From Pseudomonas sediminis (lineage in GTDB: Bacteria > Pseudomonadota > Gammaproteobacteria > Pseudomonadales > Pseudomonadaceae), in NCBI RefSeq assembly GCF_039555755.1, contig NZ_CP154631.1, positions 3,968,001 through 4,032,000 of the forward strand: a DNA stretch of 64,000 bases. The letters run 5' to 3'. The notes under the pieces were generated by a model. The model saw only the letters and a list, made by a program, of their open reading frames with translations. It did no database searches and had not been told where the DNA came from. Positions 1 through 64,000 of this stretch are shown piece by piece. The translations under genes and the position numbers were made by a program. Position 1 is the first letter of the stretch, and every line of letters starts with the position of its first letter.

Positions 1-853
1 CGAAGCGTGCCGCCGACAGTGCCACCGCGACGCCGGCGAGCAGCACCGCCGCCAGACTGGCCAGGTTCAGATAGCGTTCGGCACGGCCGAGGGCGCCACC
101 TACCTGGCGATTACCGTCGCGGGCGTCGTCCAGGCGCTGATTGGGCTCCAGACCGGCTTCTACGGCCTGGCGGTAGGCGGCCAGGGCGTCGGCATCGCCG
201 CGCCAGAGTTCGCGGAAGCGCACGCGACTGCCAGGCTGCACCACCTCGGTGGCGGCAAGGTCGTCCAGGTGCATCAGCACGCGCGGCGTCAGGCTGTAGA
301 AATCGCCAGCGGTGTCGGGGTCATAGGTCAGCACTCGGCTCAAGCGCAGGGTCTTGGACCCTATTTCCAGTTCATCGCCAATCTTCAGGTTCAGCGCGAC
401 CATCAGGCGTGCTTCGGCCCAGACTTCACCGGGGTGCGGGCTGGAACCCGCTTCCTCTGGTGCGTAGGGTTCGGCTGCGCTCCTCAGTTCACCACGCAGC
501 GGATAAAGGCTATTGGCTGCCTTGACGCTGGCCAACTGAATGCCATCCGCAGCGGCAACCACACTGGAAAACTCCACCGCCTGGGCGTGATCAAGACCCA
601 GCTTGAGTCCTGCGTCTATCTGTTCCTGGCTGGCGGGTGAGCTACCGCTGAGGCGTAGATCCGCGGCGAGAAACTCGCTGGCGCGCAGCAGCATGGCGTC
701 ATTCAGGCGTGCGCTGAAATAGCCAATGGCGCTGCTCGCTGCCACCGCGACCAGCAAGGCGAAGAACAGCACCCGCAACTCGCCAGCACGGGCATCGCGT
801 AGCAATTGGCGGGCAGCGAGCGAAAACAGGCGAGTCAAGGGCACGCGCTTCAT
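1..853 (-). CDS. ABC transporter permease, FtsX/MacB-like (YbbP type), 5' part only
   Basis: The minus strand from the ATG at 853 encodes the first 284 residues of a permease; the gene continues past the left edge. The start reads [18 protein letters not shown], with a hydrophobic membrane segment at about residues 25-45, followed by a long soluble region. That order, one helix then a large extracytoplasmic domain, is typical of FtsX-fold permeases of lipid or lipoprotein exporters. The ATG overlaps the stop codon of the upstream ATPase gene (ATGA), so the two are translated together and should form one exporter. In Pseudomonas this pair sits next to tesA. Substrate unknown. The 3' two thirds cannot be judged. 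Confidence 0.85.
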   Translation of the reverse strand, partial: MKRVPLTRLFSLAARQLLRDARAGELRVLFFALLVAVAASSAIGYFSARLNDAMLLRASEFLAADLRLSGSSPASQEQIDAGLKLGLDHAQAVEFSSVVAAADGIQLASVKAANSLYPLRGELRSAAEPYAPEEAGSSPHPGEVWAEARLMVALNLKIGDELEIGSKTLRLSRVLTYDPDTAGDFYSLTPRVLMHLDDLAATEVVQPGSRVRFRELWRGDADALAAYRQAVEAGLEPNQRLDDARDGNRQVGGALGRAERYLNLASLAAVLLAGVAVALSAARF

Positions 854-1536
854 CAGGGCTCCACGCGGTCGATCAGGTGTCCGGCTTCCAGACGGATCAG
901 GCGCTGGCAGCGGTGCGCCAGGCGCTCGTCATGGGTGACCAGCACCAAGGTGGTGCTGCGTTCCTGGTTGAGCTGAAAGAGCAGGTCGCTGATACGTTCG
1001 CCAGTGTGGCTGTCGAGGTTACCAGTGGGTTCGTCGGCGAACAGCACGTCGGGCTCGGCGGCGAAGGCCCGCGCGATGGCCACGCGCTGTTGTTCGCCGC
1101 CAGAAAGCTGGCGCGGGTAGTGGGTCAGGCGCTGGCCCAGGCCGACGCGTTCGAGCAGGGCTCGGGCGCGCTGGCGGGCATCGGCGTGACCTTCCAGCTC
1201 CAGCGGTAGCATCACGTTTTCCAGCGCGTTGAGGCTGTCGAGCAACTGGAACGACTGGAAGACGAAACCCACGTGCTCGGCGCGCAGGCGTGCACGCTGG
1301 TCCTCGTCGAGCTCGCTGAGGTTGTTGCCGGCCAGCAATACGGCGCCGCCGCTGGGCAGGTCGAGGCCAGCCAGCAGGCCGAGCAGGGTGGATTTTCCGG
1401 AGCCAGAGCTGCCGACGATGGCCAGGCTATCGCCTTTGTTCAGGTCGAGGTCGAGGTCATGAAGGATTGTCAGCTCGCCTTCCGTGCTGCTGACCACTTT
1501 GCTAAGGTTCCGCGCAGCGAGAATGCTCGAAGTCAT
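853..1536 (-). CDS. ABC transporter ATP-binding protein (YbbA/LolD-like)
   Basis: Complete ATPase of 227 residues. Walker [10 protein letters not shown] lies near residues 41-49, the signature LSGGEQQRV near 144, and Walker B VLFADEPT near 165, followed by an H-loop in VTHDE. Sequence type and gene pairing place it with the MacB/LolD/YbbA ATPases that drive FtsX-fold permeases. The start at 1536 ([13 protein letters not shown]) is preferred over the in-frame ATG at 1557, because the latter would overlap the tesA start codon. The tesA start lies 11 bp away on the other strand, so the divergent promoters must lie within coding sequence or be very compact. Partner permease overlaps the stop codon. 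Confidence 0.92.
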
Positions 1537-1547
1537 GGAGATTCCAA

Positions 1548-2153
1548 ATGCGTGCATGGTGGCTGAGTGGTGCCTTGGCCCTGATGTTCTGGGCTCAGGG
1601 AGCGGTTGCAGGCACCCTGCTTGTGGTCGGCGATAGTATCAGCGCCGCTTTTGGCCTGGATAGCCGCGTAGGGTGGGTTGCTTTGCTGGAAAAACGCCTT
1701 CAGGAGGAGGGTTTCGAGCACGCCGTGGTCAACGCGTCGATCAGCGGCGATACCAGCGCAGGCGGCGCCGCGCGGCTCTCTGCGCTGATCGCGGAGCATA
1801 AGCCGGAACTGGTCATCATCGAGTTGGGTGGCAACGATGGCCTGCGCGGGCAGCCTCCTGCGCAATTGCAACAGAATCTTTTTGAAATGGTTCGGCAGTC
1901 TCAGGAAGCAGGCGCCAAGGTGCTCATTTTGGGGATGCGTCTGCCGCCAAACTACGGGGCGCGCTACACCACGGCTTTCGCCCAGGTGTTTGCTGATTTG
2001 GCGGAGCAGAAGAAGGTGCCGCTGGTGCCGTTTTTCCTCGAGGGCGTTGGTGGCGTGCCGGGAATGATGCAGGCCGACGGCATTCACCCGACCGAGTCTG
2101 CGCAGGCGGTGCTGCTGGACAACGTCTGGCCGACTTTGAAACCCATGCTTTGA
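1548..2153 (+). CDS. tesA: Arylesterase / thioesterase I, periplasmic SGNH hydrolase TesA
   Basis: 201 residues with an N-terminal signal peptide (MRAWWLSGALALMFWAQGAVA) and the SGNH blocks: GDSISAAFG with the catalytic serine, GGNDGLRG with the oxyanion asparagine, and DGIHPT with the catalytic Asp and His near the C-terminus. Family members hydrolyse acyl-CoA, aryl esters and lysophospholipids in the periplasm. The start has a GGAGA ribosome site six bases upstream. Divergent from the ABC exporter ATPase gene, the same arrangement as in E. coli tesA-ybbA. Length is normal for the family. Confidence 0.95.
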   Translation: MRAWWLSGALALMFWAQGAVAGTLLVVGDSISAAFGLDSRVGWVALLEKRLQEEGFEHAVVNASISGDTSAGGAARLSALIAEHKPELVIIELGGNDGLRGQPPAQLQQNLFEMVRQSQEAGAKVLILGMRLPPNYGARYTTAFAQVFADLAEQKKVPLVPFFLEGVGGVPGMMQADGIHPTESAQAVLLDNVWPTLKPML

Positions 2154-2243
2154 GCGCCTGTGGATGTCGGAAAACTGAGTAGGCAGAGGCTTTTCCGCCT
2201 CAGGCCTTTCGGCTAATGTGGCCGGCCTGTCACGGAGCCCCAG

Positions 2244-2525
2244 ATGCCGCGTCCCGCCTGGTCCCTTTATGCCTACCAACTGATCGAGCCGGATGAGCAG
2301 CTGGATCTGTTCGCCTGTCGTGAGGTGCGTGTGCACCTGGTGGCTCGTCAGTTGCGCCTGGGTGGGCATGCTGATCGCACATTGTGTGGCGGTTTGTTGC
2401 CGGCACAGCCGCGTTGGCGGACCTTGGAAAAGGCCTGGCTGCGTGATCGTCGCTTGTGCCCAGCCTGCCTAGCGACATTCGAGGCCCAGCGTCAGGGACT
2501 GTGCTCGAATTGGGCAGATGGCTGA
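2244..2525 (+). CDS. Small conserved protein of unknown function with Cys pairs
   Basis: 93 residues, GC-rich coding bias like its neighbours, ATG preceded by GGAG. It contains Cys near residues 25 and 48 and a CPAC motif near residue 73, which could bind metal, but no known domain is recognised. It lies between tesA and the L,D-transpeptidase gene with its own short upstream gap. I believe it is a Pseudomonas-specific conserved gene, from position and codon bias only. Confidence 0.6.
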   Translation: MPRPAWSLYAYQLIEPDEQLDLFACREVRVHLVARQLRLGGHADRTLCGGLLPAQPRWRTLEKAWLRDRRLCPACLATFEAQRQGLCSNWADG

Positions 2526-2596
2526 CGCCTGCCCGGCTTGCAAATCGCGGTGTACAATCGCCGTAATATCATTCAACTCTTCAAGGGACATCCCGG

Positions 2597-3553
2597 ATGT
2601 TGTCGCGCTTTTCTGCGGTCAACCGCTGCCTGACTCTGGTCGCACTGTGCTCCAGTGCCGCAGTGCAGGCTCTCGAACTTCCACTGCCGCCGCCAGGCGA
2701 GGATGTGGTGGGCCAGGTACAGGTGATCAAGGCCAAGTACGAGGACACCTTTGCCGATCTGGGAACGGCAAACGACCTCGGCTATCTGGAAATGGTCGCA
2801 GCCAACCCGGGCGTCGACCCCTGGCTGCCGGGCGAGGGCACCGAAGTCATCCTGCCGACACGGTACGTGCTGCCACCGGGCCCGCGTGAAGGCATCGTGA
2901 TCAACCTGGCCGAGTATCGTCTGTACTACTTCCCGAAAGGGCAGAACGTTGTGCATACCTTCCCACTGGGCATCGGTCGTGAAGGCTGGGGGTCACCACT
3001 GGGTGTCGGCCGGGTAACGGTAAAGACGCCGAACCCGGCCTGGTATCCGCCCCAATCGATCCGTGATGAGCACGCTGCTGACGGCGATATTCTGCCCACT
3101 GTTGTGCCGCCAGGCCCGGACAATCCACTGGGCCCATACAAGATGACACTGTCGTTCCCGGGTTACCTGATCCATGGTTCGAACAAGAAGTTCGGTATCG
3201 GCATGCGCGTCAGCCATGGCTGCTTCCGCATGCTCAATCACAACGTGCTGGAGTTGGCGGGCATGGTGCCTGTCGGCACTCCCGTGCGCATTCTGAACGA
3301 GCCGTACAAGTTCGGCGTCAGCGGTGGCAAGGTCTATCTGGAAGCGCATGCGCCGCTGGATGATGAGGGTGATCCATCCGTCGTCGACAAGCACACGGCG
3401 GTGATCAACGCACTGCTCAAGCGTGACGAACTCAGCGGCCTGCGTCTTGACTGGGAGATGGTTCGTGAAGTGGTTGCTGCCGAGGACGGCATGCCGGTGC
3501 CCATCGCGGCACAGACCGAGAGCGTGGTGGCGAGCAGCGACAACCCGTTCTGA
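2597..3553 (+). CDS. L,D-transpeptidase (YkuD/ErfK family), exported
   Basis: 318 residues. An N-terminal signal segment (about residues 1-26) is followed by a LysM-like linker and a YkuD domain from about residue 98 to 235. The catalytic motif is visible: HGSNKKFGIGMRVSHGCFRM, with the active cysteine in SHGCFR. The family forms 3-3 cross-links in peptidoglycan or attaches Braun-type lipoprotein to it. The neighbouring gene is oprI, a lipoprotein of exactly that kind, so anchoring OprI is an attractive but unproven role. Start chosen for the AAGGGA site upstream. A hairpin terminator follows at 3571-3600. Confidence 0.93.
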   Translation: MLSRFSAVNRCLTLVALCSSAAVQALELPLPPPGEDVVGQVQVIKAKYEDTFADLGTANDLGYLEMVAANPGVDPWLPGEGTEVILPTRYVLPPGPREGIVINLAEYRLYYFPKGQNVVHTFPLGIGREGWGSPLGVGRVTVKTPNPAWYPPQSIRDEHAADGDILPTVVPPGPDNPLGPYKMTLSFPGYLIHGSNKKFGIGMRVSHGCFRMLNHNVLELAGMVPVGTPVRILNEPYKFGVSGGKVYLEAHAPLDDEGDPSVVDKHTAVINALLKRDELSGLRLDWEMVREVVAAEDGMPVPIAAQTESVVASSDNPF

Positions 3554-3570
3554 TCTCTCCAGTTGCAAAA

Positions 3571-3602
3571 GCCCGCCTGCACGCGTGTACGCGGGTTTTT
3601 TA
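3571..3602 (+). terminator. Intrinsic terminator after the L,D-transpeptidase gene
   Basis: CCCGC at 3572-3576 pairs with GCGGG at 3591-3595, with an almost fully paired interior, and is followed by a run of T. It lies 18 bp behind the stop codon. Confidence 0.8.
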
Positions 3603-3652
3603 TTGCCTGCTAATCGAGCTGTTCTGAGGGTGGCAGGTCATTAGCGGGTAAT

Positions 3653-3686
3653 AAAAAAGCCGCACCAGTTGCCTGGGACGGCTTTC
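3653..3686 (-). terminator. Intrinsic terminator of oprI
   Basis: On the minus strand AGCCG pairs with CGGCT around a 16-base loop and is followed by TTTTTTATT. It lies just downstream of the oprI stop codon, as expected for this very strongly expressed gene. Confidence 0.8.
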
Positions 3687-3703
3687 GAAAAAACGAGTCG
3701 CAA

Positions 3704-3955
3704 TTACTTGCGGCTGGCTTTTTCCAGCATGCGCAGAGCGCGCTCGTTGGCTTCGTCAGCAGTTTGCTGAGCTTTCTGAGCGGCGGCCAGAGCTTCATCA
3801 GCCTTGCGGTAGGCTTCGTCAGCACGGGCTTGAGCGCGAGCTGCTGCGTCTTCGGTAGCAGTCAGACGAGCTTCGGTTTCTTTGGACATGCTGCTGCAAC
3901 CGGTAGCCAGAACTGCGGCCAGAGCCAGAGCAGAGAATTTCAGAACGTTGTTCAT
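3704..3955 (-). CDS. oprI: Major outer membrane lipoprotein OprI (Lpp type)
   Basis: 83 residues. The lipobox ATGC gives a lipidated Cys at about residue 20. The mature part is an alanine-rich coiled coil with heptad spacing ([20 protein letters not shown]), ending in a C-terminal lysine, the residue that Braun-type lipoproteins attach to peptidoglycan. A GGGG-containing ribosome site lies upstream of the ATG. OprI is an abundant structural link between outer membrane and cell wall and is a marker of Pseudomonas. A terminator follows. Confidence 0.97.
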
Positions 3956-4219
3956 CGTGTTCCCCTTGAGGTGGAGTTTTCCATAAAGAGCAATTCCCCA
4001 ACTGCGGGAAATTAGCCGGCGTACATACTACCTATTACTTTTAGTAAGTAAACGGAGCCAGGGCAAGAGTTGCAGGTTTTTTTTCTTCGAGCTGGGCGCT
4101 GAAGGGTAGAGCCTGCGCGGGCTGGCTAAAAAACAGCCAGTTACGTAATCCATACAGTGTCGCGATTGTTCGAACTGTTATAACTGTCCCGACGTTGAAA
4201 CTAAAACAATAAAGAGGGG

Positions 4220-5599
4220 ATGCAGATGCTTGGGAATTTGGGGCTCTTGCTGGGCTTGGCGCTGCTTATCTTCATGGCGTTGCGCGGGGTGAACATATTC
4301 ATCGCCGCATTGCTCTGTTCGATTTTGGTGGCACTGAGCAATGGCGTCGCCGTACCAGGTGCGCTGCTCGAGCACTTTCCATTCGGCCCCTTGGGTGCAT
4401 TCACCTTTGCCGGCAAGTTCTTCGTGTTATTTCTCTGCGGGGCGATCTTCGGCAAGGTCATGGCTGCCAGTCAGGCGGCCAGCAGTATTGCTCAGGCCAT
4501 CACCCGCGGCCTGGGTACGCAGCGCACGCTCTGGGTGGCGATGCTGGTGTGTGCGGTTCTCACCTATGGCGGGGTGGTGGTATTCGTGGTGATCTTCACC
4601 ATGTATCCGTTGGGTATTACCTTGATGCGCGAGGCCAATCTACCCAAACGATTGTTCTGCGCAGCCACGGCGCTGGGTGCGGGAACCTTCACCATGACGG
4701 CCTTGCCTGGCTCACCGTCGATTCACAACGTGATCGCCGCCAGTGCGCTGGGCACCGATCTTTTCGCAGGTGCCTGGATTGGTCTGCTCGCCTCGCTGGT
4801 AATGATCGTGTTGGGTATGGCCTATCTGCAGCGCGAATGGCGTCTGGCGCGCGAGCGCGGTGAAGGGTTCGAGCCTAACGCGCAGGACGAGCGTATGCAG
4901 CAGTTGGCCGGTGCGCCGGGTAGCGGGCCGCATTGGGGGATGGCGCTGGTGCCGATCATCCTGGTGCTGGGAATCATCCTGCTGCCGCGCCTGCTCGCTC
5001 TGTCTGGTGCGGTTGTACCGGGTGAGGGGGCTCTAGGTGGATTGTTGGCCCTCAGTCAGTCGCAGCCGATTCTCTGGCCCAGTCTGGCCTTGGTGATCGC
5101 TACCGGTGTAGCGGTGGTGATGTTTTCGGCGTTGCGTCGTAATACCCTCGGCCTGCTGGGGCAGGGGGCGGATGATGCGATCATGCCGCTGCTCAATACC
5201 GCTGCGGTGATCGGCTTTGGCGGTGTGGTTACCCAGACCGCAGGTTTCGCTCAGTTCGCCCAGTGGATACTGGGGGTGGATCTGCCGCCGCTGTTGTCGG
5301 TGTTCGCATCGGTCAGCGTGGTCTCGGGGATCGTCGGTTCTTCGTCTGGTGGCCTGCAGATCTTCATGCAGACCCTGGCGCCGCGTTACCTGGAGATGGG
5401 GGTGGACCCCGAGGTGTTGCACCGGATCGCCAATATCACCGCTGGTGGTCTCGATTCGCTACCGCATTGTGGTGCAGTGATTGCGATGCTGATGATCATG
5501 GGCCTGACTCACAAGCAGGCGTACAAGGACATCTTCGTCATCACAGTACTGATCCCCGTGATTGCGGCTTTGCTCTCTATCGCAGTGTTGAGCTTCTGA
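4220..5599 (+). CDS. GntP-family permease (gluconate / organic acid proton symporter)
   Basis: 459 residues, almost entirely hydrophobic, with about 12 predicted membrane segments spaced as in GntP/CitMHS-type transporters. The stretch SSSGGLQIFMQTLAPRYLEM and the motif ALPGSPSIHNVI match the loops of that superfamily. The substrate could be gluconate, a hydroxy acid or a keto acid; the neighbours give no clue. Two in-frame ATGs lie at 4220 and 4226; the GAGGGG site is spaced better for 4226. Transcribed alone, divergent from oprI. Confidence 0.85.
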   Translation: MQMLGNLGLLLGLALLIFMALRGVNIFIAALLCSILVALSNGVAVPGALLEHFPFGPLGAFTFAGKFFVLFLCGAIFGKVMAASQAASSIAQAITRGLGTQRTLWVAMLVCAVLTYGGVVVFVVIFTMYPLGITLMREANLPKRLFCAATALGAGTFTMTALPGSPSIHNVIAASALGTDLFAGAWIGLLASLVMIVLGMAYLQREWRLARERGEGFEPNAQDERMQQLAGAPGSGPHWGMALVPIILVLGIILLPRLLALSGAVVPGEGALGGLLALSQSQPILWPSLALVIATGVAVVMFSALRRNTLGLLGQGADDAIMPLLNTAAVIGFGGVVTQTAGFAQFAQWILGVDLPPLLSVFASVSVVSGIVGSSSGGLQIFMQTLAPRYLEMGVDPEVLHRIANITAGGLDSLPHCGAVIAMLMIMGLTHKQAYKDIFVITVLIPVIAALLSIAVLSF

Positions 5600-5745
5600 T
5601 TGCTCGTGGCTGGGCGCTTCGCCGACTGATAAGCTTGGCCAACTGTATAGGTCGGCAGTGGCATCAAAATTTGCGCTTTTGCCGCAGCACCGGTATGAAG
5701 TAAAAATAGATGCGCCGCTAATGGTTGGCGGCTAGAGGAGTGAAG

Positions 5746-6018
5746 ATGAGCGAGGGTTTGTCCATCCACCATGACCAGACGAGTCACCAGTTCGTGACGA
5801 CCGTCGATGGTGATCGTGCCTATCTGGCCTATATGGATCTGGGCAAGCAGACGCTGGACATCTATCGCACCTTCGTGCCCAACGGTCTGCGTGGCCGTGG
5901 CATCGCCGCCGCGTTGACCGAGCATGCCCTGCAGTACGCCGAAGGCAAGGGTTACACGGTGATTCCGTCGTGCTCGTATGTCGAACGCTACATGGAGCGA
6001 CGTGCGCGTCACCAGTAG
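5746..6018 (+). CDS. Small GNAT-fold N-acetyltransferase (YjdJ/GCN5-related type)
   Basis: 90 residues from the ATG at 5746, which follows GAGGAG; an upstream in-frame start at 5725 lacks such a site. The motif LRGRGIAAALTEHAL is the acetyl-CoA pyrophosphate-binding loop of the fold, and IPSCSYV near the C-terminus is typical of this very short subgroup (related to YjdJ and human NATD1). Target unknown. Single gene, followed by a bidirectional terminator. Confidence 0.85.
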   Translation: MSEGLSIHHDQTSHQFVTTVDGDRAYLAYMDLGKQTLDIYRTFVPNGLRGRGIAAALTEHALQYAEGKGYTVIPSCSYVERYMERRARHQ

Positions 6019-6092
6019 GATCGATTTGGAGACTTACAGCCCGCGCTGAGCGTCATGGTGAGCTGAAGCCCACCCTACGTGAATGCGGATAC

Positions 6093-6121
6093 GAAAACGC
6101 CGGGCATTGCCCGGCGTTTTC
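6093..6121. terminator. Bidirectional intrinsic terminator
   Basis: AAAACGCCGGGC and GCCCGGCGTTTT form a 12-bp perfect stem around a four-base loop, flanked by A and T runs, so it can act on both strands. It separates the convergent acetyltransferase gene and DAHP synthase gene. Confidence 0.85.
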
Positions 6122-6139
6122 ATTGCTGCTGCGATCCTA

Positions 6140-6280
6140 GAGGGTGTTTACAAGATAGGCGAACGAAGGCAAGACAAGGCGAAAACGATCGAGAAAGCGG
6201 AGTTTACGTGCTGTAAATGAGCATTTCGAGATCGTTTTCAACGCAGTATTGCCAAGTGCAGCCATTTTGTAGACAGCCTC
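6140..6280. repeat. 141-bp long imperfect palindrome, MITE-like
   Basis: The two halves are reverse complements over nearly their full length: outer ends GAGGGTGTTTACAA and TTGTAGACAGCCTC, inner blocks GAAAACGATC and GATCGTTTTC, centre at about 6210. No coding sequence. It abuts directly the stop codon of the DAHP synthase gene. Size and symmetry fit a miniature inverted-repeat element or a large structured intergenic repeat; I recall similar sequence in other Pseudomonas genomes but could not verify this. Confidence 0.7.
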
Positions 6281-7369
6281 TTAGCCGCGAGGGCGCTTGG
6301 GCAGTACGTCCTTGAGTTTGGCGTGCATGCTGCGCAGGCTTTTCTCGGTGGTATCCCAGTCGATACAGGCATCGGTGATGGATACGCCGTACTTGAGGTC
6401 GCCGAGATCCTTCGGAATCGACTGGCTGCCCCAGCCCAGGTGACTCTCGACCATCAGGCCAACGATGGAGTTGTTGCCTTCGAGAATCTGGTTGGCCACG
6501 TTCTCCAGAACCAGTGGCTGCAGGGCCGGGTCCTTGTTGGAGTTGGCGTGGCTGCAATCGACCATGATGTTCGGGCGAATGCCGGCTTTTGTCAGTTCCT
6601 GTTCACAAATGGCAACGCTGACCGAATCGTAGTTGGGCTTGCCGTTGCCGCCGCGCAGTACCACATGGCCATAGGCATTGCCCTTGGTGGTTACGATGGA
6701 TACGCCACCTTCCTGGTTGATGCCGAGGAAGCGGTGCGGGCTGGAAACCGATTGCAGGGCGTTGATGGCCACGGTCAGACCGCCGTCCGTGCCGTTCTTG
6801 AAGCCAACGGCCGAGGACAGGCCCGAGGCCATTTCGCGGTGGGTCTGGGATTCGGTGGTGCGTGCACCGATGGCCGACCAGCTGATCAAGTCCTGCAGGT
6901 ACTGCGGGGAGATCGGGTCGAGCGCCTCGGTGGCGGTGGGCAGGCCCATTTCTGCCAGGTCGCGCAGCAGCTTGCGGCCGATGTGCAGACCGTCCTGGAT
7001 CTTGAACGAGTCATCCAGGTAGGGGTCGTTGATGAGGCCTTTCCAGCCGACCGTGGTACGCGGCTTCTCGAAGTACACGCGCATGACCAGGAACAGGCTA
7101 TCGGACAGCTCGGCAGCTAGTACCTTGAGGCGCTCGGCATATTCGTGAGCGGCCTTGATGTCGTGGATGGAGCAAGGGCCGACGACCACGAACAGGCGAT
7201 GATCCTTGCCGTCGAGGATGTCACGTACCACCTGGCGACCATGGGCAACGGTCTTCAGTGCAGCATCGGTCAGGGGGATTTCGCGTTTGAGCTGATCGGG
7301 GGTGATCAGCGTTTCGTTGGAGGCGACGTTGAGGTCGTCGATCGGTAAATCAGCCATCGTGCTATTCAT
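6281..7369 (-). CDS. 3-deoxy-7-phosphoheptulonate (DAHP) synthase, class I
   Basis: 362 residues, normal for AroF/AroG/AroH-type enzymes. Motifs seen: VVGPCSIHD with the metal cysteine, KPRTTVGWKG, IGARTTESQTHREMASG, GFKNGTDG, and DCSHANSNKDP. It joins phosphoenolpyruvate and erythrose 4-phosphate at the entry to the shikimate pathway. Which aromatic amino acid inhibits it cannot be read here. An internal ATG at 7357 (MADLPID) is an equally good start; neither has a strong ribosome site. Single-gene unit; the pabB gene of the branch to folate lies 6 kb away. Confidence 0.95.
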   Translation of the reverse strand: MNSTMADLPIDDLNVASNETLITPDQLKREIPLTDAALKTVAHGRQVVRDILDGKDHRLFVVVGPCSIHDIKAAHEYAERLKVLAAELSDSLFLVMRVYFEKPRTTVGWKGLINDPYLDDSFKIQDGLHIGRKLLRDLAEMGLPTATEALDPISPQYLQDLISWSAIGARTTESQTHREMASGLSSAVGFKNGTDGGLTVAINALQSVSSPHRFLGINQEGGVSIVTTKGNAYGHVVLRGGNGKPNYDSVSVAICEQELTKAGIRPNIMVDCSHANSNKDPALQPLVLENVANQILEGNNSIVGLMVESHLGWGSQSIPKDLGDLKYGVSITDACIDWDTTEKSLRSMHAKLKDVLPKRPRG

Positions 7370-7552
7370 CGGGTCAGGTCGTCAGGTCACGGGTGCCGGC
7401 CGCCAGCGATCCCCTATGGCGGTGCACAGCTAGTTGGTGCAGGGGGAGCCGAACCTTAGCGCGTACGGGGCTGCGCGACAATGGGCGTGAAGTCCAATTA
7501 GCCTCATAGATTGGCAGTATGAGGTGGCGTTTTGCCCCTGCAGAGGGTTTAT

Positions 7553-7966
7553 TCAGGCGAGATAGGGAAACTCCGCAGCATGCTTGGCGATCCAGTCCTG
7601 AGCGCATTGCTCGATGGCCATGGGCTGGCCTGACTCATGTTCGAGTTGTTGCCGGTAATGCTGGATCTGGCAGACCTGCTCGACCATACGCGCACGAAAC
7701 AAGGTGTCTTCATCGATGAAGGCGATGCCCACCAGATAATCGCCCTCCTGCCGCCGACACCAGGCCACGACGCCGGGATAGCGGGCCTGGTCGCCTAGTA
7801 GGGGAATACGTAGCTCCACCGAGGTACCGCGACGAAACCCCCGCGACGAGTTGCACGCGACGCCGCCGAGGCTGATATTGTTCAGCCGTTGCCGGGGAAT
7901 GCAGGCTTGTTTGCGCAGTACCAGTTCTACCGGCATGTCGCTTGGATGACGCAGAAACTTACGCAT
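7553..7966 (-). CDS. PilZ-domain protein, predicted c-di-GMP receptor
   Basis: 137 residues from the ATG at 7966. The c-di-GMP-binding motifs are both present: RKFLR (RxxxR) at the very N-terminus and NISLGG (NxSxxG) about 27 residues later, so ligand binding is likely. The rest is a PilZ barrel followed by a helical tail of about 45 residues. Target unknown. The start has a GAAGG site nine bases upstream; the alternative GTG at 7972 would be too close to it. The start codon shares the tetranucleotide CATG with the possible start of the divergent gene. Confidence 0.85.
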   Translation of the reverse strand: MRKFLRHPSDMPVELVLRKQACIPRQRLNNISLGGVACNSSRGFRRGTSVELRIPLLGDQARYPGVVAWCRRQEGDYLVGIAFIDEDTLFRARMVEQVCQIQHYRQQLEHESGQPMAIEQCAQDWIAKHAAEFPYLA

Positions 7967-8351
7967 GAACACCGACCTTCAATGCAGGCAAACTGACATC
8001 ATTGAATTCAGTATAGCGACGCAATTGGAATTGACCGATCTGGATGCTGATCGCCGCCTGCTCGACCTTCCCGGTGCGTCGCTGCTGGTGTTCACAAGCA
8101 CGGGCTGTGCCAGCTGCCGCTGGGCACGTCAGGCCTTGCCTGGCATGCCGCTACCAATAGAGCGACTGTGCTGGGTCGATGCAGGGCATAACGCCGGATT
8201 GGTGACGCGCTACGAGGTATTTCACTTGCCGGCGCTGTTTCTGGTCAAGGACGGTCATTTCTTTGGCGCGCTGCACACACGTCTTACCCTTTCCGATCTG
8301 GTTACCGCCTTGGGCGAGGCCTTGCTTCGCCCGGCTGAGGAGCTTCCCTGA
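7965..8351 (+). CDS. Thioredoxin-fold protein with CASC active site
   Basis: 128 residues if started at 7965. The core LLVFTSTGCASCRWARQALP carries a Cys-x-x-Cys pair (CASC) at the usual place, and HLPALFLVKDG supplies the cis-proline region, so a thiol-redox role in the cytoplasm is likely. No signal peptide. The ATG at 7965 has no ribosome site and shares CATG with the divergent PilZ start, so the true start may be a downstream TTG at 8025 or 8031, which begins the conserved fold. The stop overlaps the next start (TGATG). Confidence 0.75.
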   Translation: MNTDLQCRQTDIIEFSIATQLELTDLDADRRLLDLPGASLLVFTSTGCASCRWARQALPGMPLPIERLCWVDAGHNAGLVTRYEVFHLPALFLVKDGHFFGALHTRLTLSDLVTALGEALLRPAEELP

Positions 8352-9307
8352 TGTCTCAACCCCCCACGCCGCGTATTGGCATTATCGGCACCGGTGCCAT
8401 TGGCGGTTTCTACGGAACGATGCTGGCTCGCGCTGGCCATGACGTGCACTTTCTGCTGCGCAGCGAGTATGGCGCGGTGGTCGAGCGAGGCCTACAGTTG
8501 AACAGTGCGGTACATGGTGCACTGAACCTGGCTCCGGTACAGGCCTACCAACATGTCGACGACATGCCACCTTGCGACTGGTTGCTGGTGGGCACCAAGA
8601 CCACCGCGAATGTCGAGCTGGCGCCGCTGATTACCAACGCTGCAGGGGCAGGCGCCAAGGTGGTACTGCTGCAAAATGGCCTGGCAGTGGAAGATGAGCT
8701 GCGCCCACTGTTGCCCGACGACCTGCACCTGCTGGGCGGGCTTTGCTACATCTGCGTTCATCGTAGTGCCCCGGGCGTGATCGAACATCAGGCGCTGGGG
8801 GCGATCAACCTGGCCTATCACTCGGGCCCTCTGGCCGACGACGAAGCGCGCCTGGCGCTGGCCGAGGAGGGCGCCAGCCTGCTGCGCAGCACCGGCCTGG
8901 ATTCCGCGGCGATGCGCGATCTGGCGCAAACGCGCTGGCAGAAGCTGGTGTGGAATATCCCTTATAACGGTCTGTCGGTGTTGCTCGATGCCGACACGCA
9001 GCGCCTGATGGGCAATCCCGACAGTCGTGCGTTGATCGCTGACATGATGCAGGAGGTGGTGCAGGCCGCTCAGGCGCTGGGCTACAGCATGCCGGACAGC
9101 TACGCCGACAAATTGCTGGCCGCCACTCAGCGCATGCCCGATTACCTGCCGAGCATGTACCACGATTTCGCTCAGGGCCGCGTGGCGGAACTGCATGCCA
9201 TCTACGAGGCGCCATTGGCGGCTGCGGACGCAGTGGGTTTCGATATGCCCAAGGTGCGCGCTCTGTATCAGGCGCTGCGGTTCATTCAGGCTCGCCAGGA
9301 GGCCTAA
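8351..9307 (+). CDS. 2-dehydropantoate 2-reductase family protein (PanE-like)
   Basis: 318 residues. The NADP-binding motif GIIGTGAIGGFYG is at residues 9-21, KTT and LLQNGL follow at the usual spacing, and the C-terminal ApbA domain contains WQKLVWNIPYNGL with the conserved catalytic lysine. Family members reduce ketopantoate in pantothenate synthesis, but pseudomonads carry several paralogues and this one may act on another keto acid. Translationally coupled with the thioredoxin-like gene upstream and two bases from the nucleotidase gene downstream, so a three-gene operon. Confidence 0.88.
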   Translation: MSQPPTPRIGIIGTGAIGGFYGTMLARAGHDVHFLLRSEYGAVVERGLQLNSAVHGALNLAPVQAYQHVDDMPPCDWLLVGTKTTANVELAPLITNAAGAGAKVVLLQNGLAVEDELRPLLPDDLHLLGGLCYICVHRSAPGVIEHQALGAINLAYHSGPLADDEARLALAEEGASLLRSTGLDSAAMRDLAQTRWQKLVWNIPYNGLSVLLDADTQRLMGNPDSRALIADMMQEVVQAAQALGYSMPDSYADKLLAATQRMPDYLPSMYHDFAQGRVAELHAIYEAPLAAADAVGFDMPKVRALYQALRFIQARQEA

Positions 9308-9309
9308 AT

Positions 9310-10215
9310 ATGGGTAAGGGGCTGGGGGACAAACTGGTGCTGGCGATCTCTTCGCGGGCGCTTTTCGATCTGAGCGAAAGCCACCAGATCTACGAAAGCG
9401 AAGGCGTGGAGGCCTATCGCCGCTATCAGATAGAGCATGAAGACGAAGTGCTGATGCCGGGCGACGCCTTTCCCCTGGTGGAGAAGCTGCTGGGGCTCAA
9501 TACGCGTCTCAGCGAGCAGCGCGTGGAAGTCATCCTGGTGTCGCGCAACAGTGCCGATACCGGGTTGCGTGCGTTCAACTCGATCCAGCACTACGGCCTC
9601 GGCATTTCCCGCGCGGCTTTTGTGGGTGGTCGTAGCCCTGATCCCTATCTGGCTGCCTTTGGCTGTCATCTGTTTCTGTCTACTCATGCCGACGATGTGC
9701 GTAATGCACTGAAGGCCGGTTTCGGCGCAGCCACGCTGCTTTCCGGTGGCGCGCGGCGGGCGAACAGCAACGAACTGCGCATCGCCTTCGATGGCGATGC
9801 CGTGCTGTTCTCCGACGATTCCGAGCGCGTCTACCAGAGTGGCGGTCTCAACGCCTTCCAGGATCATGAGCGCGAAGCCGCAAGGCAGGCGCTGCTGGGT
9901 GGGCCTTTCAAACCCTTCCTGGCGGCACTGCACAGCCTGCAGCAGGAGTTTCCCGAGGCAGACTGCCCGATCCGTACCGCGTTGGTCACCGCGCGTTCGG
10001 CGCCGGCGCATGAGCGGGTGATTCGCACCCTGCGGGAATGGAACATTCGTCTGGACGAATCCTTCTTCCTCGGTGGGCTGGACAAGTCGGCGGTGCTCGA
10101 AGCCTTCGCCGCCGACGTATTCTTCGACGATCAGACCGGACACTGCGAAAAGGCGCGCCAAGTGGTCGCCACTGGTCATGTCCCGCATGGGGTGAGCAAT
10201 GAGTTGCTGCCCTGA
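9310..10215 (+). CDS. 5'-nucleotidase (cytosolic NT5C1-like family)
   Basis: 301 residues. The protein matches the bacterial branch of the cytosolic 5'-nucleotidase I family: LVLAISSRALFDL at the N-terminus, VILVSRNSADTGLRAFNSI, FDGDAVLFSDDSE with the acidic metal residues, and FFDDQTGHCEKA near the end. Expected reaction is dephosphorylation of nucleoside monophosphates in the cytosol. It lies two bases behind the panE-like gene and is the last gene of that operon. No helix or signal peptide. Confidence 0.85.
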   Translation: MGKGLGDKLVLAISSRALFDLSESHQIYESEGVEAYRRYQIEHEDEVLMPGDAFPLVEKLLGLNTRLSEQRVEVILVSRNSADTGLRAFNSIQHYGLGISRAAFVGGRSPDPYLAAFGCHLFLSTHADDVRNALKAGFGAATLLSGGARRANSNELRIAFDGDAVLFSDDSERVYQSGGLNAFQDHEREAARQALLGGPFKPFLAALHSLQQEFPEADCPIRTALVTARSAPAHERVIRTLREWNIRLDESFFLGGLDKSAVLEAFAADVFFDDQTGHCEKARQVVATGHVPHGVSNELLP

Positions 10216-10338
10216 GCCGATGCAGGCGCTCAAACGCCTGCATATAGCCATTCGTCCTAAATAACGCTGCCAATCTTGCTTTGTCTGATGCGCTGCTAAG
10301 CTCAATAAAGGGCCTGCGCCAGCAGTCGAGGAGGCCGC

Positions 10339-10839
10339 GTGATCCGTTCGATACTCTATGCCACCGATCTGGGGCTTTATGCTTCCTATGTGCTGCAGCA
10401 CGCCCTTGCCATGAGCCGTAGCTTCAAGGCTGATCTGTATGTGGTGCATGCGGTTGAACCCATGGGGTTGTTCGCTGAGTCCGTACTCCAGACCTACCTG
10501 GATGAAGAAACCCTCGGGGAGCTTCGTCGCAATGGGTTGAGCACGGTCATGGCCAGCATCGAGCAGCGTGTGCTGGAGGGATTTCGCGACGAGTTGGGTG
10601 ATGCTCAGCAGGATCTCGAACTGATTCGTGCTGTGCGGGTGTTGCAGGGGGACCCGCCGGCGATGATTCTTGAGGAGGCGCAGAAACTTGGGGTGGATCT
10701 GCTGGTCGTAGGCAGTCATAGCCATGGTGCGGACTTGGCCGTGCCGCTAGGTCGCACCGCCGCACGGATCGTGCAATTGTCGGAAGCACCGGTGTATCTG
10801 GTGCCCATGCTGCAACACCGTGGGCATGGGGATTTGTAA
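10339..10839 (+). CDS. Universal stress protein, UspA family
   Basis: 166 residues from a GTG start preceded by GAGGAGG. N-terminal ILYATDLGLYASYVLQHALA and C-terminal VDLLVVGSHSHGADLAVPLGRTAARIVQ are typical Usp features. The second resembles the nucleotide-binding loop G-x2-G-x9-G(S/T), but the spacing is not canonical, so ATP binding is uncertain. Single Usp domain, single gene between the nucleotidase and cysB. Confidence 0.9.
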   Translation: MIRSILYATDLGLYASYVLQHALAMSRSFKADLYVVHAVEPMGLFAESVLQTYLDEETLGELRRNGLSTVMASIEQRVLEGFRDELGDAQQDLELIRAVRVLQGDPPAMILEEAQKLGVDLLVVGSHSHGADLAVPLGRTAARIVQLSEAPVYLVPMLQHRGHGDL

Positions 10840-10879
10840 GAAGGGGTAAATAATAAAACGTTCTAGGCTGTTCTATTAA

Positions 10880-11920
<1,041 letters not shown>

Positions 11921-11930
11921 AGCCTGCTCT

Positions 11931-11970
11931 GAAACGAAAAATGGCGCTCAATTGGCGCCATTTTCGTTTC
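11931..11970. terminator. Bidirectional intrinsic terminator between cysB and cysH
   Basis: A 17-bp perfect stem (from GAAACGAAAAATGGCGC to its complement) around a six-base loop, with A and T runs on both sides. It serves the two convergent genes. Confidence 0.9.
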
Positions 11971-11983
11971 TGCACGAGCGTGA

Positions 11984-12604
11984 TCAGTGGCTCAGGTGCA
12001 GGCCGCACTCGCGATTGTCTTCGCCCTTGGTTGGGTCGAAGTAATCGAATTCGTTCGGCAGGTCATGGGCGACCAGGTACTGATACAGATCCTTGGACGA
12101 CCAGTGCAGCAACGGAGCAACCTTGATCAGACCGTCCGGATTGATGCTGATCGGGTCCATCTGCGCGCGCACTGCGGTGTCGGTCGCACGCAGGGCGGTG
12201 AACCATACGCTCGGAGCGGTCTCGCGTAGGGCGCGGGCGAACGGCTCGAGTTTCACCTCTTCGGTGAACGCGGCGTGGCGCGGATCATCCAGGGCGGGTA
12301 CCGGGCCATCGATGGCTTCGCGATGCGCACGCGAACGCTTGGGCAGGTAGGTGATGAGGTTGAGGTTGAGCTTGCGTGTCACTTCATCGGCGAAGCGGTA
12401 GGTGGCCTCGGTGTTGTAGCCACTGTCCATCCAGACCACCGGGATATCCGGTTTGACCTGGCTGACCATATGCAGGATCACCGCTTCGAAGGGGCGGAAG
12501 TTGGTGGTGCAGATGGCGGGTTTGCCCAGTCCGATGGCCCATTGAACCAGCTTTTCTGGCTGGTTGCCGAATTCGGCGTTGAGCGCGTCCAGGTCGAGTT
12601 CCAT
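11984..12604 (-). CDS. cysH: CysH-like phosphoadenylyl-sulfate reductase family protein, short and divergent
   Basis: 206 residues, against about 244-267 for usual CysH. The C-terminal ECGLH with the catalytic cysteine is present, and PDIPVVWMDSGYNTEATYRFADE matches the central PAPS-reductase segment. The Cys-Cys and Cys-x2-Cys pairs of the iron-sulfur type are absent, as in the E. coli type. Compared with that type, the SSSFG loop is replaced by CTTNF and about 25 residues including the GYxSxGDxH segment before ECGLH are missing. It occupies the cysH position between cysB and thrH. The symbol is given for that position; whether it reduces PAPS is not certain. Confidence 0.7.
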   Translation of the reverse strand: MELDLDALNAEFGNQPEKLVQWAIGLGKPAICTTNFRPFEAVILHMVSQVKPDIPVVWMDSGYNTEATYRFADEVTRKLNLNLITYLPKRSRAHREAIDGPVPALDDPRHAAFTEEVKLEPFARALRETAPSVWFTALRATDTAVRAQMDPISINPDGLIKVAPLLHWSSKDLYQYLVAHDLPNEFDYFDPTKGEDNRECGLHLSH

Positions 12605-12779
12605 GGTGAGGACTCCAGATCGTGTGCGTGAGGGCGCGATGGTAGCAAAGGCAGGTTATGCGGCTAAATAACTAAGGCGCTTGATGTCCTTCATTCCAGT
12701 TATAAGCAGGTCGCATTGCGCCAACCAAGCCCAGCGGCTAGAGTGCCGGCTCCTTTTTGGCTCAACCGAGGAGTGGCCT

Positions 12780-13397
12780 GTGGAAATCGCGTGTCTCGAC
12801 CTGGAAGGTGTTCTGGTTCCGGAAATCTGGATCGCCTTTGCGGAAAAAACCGGCATCGAGTCGCTCAAGGCGACCACCCGCGACATCCCCGATTATGACG
12901 TGCTGATGCAGCAGCGCCTGCGCATTCTCGACGAGCACGGCCTGAAGCTCAAAGACATCCAGGACGTCATCGCTACCCTGAAGCCGCTCGATGGCGCCGT
13001 GGAGTTCGTCGACTGGCTGCGTGAGCGTTTCCAGGTGGTGATTCTCTCGGACACCTTCTATGAGTTCTCCCAGCCGCTGATGCGTCAGCTGGGCTTCCCG
13101 ACGCTGTTGTGCCACCGCCTGATCACCGACGAGAGCGATCGTGTGGTCAGCTACCAACTGCGCCAGAAGGACCCCAAACGCCAATCCGTTCTCGCCTTCA
13201 AGAGCCTCTACTATCGTGTGATCGCGGCCGGTGACTCGTACAACGACACCACCATGCTCAGCGAAGCCCATGCCGGCATCCTGTTCCATGCGCCGGAAAA
13301 CGTGATTCGCGAGTTCCCGCAATTCCCAGCCGTGCACACCTTCGAGGCGCTCAAGCAAGAGTTCCTCAAGGCGTCGAATCGCAAGCTGAGTCTGTAA
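12780..13397 (+). CDS. thrH: Phosphoserine phosphatase / phosphoserine:homoserine phosphotransferase ThrH
   Basis: 205 residues from the GTG at 12780 (VEIACLDLEGVLVPE), which follows GAGGAG; the longer frame from 12681 has no homology to the family. HAD-type motifs: DLEG at residues 7-10 in place of DxDGT, SDT near 93, and GDSYNDTTML near 149. ThrH of P. aeruginosa, as I recall, hydrolyses phosphoserine and can pass the phosphate to homoserine. The order cysB, cysH, thrH, pabB is conserved in Pseudomonas. A bidirectional terminator follows. Confidence 0.95.
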   Translation: MEIACLDLEGVLVPEIWIAFAEKTGIESLKATTRDIPDYDVLMQQRLRILDEHGLKLKDIQDVIATLKPLDGAVEFVDWLRERFQVVILSDTFYEFSQPLMRQLGFPTLLCHRLITDESDRVVSYQLRQKDPKRQSVLAFKSLYYRVIAAGDSYNDTTMLSEAHAGILFHAPENVIREFPQFPAVHTFEALKQEFLKASNRKLSL

Positions 13398-13411
13398 CAC
13401 CGATGCATGAT

Positions 13412-13436
13412 AAACGCCGCGAAATCGCGGCGTTTA
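13412..13436. terminator. Bidirectional terminator between thrH and pabB
   Basis: AAACGCCGCG and CGCGGCGTTT form a ten-base-pair stem around a four-base loop, flanked by T-rich sequence. Lies between two convergent genes. Confidence 0.8.
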
Positions 13437-13449
13437 TTATTTGGGGTAC

Positions 13450-14808
13450 TTATTCGGTTGTGGCTGGCAGGCCTTCCAGCGTTTCCAGCAGCACCTTCAC
13501 CTTGGTGATGGACTCCTGATACTCGGCCTGCCAGTTGGAGTCGGCGACGATGCCGCCACCGCCCCAGCAGCTGATCTTGCCGTCCTTGACCAGCAGGCTG
13601 CGAATGGCAATGGAACTGTCCATCTCGCCGCGCACGTCGAGATACAGGAGCGAGCCGCAGTAGAGCCCGCGCCGGGTCGGCTCAAGCTCATCGATGATCT
13701 GCATGGCGCGGATCTTCGGCGCCCCGGTGATGGAGCCGCCGGGGAAGCTGCAGGCGATCAGGTCCAGCGCATCCTTGCCAGGCGCAAGCTCGGCGGTGAC
13801 GCAACTGACCAGGTGATGCACGTTGGGATAGCTCTCCAGGGCGAACAGCTCCGGCACTTTCACCGAACCGATGCGGCAACTGCGGCCGAGATCGTTGCGC
13901 AGCAGGTCGACGATCATCAGGTTCTCGGCGCGATCCTTGCGGCTTTCCAGCAGCTCCTGTGCCTGCGCCTGATCGTCCTCAGCGTCATTGCCGCGGCGCC
14001 GCGTGCCTTTGATCGGGCGGGTTTCCACCTGACCGTCGCTGACCTTGAGAAAGCGCTCGGGCGACAGGCTGAGAATGGCATCACCATTGCCCAGACTCTG
14101 GAATCCAGAGAAGGGGGTTGGGCAGGCCTGACGCAGTGCCAGGTAAGCGCCCCAGGGATCGCCTGCGCAGGGCGCCTGAAAGCGCTGGGCGAAGTTCACC
14201 TGATAGCAATCGCCAGCGAGGATGTAGCCCTGGATGCGATCGATCGCCTGGCGATAACGGTGCTGGTCGATAGCGGCCTGGAACGGCTGGGTCAGGTGGA
14301 AGGGCGCAGGCGCTTCGCTATGCGCTGTTTCGAACAGCTTCTGCAGGCGTTGGCGCTCTGCCTCTGGCAGTGCCGGGTGAAACAGCAGGGCGCTGGTCTC
14401 CAGCTGATGATCGCTGATCAGCGCCCAGGCGTAGAGGCCGAAGCGCGCATCTTCAAGGTCGAGATCATCGACGCTGTGCTCGGGTAGCACTTCCAGGCGG
14501 CGGCCGAAGTCATAAGACAGGTAACCGATCAAACCACCGACGAATGGCAGCTCCTGTTGCGCGGGTGCTTCGGCGGCCCCGAGGCTCTGTAATGCGCCGC
14601 GCAGGCGTTGCAGAAAATCGTTGGCCGATTCGTCGGACATGGGCGCCAGTTCTGCCAATGGCCAGGCGCTCATAAGGTCATAGCGCCCACGCTTGGCACT
14701 CGGTCGCCCGGCATCCAGCAGTACGGCACCGGGGGCCTGGCGAATGCGCTGGAAGTAGTCGCAGGGATCGGTGCGGTAGGGAAGAGGGTGCAGAGAGCAG
14801 CTGGGCAT
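13450..14808 (-). CDS. pabB: Aminodeoxychorismate synthase component I PabB
   Basis: 452 residues from the ATG at 14808 (MPSCSLHPLPYRTD). Chorismate-binding signatures are clear: GDCYQVNFAQRF, RPIKGTRRRG, ENLMIVDLLRNDLGR, SVKVPELFALESYPNVHHLVS, PGGSITGAPKIRAMQIIDELEP and GGGIVADS. With PabA (not in the window) it converts chorismate to aminodeoxychorismate for folate. The PIKGT motif, with its lysine, is that of PabB rather than the PIAGT of TrpE. The in-frame ATG at 14862 would add an unconserved N-terminus. Confidence 0.95.
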   Translation of the reverse strand: MPSCSLHPLPYRTDPCDYFQRIRQAPGAVLLDAGRPSAKRGRYDLMSAWPLAELAPMSDESANDFLQRLRGALQSLGAAEAPAQQELPFVGGLIGYLSYDFGRRLEVLPEHSVDDLDLEDARFGLYAWALISDHQLETSALLFHPALPEAERQRLQKLFETAHSEAPAPFHLTQPFQAAIDQHRYRQAIDRIQGYILAGDCYQVNFAQRFQAPCAGDPWGAYLALRQACPTPFSGFQSLGNGDAILSLSPERFLKVSDGQVETRPIKGTRRRGNDAEDDQAQAQELLESRKDRAENLMIVDLLRNDLGRSCRIGSVKVPELFALESYPNVHHLVSCVTAELAPGKDALDLIACSFPGGSITGAPKIRAMQIIDELEPTRRGLYCGSLLYLDVRGEMDSSIAIRSLLVKDGKISCWGGGGIVADSNWQAEYQESITKVKVLLETLEGLPATTE

Positions 14809-14930
14809 GCGTGGCAGTCGAAAGAGGCAGATGCGCGATTGTAGTCCGCAGCCTGCATTCATCCTAGGGCTTTGCCTGGCATGAAGAGGCGATTTTCAGA
14901 AGGCATGAGGTTGGGTTGAGAGGACTTGAA

Positions 14931-14966
14931 TCAGCAGCAGCCTGGACGAACGCAGGCTGCTGCTGA
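14931..14966. terminator. Strong hairpin behind the ATP-grasp gene
   Basis: TCAGCAGCAGCCTG pairs perfectly with CAGGCTGCTGCTGA around an eight-base loop. It lies 24 bp beyond the stop codon of the minus-strand ligase-like gene. No T run follows on either strand, so it may be an mRNA-stabilising 3' end rather than a true terminator. Confidence 0.55.
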
Positions 14967-14990
14967 GTGATGGGCTGGGCTGTTGGTCGG

Positions 14991-15977
14991 TCAGACTTCC
15001 TTGCTGGCGACGTGACCGAACAGCTCCTGGGAGAAGCGCACGCGCTCTTCGGCGTCTTCCTGAATGCCTTTGGCTTTCAGCTCTTCCAGACGCGCTTCCA
15101 CAGCGTGGGCGCGGTGGGTCAGGCCACAGTCGTTGGCAATCTGGATGTTCAGCCCGGGGCGGGCGTTGAGCTCGAGAATCAGCGGGCCCTTGTCCTGATC
15201 CAGCACCATGTCCACACCGATGTAACCCAGGCCGCACAACTCATAGCAGCCGGCGGCGAGCTTCATGAAGCCGTCCCAGTTAGGCAGTTGCACACCGTCT
15301 ACTGCGTTGGTGGTGTCCGGGTGCTTGCTGATCTTGTTGTTCAGCCAGGTACCACGCAGGGTAATGCCAGTGGCCAGATCGACACCGACACCAATGGCGC
15401 CCTGGTGCAGGTTGGCCTTGCCATTGGACTGGCGTGTAGGCAGGCGCAGCATGGCCATCACCGGGTAGCCCATCAGCACGATGATGCGGATGTCCGGCAC
15501 GCCTTCGTAGCTGATGCTCTTGAAGATGGTGTCCGGGGTGACCCGGTATTCGATCAGCGCACGGTCACGGTGACCACCGAGCGAATACAAACCGGAGAGG
15601 ATGCTGGAGATCTGCTGCTCCAGCTCCTCGTGGCTGACGATCTTGCCGGACACCGTCTTGAAACGATCCTCGAAGCGGTCGGCGATAACGGTGATGCCAT
15701 CACCGCCAGCGCCTTGCGCCGGCTTGATCACGAAGTCATTGCGCCCGGCAATGATCTGATCGAGCTTGTCGATATCCTTCTCGGTCTCGATGACGCCGTA
15801 CATTTCCGGCACATCGATGCCGGCCTTGATGGCCCGCTCCTTGGTGATGATCTTGTCGTCGACGATCGGGTACAGGTGCCGTTTGTTGTACTTCAGCACG
15901 TAGTCTGCATTGCGTCGGTTGATGCCCATGATGCCTTTGGCTTCAAGGGCCTTCCACGTCTTGATCAGGCCGAACAT
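14991..15977 (-). CDS. ATP-grasp alpha-L-glutamate ligase-like protein (RimK-related)
   Basis: 328 residues. ATP-grasp features: DFVIKPAQGAGGDGITVIADRF near residue 90, the central catalytic segment, and the metal-binding DMVLDQDKGPLILELNARPGLNIQIA near residue 265. Family knowledge: relatives ligate amino acids to peptides or proteins; these stand-alone ligases occur in a fixed set with an inactive transglutaminase membrane protein and a retropepsin-like protease. That set is complete here, the gene lying four bases behind the membrane protein gene. Substrate unknown. Cytoplasmic, no signal peptide. Confidence 0.85.
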   Translation of the reverse strand: MFGLIKTWKALEAKGIMGINRRNADYVLKYNKRHLYPIVDDKIITKERAIKAGIDVPEMYGVIETEKDIDKLDQIIAGRNDFVIKPAQGAGGDGITVIADRFEDRFKTVSGKIVSHEELEQQISSILSGLYSLGGHRDRALIEYRVTPDTIFKSISYEGVPDIRIIVLMGYPVMAMLRLPTRQSNGKANLHQGAIGVGVDLATGITLRGTWLNNKISKHPDTTNAVDGVQLPNWDGFMKLAAGCYELCGLGYIGVDMVLDQDKGPLILELNARPGLNIQIANDCGLTHRAHAVEARLEELKAKGIQEDAEERVRFSQELFGHVASKEV

Positions 15978-15981
15978 GGTC

Positions 15982-17508
15982 TTAGTCCTTGAGGAAGGCT
16001 TTGAAACGGAACAGTTCGGTCAGGCGATAACCGCGGTAGCGACCCATCGCCAGCATGAAGCCCACCAGGATCAGCAGGATCGCCGGGAAGGTGAACACGA
16101 AGTACACCAGCTCGGGCACGCTCATCAGCAGGTGCGCGATAGTGGCGGCGAACAGCGTGCCAATAGCGACCTTGAAGGCATGGCTACCGCCACGTTCTTC
16201 CCAGGTGATCGACAGGCGCTCGATGGTCATGGTCAGAATCACCATCGGGAACAGCGCAACCGACAGACCGCGTTCGAGACCCAGCTTGTGGCTGAACAGG
16301 CTGATGGCTGCGATCAGTACCACGACGAAGGTCAGTACTACCGACAGGCGCGGCAGCATCTGCAGCTTCAGATGTTCCAGGTAGGAGCGTAATGACAGGC
16401 CGAGCGCTGTAATCACGGTGAACAGGAAGATACCGAAGCCCAGTTGGGTTTCACGGAAGGCGAGGGCGATCAGCACCGGGGTAAAGGTACCCAGGGTCTG
16501 CAGGCCGCCGAGGTTGCGCAGGATCAGGATGACCAGCACGCCGATCGGGATCATCACCATGATCATGAAGGTCTGCTGGGTCTGCAGCGGCAGGCCGTAC
16601 AGCGAGTACTCAAGGAAGCTGGCGTCGGTGTTCTCGTCGGTCAGTTTGGCCAGGCGGATGGCGTTCATCTCGCTGTTGTTCAGGCTGAAGCTGACTTGCG
16701 CCTGTCGGCCGCCTTCGAGGCTGACCAGATCGCCATCGCCGATCCACCAGACCAGGCGGTCGTCCGGCAGGCCTTGCTCACCGGTTTCCGGGTTGAAGTA
16801 CAGCCATTTCTGGCCATTGAAACTACGCAGCCACAGCTCCGGCGACTGAGCGACTTCGGCCTGCAGGCGAATGGTGTGTACACGCTCCATCGGCACGTGG
16901 GCGATGGACAGCAGCAGGTCGACGACATTAGCCTTGTTGGCGGTGGAGGCATCACCGCCGAGCAGCAGCTTCACGTTGTCGTCGTTGACGTTGTTGGCGC
17001 GCTTGATGGTTTCGCTGATGAAGGTCTCGACATCCGCCGAGTGCTGGCGAATCGGTGCCAGCAGGGCTTCGGCTGCGATCTTCTCAGGGCCTTCGACCGG
17101 GATGCTGTCGCGGAAGATCGGGCCTTTTGCAGGTGCCTGCTCGCCGCTGTAACGCTTGGTCAGTACCAGGCGATAGTAGAGGGTCTGTTTGCCATTGGCA
17201 CGGCGTGCCGACCAGGTGACACGGCGGTTGCCGTCGACACGGTTGACGCTGACGCCGTAGTTGTTGGAGATGAAGCTCTCGTTGAGGCTTACGTAATCCT
17301 GGTTCAGTGGCGGCACGAACATCTGCAGCTTCACTGGCTCACGTGGCGTCGCCTGGAATTCGACCTTGGCATCGATGTTCCACAGGTCGTCGGTCTCGTC
17401 CTCGGTCACCGGAATGCCGAGAATGAAGATTTGGTATGCCGTAATCAGAACGCCCAGAGCCACCAGGAGGGTGATCAGGACTTTCAGATGCAGGTTCAGA
17501 GAGCGCAT
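15982..17508 (-). CDS. Inactive transglutaminase-like domain fused to seven membrane helices
   Basis: 508 residues. A signal-anchor at residues 8-30 is followed by an extracytoplasmic part of about 240 residues with a degenerate transglutaminase-like fold, then about seven membrane helices from residue 310 to 495 ending in a short basic tail. This is the architecture that Pfam describes as inactive transglutaminase with seven transmembrane helices. No Cys-His-Asp triad is evident. It probably presents or senses a peptide across the inner membrane for the partner ligase and protease. Spaced five bases from the protease gene and four from the ligase gene. Confidence 0.85.
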   Translation of the reverse strand: MRSLNLHLKVLITLLVALGVLITAYQIFILGIPVTEDETDDLWNIDAKVEFQATPREPVKLQMFVPPLNQDYVSLNESFISNNYGVSVNRVDGNRRVTWSARRANGKQTLYYRLVLTKRYSGEQAPAKGPIFRDSIPVEGPEKIAAEALLAPIRQHSADVETFISETIKRANNVNDDNVKLLLGGDASTANKANVVDLLLSIAHVPMERVHTIRLQAEVAQSPELWLRSFNGQKWLYFNPETGEQGLPDDRLVWWIGDGDLVSLEGGRQAQVSFSLNNSEMNAIRLAKLTDENTDASFLEYSLYGLPLQTQQTFMIMVMIPIGVLVILILRNLGGLQTLGTFTPVLIALAFRETQLGFGIFLFTVITALGLSLRSYLEHLKLQMLPRLSVVLTFVVVLIAAISLFSHKLGLERGLSVALFPMVILTMTIERLSITWEERGGSHAFKVAIGTLFAATIAHLLMSVPELVYFVFTFPAILLILVGFMLAMGRYRGYRLTELFRFKAFLKD

Positions 17509-17513
17509 GGGAA

Positions 17514-18047
17514 TTACTCGCCAGGGGTTGCGTCATTGGTGCAGTCGGGTTTGCCGGCTGCATATTTAAGGCTTGGATCGACCATGGCTTCGAAGTGCTT
17601 GAGCGCTTCGGAGCCGATCAGAAGCGGGTATTGGAATGCGCTTCGGTCGGTCAAGTTCACTTCGATCGTGCGCAGGGTCTTGCCCATGCACAGTTCAAGG
17701 TCGATTACCGGGCGTGCTGTGTAGGTCTTGCCTTCATTGGGATCGAAGTCGCCAGCACGGCGTTTGATCTTGCTGATACGTGATAGCGGACGCTCGATGG
17801 TGCGCTCATGGGCGTCATCGATGGCCAGCACGAAACGCACCCAGGTTTCTCCGTCGCGCTTGAAGCGCTTGATGTCGCGTGCACTCAAGGACGCGGTTTT
17901 TGCGCCGGTATCGAGTTTGGCGGCTACCTGCAGGTCCAGTTCTTCTACGTGGATATATTCGTTCAGACCATAGATTGCCTTGCCCATGGCCAGAGCCGGG
18001 CACAAGGTCAGCAGGCAGATCAGTAAGGAGAAGGGTTTCAGTCTCAT
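17514..18047 (-). CDS. Exported retropepsin-like (ATP-dependent zinc protease family, RimB-like) protein
   Basis: 177 residues from the ATG at 18047. Signal peptide MRLKPFSLLICLLTLCPALA, then the retropepsin motif AAKLDTGAKTASLSA with the catalytic Asp in DTGA. The name ATP-dependent zinc protease is a database label; the motif points to an aspartic protease fold related to RimB. The signal peptide places it in the periplasm, facing the extracytoplasmic domain of the membrane protein encoded next. First gene of the three-gene operon. The longer frame from 18140 is unlikely. Confidence 0.85.
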   Translation of the reverse strand: MRLKPFSLLICLLTLCPALAMGKAIYGLNEYIHVEELDLQVAAKLDTGAKTASLSARDIKRFKRDGETWVRFVLAIDDAHERTIERPLSRISKIKRRAGDFDPNEGKTYTARPVIDLELCMGKTLRTIEVNLTDRSAFQYPLLIGSEALKHFEAMVDPSLKYAAGKPDCTNDATPGE

Positions 18048-18260
18048 GTGTCCTTGAGAGGGTATTGCCAGGGGCAGGTGAAGGGCAGCGTCTGGCGGCA
18101 TCCTGCCGTACAACGGCCTGCCGTGAAGTCTAGCAGCCATGGCAAAAGGCGATAGCCGGGCATGAATGCGCGGATTCTAACATGGAGATTTTCCGTGCCG
18201 ACAGACGCTTATGTAGCTTTCTGCAAGTAAGGTCAATGCTCGCTAGCCTGGCTTGGCTGG

Positions 18261-18280
18261 AAGTATTGTCGACAATACTT
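18261..18280. promoter_or_regulatory. Perfect 20-bp palindrome, predicted operator of the methylcitrate-cycle regulator
   Basis: AAGTATTGTC is followed at once by its reverse complement. The centre TTGTCGACAA has the form of a GntR/FadR-type operator. It lies 72 bp before the regulator start. A second partial copy (TGTCGACAATA, 18341-18351) ends at the base before the regulator ATG, which suggests autorepression of the prp operon. Confidence 0.75.
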
Positions 18281-18351
18281 TGGTCTGCTTTGACCTTTAT
18301 GGCTTTTAGGCGTAATTTCATGGCCATTGTATCTCCGTGGTGTCGACAATA

Positions 18352-19074
18352 ATGCTGCTTGAGTCCGAAGTGTCTACAGCACCCCAGGTGGATTCGGAAA
18401 CGCTTTCCGAACATGTTTTCCGCTTGATTCAGGCTGCCATCGTCAAGGGCGAGATCGCCCCGGGTAGCAAGATTTCCGAGCCTGAGCTGGCGCGCACCTA
18501 TGGCATCAGCCGTGGTCCGCTGCGTGAGGCCATCCACCGTCTGGAAGGGCAGAAGCTGCTGGTGCGCGTCCCGCATGTGGGGGCGCGGGTGGTATCGCTC
18601 AGTCATGACGAACTGGTCGAGCTCTACGAAATTCGCGAGTCCTTGGAAGGCATGGCCTGCCGTCTGGCCGCCGAGCGCATGACTCAGCACGAGATCGATG
18701 AATTGCGCCGGGTGCTGGAGCTGCATGAGCAGGACGCCGCGTTCAAGGCCGGTGTCGGTTATTACCAGCAGGAAGGCGACTTCGACTTCCACTACCGGAT
18801 CATCCAGGGCAGCGGCAACCGCACCCTGGCCAAACTGCTGTGCGACGAGCTCTATCAGCTGGTGCGCATGTACCGCCTGCAGTTCTCCGCCACACCCAAC
18901 CGGCCACACCAGGCCTACGCCGAACACCACCGCATTCTCGATGCCATCGAAGGCCGTGACGGCGAACTGGCCGAGCTGCTGATGCGCCGCCATATCGGCG
19001 CCTCCAAACGCAATATCGAGCGTCACTATAGAGAGACGCTCGCCACTTCATCCAAGACCCGAGGTGATTCATGA
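18352..19074 (+). CDS. GntR/FadR-family transcriptional regulator of the prp operon
   Basis: 240 residues from the ATG at 18352. N-terminal winged helix with [27 protein letters not shown] at about residues 43-69, and a C-terminal all-helical FCD ligand domain with the metal-site residues in DFDFHYRII and EHHRIL. It is the first gene of the methylcitrate cluster and overlaps prpB by four bases. The usual regulator of this gene set in pseudomonads is of this family, and its ligand is probably methylcitrate or methylisocitrate. A GTG at 18337 is the alternative start but sits inside the second operator half. Confidence 0.9.
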
Positions 19075-19958
19075 CCCAGCTTTCTGCCGGCCAGCGCTTC
19101 CGCCAGGCCCTCGCCGAAGAGCAACCACTGCAGGTGATCGGCGCGATCAACGCCAACCACGCACTGCTGGCCAAGCGCGCAGGCTTTCGTGCCATCTACC
19201 TGTCAGGTGGTGGTGTCGCGGCCGGCTCGCTCGGTTTGCCGGATCTGGGCATCAACACCCTGGATGACGTGCTCACCGACGTACGCCGTATCACCGACGT
19301 CTGCGATCTGCCGCTGCTGGTGGACATCGACACCGGCTTCGGCCCCAGCGCCTTCAATATCGAGCGCACCATCAAGAACCTGATCAAGGCCGGCGCCGCC
19401 GCCGCGCATATCGAGGATCAGGTCGGCGCCAAGCGCTGTGGCCACCGTCCGGGCAAGGAGATCGTCTCCTGCGAGGAAATGTGCGACCGCGTGAAAGCTG
19501 CCGCTGATGCCAAGACCGACCCGGACTTCTTCCTCATCGCCCGCACCGATGCCATCCAGGCTGAAGGTGTCGACGCCGCCATCGAACGGTGCCTGCGCTA
19601 TGTCGAGGCCGGCGCCGATGCAATCTTCGCCGAGGCGGCTTACGACCTGCCGACCTATGCACGCTTCGTCAAAGAGCTGAATGTGCCGGTGCTGGCCAAT
19701 ATCACCGAATTTGGCGCCACGCCGCTGTTCACCCGCGACGAACTGGCCTCGGTCGGCGTGGCCATCCAGCTGTATCCGCTGTCGGCCTTCCGCGCGGCGA
19801 ACAAGGCGGCGGAAAGTGTCTACACCTCGATTCGCCAGAACGGCCACCAGAAGGATGTGATCGAGCTGATGCAGACCCGCGCCGAACTCTACGACCGCAT
19901 CGGCTACCACGCCTTCGAGCAGAAGCTCGACGCGCTGTTCGCCGCCGGTAAGAAGTAA
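19071..19958 (+). CDS. prpB: 2-methylisocitrate lyase PrpB
   Basis: 295 residues, the standard length. The lyase signature [11 protein letters not shown] with the catalytic cysteine is near residue 122, VDIDTGFG near residue 85 binds metal, and EAAYDLP follows. It splits 2-methylisocitrate to pyruvate and succinate, the last step of propionate breakdown by the methylcitrate cycle. The ATG overlaps the stop of the regulator gene. Confidence 0.97.
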
Positions 19959-19980
19959 AGCGGCGCACGGATTTGCTTTG

Positions 19981-20026
19981 TGTAGGAGCGACTTTATTCG
20001 CGATTCGCGGATGAATCTGCTCTTAC
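19981..20026. repeat. REP-type sequence between prpB and prpC
   Basis: Starts with TGTAGGAGCGACTTTATTCG, a diverged form of the Pseudomonas REP, followed by a partly complementary half ending CTCTTAC. It lies inside the prp operon, where such hairpins can stabilise the upstream message. Confidence 0.65.
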
Positions 20027-20077
20027 GGTTCGCTACCGCTGACAGTAAGCAGAACAAGAAGATTTGAGGAGATGACC

Positions 20078-21235
20078 ATGAGCGCCACCGAAACCACGCC
20101 AGGCTTCAAGCCGAAGAAATCCGTCGCCCTCAGCGGCACCGCTGCGGGCAACACCGCGCTGTGCACTGTCGGCCGCACCGGCAACGATCTGCACTACCGT
20201 GGCTATGACGTGCTCGATTTCGCCAACCGCTGCGAGTTCGAGGAAATCGCCCATCTGCTGGTGCATGGCAAGCTGCCCAACGTTGCCGAACTGGCCGGCT
20301 ACAAGGCCAAGCTCAAGGCGTTGCGCGGCCTGCCGGCCGGGGTCAAGGCAGCGCTGGAGCAACTACCGCCTTCGGCGCACCCGATGGACGTGATGCGCAC
20401 TGCGGTGTCCGTGCTCGGTTGCCTGGCGCCGGAGAAGGATGACCACAACCATCCGGGCGCGCGTGATATCGCTGACAAACTCATGGCCTCTCTCGGTTCG
20501 GCGCTGCTGTACTGGTATCACTACAGCCACAACGGCAAGCGCATCGAGGTGGACACCGACGACGACTCCATCGGCGGCCACTTCCTGCACCTGCTGCATG
20601 GCGAGAAGCCGCGCGAGTCCTGGGTGCGCGCCATGCACACCTCGCTCAACCTGTATGCCGAGCATGAATTTAATGCCTCGACCTTCACCTCGCGGGTGAT
20701 CGCCGGCACCGGCTCCGACCTGTTCTCCTGCATCGCCGGCGCCATCGGCGCGCTGCGCGGGCCGAAACACGGCGGCGCCAACGAGGTGGCCTTCGAGGTG
20801 CAGAAGCGCTACGACAGCCCGGACGAGGCCGAGGCTGACATTCGTGAGCGGGTAGGGCGCAAGGAAGTGGTGATCGGCTTCGGTCACCCGGTCTACACCG
20901 TCAGCGACCCACGCAACAAGGTGATCAAGGAAGTGGCCCGCGAGCTGTCCGTGGAGCAGGGCAATACCAAGATGTATGACATCGCCGAGCGCCTGGAAAC
21001 CATCATGTGGGACATCAAGAAGATGTTCCCCAACCTCGACTGGTTCAGCGCCGTGAGCTACCACATGATGGGCGTGCCCACCGCCATGTTCACCCCGCTG
21101 TTCGTCATCGCCCGCACTGCCGGCTGGTCGGCGCACGTCATCGAACAGCGTATCGACGGCAAGATCATCCGCCCGAGCGCCAACTACACAGGCCCCGAAG
21201 ACCTGAAGTTCGTACCGCTCAAGGATCGTAAATAA
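20078..21235 (+). CDS. prpC: 2-methylcitrate synthase PrpC
   Basis: 385 residues from the ATG at 20078, which lies seven bases behind GAGGAG; the ATG at 20072 is too close to that site. Citrate-synthase-fold motifs: [23 protein letters not shown] with catalytic His, and [18 protein letters not shown] with the second catalytic His. It condenses propionyl-CoA with oxaloacetate. The short form and the gene context distinguish it from GltA. Confidence 0.97.
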
Positions 21236-21237
21236 CC

Positions 21238-23859
<2,622 letters not shown>

Positions 23860-23896
23860 TGTAACGACCGGCCCCTAAGCGGGCCGGTACACCTTC

Positions 23897-23967
23897 TGTA
23901 GGAGCGAGCTCTGCTCGCGAACGAAGCTTCTCTACGAGGCTATTCGCGAGCAGAGCTCGCTCCTACA
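23897..23967. repeat. REP pair (inverted) between acnD and prpF
   Basis: A 25-base arm starting TGTAGGAGCGAGCTC recurs as a perfect reverse complement ending at 23967, with 21 bases between. This is the typical Pseudomonas REP doublet. It lies inside the prp operon and can fold into a long stem. Confidence 0.9.
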
Positions 23968-24036
23968 AGAAACGGTAGCGCTCGCCCGGATGTGATCCGG
24001 GAAAACCTGCATCATCATTCTTTCAGGACTGCACTC

Positions 24037-25224
24037 ATGGCTCATCTGCCGCAAGTGAAAATCCCCGCCACCTACATGCGTGGTGGCACCAGCAAGGGCG
24101 TATTCTTCCGCCTGCAGGATCTGCCCGAGCGTTGCCAGGTACCTGGCGAGGCGCGCGACAAGCTGTTCATGCGTGTGATCGGCAGTCCCGATCCGTATGT
24201 CGCGCAGATCGACGGCATGGGCGGTGCCACCTCGAGTACCTCCAAGTGCGTGATCCTGTCGAAAAGCACTCAGCCCGGGCATGACGTCGATTACCTCTAC
24301 GGCCAAGTCTCCATCGACAAGGCCTTCGTCGACTGGAGCGGCAACTGCGGCAACCTGTCCACGGCAGCTGGCGCCTTCGCTATTCATGCCGGCCTGATCG
24401 ACCCTGCGCGGATTCCCGAGAACGGCACCTGCGTGGTGCGTATCTGGCAGGCTAATATCCACAAGACCATCATCGCCCACGTGCCGATCAGTAACGGCCA
24501 GGTGCAGGAAACCGGCGATTTCGAGCTGGACGGCGTGACCTTCCCGGCAGCGGAGATCGTGCTGGAGTTTCTCGAGCCGTCGGACGATGGCGAAGAGGGC
24601 GGCTCGATGTTTCCCACCGGCAACCTGGTCGATGACCTCGACGTGCCTGGCATCGGTACCTTCAAGGCGACCATGATCACCGCCGGCATCCCGACCATCT
24701 TCGTCAATGCCGAAGACATCGGCTACCAGGGCACCGAGCTGCGTGAGGCCATCAATGGCGACCCCGCGCAGCTGGCGCGTTTCGAGCAGATCCGTATTGC
24801 CGGTGCGCTGCGCATGGGGCTGATCAAAACGACCGAGGAGGCTGCGACACGTCAGCACACGCCGAAGATCGCCTTCGTCAGTCCGCCCAAGGATTACCGC
24901 ACTTCCAGCGGCAAGGATGTAAAAGCTGGCGATGTCGATCTGCTGGTGCGCGCACTGTCGATGGGCAAGCTGCACCACGCCATGATGGGCACCTGCGCGG
25001 TGGCCATCGGCACGGCGGCGGCGATTCCGGGAACGCTGGTCAACATCGCCGCTGGCGGTGGCGAGCGTGAGGCGGTGCGTTTTGGCCATCCGTCCGGCAC
25101 CTTGCGGGTTGGTGCACAGGCCCGTCTGGTCGATGGTCAGTGGACAGTGACCAAGGCAGTGATGAGCCGCAGTGCGCGCATCCTCATGGAAGGCTGGGTG
25201 CGTGTGCCGGGTGGCAGCTTCTAA
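24037..25224 (+). CDS. prpF: 2-methylaconitate cis-trans isomerase PrpF
   Basis: 395 residues from the ATG at 24037 (MAHLPQVKIPATYMRGG); the longer frame from 23992 runs into the REP spacer. Motifs YMRGGTSKGVFF, SGNCGNLS and GTCAVAIGTA match PrpF, a diaminopimelate-epimerase-fold isomerase. It converts the AcnD product to the isomer that an aconitase can rehydrate. Last gene of the cluster, followed by a terminator. Confidence 0.96.
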   Translation: MAHLPQVKIPATYMRGGTSKGVFFRLQDLPERCQVPGEARDKLFMRVIGSPDPYVAQIDGMGGATSSTSKCVILSKSTQPGHDVDYLYGQVSIDKAFVDWSGNCGNLSTAAGAFAIHAGLIDPARIPENGTCVVRIWQANIHKTIIAHVPISNGQVQETGDFELDGVTFPAAEIVLEFLEPSDDGEEGGSMFPTGNLVDDLDVPGIGTFKATMITAGIPTIFVNAEDIGYQGTELREAINGDPAQLARFEQIRIAGALRMGLIKTTEEAATRQHTPKIAFVSPPKDYRTSSGKDVKAGDVDLLVRALSMGKLHHAMMGTCAVAIGTAAAIPGTLVNIAAGGGEREAVRFGHPSGTLRVGAQARLVDGQWTVTKAVMSRSARILMEGWVRVPGGSF

Positions 25225-25236
25225 CGGCTTAAACTA

Positions 25237-25270
25237 GAAAAGGCTCGAAGTATCGAGCCTTTTCTCTTTT
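25237..25270 (+). terminator. Terminator of the prp operon
   Basis: GAAAAGGCTCGA and TCGAGCCTTTTC form a 12-bp perfect stem with a four-base loop, then CTTTT. Symmetric enough to serve also the convergent ppsR gene. Confidence 0.85.
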
Positions 25271-25290
25271 GAAACATGAGCTTATGTTGG

Positions 25291-26109
25291 TTATTTAAGG
25301 CGTCGCTCAACACCTTTTTCCACCAGGATCTTGGCCGAAATCTCCTCGACCGAGAAATGCGTGGAGTTGATGAAAGCGATGTTTTCACGGCGGAACAGAC
25401 CTTCCACCTCACGCACTTCGAACTCGCACTGGGCGAAGCTGGCGTAACGGCTGTTGGGCTTGCGCTCGTGGCGGATGGCGGTGAGGCGATCCGGGTCGAT
25501 GGTCAGGCCGAACAGCTTGTCGCGGTACTTCTTCAACGACTCTGGGAGCTGCAGGCGCTCCATGTCGTCTTCGGTCAGCGGGTAGTTGGCGGCGCGGATA
25601 CCGTATTGCATGGCCATGTACAGGCAGGTTGGCGTCTTGCCGCAGCGTGACACGCCGACCAGGATCAGGTCGGCTTTGTCGTAGTAATGGGTGCGCGCAC
25701 CATCGTCGTTGTCGAGGGCGAAGTTGACCGCCTCGATGCGCTCCATGTAGTTGGAGTGCTGGCCGATGGAGTGCGACTTGCCGACGGAGTAGGAGGAGTG
25801 CGAGCTCAGCTCCTGCTCCAGTGGCGAGAGGAAGGTCGAGAAAATGTCGATCATGAAACCATTGGCGGTATCGAGAATCGCACGAATATCGCGGTTGACG
25901 ATGGTGTCGAAGATGATCGGACGGGCGCCGTCCCTTTCGGCGGCGGCATCGATTTGTTGTACCATGGCGCGCGCTTTATCGACGCTGTCGATGTAGGGGC
26001 GGGTCAGTTTGGTGAACTGAATGTTCTCGAACTGCGCGAGCAGGCTCTGGCCCAAGGTTTCGGCGGTGATGCCGGTGCCGTCGGAGATGAAGAAAGCGGT
26101 ACGTTTCAT
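25291..26109 (-). CDS. ppsR: PEP synthase regulatory protein PpsR (bifunctional kinase / pyrophosphorylase)
   Basis: 272 residues from the ATG at 26109 ([20 protein letters not shown]). The nucleotide-binding loop [15 protein letters not shown] is near residue 150. DUF299-type proteins of this length phosphorylate and dephosphorylate phosphoenolpyruvate synthase in an ADP/phosphate-dependent way. The target gene ppsA is divergent next door, which strongly supports the name. An ATG three codons upstream (26118) is an alternative. Confidence 0.95.
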
Positions 26110-26289
26110 TTGCGCCAAAGGCCTTAAGCTGAGTTCGATTCTTGGCTATGATAGGCCGCATTTTACGCCGGGCCCACCGGGTTCGGCATTGTTACTTATA
26201 CAAGGGCAAGGCCACAATCGCGCGACTTCGGTCGTTCGACATTGCGCAGCCCAATGAGCTTTTCCAATACAGTTAGTGGAGAGATCACC

Positions 26290-28662
26290 TTGGTAGAGTA
26301 CGTAGTTTCCCTCGATAAGCTCGGCAATCACGATGTTGAGCATGTGGGGGGCAAGAACGCATCCCTCGGCGAGATGATCAGTAACCTGGCCGGCGCCGGT
26401 GTCTCGGTTCCCGGCGGTTTCGCCACTACGGCTCAGGCTTATCGCGACTTTCTCGAGCAAAGCGGCCTGAATGCGCAGATCCACGCAGCGCTCGACGCAC
26501 TCGATGTCGATGACGTCAACGCCCTGGCCAAGACCGGTGCGCAGATTCGCCAATGGGTGATGGACGCCGAGTTCCCGGCTGAGCTGGACAAGCAGATTCG
26601 CGAAGCCTTCGCCACCATGAGCGCAGGTAACGACAACATGGCTGTGGCCGTGCGCTCCTCCGCTACCGCCGAAGACCTGCCGGATGCCTCTTTCGCCGGC
26701 CAGCAGGAAACCTTCCTCAACATCCGCGGCGTGGACAACGTGATCCGCGCTACCAAGGAAGTCTTCGCCTCGCTGTTCAATGACCGCGCCATCGCCTATC
26801 GCGTGCACCAGGGCTTCGACCACAAGCTGGTCGCCCTGTCCGCTGGTGTGCAGCGCATGGTGCGTTCGGAAACCGGCACCGCCGGTGTGATGTTCACCCT
26901 GGACACCGAGTCCGGCTTCCGTGATGTGGTGTTCATCACCGGCGCCTATGGTCTCGGCGAGACCGTGGTGCAGGGCGCGGTGAACCCCGACGAGTTCTAC
27001 GTGCACAAGCCGACCCTGGAGGCTGGCCGTCCGGCAATCCTGCGTCGCAATCTGGGCAGCAAGGCGATCAAGATGGTCTACGGCGACGAAGCCAAGGCCG
27101 GTCGTTCGGTCAAGACAGTCGAGGTCGACCGTGCCGATCGCGCGCGTTTCTGCATCACCGATGCCGAGGTCAGCGAGCTGGCCAAGCAGGCGCTGATCAT
27201 CGAGAAACACTACGGCCGCCCGATGGACATTGAGTGGGCGAAGGATGGTGACGACGGCAAGCTGTACATCGTGCAGGCCCGCCCGGAAACCGTGAAGAGC
27301 CGCTCCAGCGCTACCGTGATGGAGCGCTACCTGCTGAAAGAGAAGGGCACCGTTCTGGTGGAAGGTCGCGCCATCGGTCAGCGCATCGGCGCCGGCAAGG
27401 TGCGGGTGATCCACGATGTGTCCGAAATGGACAAGGTGCAGCCGGGCGACGTGCTGGTCTCCGACATGACCGACCCGGATTGGGAACCGGTGATGAAGCG
27501 TGCCAGCGCTATCGTCACCAACCGTGGCGGCCGTACCTGCCACGCGGCGATCATCGCCCGTGAGCTGGGTATTCCGGCAGTGGTTGGTTGCGGCAATGCT
27601 ACCAGCGTGCTGAAGGATGGCCAGGGTGTCACCGTCTCCTGCGCCGAGGGCGATACCGGCTTCATCTTCGAGGGTGAGCTGGGCTTCGACATCCGCAAGA
27701 ACTCGGTCGATGCCATGCCGGATCTGCCGTTCAAGATCATGATGAACGTCGGTAACCCGGATCGCGCCTTCGACTTCGCCCAGCTGCCGAACGAAGGTGT
27801 GGGCCTGGCCCGTCTGGAATTCATCATCAACCGCATGATCGGCGTGCACCCCAAGGCACTGCTGAACTTCGCCAGCCTGCCGCCGGAAATCAAGGACAGC
27901 GTCGAGAAACGCATCGCCGGCTATGGCGACCCGGTCGACTTCTACGTCGAGAAGCTGGTCGAGGGCATCAGCACCCTGGCCGCTGCCTTCTGGCCGAAGA
28001 AAGTCATTGTGCGCCTGTCGGACTTCAAGTCCAACGAATACGCCAACCTGATCGGCGGCAAGCTGTACGAGCCGGAAGAAGAAAACCCGATGCTGGGTTT
28101 CCGCGGTGCTTCGCGCTACATCAGCGAATCCTTCCGCGACTGCTTCGAGCTGGAATGCCGTGCGCTGAAGAAGGTGCGGGGCGAGATGGGCCTGACCAAC
28201 GTCGAGATCATGGTGCCCTTCGTGCGTACCCTGGGCGAGGCGTCGCAAGTGGTCGAGCTGCTGGCCAGCAATGGCCTGGCGCGCGGTCAGGATGGCCTGA
28301 AGGTCATCATGATGTGCGAGCTGCCGTCCAACGCGCTGCTGGCCGAGGAGTTCCTGGAGTTCTTCGACGGCTTCTCCATCGGTTCCAACGACCTGACCCA
28401 GCTGACCCTGGGCCTGGATCGTGACTCCGGCATCGTCGCCCATCTGTTCGATGAGCGTAACCCGGCCGTGAAGAAGCTGCTCGCCAATGCCATCGCCGCC
28501 TGCAACAAGGCCGGCAAATACATCGGCATCTGCGGCCAGGGCCCGTCGGACCACCCGGATCTGGCCAAGTGGCTGATGGAGCAGGGCATCGAGAGCGTGT
28601 CGCTGAACCCGGATTCGGTGCTCGATACCTGGTTCTTCCTGGCCGAAGCGCAGCCCGCCTGA
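26290..28662 (+). CDS. ppsA: Phosphoenolpyruvate synthase PpsA
   Basis: 790 residues from a TTG start at 26290 (read as [20 protein letters not shown]), with GGAGAG eight bases upstream; the longer frame from 26242 is an unconserved extension. N-terminal ATP-binding domain ([20 protein letters not shown]), swivelling domain with the phosphohistidine in [15 protein letters not shown], and C-terminal PEP-binding barrel ending in [17 protein letters not shown] and CGQGPSDHP. It makes phosphoenolpyruvate from pyruvate and ATP, needed for growth on the pyruvate produced by the neighbouring methylcitrate cycle. Confidence 0.96.
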
Positions 28663-28681
28663 TACCCGTCGCTGAACCGGA

Positions 28682-28709
28682 AAAGGGCGGGTCGAACCCG
28701 CCCTTTTTG
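28682..28709 (+). terminator. Terminator of ppsA
   Basis: AAAGGGCGGGT pairs with ACCCGCCCTTT around a three-base loop, followed by TT. It starts 20 bp behind the stop codon. Confidence 0.85.
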
Positions 28710-28815
28710 CTGATCAGTCCCCCTAGCCGTCGCCAGCGATTCGCACGTCGCTCCGGCGGTTTTTTATGGGTTTCGTTCGTCTTTATGGCGCAGCGCCATT
28801 GCGGTTGTCCGATTC

Positions 28816-29805
28816 ATGCAAAGCAGTAGTGAGCTTTTCCCCGTTGCCCTGATCAGTGCCGAACTGCGCGGTGATCTCAGCGAAGACGTCTATCTTCTCA
28901 AACCCAACAACAGTCCGGACTCCAGCGTCGAACTGGCCTTGACTCGATTGGGTCTGGCCGGTGCCGAAGATGCGCGCGGTGTGCCTGTGGTGTTGCTGCA
29001 TGGCAGTTTTTCCAACCGAAGGTTCTGGTATTCGCCCAAGGGTATCGGCCTGGGCGCCTACCTGGCGCGCGCCGGCTTCGATATCTGGATAGCGGAGATG
29101 CGTGGCCATGGTCTGTCGCCGCGCAACCAAGGCTATCGCGACAACAATGTCGCGCAGTACGTGCGCTACGACCTGCCAGCCATCGCGGATTTCATCTTCG
29201 AGCAGACAGGGCAGGCTGCGCACTGGGTCGGTCACTCCCTGGGTGGGGTAATTCTGGCAGCTGCCCTGGGGGGCGGTTATCTCGAGCAGTCGCGTGCTCG
29301 TTCGGCCGCGCTGTTCGGCAGTCAGATCAGCCGCACCTACTGGCCCTTGAAGATTCCGCCAGTGGAGTGGGGCGCTCGTTTACTGCTGCTGGCCTTACCC
29401 TATCTTTCAGGGCGCCGCCTGAAGCGCGGGCCAGAAGACGAGCCGATCGGTCTGGCGCTGGAAACCCTGAGCTGGCTCAAGCTGTTCGGGCGTTTCGGCG
29501 ACGGCGAGCAGGACTGGTGGGCAGGTCTCGCGCGGATGCGCGTACCGCTTCTGGGCGTGGCGGCTGTAGCCGATCCTCAGGACCCTGCCTGGGCCTGTCA
29601 CAAGCTGGTGGAACAATGCAGCGCTGCGCCGAGGCAATTTCTGCTGCTGGGCAAGGACAAAGGCTTCAGCAGCGACTTCGGGCATATCGAGATGCTGGTG
29701 AGCAAGGAGGCGCAGCGCGAAGTCTGGCCGCTGGTCGAGCAGTGGCTGCAGCATCTGCAACTGCCAGGGGAATCTGCCGAGCAGGTCTTTGTCGCAGGTG
29801 TCTGA
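28816..29805 (+). CDS. Alpha/beta hydrolase
   Basis: 329 residues. VVLLHGSFSNRRFWYSP carries the oxyanion HG motif, and WVGHSLGGVILAAAL the nucleophile elbow with serine at about residue 139. A late DFGHIEM supplies the catalytic histidine. It resembles lipase or esterase-like hydrolases; no signal peptide is evident, so it is probably cytoplasmic. The substrate cannot be named. Stand-alone gene in the conserved order ppsA, hydrolase, rraA. Confidence 0.88.
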   Translation: MQSSSELFPVALISAELRGDLSEDVYLLKPNNSPDSSVELALTRLGLAGAEDARGVPVVLLHGSFSNRRFWYSPKGIGLGAYLARAGFDIWIAEMRGHGLSPRNQGYRDNNVAQYVRYDLPAIADFIFEQTGQAAHWVGHSLGGVILAAALGGGYLEQSRARSAALFGSQISRTYWPLKIPPVEWGARLLLLALPYLSGRRLKRGPEDEPIGLALETLSWLKLFGRFGDGEQDWWAGLARMRVPLLGVAAVADPQDPAWACHKLVEQCSAAPRQFLLLGKDKGFSSDFGHIEMLVSKEAQREVWPLVEQWLQHLQLPGESAEQVFVAGV

Positions 29806-29926
29806 GCTGTCGTAACGTTTCTTCGGCGGGTGCTTACCGGTAATATGTGACGCCTCGTGCGTCGATGGTCATTTCCGGGGCTGTCGCTTGCTTGCCGTTC
29901 ATCCATTTGTCGAAAGGAGTTCCGTC

Positions 29927-30415
29927 ATGCATTACATCACCCCTGATCTGTGCGATGCCTACCCTGATCTGGTTCAGGTCGTCGAGCCGATATTCGCCAA
30001 CTACGGCGGTCGCGACTCCTTCGGAGGGCAGATCGTCACCATCAAGTGCCATGAGGACAACTCGCTGGTGAAGGAGCAGGTCGATCTGCCCGGTCAGGGC
30101 AAGGTGCTGGTGGTCGATGGTGGTGGCTCCCTGCGTCGTGCACTGCTGGGCGACATGCTGGCCGAAAAGGCCGCCAAAAATGGCTGGGAAGGCATCGTCG
30201 TATACGGCTGCATCCGTGACGTCGACGTGATCGCGCAGACCGATCTGGGTGTCCAGGCGCTGGCCAGCCATCCGATGAAGACCGACAAGCGTGGCATCGG
30301 TGATCTGAATGTGCCGGTCACCTTTGGCGGCGTCACTTTCAAGCCGGGCGAGTACCTGTATGCCGACAACAACGGTGTCATCGTCTCCCCGCAAGCTCTG
30401 AAAATGCCGGAATAA
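29927..30415 (+). CDS. rraA: Ribonuclease E inhibitor / HMG aldolase-fold protein RraA
   Basis: 162 residues from the ATG at 29927 ([14 protein letters not shown]), preceded by AAGGAG. Conserved blocks [25 protein letters not shown] and [12 protein letters not shown] match RraA. Family members either bind RNase E and dampen RNA decay or act as hydroxymethylglutarate-type aldolases; the IRD motif is shared by both. Followed after four bases by cmaX, so it is probably the first gene of that unit. Confidence 0.93.
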
Positions 30416-30419
30416 GCTG

Positions 30420-31406
30420 ATGCAGGATCAGGAATCGGCGCTGTTGCATGCCTTCGTCCTCGATGGTCGCGGCGGTGCGCGTAGCATCAGCCGCGATCAG
30501 CTGGACAGCTTGCAGCTGGGCGAGCATGAAAGCCTTTGGCTGCACTGGGATCGCAGCCAGGAGCAGGCACGACGCTGGCTATTCGAAAGCAGTGGGCTGG
30601 ATGAGTTTGCCTGCGGCCTGCTGCTGGAAGAAAACACTCGGCCGCGTCTGTTGCCTTTGCCAAACAACGAGCTGCTGATCTTCCTGCGTGGGGTCAATCG
30701 CAATCCCGGCGCCGAGCCGGAGGACATGGTCTCGGTGCGCATTTTCGCCGATGCCCGGCGGGTGATTTCCCTGCGTCTGCGACCGCTGCTCGCGACCGAC
30801 GCACTGATCGCCGATCTGCTGGCCGGCAAGGGCCCGAAAACCTCCTCCGAACTGCTTCTGGAGTTGGCTCGGCACCTGACCAGTCGCGTCGATGACCTGA
30901 TCCTGGAGCTGAGTGAGCAGCTCGACGAAGAGGAAGATCGCCTCGATGACAACGAGCGCTATCTGCCCAATCACAGCCTGATGCTGCAGGTTCGTCGGCG
31001 CGCGGCCGGCCTGCGGCGCTTTCTTGCGCCGCAGCGCGACCTTTATGCCCAGCTGGCGCGCAACCGAGAGCCCTGGTTCGTCGATGATGACGATGACTAC
31101 TGGAACGAGCTGAACAACCGCCTGACGCGCTATCTGGAGGAGCTCGAGCTGATCCGCGAGCGTGTCGGCCTGGTGCTTGAAGCCGAGGGGCGTCGTCTTG
31201 GCGAACGGATGAATCGCATCATGTATCGCTTCACGGTGATCACCGGCATGTTCCTGCCGTTGACCTTCCTCACCGGCCTGCTGGGCATCAACGTTGGCGG
31301 AATTCCGGGCGCCGAAAACCCCATTGGCTTCTTCATCGCCTGCGGCCTCATGGGGCTTCTGGCGCTGGTGCAACTGCTGCTTTTTCGCCGTTGGCGTTGG
31401 TTGTGA
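30420..31406 (+). CDS. cmaX: CmaX, CorA/ZntB-family divalent cation transporter
   Basis: 328 residues: a soluble N-terminal part of about 265 residues, a long coiled-coil helix, and two C-terminal membrane helices. The pore loop reads LLGINVGG, so the classical GMN of CorA is GIN, as in the ZntB-like branch. The C-terminus ends in basic residues. In Pseudomonas cmaX heads the block cmaX-crfX-cmpX upstream of sigX-oprF, which responds to membrane stress. Confidence 0.92.
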   Translation: MQDQESALLHAFVLDGRGGARSISRDQLDSLQLGEHESLWLHWDRSQEQARRWLFESSGLDEFACGLLLEENTRPRLLPLPNNELLIFLRGVNRNPGAEPEDMVSVRIFADARRVISLRLRPLLATDALIADLLAGKGPKTSSELLLELARHLTSRVDDLILELSEQLDEEEDRLDDNERYLPNHSLMLQVRRRAAGLRRFLAPQRDLYAQLARNREPWFVDDDDDYWNELNNRLTRYLEELELIRERVGLVLEAEGRRLGERMNRIMYRFTVITGMFLPLTFLTGLLGINVGGIPGAENPIGFFIACGLMGLLALVQLLLFRRWRWL

Positions 31407-31461
31407 TGTGTGACTCATCCGCTGGCTACTGCGTCTAGCCGTGACATCCCGTGAGGTGCGC

Positions 31462-31707
31462 ATGCACGATCCATTCGAAGAGTCTCTACGCGATTTGCTC
31501 AAGTCCTCGCCGTCCAGTCATGACGACGATGCTTGCCTGCACCGGGTTCTCAAGACCGCCAACCGCCAGGTCGGTGCTGGTGATCTGTTCAGCCTGATGG
31601 GCCACTGGGCGCAGGCCCTGATGATCGCCCTGAACAACGGTTCGGCGCATGTCGCGCCGGTATCGCGCCGTACCCAATCCTCTGCTTCTGCTGATAAGGC
31701 CGACTGA
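31462..31707 (+). CDS. crfX: CrfX, small conserved protein of the sigX locus
   Basis: 81 residues from the ATG at 31462 (MHDPFEESLRDLLKSSPSS). Mostly polar with a helical centre (GDLFSLMGHWAQALMIALNNG) and no motif of known function. Identified by position between cmaX and cmpX. The stop lies one base before the cmpX start. Function unknown. Confidence 0.88.
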   Translation: MHDPFEESLRDLLKSSPSSHDDDACLHRVLKTANRQVGAGDLFSLMGHWAQALMIALNNGSAHVAPVSRRTQSSASADKAD

Positions 31708-31708
31708 A

Positions 31709-32533
31709 ATGGAACTCGATCCCTGGACCCAAAGCCTGATCTCCGCGATGACCGCACTGTGGACCAAGGTTGCCGGATTCATTCCCAACCTGTTCGTCGC
31801 GCTGGTGCTGGTGCTGCTCGGCTTCGTCGTCGCCAAGTTGCTCGACACGCTGCTGTCCAAGCTGCTCGGCAAGGTTGGCCTGGACCGCCTGATGATGGGC
31901 ACCGGGCTGACCAAGCTGCTGGCTCGCGTGGGTATTCACGCGTCGGTTTCGACGCTGATCGGCAAGATCGTCTACTGGTTCGTTCTGCTGATCTTCCTGG
32001 TCTCGGCCGCTGAATCGCTCGGCCTGCAGCGCGTGTCTGCAACCCTCGACGTGCTGGCGCTGTATCTGCCCAAGGTCTTCGGCGCAGCGCTGGTGCTGCT
32101 GGCTGGCGTGCTGCTCGCGCAACTGGTCAGCAGCCTGGTACGCGGCGCCGCTGAAGGTGTGGGGCTCGAATACGCCAACGGTCTGGGGCGCGTGGCGCAG
32201 GGGCTGGTGATCATCATCAGCATCTCGGTTGCCATCGGCCAACTGGAGGTCAAAACCGACCTGCTCAACAACGTCATCGCCATCGTGCTGATCTCCGTCG
32301 GTCTGGCGGTCGCCCTGGCCCTGGGGCTGGGCAGCCGCGATATCGCCAGCCAGATCCTGGCAGGCATCTATGTGCGCGAGTTGTACCAGGTCGGGCAACA
32401 AGTGCAGGTTGGTGAGGTCGAAGGCCAGATCGAAGAGATCGGTACAGTGAAAACCACCCTGTTGACCGATGCCGGCGAGCTGGTATCGGTAGCCAATCGA
32501 GTGATGCTCGAGCAACGCGTGAACAGTCGCTGA
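31709..32533 (+). CDS. cmpX: CmpX, small mechanosensitive-channel-like membrane protein
   Basis: 274 residues from the ATG at 31709. Five hydrophobic segments: about residues 24-45, 80-100, 115-145, 165-185 and 190-210, then a MscS-like beta domain (VGEVEGQIEEIGTVKTTLLTDAG). Related to small-conductance channels with conserved TM helices. The family is linked to envelope tension and, in P. aeruginosa, to SigX activity. Adjacent to sigX. Confidence 0.9.
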   Translation: MELDPWTQSLISAMTALWTKVAGFIPNLFVALVLVLLGFVVAKLLDTLLSKLLGKVGLDRLMMGTGLTKLLARVGIHASVSTLIGKIVYWFVLLIFLVSAAESLGLQRVSATLDVLALYLPKVFGAALVLLAGVLLAQLVSSLVRGAAEGVGLEYANGLGRVAQGLVIIISISVAIGQLEVKTDLLNNVIAIVLISVGLAVALALGLGSRDIASQILAGIYVRELYQVGQQVQVGEVEGQIEEIGTVKTTLLTDAGELVSVANRVMLEQRVNSR

Positions 32534-32615
32534 CGCCAATCTGTTATTTTATGCAGCTGCCCGACAGGCGTGACCTGCCGGGCACTTTTCGTCCTGACCG
32601 TCGGCCCGACTCGTT

Positions 32616-33206
32616 TTGAACAAAGCTCAAGCCCTGCCCACGCGCTACGACCCCCGCGAGCTCACCGATGAAGAGCTGGTGGCGCGCGCCCACGACGAGC
32701 TGTTTCACATCACTCGTGCTTATGAAGAGTTGATGAGACGCTACCAGCGAACATTATTTAACGTTTGTGCGCGTTATCTGGGGAACGAAAGGGATGCTGA
32801 CGATGTCTGTCAGGAGGTGATGCTCAAGGTTCTTTATGGCCTCAAGAACTTTGAGGGTAAGTCCAAGTTCAAGACCTGGCTCTATAGCATCACCTACAAC
32901 GAATGCATTACTCAGTATCGAAAAGAGCGGCGCAAGCGTCGATTGATTGACGCCTTGAGTTTGGATCCGCTCGAAGAAGCTTCCGACGAGAAGACACCTA
33001 AAGTCGAGGAGCGAGGCGGTCTTGATCGCTGGTTGGTTCACGTCAACCCGATCGACCGCGAAATTCTGGTGCTACGTTTTGTCGCAGAGCTCGAGTTTCA
33101 AGAGATTGCCGACATCATGCACATGGGCTTGAGCGCAACGAAGATGCGTTACAAGCGCGCATTGGATCGGTTGCGGGATAAATTTTCGGAAACTTCCGAA
33201 ACTTAG
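32616..33206 (+). CDS. sigX: ECF sigma factor SigX
   Basis: 196 residues from a TTG start at 32616 (MNKAQALPTRYDPRELTDEE). Region 2 contains LFNVCARYLGNERDADDVCQEVMLKVLYGL; region 4 contains LEFQEIADIMHMGLSATKMRYKRALDRL. No anti-sigma factor gene follows, as in other pseudomonads. It drives oprF and membrane lipid genes. The TTG start and weak ribosome site suggest low translation. Confidence 0.95.
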   Translation: MNKAQALPTRYDPRELTDEELVARAHDELFHITRAYEELMRRYQRTLFNVCARYLGNERDADDVCQEVMLKVLYGLKNFEGKSKFKTWLYSITYNECITQYRKERRKRRLIDALSLDPLEEASDEKTPKVEERGGLDRWLVHVNPIDREILVLRFVAELEFQEIADIMHMGLSATKMRYKRALDRLRDKFSETSET

Positions 33207-33314
33207 TTCAGCTTCCCGACCACTAAGGGAGTGGCGAAACCTGATAAAATCGCCGCCAAGTTGCCGACTGAAATTAACGGTGACTTATTAACCACCAAGA
33301 TGGGGATTTAACGG

Positions 33315-34295
33315 ATGAAAGTAAAAAACACCTTGGGCGTAGTCATTGGCTCTCTCGTTGCCGCAACCTCCTTCGGCGCGCTGGCGCAAGGCCAAGGCGC
33401 CGTCGAGGTGGAGGGCTTCGTCAATCGCTACTTCACCGACGTTCAGCGTGATTACGCGCACAACGAAGGCAACCTGTTCGGTGGCAGCATCGGCTACTAC
33501 CTGACTGACGACGTCGAACTGGCGCTGTCCTACGGCGAATACCACGACCTGCGTGGCGAAGGTTCGCAAGGCAGCAAAAACATCAAGGGCAACCTGACCG
33601 ACCTGAAGGCTATCTACCACTTCGGTCAGCCGGGTGTTGGTCTGCGTCCGTACGTCTCTGCCGGTTTCGGCCATCAGAGCATCGGTGATGCCAACAGCGG
33701 TGGTCGCAACCACTCCACCCTGGCTATCGCTGGCGCTGGTGCCAAGTACTACTTCACCGAAATGTTCTACGCCCGTGCTGGCGTTGACGCTCTGTACAAC
33801 ATCGACCAGGGCGACACCGAGTGGCAAGCTGGCGTGGGTGTTGGTCTGAACTTCGGTGGTGGCAGCAAGCCTGCTCCGGCTCCGGTCGTAGCTGCTGCAC
33901 CTGAGCCGATGCCAGAGCCTGCTCCTGAGCCGGTAATGGAAGCTGTTCGCGTTGAGCTGGACGTCAAGTTCGACTTCGACAAAGACCGCGTCAAAGAAGA
34001 AAGCTATGGCGACATCAAGAACCTGGCTGACTTCATGAACCAGTACCCGCAGACCACCACCACTGTTGAAGGTCACACCGACTCCGTTGGTAGCGACGCT
34101 TACAACCAGAAACTGTCCGAGCGTCGTGCAAACGCCGTTCGTGAAGTACTGGTTAACCAGTACGGTGTTGACGGTAGCCGCGTGAGCACTGCCGGTTATG
34201 GTGAAACCCGTCCGGTTGCTGACAACGCCACCGACGCTGGTCGCGCTATCAACCGTCGCGTTGAAGCTGAAGTAGAAGCCCAAGTTAAGCAGTAA
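33315..34295 (+). CDS. oprF: Major outer membrane porin OprF (OmpA family)
   Basis: 326 residues. Signal peptide (residues 1-24, cut after ALA), an eight-stranded beta-barrel to about residue 185, a proline- and alanine-rich linker (PAPAPVVAAAPEPMPEPAPEP), and an OmpA peptidoglycan-binding domain with VEGHTDSVGSDAYNQKLSERRA. The protein has no cysteine at all, whereas the P. aeruginosa OprF I recall has a cysteine-containing linker. Codons are those of a highly expressed gene. Lies behind sigX and ends in a strong terminator. Confidence 0.97.
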   Translation: MKVKNTLGVVIGSLVAATSFGALAQGQGAVEVEGFVNRYFTDVQRDYAHNEGNLFGGSIGYYLTDDVELALSYGEYHDLRGEGSQGSKNIKGNLTDLKAIYHFGQPGVGLRPYVSAGFGHQSIGDANSGGRNHSTLAIAGAGAKYYFTEMFYARAGVDALYNIDQGDTEWQAGVGVGLNFGGGSKPAPAPVVAAAPEPMPEPAPEPVMEAVRVELDVKFDFDKDRVKEESYGDIKNLADFMNQYPQTTTTVEGHTDSVGSDAYNQKLSERRANAVREVLVNQYGVDGSRVSTAGYGETRPVADNATDAGRAINRRVEAEVEAQVKQ

Positions 34296-34313
34296 TGCTT
34301 CTGGTGCTTTAAG

Positions 34314-34345
34314 AAAAACCCGGCCTCGGCCGGGTTTTTTCTTTT
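34314..34345 (+). terminator. Terminator of oprF
   Basis: AACCCGGCC pairs with GGCCGGGTT around a two-base loop, followed by TTTTTCTTTT. Confidence 0.9.
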
Positions 34346-34351
34346 CTGGAA

Positions 34352-34379
34352 TAAAAAGCCCGCCGAGGGGGCGACGGGC
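34352..34379 (-). terminator. Probable terminator of cobA
   Basis: On the minus strand GCCCG at the left arm pairs with CGGGC, with further pairs inside, followed by TTTTTAT. It lies 30 bp beyond the cobA stop. Confidence 0.6.
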
Positions 34380-34409
34380 AAACAACGGCCTCGCTGGTGC
34401 GTGAAGCAT

Positions 34410-35153
34410 TCACGCATGCAGGAGCAGGGGCATGCTGAACTGGGTGCTGGCGCGGGCGACTTCGCCGATCACCAGAATGGCCGGGCTTTTCAGAGCGAAG
34501 GCCATCGCGTCGTCCTGCATCGTTGCGAGGTGGCTGCGGCATTCGCGTTGCTCGGGCAGCGAGGCGTTCTCGATCATCGCTACCGGCATCTCATTGCTCA
34601 TGCCGCCAGCGAGCAGGCCGTCACGAATGTCCGCCAACTTGGCCACGCCCATATAGACCACCAATGTCGTGCCGCTTTTGGCCAGGGCTGTCCAGTTCAA
34701 TGAACTGTCATCCTGAGTATGGGCAGTGACCAAGGTGACGCCGCGAGCCACACCGCGCAAGGTTAAAGGAATACCGCAGTTGGTGGCGCCAGCCAGCCCA
34801 GCGGTAATGCCGTTGACCATTTCCACGTCGATTCCATGTTCGCCGAGCCAGTCGGCTTCCTCGCTGCCGCGACCAAAGATGCACGGATCGCCGCCTTTCA
34901 GGCGCACCACGCATTTGCCCTGGCGTGCGTAGCGCAGCATCAAACGATGGATGAAGGCCTGCGGGGTGGAGCGACAGCCGCCGCGCTTGCCTACCGAGAC
35001 GATACGCGCGCTGGGGCAATGTTCGAGCACGGCCGGGTTGACCAGATCGTCGATCATCACGATCTCGGCCTGCTTCAGCGCCTTGACCGCCTTGAGCGTC
35101 AGCAACTCGGGATCACCAGGGCCAGCGCCTACCAGCCAGACTTTTGCATTCAT
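34410..35153 (-). CDS. cobA: Uroporphyrinogen-III C-methyltransferase CobA (SUMT)
   Basis: 247 residues from the ATG at 35153 (MNAKVWLVGAGPGDPELLTLKA). SUMT signatures VGAGPGDP, LKGGDPCIFGRGSEEA and the SAM-binding end segment are present. It methylates uroporphyrinogen III to precorrin-2, a precursor of siroheme. Siroheme is the cofactor of NirB encoded in the same direction upstream, so the gene probably belongs to the nitrate assimilation transcript, 81 bp behind the nitrate reductase gene. Confidence 0.95.
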   Translation of the reverse strand: MNAKVWLVGAGPGDPELLTLKAVKALKQAEIVMIDDLVNPAVLEHCPSARIVSVGKRGGCRSTPQAFIHRLMLRYARQGKCVVRLKGGDPCIFGRGSEEADWLGEHGIDVEMVNGITAGLAGATNCGIPLTLRGVARGVTLVTAHTQDDSSLNWTALAKSGTTLVVYMGVAKLADIRDGLLAGGMSNEMPVAMIENASLPEQRECRSHLATMQDDAMAFALKSPAILVIGEVARASTQFSMPLLLHA

Positions 35154-35234
35154 CTTTACCACCTCTCGTTGGGTGTCGCGGGGCCGCCTAGGTCGTGCGC
35201 ACCGAATTTTTTGCAGCGGTGCGCGCACCGCACC

Positions 35235-37952
35235 CTACGCGTGTCTCGCCACTGACTGCTGGGCCAGCAGGCGTTTGATTTCGGGTACACAGGAGCCACA
35301 ACTGGTGCCGCATTTGAGCGTCTGCTTTAACCCATCCAGGTCCAGGCCGCGTTCGATGCCGACACGCACCGTGCCTTCGCTGACGTTCAGGCAGTTGCAC
35401 AGGATCTTGCCGCCCAGCGTGGTGCTGGAATTGCCTGGCGGCGCGGAGACTGGCGCAAGCAGCCAGCGACGCAGGTCGGCATTGGCCTGACCTTCCAGCC
35501 ACAGGCTTCTGAGCCATTCGCTGGCGGCGGTTTCACCGGCCAGACGAATGCTGACGATACGGCCATCCTCGATACGCACACGTTTGCCTACCGCACGGCG
35601 CGGGTCGTCGTAGGCCAGCACCGGTCCTTCATTCAGGCGCAGCAGCCGGTCGATCTGCGCTAACAGCTCGGGCGGCGGCGACACTGCGCTGGCGGCGCGG
35701 ATCAGCAGAGCGGGGCGCTCGCGACCGGTGGGGGTGAGGCTGGCGTAGGCGAACGCTTCGAACAGCGGACGCAGCGCCTCGAAGCGGCTCTGTACGTCAC
35801 CCTCGACCAGGGCGAACAGCTGCCAGGGCAGTTCCACCTTGTCCACCTCGACACCGGCATGCTTGAGCTCCGGCTGTTTGGACAGTGGATCGAAGGCCGG
35901 CTGGGTCAAGACATTGGTGCCCAGGCCTTTGAGGAAGCGGTCGCCCCAGTGCATCGGCAGCCAGGCCTGACCGGGACGCACCGACTCGTCGGCCTGCACC
36001 GGCAGGATCAGGCTGCCACGGCGGCTGCGCAGTTGGATCAGGTCGCCGTCCTGCAGGCGCCGACGCCGCAGTTCATCCGGGTGCAGGCCGAGCACGGCAG
36101 ATTCGACATGGCCGAACAGGCGTGCGGCGGTGCTGGTACGGCTCATACCGTGCCACTGATCGCGCAGGCGGCCGGTGTTGAGGGTGAGCGAATAGCGCGC
36201 CTCGCGCTTTTCCTTCGGCGCGCGGTACGGGTCGGCATGGAACTGAGCGCGCCCGCTGACGGTGGGAAAATTCCCGTCGGAATAGAGGCGTTGGGTGCCC
36301 TGGTACGCGCCGACCGGGAACGGCCACTGCTGAGGACCTTGATCATCCAACAGCGCGTAGCTCAGCCCCGAGAGGTCGAGGTCGCGCTTGGCGGTCAGGT
36401 GTTTGTATTCCTCGAACAGCGCCTCGCTGCTGGAGAAGTCGAACAGGCTTGGCAGGCTGGGGCGGAGCAAAATTTCCAGGCGACGAGCAAAGTCGCAGGT
36501 GATCGACCAATCGGGCCGCGCCTCTGCGGGCGCTGGCACGGCGCGGCGCACATGGCTGACGCGGCGCTCGGAGTTGGTCACCGTGCCTTCCTTCTCGCCC
36601 CAGCTGGCGGCCGGCAGCAGCAGGTCGGCGTAGCGGCAGGTCTCGGTGGTGAAGAAGGCTTCCTGCACCACGACGAAGGGGCAGGCGGCCAGGGCCTCGT
36701 GCACTTTGCTCTGGTTCGGCAGCGACTGCGCCGGGTTGGTGCAGGCGATCCACAGCGCCTTGATGCGGCCGTCGTGCACCGCATCGAACAACTCGATGGC
36801 GGACAGGCCGGGCGTCTCCGGCAGTGCATCGACGCCCCAGTAGGCGGCGACTTCGGCACGGTGTTCGGCGTTGCCGGCCTCGCGGTGGCCCGGCAGCAGG
36901 TTGCTCAGGCTGCCGGTCTCGCGGCCGCCCATGGCATTGGGCTGGCCGGTCAGCGAGAAGGGGCCGGCGCCGGGCTTGCCGATCTGCCCGGTGGCCAGGT
37001 GCAGGTTGATCAGTGCGCTGTTCTTGGCGCTGCCGGCGCTGGACTGGTTCAGCCCCATGCACCACAGCGAGAGGAAGGAGGGCGCTCGGCCGATCAGCTC
37101 GGCGCAGCGCTGCAGATCGTCCAGACTGATGCCGCAAAGGTCGGCGGTGACTGCCGGGCTGTAGTCGCGCACCAGCTTCTTCAGTGCTTCGAAGCCTTCT
37201 GTGTGGGCGTCGATATAGGCGCGGTTGATCCAGCCCTCCCACAGCAGGATATGCAGGATGCCGTGAAACAGCGCCACATCGGTGCCGGGCAGAATCGCCA
37301 GATGCAGGTCGGCCAGCTCGCAAGTGTCGGTGCGCCGCGGGTCAATGACGATCACCTTCATCTCTGGGCGGCGCGCCTTGGCTTCTTCCAGACGGCGGAA
37401 CAGCACCGGGTGGGCGTAGGCCATGTTGGAGCCGGCGATCAGCAGGCAGTCGCTCTGCTCGATGTCTTCATAGCTGCAGGGCGGGGCGTCGGCGCCGAGG
37501 CTGCGCTTGTAGCCGACCACCGCCGAGCTCATGCACAGGCGCGAATTGCTGTCGATATTGTTGGTTCCCACCAATGCTCTGGCCAGCTTGTTGAAGGCGT
37601 AGTAGTCCTCGGTCAGCAGCTGGCCGGAGATATAGAAGGCGACGCTGTCCGGGCCGTGCTCGCGGATGGTCTCGGCGAACACCGCCGCGGCATGGTCCAG
37701 GGCGCTGTTCCAGTCCGTGCGGGTACGGGCCAGGCCCTTGCCCAGACGCAGTTCGGGATGGAGGGCGCGGGCATCGAGGTCGCCGGTCAGGTGCAGGGTC
37801 GAACCCTTGCTGCACAGTTTGCCGAAGTTGGCCGGGTGGCTGGGATCGCCGGCGACGCCGAGGATCTGCTCGCCGTCGTGCTCGATCAGCACGCCGCAGC
37901 CCACGCCGCAGTAGCAGCAGGTGGAGGCGGTGACTTGAGTGGGGCTGGCCAT
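35235..37952 (-). CDS. Assimilatory nitrate reductase catalytic subunit (molybdopterin, Fe-S)
   Basis: 905 residues. The N-terminus has a 4Fe-4S motif (CCYCGVGCGV ... GKLCSKG). The molybdopterin domain follows with LTGQPNAMGGRETG, and a molydopterin dinucleotide-binding domain lies at about residues 590-700. A BFD-like 2Fe-2S domain closes the protein (CNCLNVSEG ... CGTSCGSCVPEIKRL). This single-chain NasA/NasC type reduces nitrate to nitrite in the cytoplasm. Next gene upstream is nirD. Symbols vary (nasA, nasC), so none is given. Confidence 0.95.
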   Translation of the reverse strand: MASPTQVTASTCCYCGVGCGVLIEHDGEQILGVAGDPSHPANFGKLCSKGSTLHLTGDLDARALHPELRLGKGLARTRTDWNSALDHAAAVFAETIREHGPDSVAFYISGQLLTEDYYAFNKLARALVGTNNIDSNSRLCMSSAVVGYKRSLGADAPPCSYEDIEQSDCLLIAGSNMAYAHPVLFRRLEEAKARRPEMKVIVIDPRRTDTCELADLHLAILPGTDVALFHGILHILLWEGWINRAYIDAHTEGFEALKKLVRDYSPAVTADLCGISLDDLQRCAELIGRAPSFLSLWCMGLNQSSAGSAKNSALINLHLATGQIGKPGAGPFSLTGQPNAMGGRETGSLSNLLPGHREAGNAEHRAEVAAYWGVDALPETPGLSAIELFDAVHDGRIKALWIACTNPAQSLPNQSKVHEALAACPFVVVQEAFFTTETCRYADLLLPAASWGEKEGTVTNSERRVSHVRRAVPAPAEARPDWSITCDFARRLEILLRPSLPSLFDFSSSEALFEEYKHLTAKRDLDLSGLSYALLDDQGPQQWPFPVGAYQGTQRLYSDGNFPTVSGRAQFHADPYRAPKEKREARYSLTLNTGRLRDQWHGMSRTSTAARLFGHVESAVLGLHPDELRRRRLQDGDLIQLRSRRGSLILPVQADESVRPGQAWLPMHWGDRFLKGLGTNVLTQPAFDPLSKQPELKHAGVEVDKVELPWQLFALVEGDVQSRFEALRPLFEAFAYASLTPTGRERPALLIRAASAVSPPPELLAQIDRLLRLNEGPVLAYDDPRRAVGKRVRIEDGRIVSIRLAGETAASEWLRSLWLEGQANADLRRWLLAPVSAPPGNSSTTLGGKILCNCLNVSEGTVRVGIERGLDLDGLKQTLKCGTSCGSCVPEIKRLLAQQSVARHA

Positions 37953-38013
37953 GTTCGGAGCTCCTAGGGGGCAATACGTCTGGCGGCAGGCCGTGAGCCT
38001 ACCGCCGGACGGC

Positions 38014-38340
38014 TCAGGCGCACTTCGCGGCGGTGTTTAGGGCCAACAGCACGCGGCCATTCTCGACCCGGGCGTGGTGCCGATGAGCGCAGCCCACGTC
38101 CGGCGCCACGGCATCGCCGGACTCCAGCTCGATCTGCCAGTTGTGCAGCGGGCAGGCCACGCGCTTGCCGTAGATCAAGCCTTGGGATAGCGGGCCGCCC
38201 TTGTGCGGGCAGCGGTCGTCGAGAGCGAAGACCTCGTCGCCTGCGGTACGGAAGATGGCGATGTCACCCTTGGGGCCGCTGACGATGCGCGAGCCGAGCA
38301 GGTTGATCTCGTCCAGGGCGCAGATATCCAGCCAGTTCAT
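38014..38340 (-). CDS. nirD: Nitrite reductase small subunit NirD (Rieske-type)
   Basis: 108 residues. The Rieske-like fold has CPHKGGPLSQG and CPLHNWQIEL, so Cys and His ligands for a 2Fe-2S cluster seem complete, whereas many NirD proteins have lost them. It partners NirB in reducing nitrite to ammonium. The ATG overlaps the nirB stop codon by four bases. Confidence 0.95.
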   Translation of the reverse strand: MNWLDICALDEINLLGSRIVSGPKGDIAIFRTAGDEVFALDDRCPHKGGPLSQGLIYGKRVACPLHNWQIELESGDAVAPDVGCAHRHHARVENGRVLLALNTAAKCA

Positions 38341-40793
38341 ACGGTGGCCTCCTCGATTTGCACCACCTTGATGGTGTCGAACTCTTTCTTCAGTTGCGGC
38401 GTCTCGATGCGCTCCTTCCACGGGTCCTGCTCGAACGACAGGGCATAGTGCAGGCGAGCGGCCAGGGCCTTGCGATTGGCTTCGTCTTCCAGCACCGCCT
38501 TCTTGATGTGCTCCATGCCGACACGCTGCATGTAGTGCACGGTGCGCTCTAGGTAGAAGGCTTCTTCGCGGTAGAGCTGGAGGAAGGCGGCGTTGTATTC
38601 GCGCACTTCCTCGGCGGTCTTCACCTTGACGAAGAACTCGGCGACCTCGGTCTTGATCCCGCCGTTGCCGCCGATGTACAGCTCGAAGCCCGAGTCCACA
38701 CCGATGATGCCGACATCCTTGATGCCGGCTTCGGCGCAGTTGCGCGGGCAGCCGGAAACCGCCAGCTTGACCTTGTGCGGCGACCACATATTGAACAGGT
38801 CGTGTTCCAGGTCGATACCGAGCTGGGTCGAGTTCTGCGTACCGAAGCGGCAGAACTCGCTGCCCACGCAGGTCTTCACGGTACGGATGGATTTGCCGTA
38901 GGCGTGACCGGAGGGCATATCCAGCTCTTTCCACACTGCCGGCAGGTCTTCCTTCTTGATACCCAGCAGATCGATGCGCTGGCCGCCGGTGACCTTGACC
39001 ATGGGCACCTTGTACTTGTCGGCCACATCGGCGATGCGGCGCAGCTCAGACGGATTGGTCACGCCGCCCCACATGCGCGGCACCACGGAGTAGGTGCCGT
39101 CTTTCTGGATATTGGCGTGGGCACGCTCGTTGATCAGGCGCGACTGCGGGTCGTCCTTGGCCTCGCCCGGCCAGGTGGAAATCAGGTAGTAGTTGAGCGC
39201 CGGGCGGCAGGTGGCGCAGCCGTTGGGCGTACTCCAGTTGAGAAACGTCATGGTCTGCGCCATGGAGGTCAGGTGTTGCTCGCGAATCGCCTTGCGGATC
39301 TGCCCGTGGTTCAGGTCGGAGCAGCCGCAGATGGCCTTCTCGCTCTTGGGCTTGACGTCAGCGGCGCCGCCGACGGTGCTGATCAGTATCTGCTCCACCA
39401 GGCCGGCGCAGGAGCCGCAGGAGCTGGCTGCCTTGGTGTGCTTCTTCACCTCGTCGACCGAGAACAGCCCGTTCGCCTGGATCGCCTTGACGATGGTGCC
39501 CTTGCACACGCCGTTGCAGCCGCAGATTTCCATGCTGTCAGGCATGTTGGCGGTCTTGTCGGCGCCCTGATGGCCGACGTCGCCGATGGCACCTTCGCCA
39601 AACATCAGGTGGTCGCGAATCTCGCTGACGTTGTGGTTCTCGCGGATCTGGCGGAAGTACCAGCCACCGTCGGCGGTGTCGCCGTACAGGCAGGCGCCGA
39701 CCAGCACGTCATCCTTGATCACCAGCTTCTTGTATACGCCGCCGATGGGGTCAGAGAGGGTGATGGTCTCGGTGCCTTCTCCTCCCATGAATTCGCCAGC
39801 GGAGAACAGATCAATGCCGGTGACCTTGAGCTTGGTCGAGGTCACCGAACCCTGGTAGCGCGAGTAGCCGAGCTGGGCCAGGTGGTTGGCGCAGACCTTG
39901 GCCTGCTCGAACAGCGGCGCCACCAGGCCGTAAGCGATGCCGCGGTGGCTGGCACATTCGCCGATGGCGTAGATGCGCGGGTCATAGGTCTGCAGGGTGT
40001 CGTTGACCAGGATACCGCGGTTGCAGGCGATGCCGGCGCTCTCGGCCAGCTCGCTGTTGGGGCGGATGCCGGCAGCCATCACCACCAGGTCGGCTGGGAT
40101 CACCTCACCATCCTTGAACTTCACTGCACAGACGCGGCCTTCGCCGTTGTCCAGCAGCTCGGCGGTGTGCTTGGGCAGGAGAAACTTCAGACCACGGTCT
40201 TCCAGGGACTTTTGCAGCAGCTCGCCGGCGGTGCGATCAAGCTGACGCTCCAGCAGCCAGTCGCCGATATGCACCACGGTGACGTCCATGCCGCGCAGCT
40301 TGAGGCCGTTGGCAGCTTCCAGGCCGAGCAGGCCGCCGCCGATGACCACCGCGTGCTTGTGAGTCTTGGCGGTGTCCATCATGGTCTGGGTGTCAGCGAT
40401 GTCGCGGTAGCCGATCACACCGTCCAGGTCCTTACCCGGAATCGGCAGGATGAAAGGGTTGGAACCGGTGGCGATTAGCAGACGGTCATATTCGGCCTCG
40501 CTGCCGTCGTCGGCGATCACCCGGCGCGCCTTGCGGTCAATCTTGACCACCTTGCGCCCGAGCAGCAGCTTGATGCCGTTATCCGCGTACCAGTTGAGAT
40601 CGTTGAGCACGATCTCCTCGAAGGTCTGCTCGCCGGCCAGCACCGGTGAGAGCAGGATGCGGTTGTAGTTGGGGTGCGGCTCGGCGCCGAACACGGTGAT
40701 GTCGTAAAGATCGGGAGCGAGCTTGAGCAGCTCTTCGAGGGTGCGCACACCCGCCATGCCGTTGCCGATCATCACCAGCTTGAGTTTTTGCAT
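38337..40793 (-). CDS. nirB: Nitrite reductase large subunit NirB (NAD(P)H, FAD, siroheme)
   Basis: 818 residues from the ATG at 40793 (MQKLKLVMIGNGMAG), preceded by CAGGAG; an upstream ATG at 40814 adds seven residues and lacks a ribosome site. FAD domain at the start, NAD-binding GGGLLGLEAA near 173, two BFD-type cysteine clusters (CGCNGVCKG, SCGSCAG), and the siroheme/4Fe-4S ligands CVGSEFCRFG and SGCPRNCAEA near the end. It reduces nitrite to ammonium with NADH. Expression is probably set by the sigma-54 promoter and antitermination leader upstream. Confidence 0.96.
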   Translation of the reverse strand: MQKLKLVMIGNGMAGVRTLEELLKLAPDLYDITVFGAEPHPNYNRILLSPVLAGEQTFEEIVLNDLNWYADNGIKLLLGRKVVKIDRKARRVIADDGSEAEYDRLLIATGSNPFILPIPGKDLDGVIGYRDIADTQTMMDTAKTHKHAVVIGGGLLGLEAANGLKLRGMDVTVVHIGDWLLERQLDRTAGELLQKSLEDRGLKFLLPKHTAELLDNGEGRVCAVKFKDGEVIPADLVVMAAGIRPNSELAESAGIACNRGILVNDTLQTYDPRIYAIGECASHRGIAYGLVAPLFEQAKVCANHLAQLGYSRYQGSVTSTKLKVTGIDLFSAGEFMGGEGTETITLSDPIGGVYKKLVIKDDVLVGACLYGDTADGGWYFRQIRENHNVSEIRDHLMFGEGAIGDVGHQGADKTANMPDSMEICGCNGVCKGTIVKAIQANGLFSVDEVKKHTKAASSCGSCAGLVEQILISTVGGAADVKPKSEKAICGCSDLNHGQIRKAIREQHLTSMAQTMTFLNWSTPNGCATCRPALNYYLISTWPGEAKDDPQSRLINERAHANIQKDGTYSVVPRMWGGVTNPSELRRIADVADKYKVPMVKVTGGQRIDLLGIKKEDLPAVWKELDMPSGHAYGKSIRTVKTCVGSEFCRFGTQNSTQLGIDLEHDLFNMWSPHKVKLAVSGCPRNCAEAGIKDVGIIGVDSGFELYIGGNGGIKTEVAEFFVKVKTAEEVREYNAAFLQLYREEAFYLERTVHYMQRVGMEHIKKAVLEDEANRKALAARLHYALSFEQDPWKERIETPQLKKEFDTIKVVQIEEATV

Positions 40794-40854
40794 GCCGGCC
40801 ATCTCCTGAGTCATGGATCACGGAAAAAGGTGGCTGCCAAAAATGGCAGGCCAG

Positions 40855-40900
40855 AAAAACAAAAAAGGCGTCCCGCTAGTCACCTAGCGAGGACGCCTTT
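40855..40900 (-). terminator. Leader terminator upstream of nirB
   Basis: On the minus strand AAAGGCGTCC, CGCTAG, a GTGA loop, CTAGCG and GGACGCCTTT form a 17-bp stem with one mismatch. It is followed by TTTGTTTTT and lies between the nirB promoter and the ATG. Full-length transcription must therefore read through it. Confidence 0.85.
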
Positions 40901-40952
40901 GTCCTATCCCGTTCTATCGGGAAGCGCGCTGCTCGTCGTTGAGCCGCGCGCT
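40890..40952 (-). promoter_or_regulatory. ANTAR (NasT-type) antitermination leader of nirBD: tandem hexaloop hairpins
   Basis: Three contiguous hairpins on the minus-strand RNA each expose a six-base loop with A at position 1 and G at position 4. H1 at 40923-40952 has stem GCTC/GAGC extended by seven more pairs, loop AACGAC. H2 at 40907-40922 has TCCCG/CGGGA, loop ATAGAA. H3 at 40890-40905 has AGGAC/GTCCT, loop AAAGGC. H3 uses the 5' arm of the terminator, so the two structures exclude each other. This is the pattern bound by ANTAR proteins such as NasT. Confidence 0.8.
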
Positions 40953-40976
40953 TTAATCAAGTTGTACGGCTAGCAA

Positions 40977-40992
40977 TGCAGCGCTTGTGCCA
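40977..40992 (-). promoter_or_regulatory. Sigma-54 promoter of nirBD
   Basis: Minus strand TGGCACAAGCGCTGCA matches the consensus TGGCAC-N5-TTGCA in all but one position. It lies just upstream of the hexaloop hairpins, so the leader begins about 12 bases further. Nitrogen control through NtrC and RpoN is expected. Confidence 0.75.
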
Positions 40993-41105
40993 ATTTGCCA
41001 AAACCGCAGATTCAGCGGGTTTCAGGGCGCGACATCACCGTACAGCGCTGCTGCGGGTGCACCTTTTCAAGGCCATGAGCGCCGATTTGGTGCGGCGCTG
41101 GCCAA

Positions 41106-41279
41106 TCAGCGGCTGAGTTCGACCTTGCCTGCCGTATGCTCGGCCTGCATCGGCGCCTGCGTTGTGCTGGGCAAGTGGGTCGTGGTGGCGTGAGTGGGAA
41201 GGGGAAGAGTGAGGAGTGGCCAGGCGGAGAGGCTGGCGATCAGAGCAGCGCGTTGAGCGCGTTGGCGCATAGCTGGCAT
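41106..41279 (-). CDS. Small predicted exported peptide, unknown function
   Basis: 57 codons from the ATG at 41279, preceded by a very good ribosome site (GGGAGGAA, seven bases away). The N-terminus is a plausible signal peptide: MPAMRQRAQRAALIASL, then a Leu/Pro-rich hydrophobic core ending THA. The mature part of about 26 residues is polar and rich in Thr, Gln and Glu. No homologue is recognised. It lies upstream of the nirB promoter, on the same strand. Confidence 0.5.
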   Translation of the reverse strand: MPAMRQRAQRAALIASLSAWPLLTLPLPTHATTTHLPSTTQAPMQAEHTAGKVELSR

Positions 41280-41384
41280 TGCGGTTCCTCCCAAGGTAGC
41301 TCTGCACCGGGGCTGCGCAGGGCTTTTATCGTTATGCACTAAGGCGTAGCAGATGGATTAGCAACTGTCACGCCAACAGGTCGG

Positions 41385-41831
41385 TTATCCGACCACACGA
41401 TTGACCTTGGGGAATTTGGCGCTGAAAGTCTTTGGCATCGGCACCACCTTCGACTGCAGATAATCGAAGAACACGAAGCCGGACTTGGCCATCGCCACGA
41501 GAGTGCCATCAGCCGGACGGGTGATGCGGAAGGTGATGTCGCCACCGTACTTGTTGAAATCCATCACGCCGACTTCGAACAGCAATTGGTCGCGTGCATG
41601 AGCTTCTGCGCGGTAGGTGGTGGCCAGGTCGGTGACGATGATGCCGGTGCCTTTGCCGTCGGTTTCGCGAATGCCGAACTCGAAGAGGAAGCGCGCACGC
41701 GCCTCGGAAATCATCGAGATCATCGAGTCATTGCCCAAGTGGTTGGCGCCGTTGATGTCGGTGACGCGCACGGTCAGGTGGGTGCTGTAGCAGTACTGGT
41801 CTTCGGGGAAATCGAGGGTCAGGCGTGCCAT
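41385..41831 (-). CDS. Acyl-CoA thioesterase, hotdog fold (YbgC/FadM-like)
   Basis: 148 residues from the ATG at 41831 (MARLTLDFPEDQ). The hotdog pattern is visible: THLTVRVTDINGANHLGNDSMISMISEARARFLFEFG, with the Asp-x-N...H-N region at the active site, then TTYRAEAHARDQLLFEVGV. It hydrolyses acyl-CoA or a related thioester. The longer frame to 41912 overlaps the alginate lyase gene and is unlikely. Lies 37 bp behind that gene on the same strand. Confidence 0.88.
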   Translation of the reverse strand: MARLTLDFPEDQYCYSTHLTVRVTDINGANHLGNDSMISMISEARARFLFEFGIRETDGKGTGIIVTDLATTYRAEAHARDQLLFEVGVMDFNKYGGDITFRITRPADGTLVAMAKSGFVFFDYLQSKVVPMPKTFSAKFPKVNRVVG

Positions 41832-41868
41832 GGTCGAGCCTTGGTCGAGGAGAGCGGCGATTGTAACC

Positions 41869-42558
41869 TCAGCGATGCAGGCTGTTGAGGTGGTAGAACG
41901 TGACCCGACCACCTTCGCTATCCGGGCCGTAATTGTCCTGGATGTAGGCGCCGGCCTTGAAGTACAGGTACTGCTTGCTCCAACTGCTGCTCAACTGGCG
42001 GTAGAGCGAGCCGTCGTCGCCATCTGCGCTGGCCACGCTGATGCCGATGCGTCCGCTGGGTGTGACGCGCAGGTCGTAGCCGAAGCGCTCGCCAAGCTGG
42101 ATGTTCTCGGCCAGCAGAATGTTCTGCACCTCGCTGTCGCCTGGGAGGGCGCGCAGCAGTGCTTCCACCCGGCCAACACCTCGCCGATAGTGATATTGCA
42201 GCTTGAGCAAAGGGTCGTTCTGGCTGCCTGGCGCGTCAGTGCTGTGGATCTGACCGATCACCACCTTGTTGCGGCTGGGCACCTGGTCGACCTGCAGCAC
42301 GGCACTTAGATAGCTGTCCGAACTGGCATGCAGCCAGTTATCGAGTGTGCCGTCGTGCTGGGTTTCGCGCAGTTCGCTACGTGGATAGCGCGCATCGGGC
42401 GTGGTCGAACCGGTAACAGGCACCCAGAAGGTCACGCTGCCGTCGGCATTGCGCCGAAAGTAACGGCTTTCATAGCCGTTATTCAGGCGTTCGGTGGTGA
42501 TGGTGGTCGGTGCCGGTTCGGTGGGAATCGACAGATTCCAGGTGGTGAGATCGAGCAC
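41869..42558 (-). CDS. Polysaccharide lyase family 7 (alginate lyase-like)
   Basis: 229 residues. The three PL7 signatures are present: RSELRE near residue 60, QIH (GQIHSTD) near 103 with the catalytic His, and YFKAGAYIQ near 208 with the catalytic Tyr. Such enzymes cleave alginate or related uronic acid polymers by beta-elimination. No signal peptide is seen at the only reasonable start, so export by the Sec route is not supported. It sits in the nitrate assimilation region, as I recall for P. aeruginosa. Confidence 0.9.
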   Translation of the reverse strand: MLDLTTWNLSIPTEPAPTTITTERLNNGYESRYFRRNADGSVTFWVPVTGSTTPDARYPRSELRETQHDGTLDNWLHASSDSYLSAVLQVDQVPSRNKVVIGQIHSTDAPGSQNDPLLKLQYHYRRGVGRVEALLRALPGDSEVQNILLAENIQLGERFGYDLRVTPSGRIGISVASADGDDGSLYRQLSSSWSKQYLYFKAGAYIQDNYGPDSEGGRVTFYHLNSLHR

Positions 42559-42655
42559 GGGATTCTCTGCTTGTCGGTTGAGGGCCCTTGTTCGTCCCTG
42601 CGATAGTGCAGAGGTTCAACCGCCCCGGTCCCTGTGCCAGAGCGGTTCATTGCGC

Positions 42656-43447
42656 TCAGGCGGCCGGGCGTTGCTGGCGCTGGTAGAGGAATTCCAGTAC
42701 AGCGGTGCGGTAGGCGTGGTACTGCGGGTCATTGGCCAGCGCCAGGCGGTCGCGCGGGCGCGGCAGGTCGACGGCGAGAATTTCGCCAACGGTAGCGGCC
42801 GGGCCGTTGGTCATCATCACGATACGATCGGACAGCAACACGGCCTCGTCAACGTCATGCGTAACCATCACCACGGTGCTTTGGGTCTGCCCGACGATGC
42901 GCAGCAGTTCATCCTGCAGATGTGCGCGGGTCAGGGCATCGAGGGCACCGAACGGCTCGTCCATCAGCAGCACCTTGGGTTCCATGGCCAGGGCGCGCGC
43001 AATGCCTACGCGCTGCTTCATGCCACCGGATATCTCGTTGGGGTGCTTGTGCATGGCATGGTTGAGGCCGACCATGTTCAGCGCCTGCTCGGTGCGGGCC
43101 TTGAGCTGCGCCTTGTTTTCACGTGCACCGAAGACCTTTTCCACGGCCAGGTGGACGTTGCCGAAGCAGGTCATCCAGGGCAGCAGGCTATGGTTCTGGA
43201 ACACCACGGCGCGCTCCGGGCCGGGACCGTCGATCTCGCGGCCATTGCAGATCAGCCCGCCTTCGTTGGCGTCGAGCAGGCCTGCGATCAGGTTGAGTAC
43301 GGTGGATTTGCCGCAGCCGGAGTGGCCGATCAGCGCCACGAACTCGCCGCGAGCGATGCTCAGGTTGACGTCTGCCAGTGCCTGGAAGCGGCCTTTCTTG
43401 GTGTCGAAGTGCTTGCTGACAGAAGTCAGCTCCACGAATTTGTCCAT
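42656..43447 (-). CDS. Nitrate/nitrite ABC transporter ATPase (NrtD/NasD type)
   Basis: 263 residues from the ATG at 43447 (MDKFVELTSVSKHF). Walker A GHSGCGKST, signature ISGGMKQRVGIARALAM, and Walker B VLLMDEPFGALD are all present. The Q-loop reads VFQNHSLLPW, typical for the nitrate, taurine and sulfonate import group. With the permease and the binding protein it imports nitrate at the expense of ATP. A 58-bp palindromic repeat separates it from the permease gene. Confidence 0.93.
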   Translation of the reverse strand: MDKFVELTSVSKHFDTKKGRFQALADVNLSIARGEFVALIGHSGCGKSTVLNLIAGLLDANEGGLICNGREIDGPGPERAVVFQNHSLLPWMTCFGNVHLAVEKVFGARENKAQLKARTEQALNMVGLNHAMHKHPNEISGGMKQRVGIARALAMEPKVLLMDEPFGALDALTRAHLQDELLRIVGQTQSTVVMVTHDVDEAVLLSDRIVMMTNGPAATVGEILAVDLPRPRDRLALANDPQYHAYRTAVLEFLYQRQQRPAA

Positions 43448-43548
43448 CGGAGTTCTCCCGTTCTGGCGCGGTGCCCCGGATTTAATCAGAGGCACTTTCA
43501 TTTAAAACAGAGGCTTGGCGTCTATTGTTGAACTGACTTGTAGGTTGC

Positions 43549-43606
43549 GTAGCCCGGATGCAATCCGTGGAAACGGAGATCGCGTTCCGGCTTGCATCCG
43601 GGCTAC
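43549..43606. repeat. Palindromic intergenic repeat (GTAGCCCGGATGCAA type)
   Basis: GTAGCCCGGATGCAA at 43549-43563 is repeated as a perfect reverse complement at 43592-43606, with 28 bases between. It lies between two genes of one transporter operon and can form a 15-bp stem in the message. I recall similar repeats in several pseudomonad genomes. Confidence 0.75.
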
Positions 43607-43627
43607 GAGTTGGTCGAACCTGCCTCT

Positions 43628-44485
43628 TCAGCTTGCGTAGTCAAAGCGTTTGGCGATCAACAGCAGTATCTGCTCCAGTGCCAGGCCCACCAGGCCGACG
43701 ATGATGATGGCGATGAGAATGTGCTCGACGTTGAGGTTGTTCCACTCGTCCCACACCCAGAAGCCCAGGCCGATACCGCCGGTGAGCATCTCCGCGGCGA
43801 CGATCACCAGCCAGGCCACGCCGATGGCCAGACGGATGCCGGTCATCAGGTGCGGCAGCACGGCGGGGAAGAGGATGCGCGTCAGTACCTTGAATTCCGA
43901 CAGCTTGAGCACCCGGGCCACGTTCAGGTAATCCTGCGGCACGCTGGCCACGCCGGCTGCGGTGTTGAGGATGATTGGCCAGATCGAACTGATGAAGATC
44001 ACCCAGATCGACGCCGGGCCAGCCGCCTCGAACACCAGCAGGCCGATCGGCAGCCAGGCCAGCGGCGAAACAGGGCGCAGCAAGCTGATGATCGGCGCGA
44101 GCATGCCGGCGAGAAAGGTGAAACGGCCGATGGCAAAACCCAGGGGAATGCCCACCAGGGCCGCCAGGCCGAAGCCGACCCCGACGCGGCCAAGCGAGTT
44201 GAGGATGTTCCAGCCGATGCCCATGTCATTGGGGCCGTTGTCGTAGAAAGGATCAGCGAACAGCACCAGGGCGGCTTGCCAGGTGCTCAAGGGGCCTGGC
44301 AAGCCTTCACTGTACTGCGCCAGCAGCGACCAGAAGCCGATGAAGGCGATGATGCCCAGCAGCGGGGCGATGCCAGCCTTGAACAGGTTGCCCAGTGTGG
44401 CGGCGCTTGGTAGCAAGGCCTGCGCAGAGAAGCGCGGTTTGGCGATCGGCGGCAACGGGGTTTTCAGGGGCGCATTCATGCTCAC
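43628..44485 (-). CDS. Nitrate/nitrite ABC transporter permease (NrtB/NasE type)
   Basis: 285 residues with about six to seven membrane helices. The EAA loop, which contacts the ATPase, reads VPQDYLNVARVLKLSEFKVLTRILFPAVLPHLMTGIRLAIG. The long soluble N-terminus of about 40 residues precedes the first helix. Six bases separate it from the binding protein gene upstream. Confidence 0.93.
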   Translation of the reverse strand: MSMNAPLKTPLPPIAKPRFSAQALLPSAATLGNLFKAGIAPLLGIIAFIGFWSLLAQYSEGLPGPLSTWQAALVLFADPFYDNGPNDMGIGWNILNSLGRVGVGFGLAALVGIPLGFAIGRFTFLAGMLAPIISLLRPVSPLAWLPIGLLVFEAAGPASIWVIFISSIWPIILNTAAGVASVPQDYLNVARVLKLSEFKVLTRILFPAVLPHLMTGIRLAIGVAWLVIVAAEMLTGGIGLGFWVWDEWNNLNVEHILIAIIIVGLVGLALEQILLLIAKRFDYAS

Positions 44486-44491
44486 CTCCGG

Positions 44492-45775
44492 TCAGGCTTT
44501 GATGGCGAAGGAGTCGGCGTAGGCGGCCGGATTGCTGCCGTCCCAGACCACGCCGTCGATCAACGTGCTGCTGCGCAGCGGGCTGCTCGGTACGGGCAGA
44601 TTCAGCGCGCCAGCGGCCTCGGCGTAGAGCGCGGTCTGGTTGACCTGGGCGGCCACGGCCGCGTAATCCGGCGCATCCTTGAGCAGGCCCCAGCGCTTGA
44701 ACTGGGTGAGGAACCACATGCCATCGGAGTGATAGGGGAAGTTGACGCTGCCATCCTTGCAGAAGGCCATGGCGTGTTCGTCCTTCCAGCTGTTGCCGAG
44801 GCCGTCCTCGTACTGGGCGAGAAAGCGCGGCTCGATCACCTGCACCGGCGCGTTGACGTACGCCTTGCCGGAAATCAGCTTGGCGGTACTCTTGCGGTTC
44901 TCCTCGCTGGCCTCGATGAAGCGGCTGGCATCGAGAATCGCCATGATCAGTGCGCGGGCGGCATTGGGATGCTGCTCGATAAAGGCGCGGGTGGTGCCGA
45001 GCACCTTCTCCGGGTGGTCCGGCCAGATCTGCTGCGTGGTGGTGGCGGTGAAGCCGATCTTGTCGAAGATCGCCCGCGCGCCCCAGGGCTCGCCGACGCA
45101 GAAACCGTCCATGTTGCCGACGCGCATGTTGGCGACCATCTGCGGTGGCGGCACGACAATGGTCTTCACGTCGCTCATCGGGTTGATGCCGACGCTGGCC
45201 AGCCAGTAGTACAGCCACATGGCGTGGGTGCCGGTGGGGAAGGTCTGAGCGAAGGTCAGCGGGTTACCGCCTTTCTTCACGTGTTCGGCCAATTGCGCGC
45301 CATTGGTCACGCCGGCTTCGCGCAGTTGCTTGGACAGGGTGATGGCCTGGCCATTCTGGTTCAGCCCCATCAGCACCGCCATGTCCCGCTGCGGCCCGGC
45401 CAGGCCGAGCTGGGCGCCGTACATCATGCCGTAGAGCACGTGGGCGGCATCCAGTTCGCCGGTGTTGAGCTTGTCGCGCACGCCGGCCCAGGAGGCCTCC
45501 TTGCTCGGATTGATGGTCAGGCCGTATTTCTCGCCAAAACCCTGAGTGGCGGCGACCACCACTGAAGCGCAATCGGTCAGGGGAATGAAGCCTACGTTAA
45601 GCGCGGCTTTCTCCGGCGCATCGGAGCCGGCTGCCCAGGCTGCGCTGCGCAGCGAAGCCGGCGCCGACAGGCCGAGCGCGGCGATTCCGCTCACGGCGCC
45701 GGCCAGGGCGATGGATTGCTTGAGGAAGTTACGGCGGCTGGTGGCCAGGGGCTTGTTCGAATCACGATCAGTCAT
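44492..45775 (-). CDS. Nitrate-binding protein of the ABC transporter (NrtA/NasF type), Tat-exported
   Basis: 427 residues from the ATG at 45775 (MTDRDSNKPLATSRRNFLKQ). The SRRNFLKQ motif followed by a hydrophobic region is a twin-arginine signal. The mature part matches NrtA/CmpA-type anion-binding proteins (NVGFIPLTDCASVVVA, PTGTHAMWLYYWLASVGI, GFCVGEPWGARA). Periplasmic capture of nitrate or nitrite is expected. First gene of the operon; expression depends on the sigma-54 promoter and antitermination leader upstream. Confidence 0.93.
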   Translation of the reverse strand: MTDRDSNKPLATSRRNFLKQSIALAGAVSGIAALGLSAPASLRSAAWAAGSDAPEKAALNVGFIPLTDCASVVVAATQGFGEKYGLTINPSKEASWAGVRDKLNTGELDAAHVLYGMMYGAQLGLAGPQRDMAVLMGLNQNGQAITLSKQLREAGVTNGAQLAEHVKKGGNPLTFAQTFPTGTHAMWLYYWLASVGINPMSDVKTIVVPPPQMVANMRVGNMDGFCVGEPWGARAIFDKIGFTATTTQQIWPDHPEKVLGTTRAFIEQHPNAARALIMAILDASRFIEASEENRKSTAKLISGKAYVNAPVQVIEPRFLAQYEDGLGNSWKDEHAMAFCKDGSVNFPYHSDGMWFLTQFKRWGLLKDAPDYAAVAAQVNQTALYAEAAGALNLPVPSSPLRSSTLIDGVVWDGSNPAAYADSFAIKA

Positions 45776-45802
45776 GGATCTAATCCTTGTCAGGCGCATA
45801 AA

Positions 45803-45862
45803 CAAAAAACGGCGTACGCCAGGCCACCTCGATGAGAGGAAGGTGACCTGACGGACGCCGTT
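45803..45862 (-). terminator. Leader terminator upstream of the nitrate transporter operon
   Basis: On the minus strand AACGGCGT and further blocks (AGG, TCACC) pair with GGTG, CCT and ACGCCGTT, followed by TTTTTGTTT. It stands between the promoter and the binding protein start, so it is an attenuator. Confidence 0.8.
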
Positions 45863-45893
45863 GTCCGTGATCCTCGGCCCGCCACCGTTGGCG
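45851..45893 (-). promoter_or_regulatory. ANTAR (NasT-type) antitermination leader of the nitrate transporter operon
   Basis: Two hairpins in the minus-strand RNA expose A1/G4 hexaloops: P1 at 45880-45893 (CGCC, loop AACGGT, GGCG) and P2 at 45851-45868 (ACGGAC, loop AACGGC, GTCCGT). P2 uses the 5' arm of the following terminator, so binding by NasT would prevent termination. Same design as upstream of nirB. No nasS or nasT gene lies in the window. Confidence 0.8.
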
Positions 45894-45921
45894 TGCTACA
45901 CAGGATGATTGACAGGGACAT

Positions 45922-45937
45922 AGCAAAGGGCTTGCCA
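45922..45937 (-). promoter_or_regulatory. Sigma-54 promoter of the nitrate transporter operon
   Basis: Minus strand TGGCAAGCCCTTTGCT matches the sigma-54 consensus TGGCAC-N5-TTGCW with one change. It precedes the antitermination leader by about 30 bases. The rest of the 378-bp gap (45938-46152) shows no further feature. Confidence 0.75.
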
Positions 45938-46152
45938 GCTTTCGTGTACGACGGCCGAGCAGGGGTATCCGGCGCCTGACAGGCGCAATAAAGATGCTGG
46001 CCTATGAATTACTGGCTATTAAAAATCAATAAGTTACATATTGCTTATGAAGTCGTTTAGCTGATTGAAAAGTGAGCCCGCGCTCGGCTCGCTCTGCATG
46101 TTTCTGAGCCATTGCCGTGCATGAGCGGGCACCGCTGAGCCTTTTTGGGTCG

Positions 46153-46467
46153 TCAGGAGGCTGGTTGAACGCGCGCCTCCTCGACGAAGTCGCGCAGCCA
46201 ACGCAACACTTCGACGGCTTCCCAGCGAGCCGGATCGAACAGCGCGTAGGCCAACCCCTGGTAACCGACCACATCCAGTTGCCGATGGTAGCCAGCGCGC
46301 TGCAGCAGCGCCTCGATCTCGGCGAAGCAGGTGTTGAAGTGCTGACGATTGAAGGGGGTGCGGCTCTCGGTGACGATGCCCTCGAGCTGCAGTTCCTCGA
46401 CCATCTCGCGTACCCGCTCCAGCGGCATTCGGTTCACTCGGTGTTTCAGCTGCAGTACGTCCAGCAT
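46153..46467 (-). CDS. Small conserved hypothetical protein
   Basis: 104 residues from the ATG at 46467, preceded by AGGAGCG; the longer frame to 46620 overlaps the divergent promoter region. Helical, charged sequence (LKHRVNRMPLERVREMVEEL) with no recognised domain; a few features such as LQLEGIVTESRTPFNRQHFNTC suggest a winged-helix-like or ribosome-associated fold, but this is a guess. Single gene, divergent from the lipoprotein-like gene. Confidence 0.65.
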   Translation of the reverse strand: MLDVLQLKHRVNRMPLERVREMVEELQLEGIVTESRTPFNRQHFNTCFAEIEALLQRAGYHRQLDVVGYQGLAYALFDPARWEAVEVLRWLRDFVEEARVQPAS

Positions 46468-46614
46468 GATGGCGCTCCTGTGCAATCGATCATTTACCTG
46501 TGATGCCAAGCCTAATTCAAAAGCACTGTACAAATAAACAGTATTGGTGAATAGTAAGGCCACTGCAGACCTATCCGCCCACAAAACGGGCGCCTTGCGA
46601 GAGGAGAATTGGCA

Positions 46615-47007
46615 ATGCAACAGATGTTGATGACGATTGTGCTATCGGTCTTCCTGTACGGCTGCGCTCAGCCCCAGGTCGAGCGACCCCAAGCCAACGG
46701 TGCCTATCTGGTGATCGAGGGCGAACAGGCCTGGGCCGTACTGGTCTCCGATGGCCAGCGTGTCGAGGAGGTGGGCACGGTGCTCGACGTGATTCGACTG
46801 CCCAGCCATCACTCCAACATAGCCGCCAGTTACGTGATCGAAACGCCCAACTGCGGCAAGCTGCAGTGGCTGACCGAACGCCATGGCGCTGCAGAAGGTG
46901 AAACCACGCTGTTGCCGGCCGCCTTCAACGAGCAACTGAGCAAGCCCGGTTGCGTGCTCGCACAAGGCCTGAGCCGAGCCTGGACGGCCCTGGACTACTC
47001 CGGTTAA
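46615..47007 (+). CDS. Predicted small lipoprotein, unknown function
   Basis: 130 residues from the ATG at 46615, which follows GAGAGGAGAA. N-terminus MQQMLMTIVLSVFLYGCAQ is a short lipoprotein signal with lipobox LYGC. The mature part contains two more cysteines (TPNCGK and KPGCVL) about 35 residues apart, perhaps a disulfide. No domain recognised. Followed by a terminator. Confidence 0.7.
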   Translation: MQQMLMTIVLSVFLYGCAQPQVERPQANGAYLVIEGEQAWAVLVSDGQRVEEVGTVLDVIRLPSHHSNIAASYVIETPNCGKLQWLTERHGAAEGETTLLPAAFNEQLSKPGCVLAQGLSRAWTALDYSG

Positions 47008-47069
47008 TCCGTAGGGTGCGCCGTGCGCACCGTCATACGCCGGAGGGTTAACTGGCTAGACGCACAAAG

Positions 47070-47107
47070 AAAAAAGCGCCGCGACCTCAACGGAAGCGGC
47101 GCTTTTC
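47070..47107. terminator. Bidirectional terminator
   Basis: AAAAGCGCCGC pairs with GCGGCGCTTTT around a 13-base loop. It lies between the convergent lipoprotein and crotonase genes. Confidence 0.8.
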
Positions 47108-47127
47108 ATTTATGGGCTAGCGAGTGC

Positions 47128-47817
47128 TTACAGCAGGTGCTGCTTGTCCATCTCGATGGCGGCATCGAGGGTTTCCAGCAGCGCCTTGCGCACTTTCAGC
47201 TTGGTGTTCTTGTGCGCGGTCATGTTGATCTTCTTCATCTGCTGCGCCACCGCCTGAGCGGTAGCCTGCAATTGCTCGGCCGGTACCACCCTGTCCAGGA
47301 AGCCGGCATCTACCGCGCCAGCCGGGTCGAACATCTCGCCATTGATCACCGAACGGTGGAACGCAGACTTGCGCAGACGATCACGAGCCAGCTCGATACC
47401 GACGTGGTGCATGGTCATGCCGATCTGTACTTCATTCAGGCCGATATTGAACGGGCCTTCCACGCCGATACGGTAATCGGCCGACAGCAGGATGAACGCA
47501 CCCTTGGCCACGGCATGACCGGCGCAGGCGACGATGATCGGGTATGGATGAGCGAGCATGCGCCGCGCCAGGGTAGAGCCAGCAGCGACCAGGTTGATTG
47601 CATTCTGCGGGCCCGAGGTCATCACCTTCAGGTCATAGCCGCCGGAAAGAATGCCCGGCTGGCCGGTGATGATGACGATGGCGCGATCCTGCTCGGCGCG
47701 GTCGAGGGCGGCATTGAACGCAGCGATCACGTCAGGCGAGATGGCATTGACCTTGCCATTGCTCAGGGTGAGGGTGGCGATGCCGTCGTCGAGTTGGTAG
47801 CTGATCAGGTCGCTCAT
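47128..47817 (-). CDS. Enoyl-CoA hydratase/isomerase (crotonase) family protein
   Basis: 229 residues. Crotonase fold: ILSGGYDLKVM gives the first oxyanion-hole region and AGHAVAKGAFILLSADYRIGV the second. The C-terminus is shorter than in fatty-acid oxidation enzymes, and the usual pair of catalytic glutamates is not evident at AGHAVAKGA; NIGLNEVQIGM may supply one. The reaction is therefore open. Single gene. Confidence 0.85.
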   Translation of the reverse strand: MSDLISYQLDDGIATLTLSNGKVNAISPDVIAAFNAALDRAEQDRAIVIITGQPGILSGGYDLKVMTSGPQNAINLVAAGSTLARRMLAHPYPIIVACAGHAVAKGAFILLSADYRIGVEGPFNIGLNEVQIGMTMHHVGIELARDRLRKSAFHRSVINGEMFDPAGAVDAGFLDRVVPAEQLQATAQAVAQQMKKINMTAHKNTKLKVRKALLETLDAAIEMDKQHLL

Positions 47818-48003
47818 GGCGGTTTTCCTTGTTAGAGCCTTGGGGGCGAATGTGGGCAGAAGGTACTCAGCCGCAGCGCTCTGGTAAAGCGCCGCGGCTG
47901 ACTGGTTGGTCAGTGCTTTTGCCTATCGCGGCGATGCCGGATGGCAATTGGTCGAACGCAAAGCCAGGCCCTTAAGGTGAGCAGCGAACCGAAGGAGCTG
48001 CCC

Positions 48004-48222
48004 ATGAACACCCTCTATTCCATCCTTTATATGCTTGCCGTTATCGGCCTGCTGCTGGCATCGGTCTTGCTCAGCGAAAGCCTCTACCTGCGCAGCCCAT
48101 CCGGCGTGCTGCTGTTATTCGGCCTGGGCTTGTTCATGTCCCTGGGTTTTCTGCTGTTCGGCCACATTCGCTTCGACGAGCAGCCCGGCGAGAAGCACGA
48201 GGAAAACCCGCTGCGCTCTTAA
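48004..48222 (+). CDS. Small two-helix membrane protein, unknown function
   Basis: 72 residues from the ATG at 48004, which follows AAGGAG. Two hydrophobic segments (residues 5-24 and 34-52) with the charged tail IRFDEQPGEKHEENPLRS, probably cytoplasmic. No family recognised. Ends 90 bp before the tRNA gene. Confidence 0.65.
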   Translation: MNTLYSILYMLAVIGLLLASVLLSESLYLRSPSGVLLLFGLGLFMSLGFLLFGHIRFDEQPGEKHEENPLRS

Positions 48223-48312
48223 GCGCATGAATCCTTTAAAAAAAATTTGCCATCGGGAAAACATTCGACTATATTAGCGCACCTCGACGGGCTGCACAGC
48301 CAATCGAGATCC

Positions 48313-48402
48313 GGTGAAGTGTCCGAGCGGTTGAAGGAGCACGCCTGGAAAGTGTGTATACGGGAAACCGTATCAAGAGTTCGAATCTCTTCTTCACCGC
48401 CA
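48313..48402 (+). tRNA. tRNA-Ser (anticodon GGA)
   Basis: Acceptor GGTGAAG pairs with CTTCACC, discriminator G and encoded CCA at the end. The anticodon stem CACGC/GTGTG encloses CTGGAAA, anticodon GGA. A long variable arm (TATACGG/CCGTATC) marks a class II serine tRNA. The T arm reads AGAGTTCGAATCTCT. Confidence 0.97.
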
Positions 48403-48416
48403 CTTTCGCAATACCT

Positions 48417-48453
48417 AAAGCCCTGAGAGCTAACAAGCTTTCGGGGCTTTTTG
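48417..48453 (+). terminator. Terminator of the tRNA-Ser gene
   Basis: AAAGCCC-GAGAGC pairs imperfectly with GCTTTC-GGGGCTTT around a six-base loop, followed by TT. It starts 15 bp behind the tRNA. Confidence 0.75.
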
Positions 48454-48510
48454 CTTTCTGGCTTGTCGCTCTTCTCTCGGCGCAGGACGCTAATCAGCCA
48501 AGCGCTCGCT

Positions 48511-48657
48511 TCAATTCGATGGAGCAGGTGATTGCCTGGACCGTCGCACACGTTCGCGCAGACTAGCGAAATATCGTTGGTTAGCGGGCTCTGCCGGCTT
48601 GGATTCGGCACCAGCCAGCAACTCATTGCGTAGCTGTTGGCGTTTGTTGTTTGGCAT
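48511..48657 (-). CDS. Possible small protein, divergent from mqsR
   Basis: 48 codons from the ATG at 48657 with AAGGGAG five bases upstream. The product is polar and basic, begins MPNNKRQQLRNELLAGAESK and contains YFASLRERVRR. The composition resembles the tail of small antitoxins, but no family can be assigned. It shares a 46-bp upstream region with mqsR, including the palindromic operator. Expression is unproven. Confidence 0.35.
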   Translation of the reverse strand: MPNNKRQQLRNELLAGAESKPAEPANQRYFASLRERVRRSRQSPAPSN

Positions 48658-48677
48658 CGACGCTCCCTTGGAAAAAT

Positions 48678-48692
48678 TAACCTAAAAGGTTA
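48678..48692. promoter_or_regulatory. MqsA-type operator upstream of mqsRA
   Basis: TAACCTAAAAGGTTA is an interrupted palindrome that matches the operator type AACCTTTTAGGTT known for E. coli mqsRA. It lies 11 bp before the mqsR start, so the antitoxin can repress its own operon. Confidence 0.8.
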
Positions 48693-48703
48693 TTTTGTGC
48701 GAC

Positions 48704-49000
48704 ATGGAAAAGCGCAAACCCCATTTCAAGCTTGAACTGGTGAAGCAGGCCTTAGCTGAGCAGCGTTATCGCTTCACCCGCGTAGCCCTGGAAGGGGGCG
48801 CCGAGCTGGGTATGGAGATGGCCGACATGCTGGCCGTCATCAGTGCTCTGAGCAGCCGCGACTTTTCCAAGAGCATGACAACCTATGCGGATCATACTAC
48901 CTGGCAGGACGTTTACCGACCCGATACCGAGTTCGGGCAGGTCTACTTGAAGTTCACGCTGGTGGCCGATCTGCTGATCGTTTCCTTTAAGGAGAAGTGA
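48704..49000 (+). CDS. mqsR: MqsR toxin, mRNA-cleaving (GCU-type) RNase
   Basis: 98 residues from the ATG at 48704 (MEKRKPHFKLELVKQALAE), the same length as E. coli MqsR. RelE-like fold; the segment FTRVALEGGAELGMEMADMLAVI and the C-terminal VYLKFTLVADLLIVSFKEK match the family. The toxin gene comes first, as in E. coli. Two bases separate it from the antitoxin gene. The module lies directly behind a tRNA gene, a site often used by mobile DNA. Confidence 0.93.
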   Translation: MEKRKPHFKLELVKQALAEQRYRFTRVALEGGAELGMEMADMLAVISALSSRDFSKSMTTYADHTTWQDVYRPDTEFGQVYLKFTLVADLLIVSFKEK

Positions 49001-49002
49001 CC

Positions 49003-49404
49003 ATGAAATGTCCAGTATGCGGCAGGGCGGAACTGGTTCACGACACCCGCGATATGCCCTTCACCTACAAGGGGCACACCACTCAAATTACTGCAGTAGT
49101 GGCTGACTGGTGCGATGCCTGCGGCGAGTCCCTGACAGGGCCGGCTGAGAGTGAGCGCGTTATGCGTGCCATGAACGAGCTTCGCCAGCAGGTGAACGCC
49201 AAGGACGGCAATCAGGAGCTGATTCGTACGGTGCGCAAGCAGTTGCAGTTGAGCCAGCGAGAAGCGGCCGAGCTTTTCGGCGGTGGGCCGAATGCGTTTT
49301 CTCGCTATGAGCGCGGCAGCACGGAAGCACCGCAACCGCTGGTGCAGTTGTTCAAAATCCTGGGGCGGCACCCGGAGTTGATCAACGAGCTGCGTGCAGG
49401 CTGA
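49003..49404 (+). CDS. mqsA: MqsA antitoxin (zinc ribbon plus HTH)
   Basis: 133 residues from the ATG at 49003, behind AAGGAGAAG. N-terminal zinc-binding domain CPVCG ... CDACGE (CxxC twice), C-terminal helix-turn-helix LSQREAAELFGGGPNAFSRYERG, which recognises the operator. It neutralises MqsR and represses the operon. Confidence 0.94.
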   Translation: MKCPVCGRAELVHDTRDMPFTYKGHTTQITAVVADWCDACGESLTGPAESERVMRAMNELRQQVNAKDGNQELIRTVRKQLQLSQREAAELFGGGPNAFSRYERGSTEAPQPLVQLFKILGRHPELINELRAG

Positions 49405-49716
49405 GTGTCGAAGTCATAGTTCAGGATAGCGATGAGTCGGGCGGGACGCCCGTGTTCAGCAGATGTAGCACGACCTAGAACTCTACCGAAACGGGTTCTA
49501 ACCCCTTCACCTACACAAAGCCTCTGCAGGGAAACCTACAGGGGCTTTTGCTTTTCTAGTCAGCGCATCTTTACGCAGCATCCTGACAGGGTGCGAATGA
49601 ACCTCGCCTCATATCAGCGTTTCCAGCCGCTGCCTGTCATCATTCCTTCGTCGCTCCGTCATATCGCTGCCACCGCGATTGGTTGCAATCGCAGCATCGG
49701 CCAGGAGGATGCTGCG
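49405..49716. other. Intergenic region between mqsA and ugd
   Basis: 312 bp without a supported gene. It holds a terminator-like hairpin at 49517-49549 (AAAGCCTCTG...CAGGGGCTTT, GAAA loop). Before it, GGGTTCTAACCCCTTCACC vaguely resembles a tRNA T arm and acceptor end, too diverged to call. The long open frame through the region upstream of the ugd ATG has no homology I recognise. Confidence 0.6.
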
Positions 49717-51078
49717 ATGCAGATATGCGTGATTGGAGCAGGATACGTAGGTTTGGTGACGGCGACCTGTTTTGCCGAGATGGGCAATCAGGTGGTCTGC
49801 GTCGAGCGAGATCCGCAGCGCGTCGCAATGCTTTCGCGAGGTGAGGTGCCGATCTATGAGCCTGGCCTGGAGGCGATGCTCAAGGCGCAGTTGGCCGGTG
49901 GGCAGCTCAGCTTCACTTCGCAGCTTAAGGCCGGCACCCGCCGCGCCGAGGTGATTTTCATTGCGGTGGGTACGCCCAGTGGCGAGGACGGTTCGGCCGA
50001 TCTGAGCCATGTACTGGCGGTTGCCGACGAGCTGGGTGAACGGCTCGATCATGCGTGCCTGGTCGTGGACAAATCCACGGTGCCGGTGGGCACCGCTGAG
50101 CGTGTGGCGCAGCGCATCAACGCTGGTCTGGCGCGTCGGGAGCAACGGGCGCGGGTGACCGTGGCGAGCAATCCGGAGTTTCTCAAGGAAGGTTCGGCGG
50201 TCGAGGATTTCATGCGCCCCGATCGGGTGATCGTCGGCTGTGACGACGAGCGTGGGCGCGAGCTGCTGCGCCGGCTGTATGCGCCATTTCTGCGTAATCA
50301 CGACCGCCTGTTGTGCATGGGCGTGCGCGCTGCGGAGTTCAGCAAGTACGCGGCCAATGCCTTTCTGGCAACCAAGATTTCCTTTATCAACGAGATGGCA
50401 GGTATCTGCGCGCGGTTGGGCGTGGATATCGAGGAGGTACGCCGCGGTATAGGTAGCGACCGGCGTATCGGCACGCACTTCATCTACGCCGGTTGCGGTT
50501 ATGGCGGCTCGTGCTTTCCCAAGGATGTGAAGGCGCTGATCCGCACTGCGGAGCACGAGGGCATCGAGCCGGGCATCCTGCGTGCGGTCGAAGCGCGCAA
50601 TGCGCTGCAGAAAACGCTGCTGTTCCAGGCCTTGCGCGAGCATTTCAATGGCCACTTGCAGGGGCGGGTCGTCGCGCTCTGGGGGCTGGCATTCAAGCCC
50701 GGTACTGACGATCTGCGTGAAGCGCCCAGTCTGGTGCTGCTAGACGCACTGCTGACCGCCGGCGCCAAGGTGCAGGCTTGCGACCCTGCCGCCACGGCAG
50801 CTGTGGCTGTGCGCTATGCAGCGGCCATCGAGGCGGGGCAGTTGGTGCTCAGCGAATCCCCCTATGCCGTCACTCAGGGGGCGGATGCGTTGGTGCTGGT
50901 GACGGAGTGGAAGCAGTTTCGCCAGCCGGATTTCCCGCGTATTCGCGGCGTGATGCGCATGCCGGTGCTGTTCGATGGGCGCAACATCTATGACGCCGAT
51001 CAGTTGGCGGAGCTCGGTTTTCTTTATCGTGGCATCGGTCGCCCTGCAAGCGGCAGTTGTAAGGCTAGCGCGGCTTGA
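49717..51078 (+). CDS. ugd: UDP-glucose 6-dehydrogenase Ugd
   Basis: 453 residues from the ATG at 49717 (MQICVIGAGYVGLVTATCFAE), behind AGGAGG. N-terminal NAD domain with GAGYVG, then VDKSTVPVGTAER and the catalytic cysteine in YGGSCFPKDV near residue 267. It oxidises UDP-glucose to UDP-glucuronate for surface polysaccharides. Its substrate is made by GalU, encoded directly downstream. Confidence 0.96.
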   Translation: MQICVIGAGYVGLVTATCFAEMGNQVVCVERDPQRVAMLSRGEVPIYEPGLEAMLKAQLAGGQLSFTSQLKAGTRRAEVIFIAVGTPSGEDGSADLSHVLAVADELGERLDHACLVVDKSTVPVGTAERVAQRINAGLARREQRARVTVASNPEFLKEGSAVEDFMRPDRVIVGCDDERGRELLRRLYAPFLRNHDRLLCMGVRAAEFSKYAANAFLATKISFINEMAGICARLGVDIEEVRRGIGSDRRIGTHFIYAGCGYGGSCFPKDVKALIRTAEHEGIEPGILRAVEARNALQKTLLFQALREHFNGHLQGRVVALWGLAFKPGTDDLREAPSLVLLDALLTAGAKVQACDPAATAAVAVRYAAAIEAGQLVLSESPYAVTQGADALVLVTEWKQFRQPDFPRIRGVMRMPVLFDGRNIYDADQLAELGFLYRGIGRPASGSCKASAA

Positions 51079-51120
51079 TAGACTGAGCGCGCATTCCAAC
51101 CGTCCCCATTAGGGAGTCCC

Positions 51121-51960
51121 ATGATCAAAAAATGCCTGTTCCCCGCTGCCGGTTACGGCACGCGCTTCCTGCCTGCAACCAAGGCAATGCCCAAGGAAAT
51201 GCTTCCGGTGGTGAACAAGCCACTGATTCAGTACGGCGTCGAAGAAGCGCTGGAGGCTGGTCTGAGCCAGATCTCTATCGTCACAGGTCGCGGCAAGCGC
51301 GCGCTGGAAGACCATTTCGACGTGAGCTACGAGCTTGAACACCAGATTCAGGGCACCGACAAAGAGAAGTATCTGGTTGGCATCCGTCGCCTGATCGACG
51401 AGTGCAGCTTCTCCTACACTCGTCAGGTAGAAATGAAAGGCCTGGGCCACGCCATCCTCTGCGGCCAGCCGCTGATCGGTGACGAGCCGTTCGCCGTGGT
51501 TCTGGCCGACGACCTGTGCCTGAACCTGGAAGGCGATAGCGTACTGGCGCAGATGGTCAAGCTGTACAACCAGTTCCGCTGCTCCATCGTCGCGATTCAG
51601 GAAGTGCCGAAGGACGAAACCTACAAATACGGCGTGATTGCCGGCGAGATGATTCGCGAGGACATCTACCGCGTCAGCAACATGGTGGAGAAGCCCAAGC
51701 CTGAGGACGCGCCGTCGAACCTGGCGATCATCGGTCGGTACATCCTGACCCCGGACATCTTCGACCTGATCCGCAGCACGCCACCGGGCAAGGGTGGTGA
51801 GATCCAGATCACCGACGCCCTGATGCGCCAGGCCCAGCAGGGCTGTGTGATGGCGTACAAGTTCAAGGGCCAGCGTTTCGACTGCGGCAGCGCCGAGGGT
51901 TACATCGACGCCACCAACTTCTGCTTCGAGAACCTGTACAAGACCGGCAAGGCGTTCTGA
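51121..51960 (+). CDS. galU: UTP-glucose-1-phosphate uridylyltransferase GalU (copy 1)
   Basis: 279 residues. The N-terminal nucleotide loop reads FPAAGYGTRFLPATKAMPKEMLP, with VLADDLCLN as the metal site and EKPKPEDAPSNLAIIGRYIL further on. It makes UDP-glucose from UTP and glucose 1-phosphate. It lies 42 bp behind ugd, the usual Pseudomonas order. A second copy, very similar, lies at 55046. A terminator follows. Confidence 0.96.
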   Translation: MIKKCLFPAAGYGTRFLPATKAMPKEMLPVVNKPLIQYGVEEALEAGLSQISIVTGRGKRALEDHFDVSYELEHQIQGTDKEKYLVGIRRLIDECSFSYTRQVEMKGLGHAILCGQPLIGDEPFAVVLADDLCLNLEGDSVLAQMVKLYNQFRCSIVAIQEVPKDETYKYGVIAGEMIREDIYRVSNMVEKPKPEDAPSNLAIIGRYILTPDIFDLIRSTPPGKGGEIQITDALMRQAQQGCVMAYKFKGQRFDCGSAEGYIDATNFCFENLYKTGKAF

Positions 51961-51978
51961 TACGCCTTCAGGTAAACG

Positions 51979-52004
51979 AAACGCCACCCTCGGGTGGCGT
52001 TTTG
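51979..52004. terminator. Bidirectional terminator behind galU
   Basis: AAACGCCACCC pairs with GGGTGGCGTTT around a two-base loop. Between the convergent galU and VOC genes. Confidence 0.85.
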
Positions 52005-52008
52005 CATT

Positions 52009-52431
52009 TCAGGGGATGGGCATTTCCTCGGAGCCAGGGCCTAATGGCTGGCCGTAGCTGAATTCGACGTAATTGCCGGCTGGGTCGCGCAGGCCGCAGT
52101 AATAGCCAACTGGGTAGGGTTCGTCGCGTGGTGCCCAGATCAGGCAGCCGTCGTGTTCGGCCATGGCGGCGATGCGATCAACCTCTGCGTGGCTGCCCAG
52201 GGCAAAGCCGAAGTGGCTGTAGTCATTAGCAGCCAGGTTACGGTCTTGCCCGCCCGGCATGATCACGAAGATGAACTGGTGTTCCTTGCCCGGCTCGGCC
52301 ATCCAGACGATGCGTGTGCCCTTGCCGGGGCGCTCGTGGATCACTTGCATGGCGCAGAAACGTTGATAGAAGGCGATGCAGGCGTCGAGATCGGGGACGT
52401 GCAGGGCCAGATGAGTCAGGGTGGGGCGCAT
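52009..52431 (-). CDS. VOC/glyoxalase-family protein
   Basis: 140 residues from the ATG at 52431 (MRPTLTHLALHVPDLDACIAF), behind GGAGGTGGAG; the GTG at 52440 lies inside that site. The two beta-alpha-beta-beta-beta modules of the VOC fold are visible, with His, Glu candidates in LTHLAL, HFGF and NYVEFSYG. It could be a lactoylglutathione-lyase-like enzyme or ring-cleaving dioxygenase. Located between galU and gor as in P. aeruginosa, to my memory. Confidence 0.85.
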   Translation of the reverse strand: MRPTLTHLALHVPDLDACIAFYQRFCAMQVIHERPGKGTRIVWMAEPGKEHQFIFVIMPGGQDRNLAANDYSHFGFALGSHAEVDRIAAMAEHDGCLIWAPRDEPYPVGYYCGLRDPAGNYVEFSYGQPLGPGSEEMPIP

Positions 52432-52503
52432 GTTCTCCACCTCCGGCGTTCAGCTTAGCGCGGGCCTTTACGGTATGCTCCTCGTCTGCCAAGGAGATAC
52501 CCC

Positions 52504-53862
52504 ATGAGTTACGACTTCGACCTGTTCGTGATCGGCGCCGGTTCCGGCGGCGTACGTGCGGCGCGCTTCGCCGCAGGTTTCGGTGCCCGCGTTGCGGTCG
52601 CCGAGAGCCGCTATCTGGGCGGTACCTGCGTCAATGTCGGTTGCGTACCGAAAAAGTTGCTGGTGTACGGCGCGCATTTCTCCGATGACTTCGAGCAGGC
52701 CTCGGGTTTCGGCTGGTCGCTGGGCGAAGCGAATTTCGACTGGGCGACATTGATCGCCAACAAGAACCGCGAGATCGAACGCCTCAATGGCATCTACCGC
52801 AATCTGTTGACCAACAGCGGCGTCAGTCTGTTCGAAGGTCATGCGCGTATCGTCGACGCGCATACCGTCGAAGTGAACGGCCAGCGTCACAGCACTGAAC
52901 GCATTCTGATCGCCACTGGCGGCTGGCCGCAGATTCCCGATATCCCCGGTCGCGAGCACGCTATCAGCTCCAACGAAGCCTTCTTCCTCAAGCAACTGCC
53001 CAAGCGCGTGCTGGTGGTGGGTGGCGGTTATATCGCTGTGGAGTTCGCCTCGATTTTCCATGGCCTGGGCGCGCAGACTTCGTTGCTCTATCGCGGCGAC
53101 CTGTTCCTGCGTGGTTTCGATGGTGCGGTACGTGAGCACCTGCGCGATGAACTGAGCAAGAAGGGCCTGGACCTGCAGTTCAACGCCGACATCGCCAGCA
53201 TCGAACGCAAGGCCGATGGCAGCCTGGCCGCGACGCTCAAGGACGGTCGCGTACTGGAGGCCGACTGCGTGTTCTACGCCACCGGTCGCCGGCCGATGCT
53301 CGATAACCTTGGCCTGGAGAACGTCGAGGTCAAGCTGGACCAGCGCGGCTACGTGGAGGTCGATGACCTGTTCCAGACCTCCACGCCATCGATTCTCGCC
53401 CTTGGCGATGTGATCGGCCGCGTACAGCTGACCCCGGTCGCACTGGCCGAAGGCATGGCCGTAGCGCGCCGGCTGTTCAAGCCCGATGAGTACCGGCCGC
53501 TGGATTACAGCATGATCCCCACCGCCGTATTCAGCCTGCCGAACATCGGCACCGTTGGCCTGAGTGAAGAGCAGGCTATCGAGGACGGGCACAAGGTGAA
53601 GATCTTCGAGAGCCGCTTCCGCCCGATGAAGCTGACGTTGACCGAAGATCCCGAGCGCACGCTGATGAAGCTGGTGGTCGATGCCGACAGCGACCGCGTG
53701 CTCGGCTGCCATATGGTCGGCCCGGAGGCCGGCGAGATCGTTCAGGGCCTGGCTGTCGCGCTGAAGGCCGGTGCGACCAAGCAGATCTTCGACGAGACCA
53801 TCGGCGTGCACCCGAGCGCCGCCGAGGAGTTCGTCACCCTGCGTACGCCGGTCAGCCGCTGA
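52504..53862 (+). CDS. gor: Glutathione reductase Gor
   Basis: 452 residues. FAD loop [14 protein letters not shown], redox-active disulfide [22 protein letters not shown] loop [15 protein letters not shown], second FAD motif [10 protein letters not shown], and the C-terminal [14 protein letters not shown] with the catalytic His-Glu pair. It keeps glutathione reduced using NADPH. Eight bases separate it from the next gene. Confidence 0.96.
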
Positions 53863-53869
53863 GGACAGC

Positions 53870-54493
53870 ATGGAAAAGCTTTTCTATGTCGCAGACCTGT
53901 TCGGCGTAGCGGTGTTTGCCATCACCGGTGCGCTGATGGCAGGGCGCAAGTCCATGGACCTGTTCGGCGTGCTGGTGATGGCCATCGTCACCGCACTGGG
54001 TGGCGGCACGTTGCGCGACCTGATTCTGGACAACCATCCGGTCAGCTGGATTCGCGACGACACCTACATCCTGGTCGCTTCCCTGGCGGCACTGGGCACC
54101 GTGGCCTGGGTACGCATGACCCGCCCGATTCACGAGAAGGGCCTGCTGATCGCCGATGCCTTTGGCCTGGCTGTGTTTACCGTGTACGGCACTGAACTGG
54201 CGCTGCAACACGGTACGCCGATCAGCACCGCGGTGATCATGGGGGTGATGACTGGTGTTGTCGGCGGGGTGATTCGCGACGTGCTGTGCAACGAGATTCC
54301 GCTGATCTTCCAGAAGGAAATCTACGCCACGGCCTGTATCGCCGGCGCGCTGACCTTTATCGGCCTGCGTGCCCTGGGCACGCCACACTGGCTGGATACC
54401 GCGGCGGCAATGTTCGTAGTGCTGGCAGCGCGCCTGGCGGCGATTCACTGGCACCTCGGGTTGCCGCGTTTTCATCTGCTGGACAGGCATTGA
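53870..54493 (+). CDS. TRIC-type channel / YicG-like membrane protein (UPF0126)
   Basis: 207 residues from the ATG at 53870 (MEKLFYVADLFGVAVFAITGAL). Two repeats of three helices, each with the GGGxxRD motif: LGGGTLRDLIL and VGGVIRDVLCNEIP. Relatives are glycine or cation channels of the bacterial TRIC family. Probably co-transcribed with gor and the following VOC gene, from which it is two bases apart. Confidence 0.9.
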   Translation: MEKLFYVADLFGVAVFAITGALMAGRKSMDLFGVLVMAIVTALGGGTLRDLILDNHPVSWIRDDTYILVASLAALGTVAWVRMTRPIHEKGLLIADAFGLAVFTVYGTELALQHGTPISTAVIMGVMTGVVGGVIRDVLCNEIPLIFQKEIYATACIAGALTFIGLRALGTPHWLDTAAAMFVVLAARLAAIHWHLGLPRFHLLDRH

Positions 54494-54495
54494 GC

Positions 54496-54876
54496 ATGAT
54501 CGAGAGACTGGACCATCTGGTGCTGACGGTGGCGGACATCGACGTCACCGTCGACTTTTACCAGCGTGTGCTGGGCATGAGTCACGAGCGCTTCGGTGCC
54601 GGGCGTAGCGCTCTGGTATTCGGCAAGCAGAAATTCAACCTGCATCAGGCCGGGCGTGAGTTCGAGCCCAAGGCGATCAAGCCAACACCGGGCGCCATCG
54701 ATCTGTGCCTGATCACCCTGTGGCCGCTGGAGCGTGTAATGGCTCACCTGGCCGAGCAGGGCGTGACGGTAGAGGAGGGGCCGGTGGCACGTACTGGCGC
54801 CGTCGGGCCAATCGAATCGGTGTATTTTCGCGACCCGGACGGCAATCTGATCGAAGTAAGCCGTTATCTCGCCTAG
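54496..54876 (+). CDS. VOC/glyoxalase-family protein
   Basis: 126 residues from the ATG at 54496 (MIERLDHLVLTVADIDVTVDFY). VOC modules with metal-type positions in LDHLVL, FNLHQAG and DPDGNLIEVSRY. It resembles the virulence-protein-type or fosfomycin-resistance-like small VOC proteins. The reaction is not known. Third gene of the gor unit. Confidence 0.85.
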   Translation: MIERLDHLVLTVADIDVTVDFYQRVLGMSHERFGAGRSALVFGKQKFNLHQAGREFEPKAIKPTPGAIDLCLITLWPLERVMAHLAEQGVTVEEGPVARTGAVGPIESVYFRDPDGNLIEVSRYLA

Positions 54877-55045
54877 AGGGCGACTTGTCGTTGGCTGCGG
54901 CACCTCGGCATCCGCGTGCTGAGGTCGAGGTGTCGCACTTCGCAAAATTGCAGCAGCGAAACGGCGCCTGCTGAAATATCTTGAACCGTAAAGGTTCTAA
55001 ACGGGTCAGGTTCTATTACCGAGTCACTCAATTGGTATAGAACTC

Positions 55046-55912
55046 ATGATCAAGAAATGTTTATTTCCCGCAGCCGGTTACGGCACCCGCTTTCTTCCCG
55101 CTACCAAGTCGATGCCCAAGGAAATGCTCCCGGTGGTCGACACCCCGTTGATCCAGTATGGCGTCGAAGAAGCCCTGCAAGCCGGGCTGCATGAAATCGC
55201 CATCGTCACCGGCCGTGGCAAGCGTTCGCTGGAAGACCACTTCGATATCAGCTACGAGCTGGAACACGAGATTTCCAACACCGGCAAGGAAAAATCCTTG
55301 AGTGGTGTGCGCCACCTGATCGATCAGTGCACCTTCTCCTATACCCGCCAGATCGAGATGAAAGGCCTCGGTCACGCCATCCTCACCGGCCGCTCGTTGA
55401 TCGGCGACGAGGCGTTCGCCGTGGTGCTGGCCGATGACCTGTGCCTGAACCTGGAAGGCGACGGCGTGCTGGCCCAGATGGTCAAGCTCTACGAACAGTT
55501 CCGCTGCTCCATCGTCGCCATTCAGGAAGTGCCGATGGAGGAGGTTTCGCGCTACGGCGTGATCGCCGGCGAAGCGCTGCGTGACGACATCTTCCGCATC
55601 GAGCGGATGGTGGAAAAACCCAACCCCGAAGATGCGCCGTCGAACCTGGCGATCATCGGCCGCTACATCCTCACGCCGGATATCTTCGAGCTGATCGAGC
55701 AGACAGAACCGGGCAAGAGCGGCGAGATCCAGATCACCGACGCGCTGATGAAGCAGGCCCAGCAGGGCTGTGTGCTGGCCTACAAATTCAAGGGTCGCCG
55801 CTTCGATTGCGGTTCGGCCGAAGGCTACGTGCAGGCCACCAACTTCTGCTTCGAGAATCGCCACAAGACTCATCCGGTGATGACTGCGAGCCCGCAGCTG
55901 AAGGCCGTCTGA
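55046..55912 (+). CDS. galU: UTP-glucose-1-phosphate uridylyltransferase, second GalU copy
   Basis: 288 residues, aligning along its whole length with the copy at 51121. Differences cluster at a few positions (for example DTPLIQ for NKPLIQ, RSLIGDEAF for QPLIGDEPF) and in a nine-residue C-terminal extension. The nucleotide loop and metal site are intact. It probably makes the same UDP-glucose, perhaps under other control. Upstream, 170 bp without a feature; downstream a broken dehydrogenase gene. Confidence 0.93.
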   Translation: MIKKCLFPAAGYGTRFLPATKSMPKEMLPVVDTPLIQYGVEEALQAGLHEIAIVTGRGKRSLEDHFDISYELEHEISNTGKEKSLSGVRHLIDQCTFSYTRQIEMKGLGHAILTGRSLIGDEAFAVVLADDLCLNLEGDGVLAQMVKLYEQFRCSIVAIQEVPMEEVSRYGVIAGEALRDDIFRIERMVEKPNPEDAPSNLAIIGRYILTPDIFELIEQTEPGKSGEIQITDALMKQAQQGCVLAYKFKGRRFDCGSAEGYVQATNFCFENRHKTHPVMTASPQLKAV

Positions 55913-55937
55913 ACACCAGCGAAAGGAGGAGCGAAGG

Positions 55938-56682
55938 ATGAACGACAAGACCCTGCCGCCTCAGCATCAGCAGCGGCAACCTGGTGTCGAACACGCCATG
56001 CACCCTGAGCCGATCTACCTTGCCGATGATTACCGCGCCGCCGGCAAGCTGACCGGCAAGGTGGCGATCCCTCGACGAGGTGAAACATCACGGCGGCGAA
56101 GCTATCGCCCTTGCTGGTGACGTTGGCGACGGCGGCTTCTGCCAGTGCGTGGTCGACGCGGTGATCGCCAAGTGGGGACGTATCGACATCCTCATCAACA
56201 ACGCTGGCGAACAGCACCCCGAGCATAACCTCGAGGCCCTCGACCAGGCGCAGTGGGAGCAGACCTTCCGCACCAATATCTTCGCCATGTTCCACCTGAC
56301 CAAGGTCGCGCTGGAGCATCTGCAGCCGGGCTCGAGCATCATCAACACCAGTTCGGTGACGGCCTACAAGGGCAACCCGATGCTGCTCGACTATTCCTCG
56401 ACCAAGGGCGCGATCACCTCGTTCACCCGCACGCTGTCGATCAACCTGGCGCCACGTGGCATTCGCGTCAATGGCGTTGCACCCGGGCCGATCTGGACGC
56501 CGCTGACCCCGTCCACCTTCAGCGCCGAGAAGGTCTCCGAGTTCGGCGCCGACACGCCGCTGGGGCGCCCCGGACAACCTGCAGAGGTTGCCCCGGCATT
56601 CGTTTATCTGGCCAGCAACGATGCCTCTTACGTCACCGGGCAGATGCTGCATGTCAACGGCGGCAGCGTGGTCAACGGCTGA
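55938..56682 (+). pseudogene. Short-chain dehydrogenase, broken by an internal deletion and frameshift
   Basis: The 5' part (55938-56060) starts behind AAAGGAGGAG and encodes the usual N-terminal extension of YhdF/YghA-like reductases, up to KLTGKVAI. There the frame jumps: the rest, from about 56070, reads in another frame from HHGGEAIALAGDVGD through the NNAG motif and the catalytic YSSTKGAITSF to the end. The TGGDSGIGR NAD-binding loop and about 40 residues after it are gone. An ATG at 56080 opens the second frame but has no ribosome site. Not expected to be active. Confidence 0.8.
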
Positions 56683-57006
56683 TGAAAAAAGCCTGAACGA
56701 CTCGTGGCAGAGCCTGCCTAAATTTTATGTAGAGGCAATAACGCCTCGCGAGTCACCACAGTTCCGTCAGCAACTGCAGGAGCACAGCAGCCGCAGTGTG
56801 GAGTTCGAAAGAGTCATACGCACGCAGCTGTAGCGGCAACTGCAGGAGAGGGCGGTTCAGCCCGTTGTGCAGGCTGTCGAAGAGAAAAGTGCGCAGACGG
56901 TTCGGCGTTACTCGCGTTATGGCTTAAAGTAACCGGTCGCCGAAAGAACCGTCATGGCCATAGCCATGAAGGGCTTTCATTCTTTACAAATAAGTGTGTG
57001 GTGAAG
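56683..57006. other. Intergenic region without a recognisable gene
   Basis: 324 bp. A 13-base direct repeat (GCAACTGCAGGAG) occurs near 56770 and 56836. No promoter, RNA or gene can be supported. An open frame ending at 56833 shows no homology. Confidence 0.5.
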
Positions 57007-57918
57007 ATGAGCAAGCCTTTCATTTCGCTGTGCCCTGAAATTACTCGGGCACATGCGCTGACGCTGATGGAGTGGTTGCAGGATGAGCGCGTCACCTGCT
57101 ATCTGAGCGACTCGCGTCATGTTTCCCGTTCCATCGCGGAAGTCATCGATCGGACGCAGTTGCCGATCCTGACCCATCTGTTCAACCGGGGCGGTCGTTT
57201 CTTCATGGCCTATGACCGGCATGACGAGCCGGTGGGCTTTGTCCGTCTGATCAAGACCGGCCTGGAGTGCGAGATCGTCCTGGCCATCGGAGACAGCGAC
57301 AAATGGGGCCGAAATCTCGGCGCTCGCACGATCCGCGAAGGCATGAAACTGGCCTTTCTCGACATGCGCGCCGAGAAGCTTATCGCCAAGATCCACCCGG
57401 ACAACGTGCGCTCGCTGAAAGCTTTTGTGCGCTGCGGCTTTATGCTCGAGAACGAAACGCCAACATTGAAATCGTTTTCCATGACGGCGGCGTGTTATCG
57501 CCAGCTCCTGCGCGAAAGTGCCGGTACCGACGTTACAGGAATCCAAATCACTGAAATCGACAAGGCCAGGCTCGAGAATCTAATCGCACTCGAGGAGGGG
57601 CCGGCCATTGTCGAGCTCGAACATGAGCTCGAGCGTGCTGTTGTCGTCAAGCCTGAGGAAGTGGCACGCAATGTCGTCACGATGAACTCCAAGGCCTTGC
57701 TGCAACTGGACGACGAAGAGATCGAAGTGGCCTTGGTCTATCCCGAAGACGCCGACAGCCGCGCCGGAAAATATTCGGTGTGTTCCGATATCGGCGCGGC
57801 CATTCTCGGCTACCAGGAGGGAGACGCCATCGACTGGCGGATTTCCGATCGGACTCTCCGGATCGAGATCAGTAAAGTGCTTTATCAACCGGAAGCTGCG
57901 GGCGATTACCACCTGTAA
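57007..57918 (+). CDS. Fusion of GNAT acetyltransferase with Rnk-type nucleoside diphosphate kinase regulator
   Basis: 303 residues from the ATG at 57007. The first 165 residues are a GNAT domain (WGRNLGARTIREGMKLAFLD is the acetyl-CoA loop; HPDNVRSLKAFVRCGF follows). The last 130 residues match Rnk/GreA C-terminal-type proteins (AVVVKPEEVARNVVTMNSKALLQ ... DAIDWRISDRTLRIEISKVLYQPEAAG), which bind RNA polymerase's secondary channel. Such bifunctional proteins are known in proteobacteria. Target of acetylation unknown. A hairpin at 57941-57975 follows. Confidence 0.85.
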   Translation: MSKPFISLCPEITRAHALTLMEWLQDERVTCYLSDSRHVSRSIAEVIDRTQLPILTHLFNRGGRFFMAYDRHDEPVGFVRLIKTGLECEIVLAIGDSDKWGRNLGARTIREGMKLAFLDMRAEKLIAKIHPDNVRSLKAFVRCGFMLENETPTLKSFSMTAACYRQLLRESAGTDVTGIQITEIDKARLENLIALEEGPAIVELEHELERAVVVKPEEVARNVVTMNSKALLQLDDEEIEVALVYPEDADSRAGKYSVCSDIGAAILGYQEGDAIDWRISDRTLRIEISKVLYQPEAAGDYHL

Positions 57919-58269
57919 TCGCTCCTTTGGCTCATCGTTACTTCATCAGGCATACATTTTTTGATGCCTGATGAGGGCGGGCCATCTGTTCTGAAGGCCG
58001 TAGGGAATTCGACCTGAGAAGCGATTGACCTGGGATCGTTGAAAGCGGATCTCCAGGTGAGATGTGATGCCTGCTCAAAAAAGAGACTAGATTTTTCATA
58101 TATAAATCAGTGACATAGCTTCGTTTCAGTTTAAAAAAAAGACAAAATTGGCGAAATCACATCTCATAGTCTATTTTTTAAATGCAGTCTGCGTTGTGAC
58201 AGGCAATATCACACTTGGCGATATGTTGCCGAAAGATGTTTCTCTCCAAATTTTGCAGCGAAACTATAT
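57919..58269. other. Junction region between chromosome and transposon
   Basis: A hairpin CATCAGGCAT/ATGCCTGATG lies at 57943-57973. Composition is GC-rich to about 58055 and AT-rich after it, so the left end of the transposon lies near 58055-58065. TGAGATGTGAT (about 58058) recurs inverted as ATCACATCTCA (about 58157). GTGACA occurs at 58110 and 58196. No gene. Confidence 0.6.
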
Positions 58270-60090
58270 ATGACAGATCAACTAATTGTTGGGGAGCTAG
58301 TAGTCGCAAAGGGAAAGCTTGCCACAATTCAACAGATTCTTAGCGCAAAGAGCATTAGGGTAGTCGTTAAGGCAACTGGCGAAGCTTTGATGGTTTCTCA
58401 GCGCGATATTGAGAGGATTGTTGGTCTCACAGGAGGGGTGGTTGGGGGTAATGTAATAAATTTGAATGTGAATGATTATGGAGAAGACGAGCTATCGCTA
58501 GCTGTAGAGCGGTACAACGTTATTAGCCAGTGGAGGGTGAAGGAAGTAACAACCGCTCAAGCTTGTGTGAAGCTGAATTTGTCGCGGAGCTATTTTTTTC
58601 GTTTGGCTAAGATGTGTGATGAGGAAATTGGTCCTCTGTCATTGGTTCTTCAGCGGCGTGGGGTTAAGAAAGGAGTTACTAGATTAGATGAAGCTGTAGA
58701 GGTAATTATTTTTGATGCGACTCATAAAGTTTACAATTCAAAAGGTGCTAGCTATAGCAAAGTGTGGCTCGAGGTAGATGTCGCATGTAAAGAGCAGGGG
58801 TTACCATCCCCTTGTAAAGCTACAGTTTTACGACGTGTGGAGTTAATTCTCTCAGAGAAAAAAAGAGTCAAAATCAAAGCCGGGGCCGATGCCGCAGCAC
58901 AACAGTTCTCGGCGCGACCGGGAAAGAAAAAAGTCGAAAGGCCGTTGCAATGGGTGCAAATGGATCACACGTTGGTCGACATTATCCTTTTAGCGGATGA
59001 TCGTATCAATGTGATTGGTCGCCCTTGGTTGACGGTGATAATTGATATATATACAAGAGTGATTGTCGGCTATTACCTCAGCCTTCACGTTCCGTCGTCA
59101 GTTTCTGTGGCGTGTGCACTTAGTCAAAGTGTGCTTCCTAAAATAGGTTTTGCCAAAAGCATGGGCATAGATCCCGTAGACTATCCCTATTATGGTAAGC
59201 CAGACGTTTTGCACATGGATAATGCTGCGGAGTTCACCAGTCCCAAATTTAAAGCTGGATGCGAGTCATTTGGAATACATCCCGAATATCGACCAGTTGG
59301 TGAAAAGCACTTTGGTGGTCATGTTGAACGATTGATTGGTACTTTCATGACGACAAAAGTCCACCTCTTAAAAGGAACAACAATGTCGAACTCAGTTGCA
59401 CGAAGAGATCTCGACAGCGAAAAGAATGCCACAATGACATTCTTCGACTTTTCTCGTTGGTTTGCACGCGAAGTGGTTGTTTATCACTCGACCATTCATA
59501 GTGCGTTGAAAGTTAGTCCGCGGCAAGCTTGGTATGACTATTTTGCTCCCTCCGGTGGGCTTCCGTATCCACCGAAAATTTCAGAACCGGAGCAGCTGAA
59601 GCTTTGGTTTATGCCTCAAGAAGTACGAAAAATTAACCCCGAAGGTATAAAGTTACACGGTCAGACGTATTGGGATCCTATTTTAGTGCCCTTTATTGGG
59701 ACTAATAAGGCGGTTGTTAAGTTTGATCCGTTTAATTTGAATGAGGTGTGGGTTAAGTTAAATGGACAGTTCTGCTCAATTCGTCTATCCGACTTAACGA
59801 TCCAAGCACCAAATTATGAAGAATATCGTGCAAGCAGGTTACATAGGCGGCCAGTTCGAGTCGGGGCAATTGATAGTGCTGGAGGGCTTAAAGCCTACAG
59901 GGAAAAGCAGGACATCGAGAAAGAGAGCATCGTCTTAACGCGTAAGCAAAGACGCCGAAAAGCTGCGGAAAAAGCCTATCTTGATGCCTACCCTGGTCCT
60001 ATTGGCGACAATCCGGCAGTTAAGCCCGAAAAAGTCAAGCCTGACTATTCAGCTATTCCGGAAAGATTCAGATCTGGGGGGAGCAAATGA
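58270..60090 (+). CDS. tniA: DDE transposase, TnsB/TniA type
   Basis: 606 residues. DNA-binding N-terminus (HTH-like region about 85-115), retroviral-integrase core with D232 (MDHTLVD), D317 (HMDNAAEF) and E353 (GHVERLIG), so spacing D-35-E, and a Mu-transposase-type C-terminal barrel at about 430-530. The tail is basic (RKQRRRKAAEKA). It cuts and joins the element ends. AT-rich codon use differs sharply from neighbours on the left. Weak ribosome site before the ATG. The stop overlaps the start of tniB. Confidence 0.92.
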   Translation: MTDQLIVGELVVAKGKLATIQQILSAKSIRVVVKATGEALMVSQRDIERIVGLTGGVVGGNVINLNVNDYGEDELSLAVERYNVISQWRVKEVTTAQACVKLNLSRSYFFRLAKMCDEEIGPLSLVLQRRGVKKGVTRLDEAVEVIIFDATHKVYNSKGASYSKVWLEVDVACKEQGLPSPCKATVLRRVELILSEKKRVKIKAGADAAAQQFSARPGKKKVERPLQWVQMDHTLVDIILLADDRINVIGRPWLTVIIDIYTRVIVGYYLSLHVPSSVSVACALSQSVLPKIGFAKSMGIDPVDYPYYGKPDVLHMDNAAEFTSPKFKAGCESFGIHPEYRPVGEKHFGGHVERLIGTFMTTKVHLLKGTTMSNSVARRDLDSEKNATMTFFDFSRWFAREVVVYHSTIHSALKVSPRQAWYDYFAPSGGLPYPPKISEPEQLKLWFMPQEVRKINPEGIKLHGQTYWDPILVPFIGTNKAVVKFDPFNLNEVWVKLNGQFCSIRLSDLTIQAPNYEEYRASRLHRRPVRVGAIDSAGGLKAYREKQDIEKESIVLTRKQRRRKAAEKAYLDAYPGPIGDNPAVKPEKVKPDYSAIPERFRSGGSK

Positions 60091-60950
60091 GTAGCGAACA
60101 CGTTCGATCTGACATACAGAAGTATTTATCCGCCGATGTGGATACTCGAATAGCCGCAATTCATAATGAGCTTTGGGTTGATAATAATTCCAGCGAAGCT
60201 GTTTTTAGAATGATGAATAATATTGCGGAAGTCCCAGATCGCATTAATGCCCCCGCGCTGCTCGTGATCGGTCCTGGTGGTTCGGGGAAAACGGCCATAA
60301 TATCACAAATCCCGAAGCGAATTAAGAATAGTGAAGGATTGGTTGTTATATCCATGGCCGAGTCGCCTGAGATAAGCGTCAAGAAAAGCCTTAAAGCCGA
60401 ACTCGCCTTGGCTCTCGGTTTGCCTCTAGCCTCTGGGGTGAGACCTAAAAGCGGCTCAGATATTATCCCAAATGAAATTAGAGAGGTTATCAGGCTTAGA
60501 AGAGTTTGGGGCTTGGTTATCGATGAATTTCATGATGCACTTTTGCGTCCTAAGCAAGAGCAGCGAGTTAATATGTCAATCCTCAAGAAATTACTTGGAG
60601 TTGAGTATGGATTGAAGTTATTTTGCTTTGGCACCGTTAGCGCGCGGAATGCCCTGCAGTCCAATGATGAATTTAAAAGGCGATTTCATGAGGTTACGCT
60701 TACGGATTGGTGTGAAGATGAGGGTTTTAGATCGTTCTTGCTAGAAGTCGAGGAATCATTGCCATTGCGAATGCCATCGCAGCTCTATTCTGAGGAGATG
60801 GTAAGGTCGATTTTATCTATTACCTATGGCCGAATGGACAAGACTCTCGAGTTGATTAGAAGTGCTGCATGTTATGCAGTAAAGCTAGGCGTTGAGAAAA
60901 TTGATCTGAATATGCTGCAGCGTGCAAACAAAAATCTCTGGGGCTACTAG
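60087..60950 (+). CDS. tniB: AAA+ ATPase, TnsC/TniB type
   Basis: 287 residues. Walker A GPGGSGKT at 62-69, Walker B LVIDEFHD at 143-150, and sensor-like FGTVSARNAL near 190. TniB/TnsC ATPases link the target-selecting TniQ to the transposase by forming filaments on DNA. ATGA overlap with tniA and two bases to the next gene. The ribosome site GGGGGAG is strong. Confidence 0.92.
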   Translation: MSSEHVRSDIQKYLSADVDTRIAAIHNELWVDNNSSEAVFRMMNNIAEVPDRINAPALLVIGPGGSGKTAIISQIPKRIKNSEGLVVISMAESPEISVKKSLKAELALALGLPLASGVRPKSGSDIIPNEIREVIRLRRVWGLVIDEFHDALLRPKQEQRVNMSILKKLLGVEYGLKLFCFGTVSARNALQSNDEFKRRFHEVTLTDWCEDEGFRSFLLEVEESLPLRMPSQLYSEEMVRSILSITYGRMDKTLELIRSAACYAVKLGVEKIDLNMLQRANKNLWGY

Positions 60951-60952
60951 AT

Positions 60953-62002
60953 GTGAGATTAAGTGCGCTACTAACGCCGAATTTTGACGAGACGCTATCG
61001 TCATGGCTTTTTCGGTGCAGCCTTAATCGGCATATAATAAAATTCACGCGCCTGGAATTGGCCGAACGTCCGTTGCATTGGTGGGAAGGGCTAGAGTTCA
61101 GGTCCGCTGATCCAGATGTTGATTTTTTTTCAGCGTCTCAACGCCTGGGGGAAGGGCGTGAGGACATTAATCCAGAATGGTTGAGTGTTTATTTCGGTTT
61201 ACGTAATGGAACTGCAGTTGAATGGAGTTATCGCCGTTTCTTTTGTCCGGACTGTTTGCGAAATGACGTAGCCAATGGTCATTTACCTATATGGCGAAAA
61301 AGTTGGTGCTATTCCCATTCATGTATTTGCAGTATGCATAAAAAGGAATTGGTCGCGCTATCTGATGCGTCTCGTTACTCGAAAGCGTGGGATGCTTTTG
61401 TCCAAGAATGTAATTCGGTCTCAAGAAGTAATGTGGCGGAAGACCCATGGTTTTCACGTTTCCGCTCTACCACTCTTATGAAGATTGAGCACTTTCTTAC
61501 TGGCAGCAGAGCTAGTCGGAGATATATCGTGGTTGATTTATTCAATAAGTTATTCTGTATTTTTCTTCAAGCTCCTTTTCATGGTGGTCGAGGTGGATCT
61601 GCTAGAATCCATTTTCAGACAGAGAGAGGTATGCGGTTTTCTGATCCGACCTCCTTTGAGCAAAGCATATTCAAGGGGGCTTCCATCGCGGACCCGCCAA
61701 GTAGATTTGGAAGCATGATATTTGCTGCTTCATTGCTAGATATTATTCCTTATTCAAGATTTTTGATGTTCATTGAAGCGTGTGAGGATGCAAAGATTGG
61801 TCTACTAATACCTAGGGACTTACATCGGGCTGCAGCCTTTCCTTATGTCGATGGGGCCGGGTATAGAGCACTGCATCGTTATTTGGGTGGTTTTCCCAGG
61901 AAGGACTTTCCGTTATTGGATCGCCACCTTCAACTCCAAGAGGTCAGATATGCTCGTGAGGGTGTGCTCGGCCTGCATTTGTTCGGAACAGTTCTTGACT
62001 AG
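60953..62002 (+). CDS. tniQ: TniQ target-selection protein
   Basis: 349 residues from a GTG start at 60953, two bases behind the tniB stop. N-terminal segment LLTPNFDETLSSWLFRCSLNR is typical for TniQ; the zinc-finger segment has CPDC at 98-101 and WCYSHSCICSMHKK at 118-131. The C-terminal part is unassigned. TniQ chooses the target, in CRISPR-associated relatives together with a Cas effector, in others by binding DNA or RNA features itself. Which mode applies here is not shown by the window. Confidence 0.88.
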   Translation: MRLSALLTPNFDETLSSWLFRCSLNRHIIKFTRLELAERPLHWWEGLEFRSADPDVDFFSASQRLGEGREDINPEWLSVYFGLRNGTAVEWSYRRFFCPDCLRNDVANGHLPIWRKSWCYSHSCICSMHKKELVALSDASRYSKAWDAFVQECNSVSRSNVAEDPWFSRFRSTTLMKIEHFLTGSRASRRYIVVDLFNKLFCIFLQAPFHGGRGGSARIHFQTERGMRFSDPTSFEQSIFKGASIADPPSRFGSMIFAASLLDIIPYSRFLMFIEACEDAKIGLLIPRDLHRAAAFPYVDGAGYRALHRYLGGFPRKDFPLLDRHLQLQEVRYAREGVLGLHLFGTVLD

Positions 62003-62223
62003 CGGTTGTTAGTCTACGCAACTCTGTTCGTGCATAAATGTGACAAATCGTGAATCTTGTTTCTGCCTATGAAAAGGTATTTTGGTACTGCGGAAAATTG
62101 ACAAGCTGAAGCAAGTAATTCCTATCCTTACTTGTCAACTCAAAATCCATCAATGATCGGTCGATACCGATCGCATTGGGCATCAAGGGGCGCTGTACTA
62201 GGGCGTTTTTTCATTAGGGCAGG

Positions 62224-62340
62224 TTATGCCTCCAACGCAACGCGCATCCATTTTGGCATTTTGGATGTCATTAGTTTCGCTAGGTCTTCAGGTCTAAGCG
62301 CCTTTTTAATTGTGACAATACACTCCGGGGTAGAGTTGTT
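62224..62340 (-). pseudogene. C-terminal remnant of a minus-strand gene cut by the IS21-type element
   Basis: Reading leftwards from the IS end the frame stays open for about 38 codons, ending PKWMRVALEA and stop at 62224-62226. Before that it reads ECIVTIKKALRPEDLAKLM. The composition fits a real protein tail, and the frame has no start of its own, so the rest should lie on the far side of the IS. Family unknown. Confidence 0.4.
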
Positions 62341-62350
62341 TGTTGCCGCT

Positions 62351-62402
62351 GACCGAAAACTGACCCAGTAGAGGCTGTTCTGCCGACTGAAAACTGACCC
62401 AG
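62351..62402. repeat. Repeated transposase-binding sites of the IS21-type left end
   Basis: Two 18-base copies differing at one position, each preceded by a variant of TGCCG, 34 bases apart. Direct repeats of this kind near both ends bind IstA in IS21-type elements. Confidence 0.75.
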
Positions 62403-62446
62403 GTGTTCAACTGCTTCTGCTCAATTTTTGAGCAGGAGAACACAGG

Positions 62447-63955
62447 GTGATCAGTATGGAAATGATGGGCAAAATTCGGCGGATGTATTTCCGCGACAAG
62501 CTGTCGCTGCATGAGATAGCCAAGCGCACCGGGCTGGCGCGCAACACGATTCGCAAGTGGGTCAGAGCACCTGAGGCCAAGCAGCCGGTGTACCAACGCC
62601 GCGCGCTCTTTAACAAACTCAGCCCTTTTCACGCCACGCTAGAGCAGGCGCTAAAAGCCGATTCGCTGCGCCCCAAGCAACAGCGGCGCAGTGCCAAGGC
62701 GCTGTTGGCGCAAATCAAAGCCGATGGTTATGACGGTGGCTACAGCCAGCTCACCGCGTTTATCCGTGCCTGGCGAGGGGGACAGGGCAAGGCGTCGCAG
62801 GCCTTTGTGCCGCTGACCTTTGCTCTTGGCGAGGCGTTTCAGTTTGACTGGAGCGAGGAAGGCTTGCTGGTCGGCGGCATTTACCGGCGTATGCAGGTGG
62901 CACATCTGAAGCTGTGTGCCAGCCGTGCGTTCTGGCTTGTGGCGTATCCGAGCCAGGGCCATGAGATGTTATTTGACGCCCATACACGCTCGTTCGGCTC
63001 CTTGGGCGGCGTGCCGCGCCGGGGCATCTACGACAACATGAAGACGGCCGTCGACAAGGTCAATAAGGGCAAAGGCCGGACGGTGAATGCGCGCTTTGCG
63101 GTGATGTGCGCGCATTACCTGTTCGATCCGGACTTCTGCAACGTCGCCGCTGGTTGGGAAAAGGGCATCGTTGAAAAGAACGTGCAAGACAGCCGCAGGC
63201 GTATCTGGCTAGACGCCCAGGACTGCCAGTTTCACTCCTTCGAGGAACTCAATGCCTGGCTGGGCCAGCGCTGCCGCGCGCTTTGGAACGAGCTGACGCA
63301 CCCTCAATACAGCGGGCTGAGTGTAGCCGAAGTGCTGGAGTTGGAGCGCGCTGAACTGATGCCTGTGCCAGCGCCATTCGACGGTTACGTCGAGCGGCCT
63401 GCGCGGGTCTCCAGCACCTGCCTGGTCAGCGTCGGGCGCAACCGCTACTCGGTGCCATGTGAGTACGCGGGTAAGTGGGTCAGCAGCCGTTTGTATCCGA
63501 CGCGAATCGAGGTGGTGGCTGACGACGCGCTGATCGCCAGCCATGTCCGCTTGCTGGATCGCGACCAGGTCAGCTATGACTGGCAGCACTACCTCCCGCT
63601 GATCGAACGCAAGCCCGGTGCGCTGCGCAACGGCGCGCCCTTTGCTGATCTGCCGGCGCCGCTGCGTCAGCTTAAGCACGGTCTGGGGCGTCATGCCGGC
63701 GGTGACCGGATCATGGCGCAAGTCCTGGCTGCCGTACCGGTCGCCGGACTCGATGCCGTGCTGGTAGCCGTTGAGCTGGTACTGGAGAGCGGCAGCCTGA
63801 GCGCCGAACACATCCTCAATGTCGTGGCACGGCTGACAGCATCCGAACCACCACCCAGCGTCGAAACCCACTTGTCGCTCAAGGAAGCCCCCGTCGCTAA
63901 CACGGCGCGCTACGACCGCCTGCGTGGCCAGGCCGAGGAGGTCGGTCATGCGTGA
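62447..63955 (+). CDS. istA: IS21-family transposase IstA
   Basis: 502 residues from a GTG at 62447 behind AGGAGAA (ATG at 62456 is the alternative). HTH LHEIAKRTGLARNTIRKWVR at residues 21-40, then the integrase core with D134 (FQFDWSEE), D196 (IYDNMKTA) and E243 (GIVEKNVQ). The stop overlaps istB, as usual. GC-rich codons unlike tniA, so a later arrival. A hairpin TGCTCAATTTTTGAGCA lies upstream. Confidence 0.95.
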   Translation: MISMEMMGKIRRMYFRDKLSLHEIAKRTGLARNTIRKWVRAPEAKQPVYQRRALFNKLSPFHATLEQALKADSLRPKQQRRSAKALLAQIKADGYDGGYSQLTAFIRAWRGGQGKASQAFVPLTFALGEAFQFDWSEEGLLVGGIYRRMQVAHLKLCASRAFWLVAYPSQGHEMLFDAHTRSFGSLGGVPRRGIYDNMKTAVDKVNKGKGRTVNARFAVMCAHYLFDPDFCNVAAGWEKGIVEKNVQDSRRRIWLDAQDCQFHSFEELNAWLGQRCRALWNELTHPQYSGLSVAEVLELERAELMPVPAPFDGYVERPARVSSTCLVSVGRNRYSVPCEYAGKWVSSRLYPTRIEVVADDALIASHVRLLDRDQVSYDWQHYLPLIERKPGALRNGAPFADLPAPLRQLKHGLGRHAGGDRIMAQVLAAVPVAGLDAVLVAVELVLESGSLSAEHILNVVARLTASEPPPSVETHLSLKEAPVANTARYDRLRGQAEEVGHA

Positions 63956-64000
63956 TTTGATGGCGGAACTCAAGGAGCTGCGCCTGCACGGCATGGCCAC
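63948..64000 (+). CDS. istB: IS21-family helper ATPase IstB, first 17 codons
   Basis: The ATG at 63948 overlaps the last eight bases of istA. It reads MRDLMAELKELRLHGMA, the standard start of IstB, and runs off the window. IstB is the AAA+ partner of IstA. Confidence 0.9.
   Translation, partial: MRDLMAELKELRLHGMA

Follow-up and report, generated by a model that had tools for sequence, protein, structure and literature searches.

The leader of the nirB operon in Pseudomonas sediminis carries three tandem hairpins with hexanucleotide loops of the ANTAR type (A at position 1 and G at position 4, or A1/G4), the last of which is predicted to compete with an intrinsic terminator. We are highly confident that this leader is a NasT-responsive attenuator (NalA/P11) of nirBD-nasA-cobA; the whole statement, in which the middle hairpin (H2) would also act as an accessory third site in a loop-to-loop hand-over, we regard as fairly probable. 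The attenuator itself is already known as P11/NalA—what appears to be new here is the three-loop reading.

A P11 leader heads the nirB operon

The window is the whole stretch of DNA that was analyzed, 64,000 nt of contig NZ_CP154631.1. On its minus strand, directly upstream of nirB, lies a leader that matches the Rfam family P11 (RF00625) over the full model, at 127.1 bits compared with a gathering score of 70. Matches to Rfam CC1840, ctRNA_pGA1, narK and, on the plus strand, P11 itself also occur on the leader stretch, all below the gathering score. Elsewhere in the window, Rfam P14 (RF01669), a Pseudomonas sRNA, has a match at 3994-4140 on the minus strand (58.9 bits). The locus comprises the following features:

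41079..41093, minus strand: NtrC-like enhancer site 1, GCACCAAATCGGCGC
41058..41073, minus strand: NtrC-like enhancer site 2, GCCTTGAAAAGGTGCA
40977..40993, minus strand: sigma-54-type -24/-12 promoter, TTGGCAC-N5-CTGCA
38337..40814, minus strand: nirB, nitrite reductase large subunit (TIGR02374, 954.1 bits, cut-off 578.35); the real start is possibly a more internal ATG
38014..38358, minus strand: nirD (TIGR02378, 105.6 bits, cut-off 74.65)
35235..37952, minus strand: assimilatory nitrate reductase, nasA/PA1779-like (molybdopterin oxidoreductase with C-terminal Fer2_BFD), named from operon order; NasA and NasC models both match under their cut-offs
34410..35228, minus strand: cobA, uroporphyrinogen-III C-methyltransferase (TIGR01469, 302.8 bits, cut-off 185)

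In an alignment of 103 leaders, both enhancer sites fall in conserved upstream blocks, and TTGGCAC and CTGC are each more than 80% conserved; we take the former to be NtrC sites and the latter a sigma-54-type promoter, in each case presumably, by their likeness to the consensus. A sequence-only reading had drawn attention to positions 40855..40992 and placed a sigma-54 promoter just upstream, which agrees with this assignment; since the promoter spans 40993-40977, the end of that stretch in fact falls in the -24 element. The P11 leader heads genes in the order nirB-nirD-nasA-cobA, the same gene order as P. aeruginosa nirBD-PA1779-cobA, which PMC12830290 names among its references.

Three hexaloop hairpins and a competing terminator

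Within the leader, the following structures were recognized:

40923..40952, minus strand: H1, distal ANTAR-type hairpin, loop AACGAC (40940-40935), closing pair C:G; GCTC[AACGAC]GAGC atop a longer stem
40907..40922, minus strand: H2, middle hairpin, loop ATAGAA (40917-40912), closing pair G:C; TCCCG[ATAGAA]CGGGA
40890..40905, minus strand: H3, antiterminator hairpin (P2), loop AAAGGC (40900-40895), closing pair C:G; AGGAC[AAAGGC]GTCCT
40861..40900, minus strand: intrinsic terminator with U-run, AAAGGCGTCC...GGACGCCTTTTTT, fold -28.2 kcal/mol, 98.1% of cells paired

The loops, order, strand, and coordinates of the three tandem A1/G4 hairpins are all as first described from sequence, and the overlap then claimed between the third hairpin and the terminator is borne out, the loop and 3' arm of H3 forming the terminator 5' arm. 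Likewise supported is the view that the nirB leader is of the ANTAR/NasT type, with a final hairpin that is mutually exclusive with the terminator and with A1 and G4 conserved in each of the three loops. The element is the known Rfam P11/NalA. Judged by the closing pair, H1 and H3 are C:G and H2 is G:C.

Hairpins with an A1/G4 hexaloop, Watson-Crick closure, and four or more pairs number 56 on the plus strand and 63 on the minus strand of the window, and the nirB leader is the sole triple (non-overlapping hairpins within 75 nt). Shuffling rules out a chance origin of the three A1/G4 loops: 40 dinucleotide-shuffled strands gave one triple altogether, and the 75-nt element yielded none when shuffled 5000 times.

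The minimum-energy fold comprises H1, H2, and the terminator, with H3 absent (z -6.49), and the terminator state is more stable than a fold in which H3 is enforced (-56.9 versus -44.0 kcal/mol); an RNA ending at the 3' side of H3 is predicted to fold all three hairpins. H3 is, in these folding models, a state competing with the terminator, as expected of a protein-dependent antiterminator. Separately, we rejected a pairing of mainly the H2 5' arm with the terminator 3' arm (CGGGA occurs in both), given that four leader loci (L088, L105, L106, and L110, where L numbers label loci extracted from genomes) have H2 as CCTG/CAGG with, by eye, no matching change in the terminator 3' arm.

Conservation of the leader across the Pseudomonadaceae

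Of 298 Pseudomonadaceae genomes, 224 have a P11 match, 197 of them above the family's cut-off. Across 390 genomes of the order it was found in 20, three of which lie outside the Pseudomonadaceae and score under the cut-off. Having dropped L002 from 148 loci, we took the remaining 147 and, after excluding L139, L144, L145, L148, and L114 for stray or mis-set landmarks (the H3 of L144 has 3 bp), retained 131 distinct cores; these five exclusions apply to the counts of H1/H2 recurrence, H2 loop changes, linker folding, and spacing. The covariation alignment comprised 58 of 59 representatives, L114 being excluded.

A search for covariation in related nirB leaders had been proposed along with the original description, and its outcome favors the hairpins. 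In the 58-row alignment, 99.1% of H3 cells are paired and three of its four pairs show two-sided changes, although few lineages lie behind those changes; H1 has 86% of cells paired with two-sided changes in all four apical pairs, and H2 has 85.4% with two-sided changes in four of five pairs. Jointly, the three hairpins have 90.0% of cells paired, as against at most 55.2% with slid partners, and none of 500 shuffles matched the observed values. The H3 stem GGAC/GTCC is replaced by AGGC/GCCT and GAGC/GCTC, and by GGGC/GCCC in L154, L156, L170, and L174. Because the H3 5' arm lies outside the counted terminator stem, these changes speak for H3 itself, and the nearly complete pairing together with the two-sided changes indicates that H3 is a genuine structural competitor of the terminator.

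H1 is similarly constrained in sequence: its motif CAACG or CAATG occurs in 123 of the 131 distinct leaders. The remainder are L040, which has the loop AAAGAC and so is still A1/G4, and L100, L101, L109, L133, L135, L140, and L141; two others tallied as having H2 only (L034 and L035) nevertheless retain CAACG on a bulged stem. The change counts are rough, coming from a tree of these short leaders made after masking of the H2 loop; for the 103 leaders with H2, H1 changed 1, 2, 3, 4, and 0 times at the closing C and loop positions 1 to 4, and 13 and 20 times at loop positions 5 and 6. As an observation apart, L133, L135, L140, and L141 are P11-like, with H3 and the terminator present and no recognized upstream A1/G4 hexaloop; they are either decayed or under other control.

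The middle hairpin is variable but its loop is constrained

The three-hairpin layout had been thought unusual. It proved to be ordinary in the Pseudomonadaceae, where H1 and a separate A1/G4 H2 occur together in 83 of the 131 distinct leaders. The accompanying claim of an extra hairpin holds insofar as a third A1/G4 loop is present; however, the odd one is not H3, which is the standard P2, but H2, as judged by conservation and closing pair. The H2 closing pair is G:C in 89 of 97 hexaloop cases, as in the nirB leader studied here, whereas selection with NasR yields a C:G closing pair (reported in PMC7496416), and in eutP P1, alteration of the two closing pairs disrupted induction (PMC3369931).

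Since 44 of the 131 distinct leaders have no separate H2 with an A1/G4 loop, NasT control in general does not require H2. L118-L120 and L131 do have a G:C-closed AAAGAC hexaloop, but it overlaps H1 and was not counted as a separate H2; other leaders have at this position the tetraloop AATA (L065), an inserted inner helix (L098 and L104), or another hairpin with CACTGA (L130), and there is no separate H2 hairpin in L118-L122 and L143. Where the H2 loop is present, its positions 1 to 6 changed 7, 21, 18, 3, 3, and 12 times—few changes at 1, 4, and 5, and many at 2, 3, and 6. Given this constraint, all three loops look recognized, although it could instead reflect loop stability. From sequence, then, H1 and H3 are the canonical pair and H2 is an accessory hairpin whose loop is probably recognized as well, which suggests that the third NasT-type loop in the nirB leader also matters.

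Spacing between hairpins, measured from closing base to closing base, is 16 for H1-H2, 10 for H2-H3, and 33 for H1-H3 in the nirB leader; the 83 leaders with H1 and a separate H2 fall within 15-17, 10-12, and 33-35, respectively, with an H2-H3 linker of 1-3 nt. H1-H3 spacing shortens to 27 in L095, where H2 is broken, and to 18-24 in leaders without a separate H2 (L117-L122, L129, L131, and L143), and reaches 47-51 where an inner helix expands the place of H2. We examined linker folding in 157 of 186 leaders (those with a C:G-closed AAnG hexaloop of at least three pairs): at a threshold of -3 kcal/mol or lower, 117 of 122 linkers longer than 22 nt fold, compared to 2 of 35 linkers of 22 nt or less, with the proviso that long linkers fold more readily anyway (mean z about -1.1).

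These patterns bear on two other readings of H2. It might be a mere structural spacer that shortens the path from H1 to H3 with a loop unread by NasT, a reading that we think unlikely but that deserves weight: the gap is filled by a non-ANTAR loop in several leaders (L065, L098, L104, and L130), long linkers usually fold, and H1 lies 18-24 nt from H3 in the leaders listed above as having no separate H2, while the low rate of change at loop positions 1, 4, and 5 would be needless for a spacer. It is doubtful, too, that the working P1-P2 pair consists of H2 and H3, with H1 as an additional landing site upstream. The closing pair of H2 is mostly G:C and H2 often lacks its own A1/G4 loop, whereas the H1 motif is nearly always kept, and H2-H3 spacings of 10-12 are at or under the shortest near pair (12, compared to 10 in the nirB leader) among the 55 other NasT-type leaders described below; this must be set against the position of H2 directly before H3, which is the place of P1 in other NasT-type leaders and the textbook layout, the conservation of its loop positions 1 and 4, and the two leaders (L100 and L101) that have lost the H1 hexaloop and carry AACGAA or AGCGAA as the H2 loop.

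NasT co-occurs with the leader

The sole ANTAR match in the genome is a 198-aa receiver-ANTAR protein resembling NasT and adjoining a NasS-like ORF. NasT was present in 20 of 20 P11-bearing genomes tested from the same genus (E < 1e-107), and in 16 of 20 tested genomes without P11, where one copy (genome G220) has an internal stop. Among the genomes without P11, a leader match to a model built from P11-type leaders (R1; E <= 1e-3) was found in 13 of the 16 with NasT and in none of the 4 without it, though by the rule used H3 plus terminator was not found in 10 of 20 R1 matches from P11-less genomes.

NasT-type leaders in other families and before nrtA

At class level, model R1 matched in 40 of 369 genomes, including 2 from Pseudomonadaceae, and at phylum level in 52 of 398, including 16 from Pseudomonadaceae; as the model was built from P11-type leaders, motifs like H1 and H3 in its matches are there partly by construction. 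Besides the main P11 leaders, 55 of 79 loci, some of them second loci in Pseudomonadaceae, have a C:G-closed A1/G4 hexaloop overlapping a terminator; the other 24 showed no H3 plus terminator by the rule used and were omitted from the count of upstream hexaloops. Nearby tblastn matches to the nitrate-operon or NasT/NasS proteins of the window were found for 47 of the 55 as opposed to 10 of the 24 (for L243, cobA alone). Weak R1 matches elsewhere in the same genome (L180 and L181) were rejected, having no H3 plus terminator.

Classified by upstream hexaloop (C:G-closed, A1/G4, at least four pairs), the 55 leaders comprise 19 with one near, 8 with near and far, 16 with far only, and 12 with none. 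An extra upstream hexaloop thus occurs in 8 of 27 leaders with a near hexaloop, compared to 0.38 expected from shuffles. These eight (L157, L161, L162, L174, L177, L196, L208, and L236) each represent a different family; six of them have AACGGC, AATGGC, or AAAGGC as the extra loop, whereas that of L162, ACGGAT, fits the consensus poorly, and the extra loop of L163, with 3 pairs, was excluded from the count. In these leaders, the extra loop lies 27-36 nt upstream of the near loop, versus 16 in the nirB leader, so the three-loop designs of other families and of the nirB leader may have arisen separately.

The window itself contains a second NasT-type leader, found by hand, with two hairpins before nrtA:

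45804..45937, minus strand: nrtA leader, with sigma-54-like TGGCAAGCCCTTTGCT at 45937-45922
45889-45884, minus strand: P1 loop AACGGT
45862-45857, minus strand: P2 loop AACGGC
45862-45804, minus strand: terminator

It has only two hexaloops, spaced 20, and its lowest-energy fold shows the terminator but draws the top of P1 differently; it is absent from the R1 matches at E <= 1 and from the Rfam matches. The terminator-overlapping loop is AACGGC rather than AAAGGC in L163, L177, L227, L236, L238, L243, and the nrtA leader, and the terminator 3' side reads GCCGTT, matching that loop, in L227, L243, and the nrtA leader.

Four loci also match the Rfam narK RNA (RF03032): L222 (483-549), L228 (481-550), L229 (158-230, minus strand), and L233 (157-226, minus strand). 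They carry CAACGGCG or CAATG (L222, L228, and L233) or CAACGC (L229), and all four carry CGACAAAGGCG; in motif content, the narK RNA resembles two-hairpin leaders of the NasT type, which would link this Rfam family to NasT control. L229 and L233 each contain a further NasT-type leader, on the strand opposite to the narK RNA match.

A proposed mechanism and its implications

The scheme that we favor draws its ANTAR binding rules and NasS/NasT logic from published papers and combines them with the observed anatomy, conservation, H3 covariation, and presence and co-occurrence of NasT. When nitrogen is short, transcription would start from the sigma-54/NtrC promoter. Without nitrate or nitrite, NasS would hold NasT, and the nascent RNA would fold into H1, H2, and the terminator. 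With nitrate, freed NasT would bind the hexaloop hairpins as they emerge and stabilize H3, permitting read-through into nirB. H1, C:G closed with AACG, would be the canonical upstream site and H3 would be P2, whereas H2 would act between them as an accessory site, shortening the gap and so keeping the two within reach. We infer contact between NasT and H2, and with it a hand-over in which the NasT dimer would be passed from H1 to H2 to H3, H2 with its conserved A1 and G4 probably being a stepping stone. Two binding registers or a stronger response, as raised in the sequence-only reading, are possible consequences of the third loop.

It is very improbable that P11 is mainly a trans-acting small RNA whose hairpins serve that role—Rfam describes P11 as a Pseudomonas sRNA, and a response of C. 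elegans to P. aeruginosa P11 has been reported (PMC12080996), but PMC11942167 reports a failure to replicate the inheritance claims, and the place before nirB, the competition of H3 with the terminator, and the co-occurrence with NasT fit a cis attenuator. The cis and trans roles are compatible, not exclusive.

More tentatively, and with less than even confidence, we suggest a general three-loop class of NasT attenuator, with a distal canonical hexaloop, a middle hairpin with a canonical or noncanonical loop, and a terminator-overlapping hexaloop, between which the dimer would be relayed as each leaves RNA polymerase, such that nirBD would be tuned unlike the two-loop nrtABC under the same NasT. 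If such a class is real, the extra loop would lengthen the decision window or permit two registers. The three-loop nirB and two-loop nrtA leaders, which share a genome and presumably a single NasT, form a natural test pair for the way in which an ANTAR dimer, touching a single hexaloop at any moment, makes use of a tandem pair. Our results also suggest that the two-hairpin and linker-length rules used in searches for ANTAR targets are too narrow.

Comparison with known systems

The closest relative is NalA/P11 (RF00625), the leader of Pseudomonas nirBD-PA1779-cobA, which shares the operon order, the full-model covariance match, and the sigma-54-type promoter; nothing was found that separates this copy from it. 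According to a review (PMC12830290), where the leader is named NalA, NasT binds NalA and permits nirBD transcription. Among the papers listed by our literature searches, none was seen to describe three hexaloops in a NasT leader; as the primary NalA papers (Romeo 2012, Nie 2024) lay beyond that scope, we do not claim absence.

ANTAR targets are described as A1/G4 hexaloops with the last hairpin overlapping the 5' side of a terminator (PMC3369931). The known cases eutP/EutV, nasF/NasR, and amiE/AmiR have two loops, whereas the nirB leader has three, with the middle hairpin G:C closed; the narK RNA likewise has two, with the pairing checks covering L222 and L228. The H1-H2 spacing of 16 resembles that of eutP (17, from residue numbers A29 and A53; PMC3369931), but the H2-H3 and H1-H3 spacings of 10 and 33 do not, and lie outside the EutV window: the eut linker criterion is about 5-12 nt, and EutV antitermination was impaired with a 3-nt or 14-nt linker (PMC3369931) and by 20 added nt (PMC8934654). 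In a survey of ANTAR RNAs from actinobacteria, however, linkers of 2-25 nt were accepted (PMC8164766).

In the nasA leader of Paracoccus denitrificans, which is controlled by NasS/NasT and in that respect is like the nirB leader, two hairpins are discussed, of which mutation of HI severely lowered activity and mutation of HII had little effect with nitrate (PMC5424462). EutX/Rli55 is reported to have an additional single hexaloop with G4 besides its dual motif (PMC8934654), but EutX sequesters EutV, whereas the extra loop of the nirB leader lies within the cis leader, between the other two. For the EutV dimer, binding of one hexaloop at a time, P1 and then P2, has been proposed from structure (PMC8934654).
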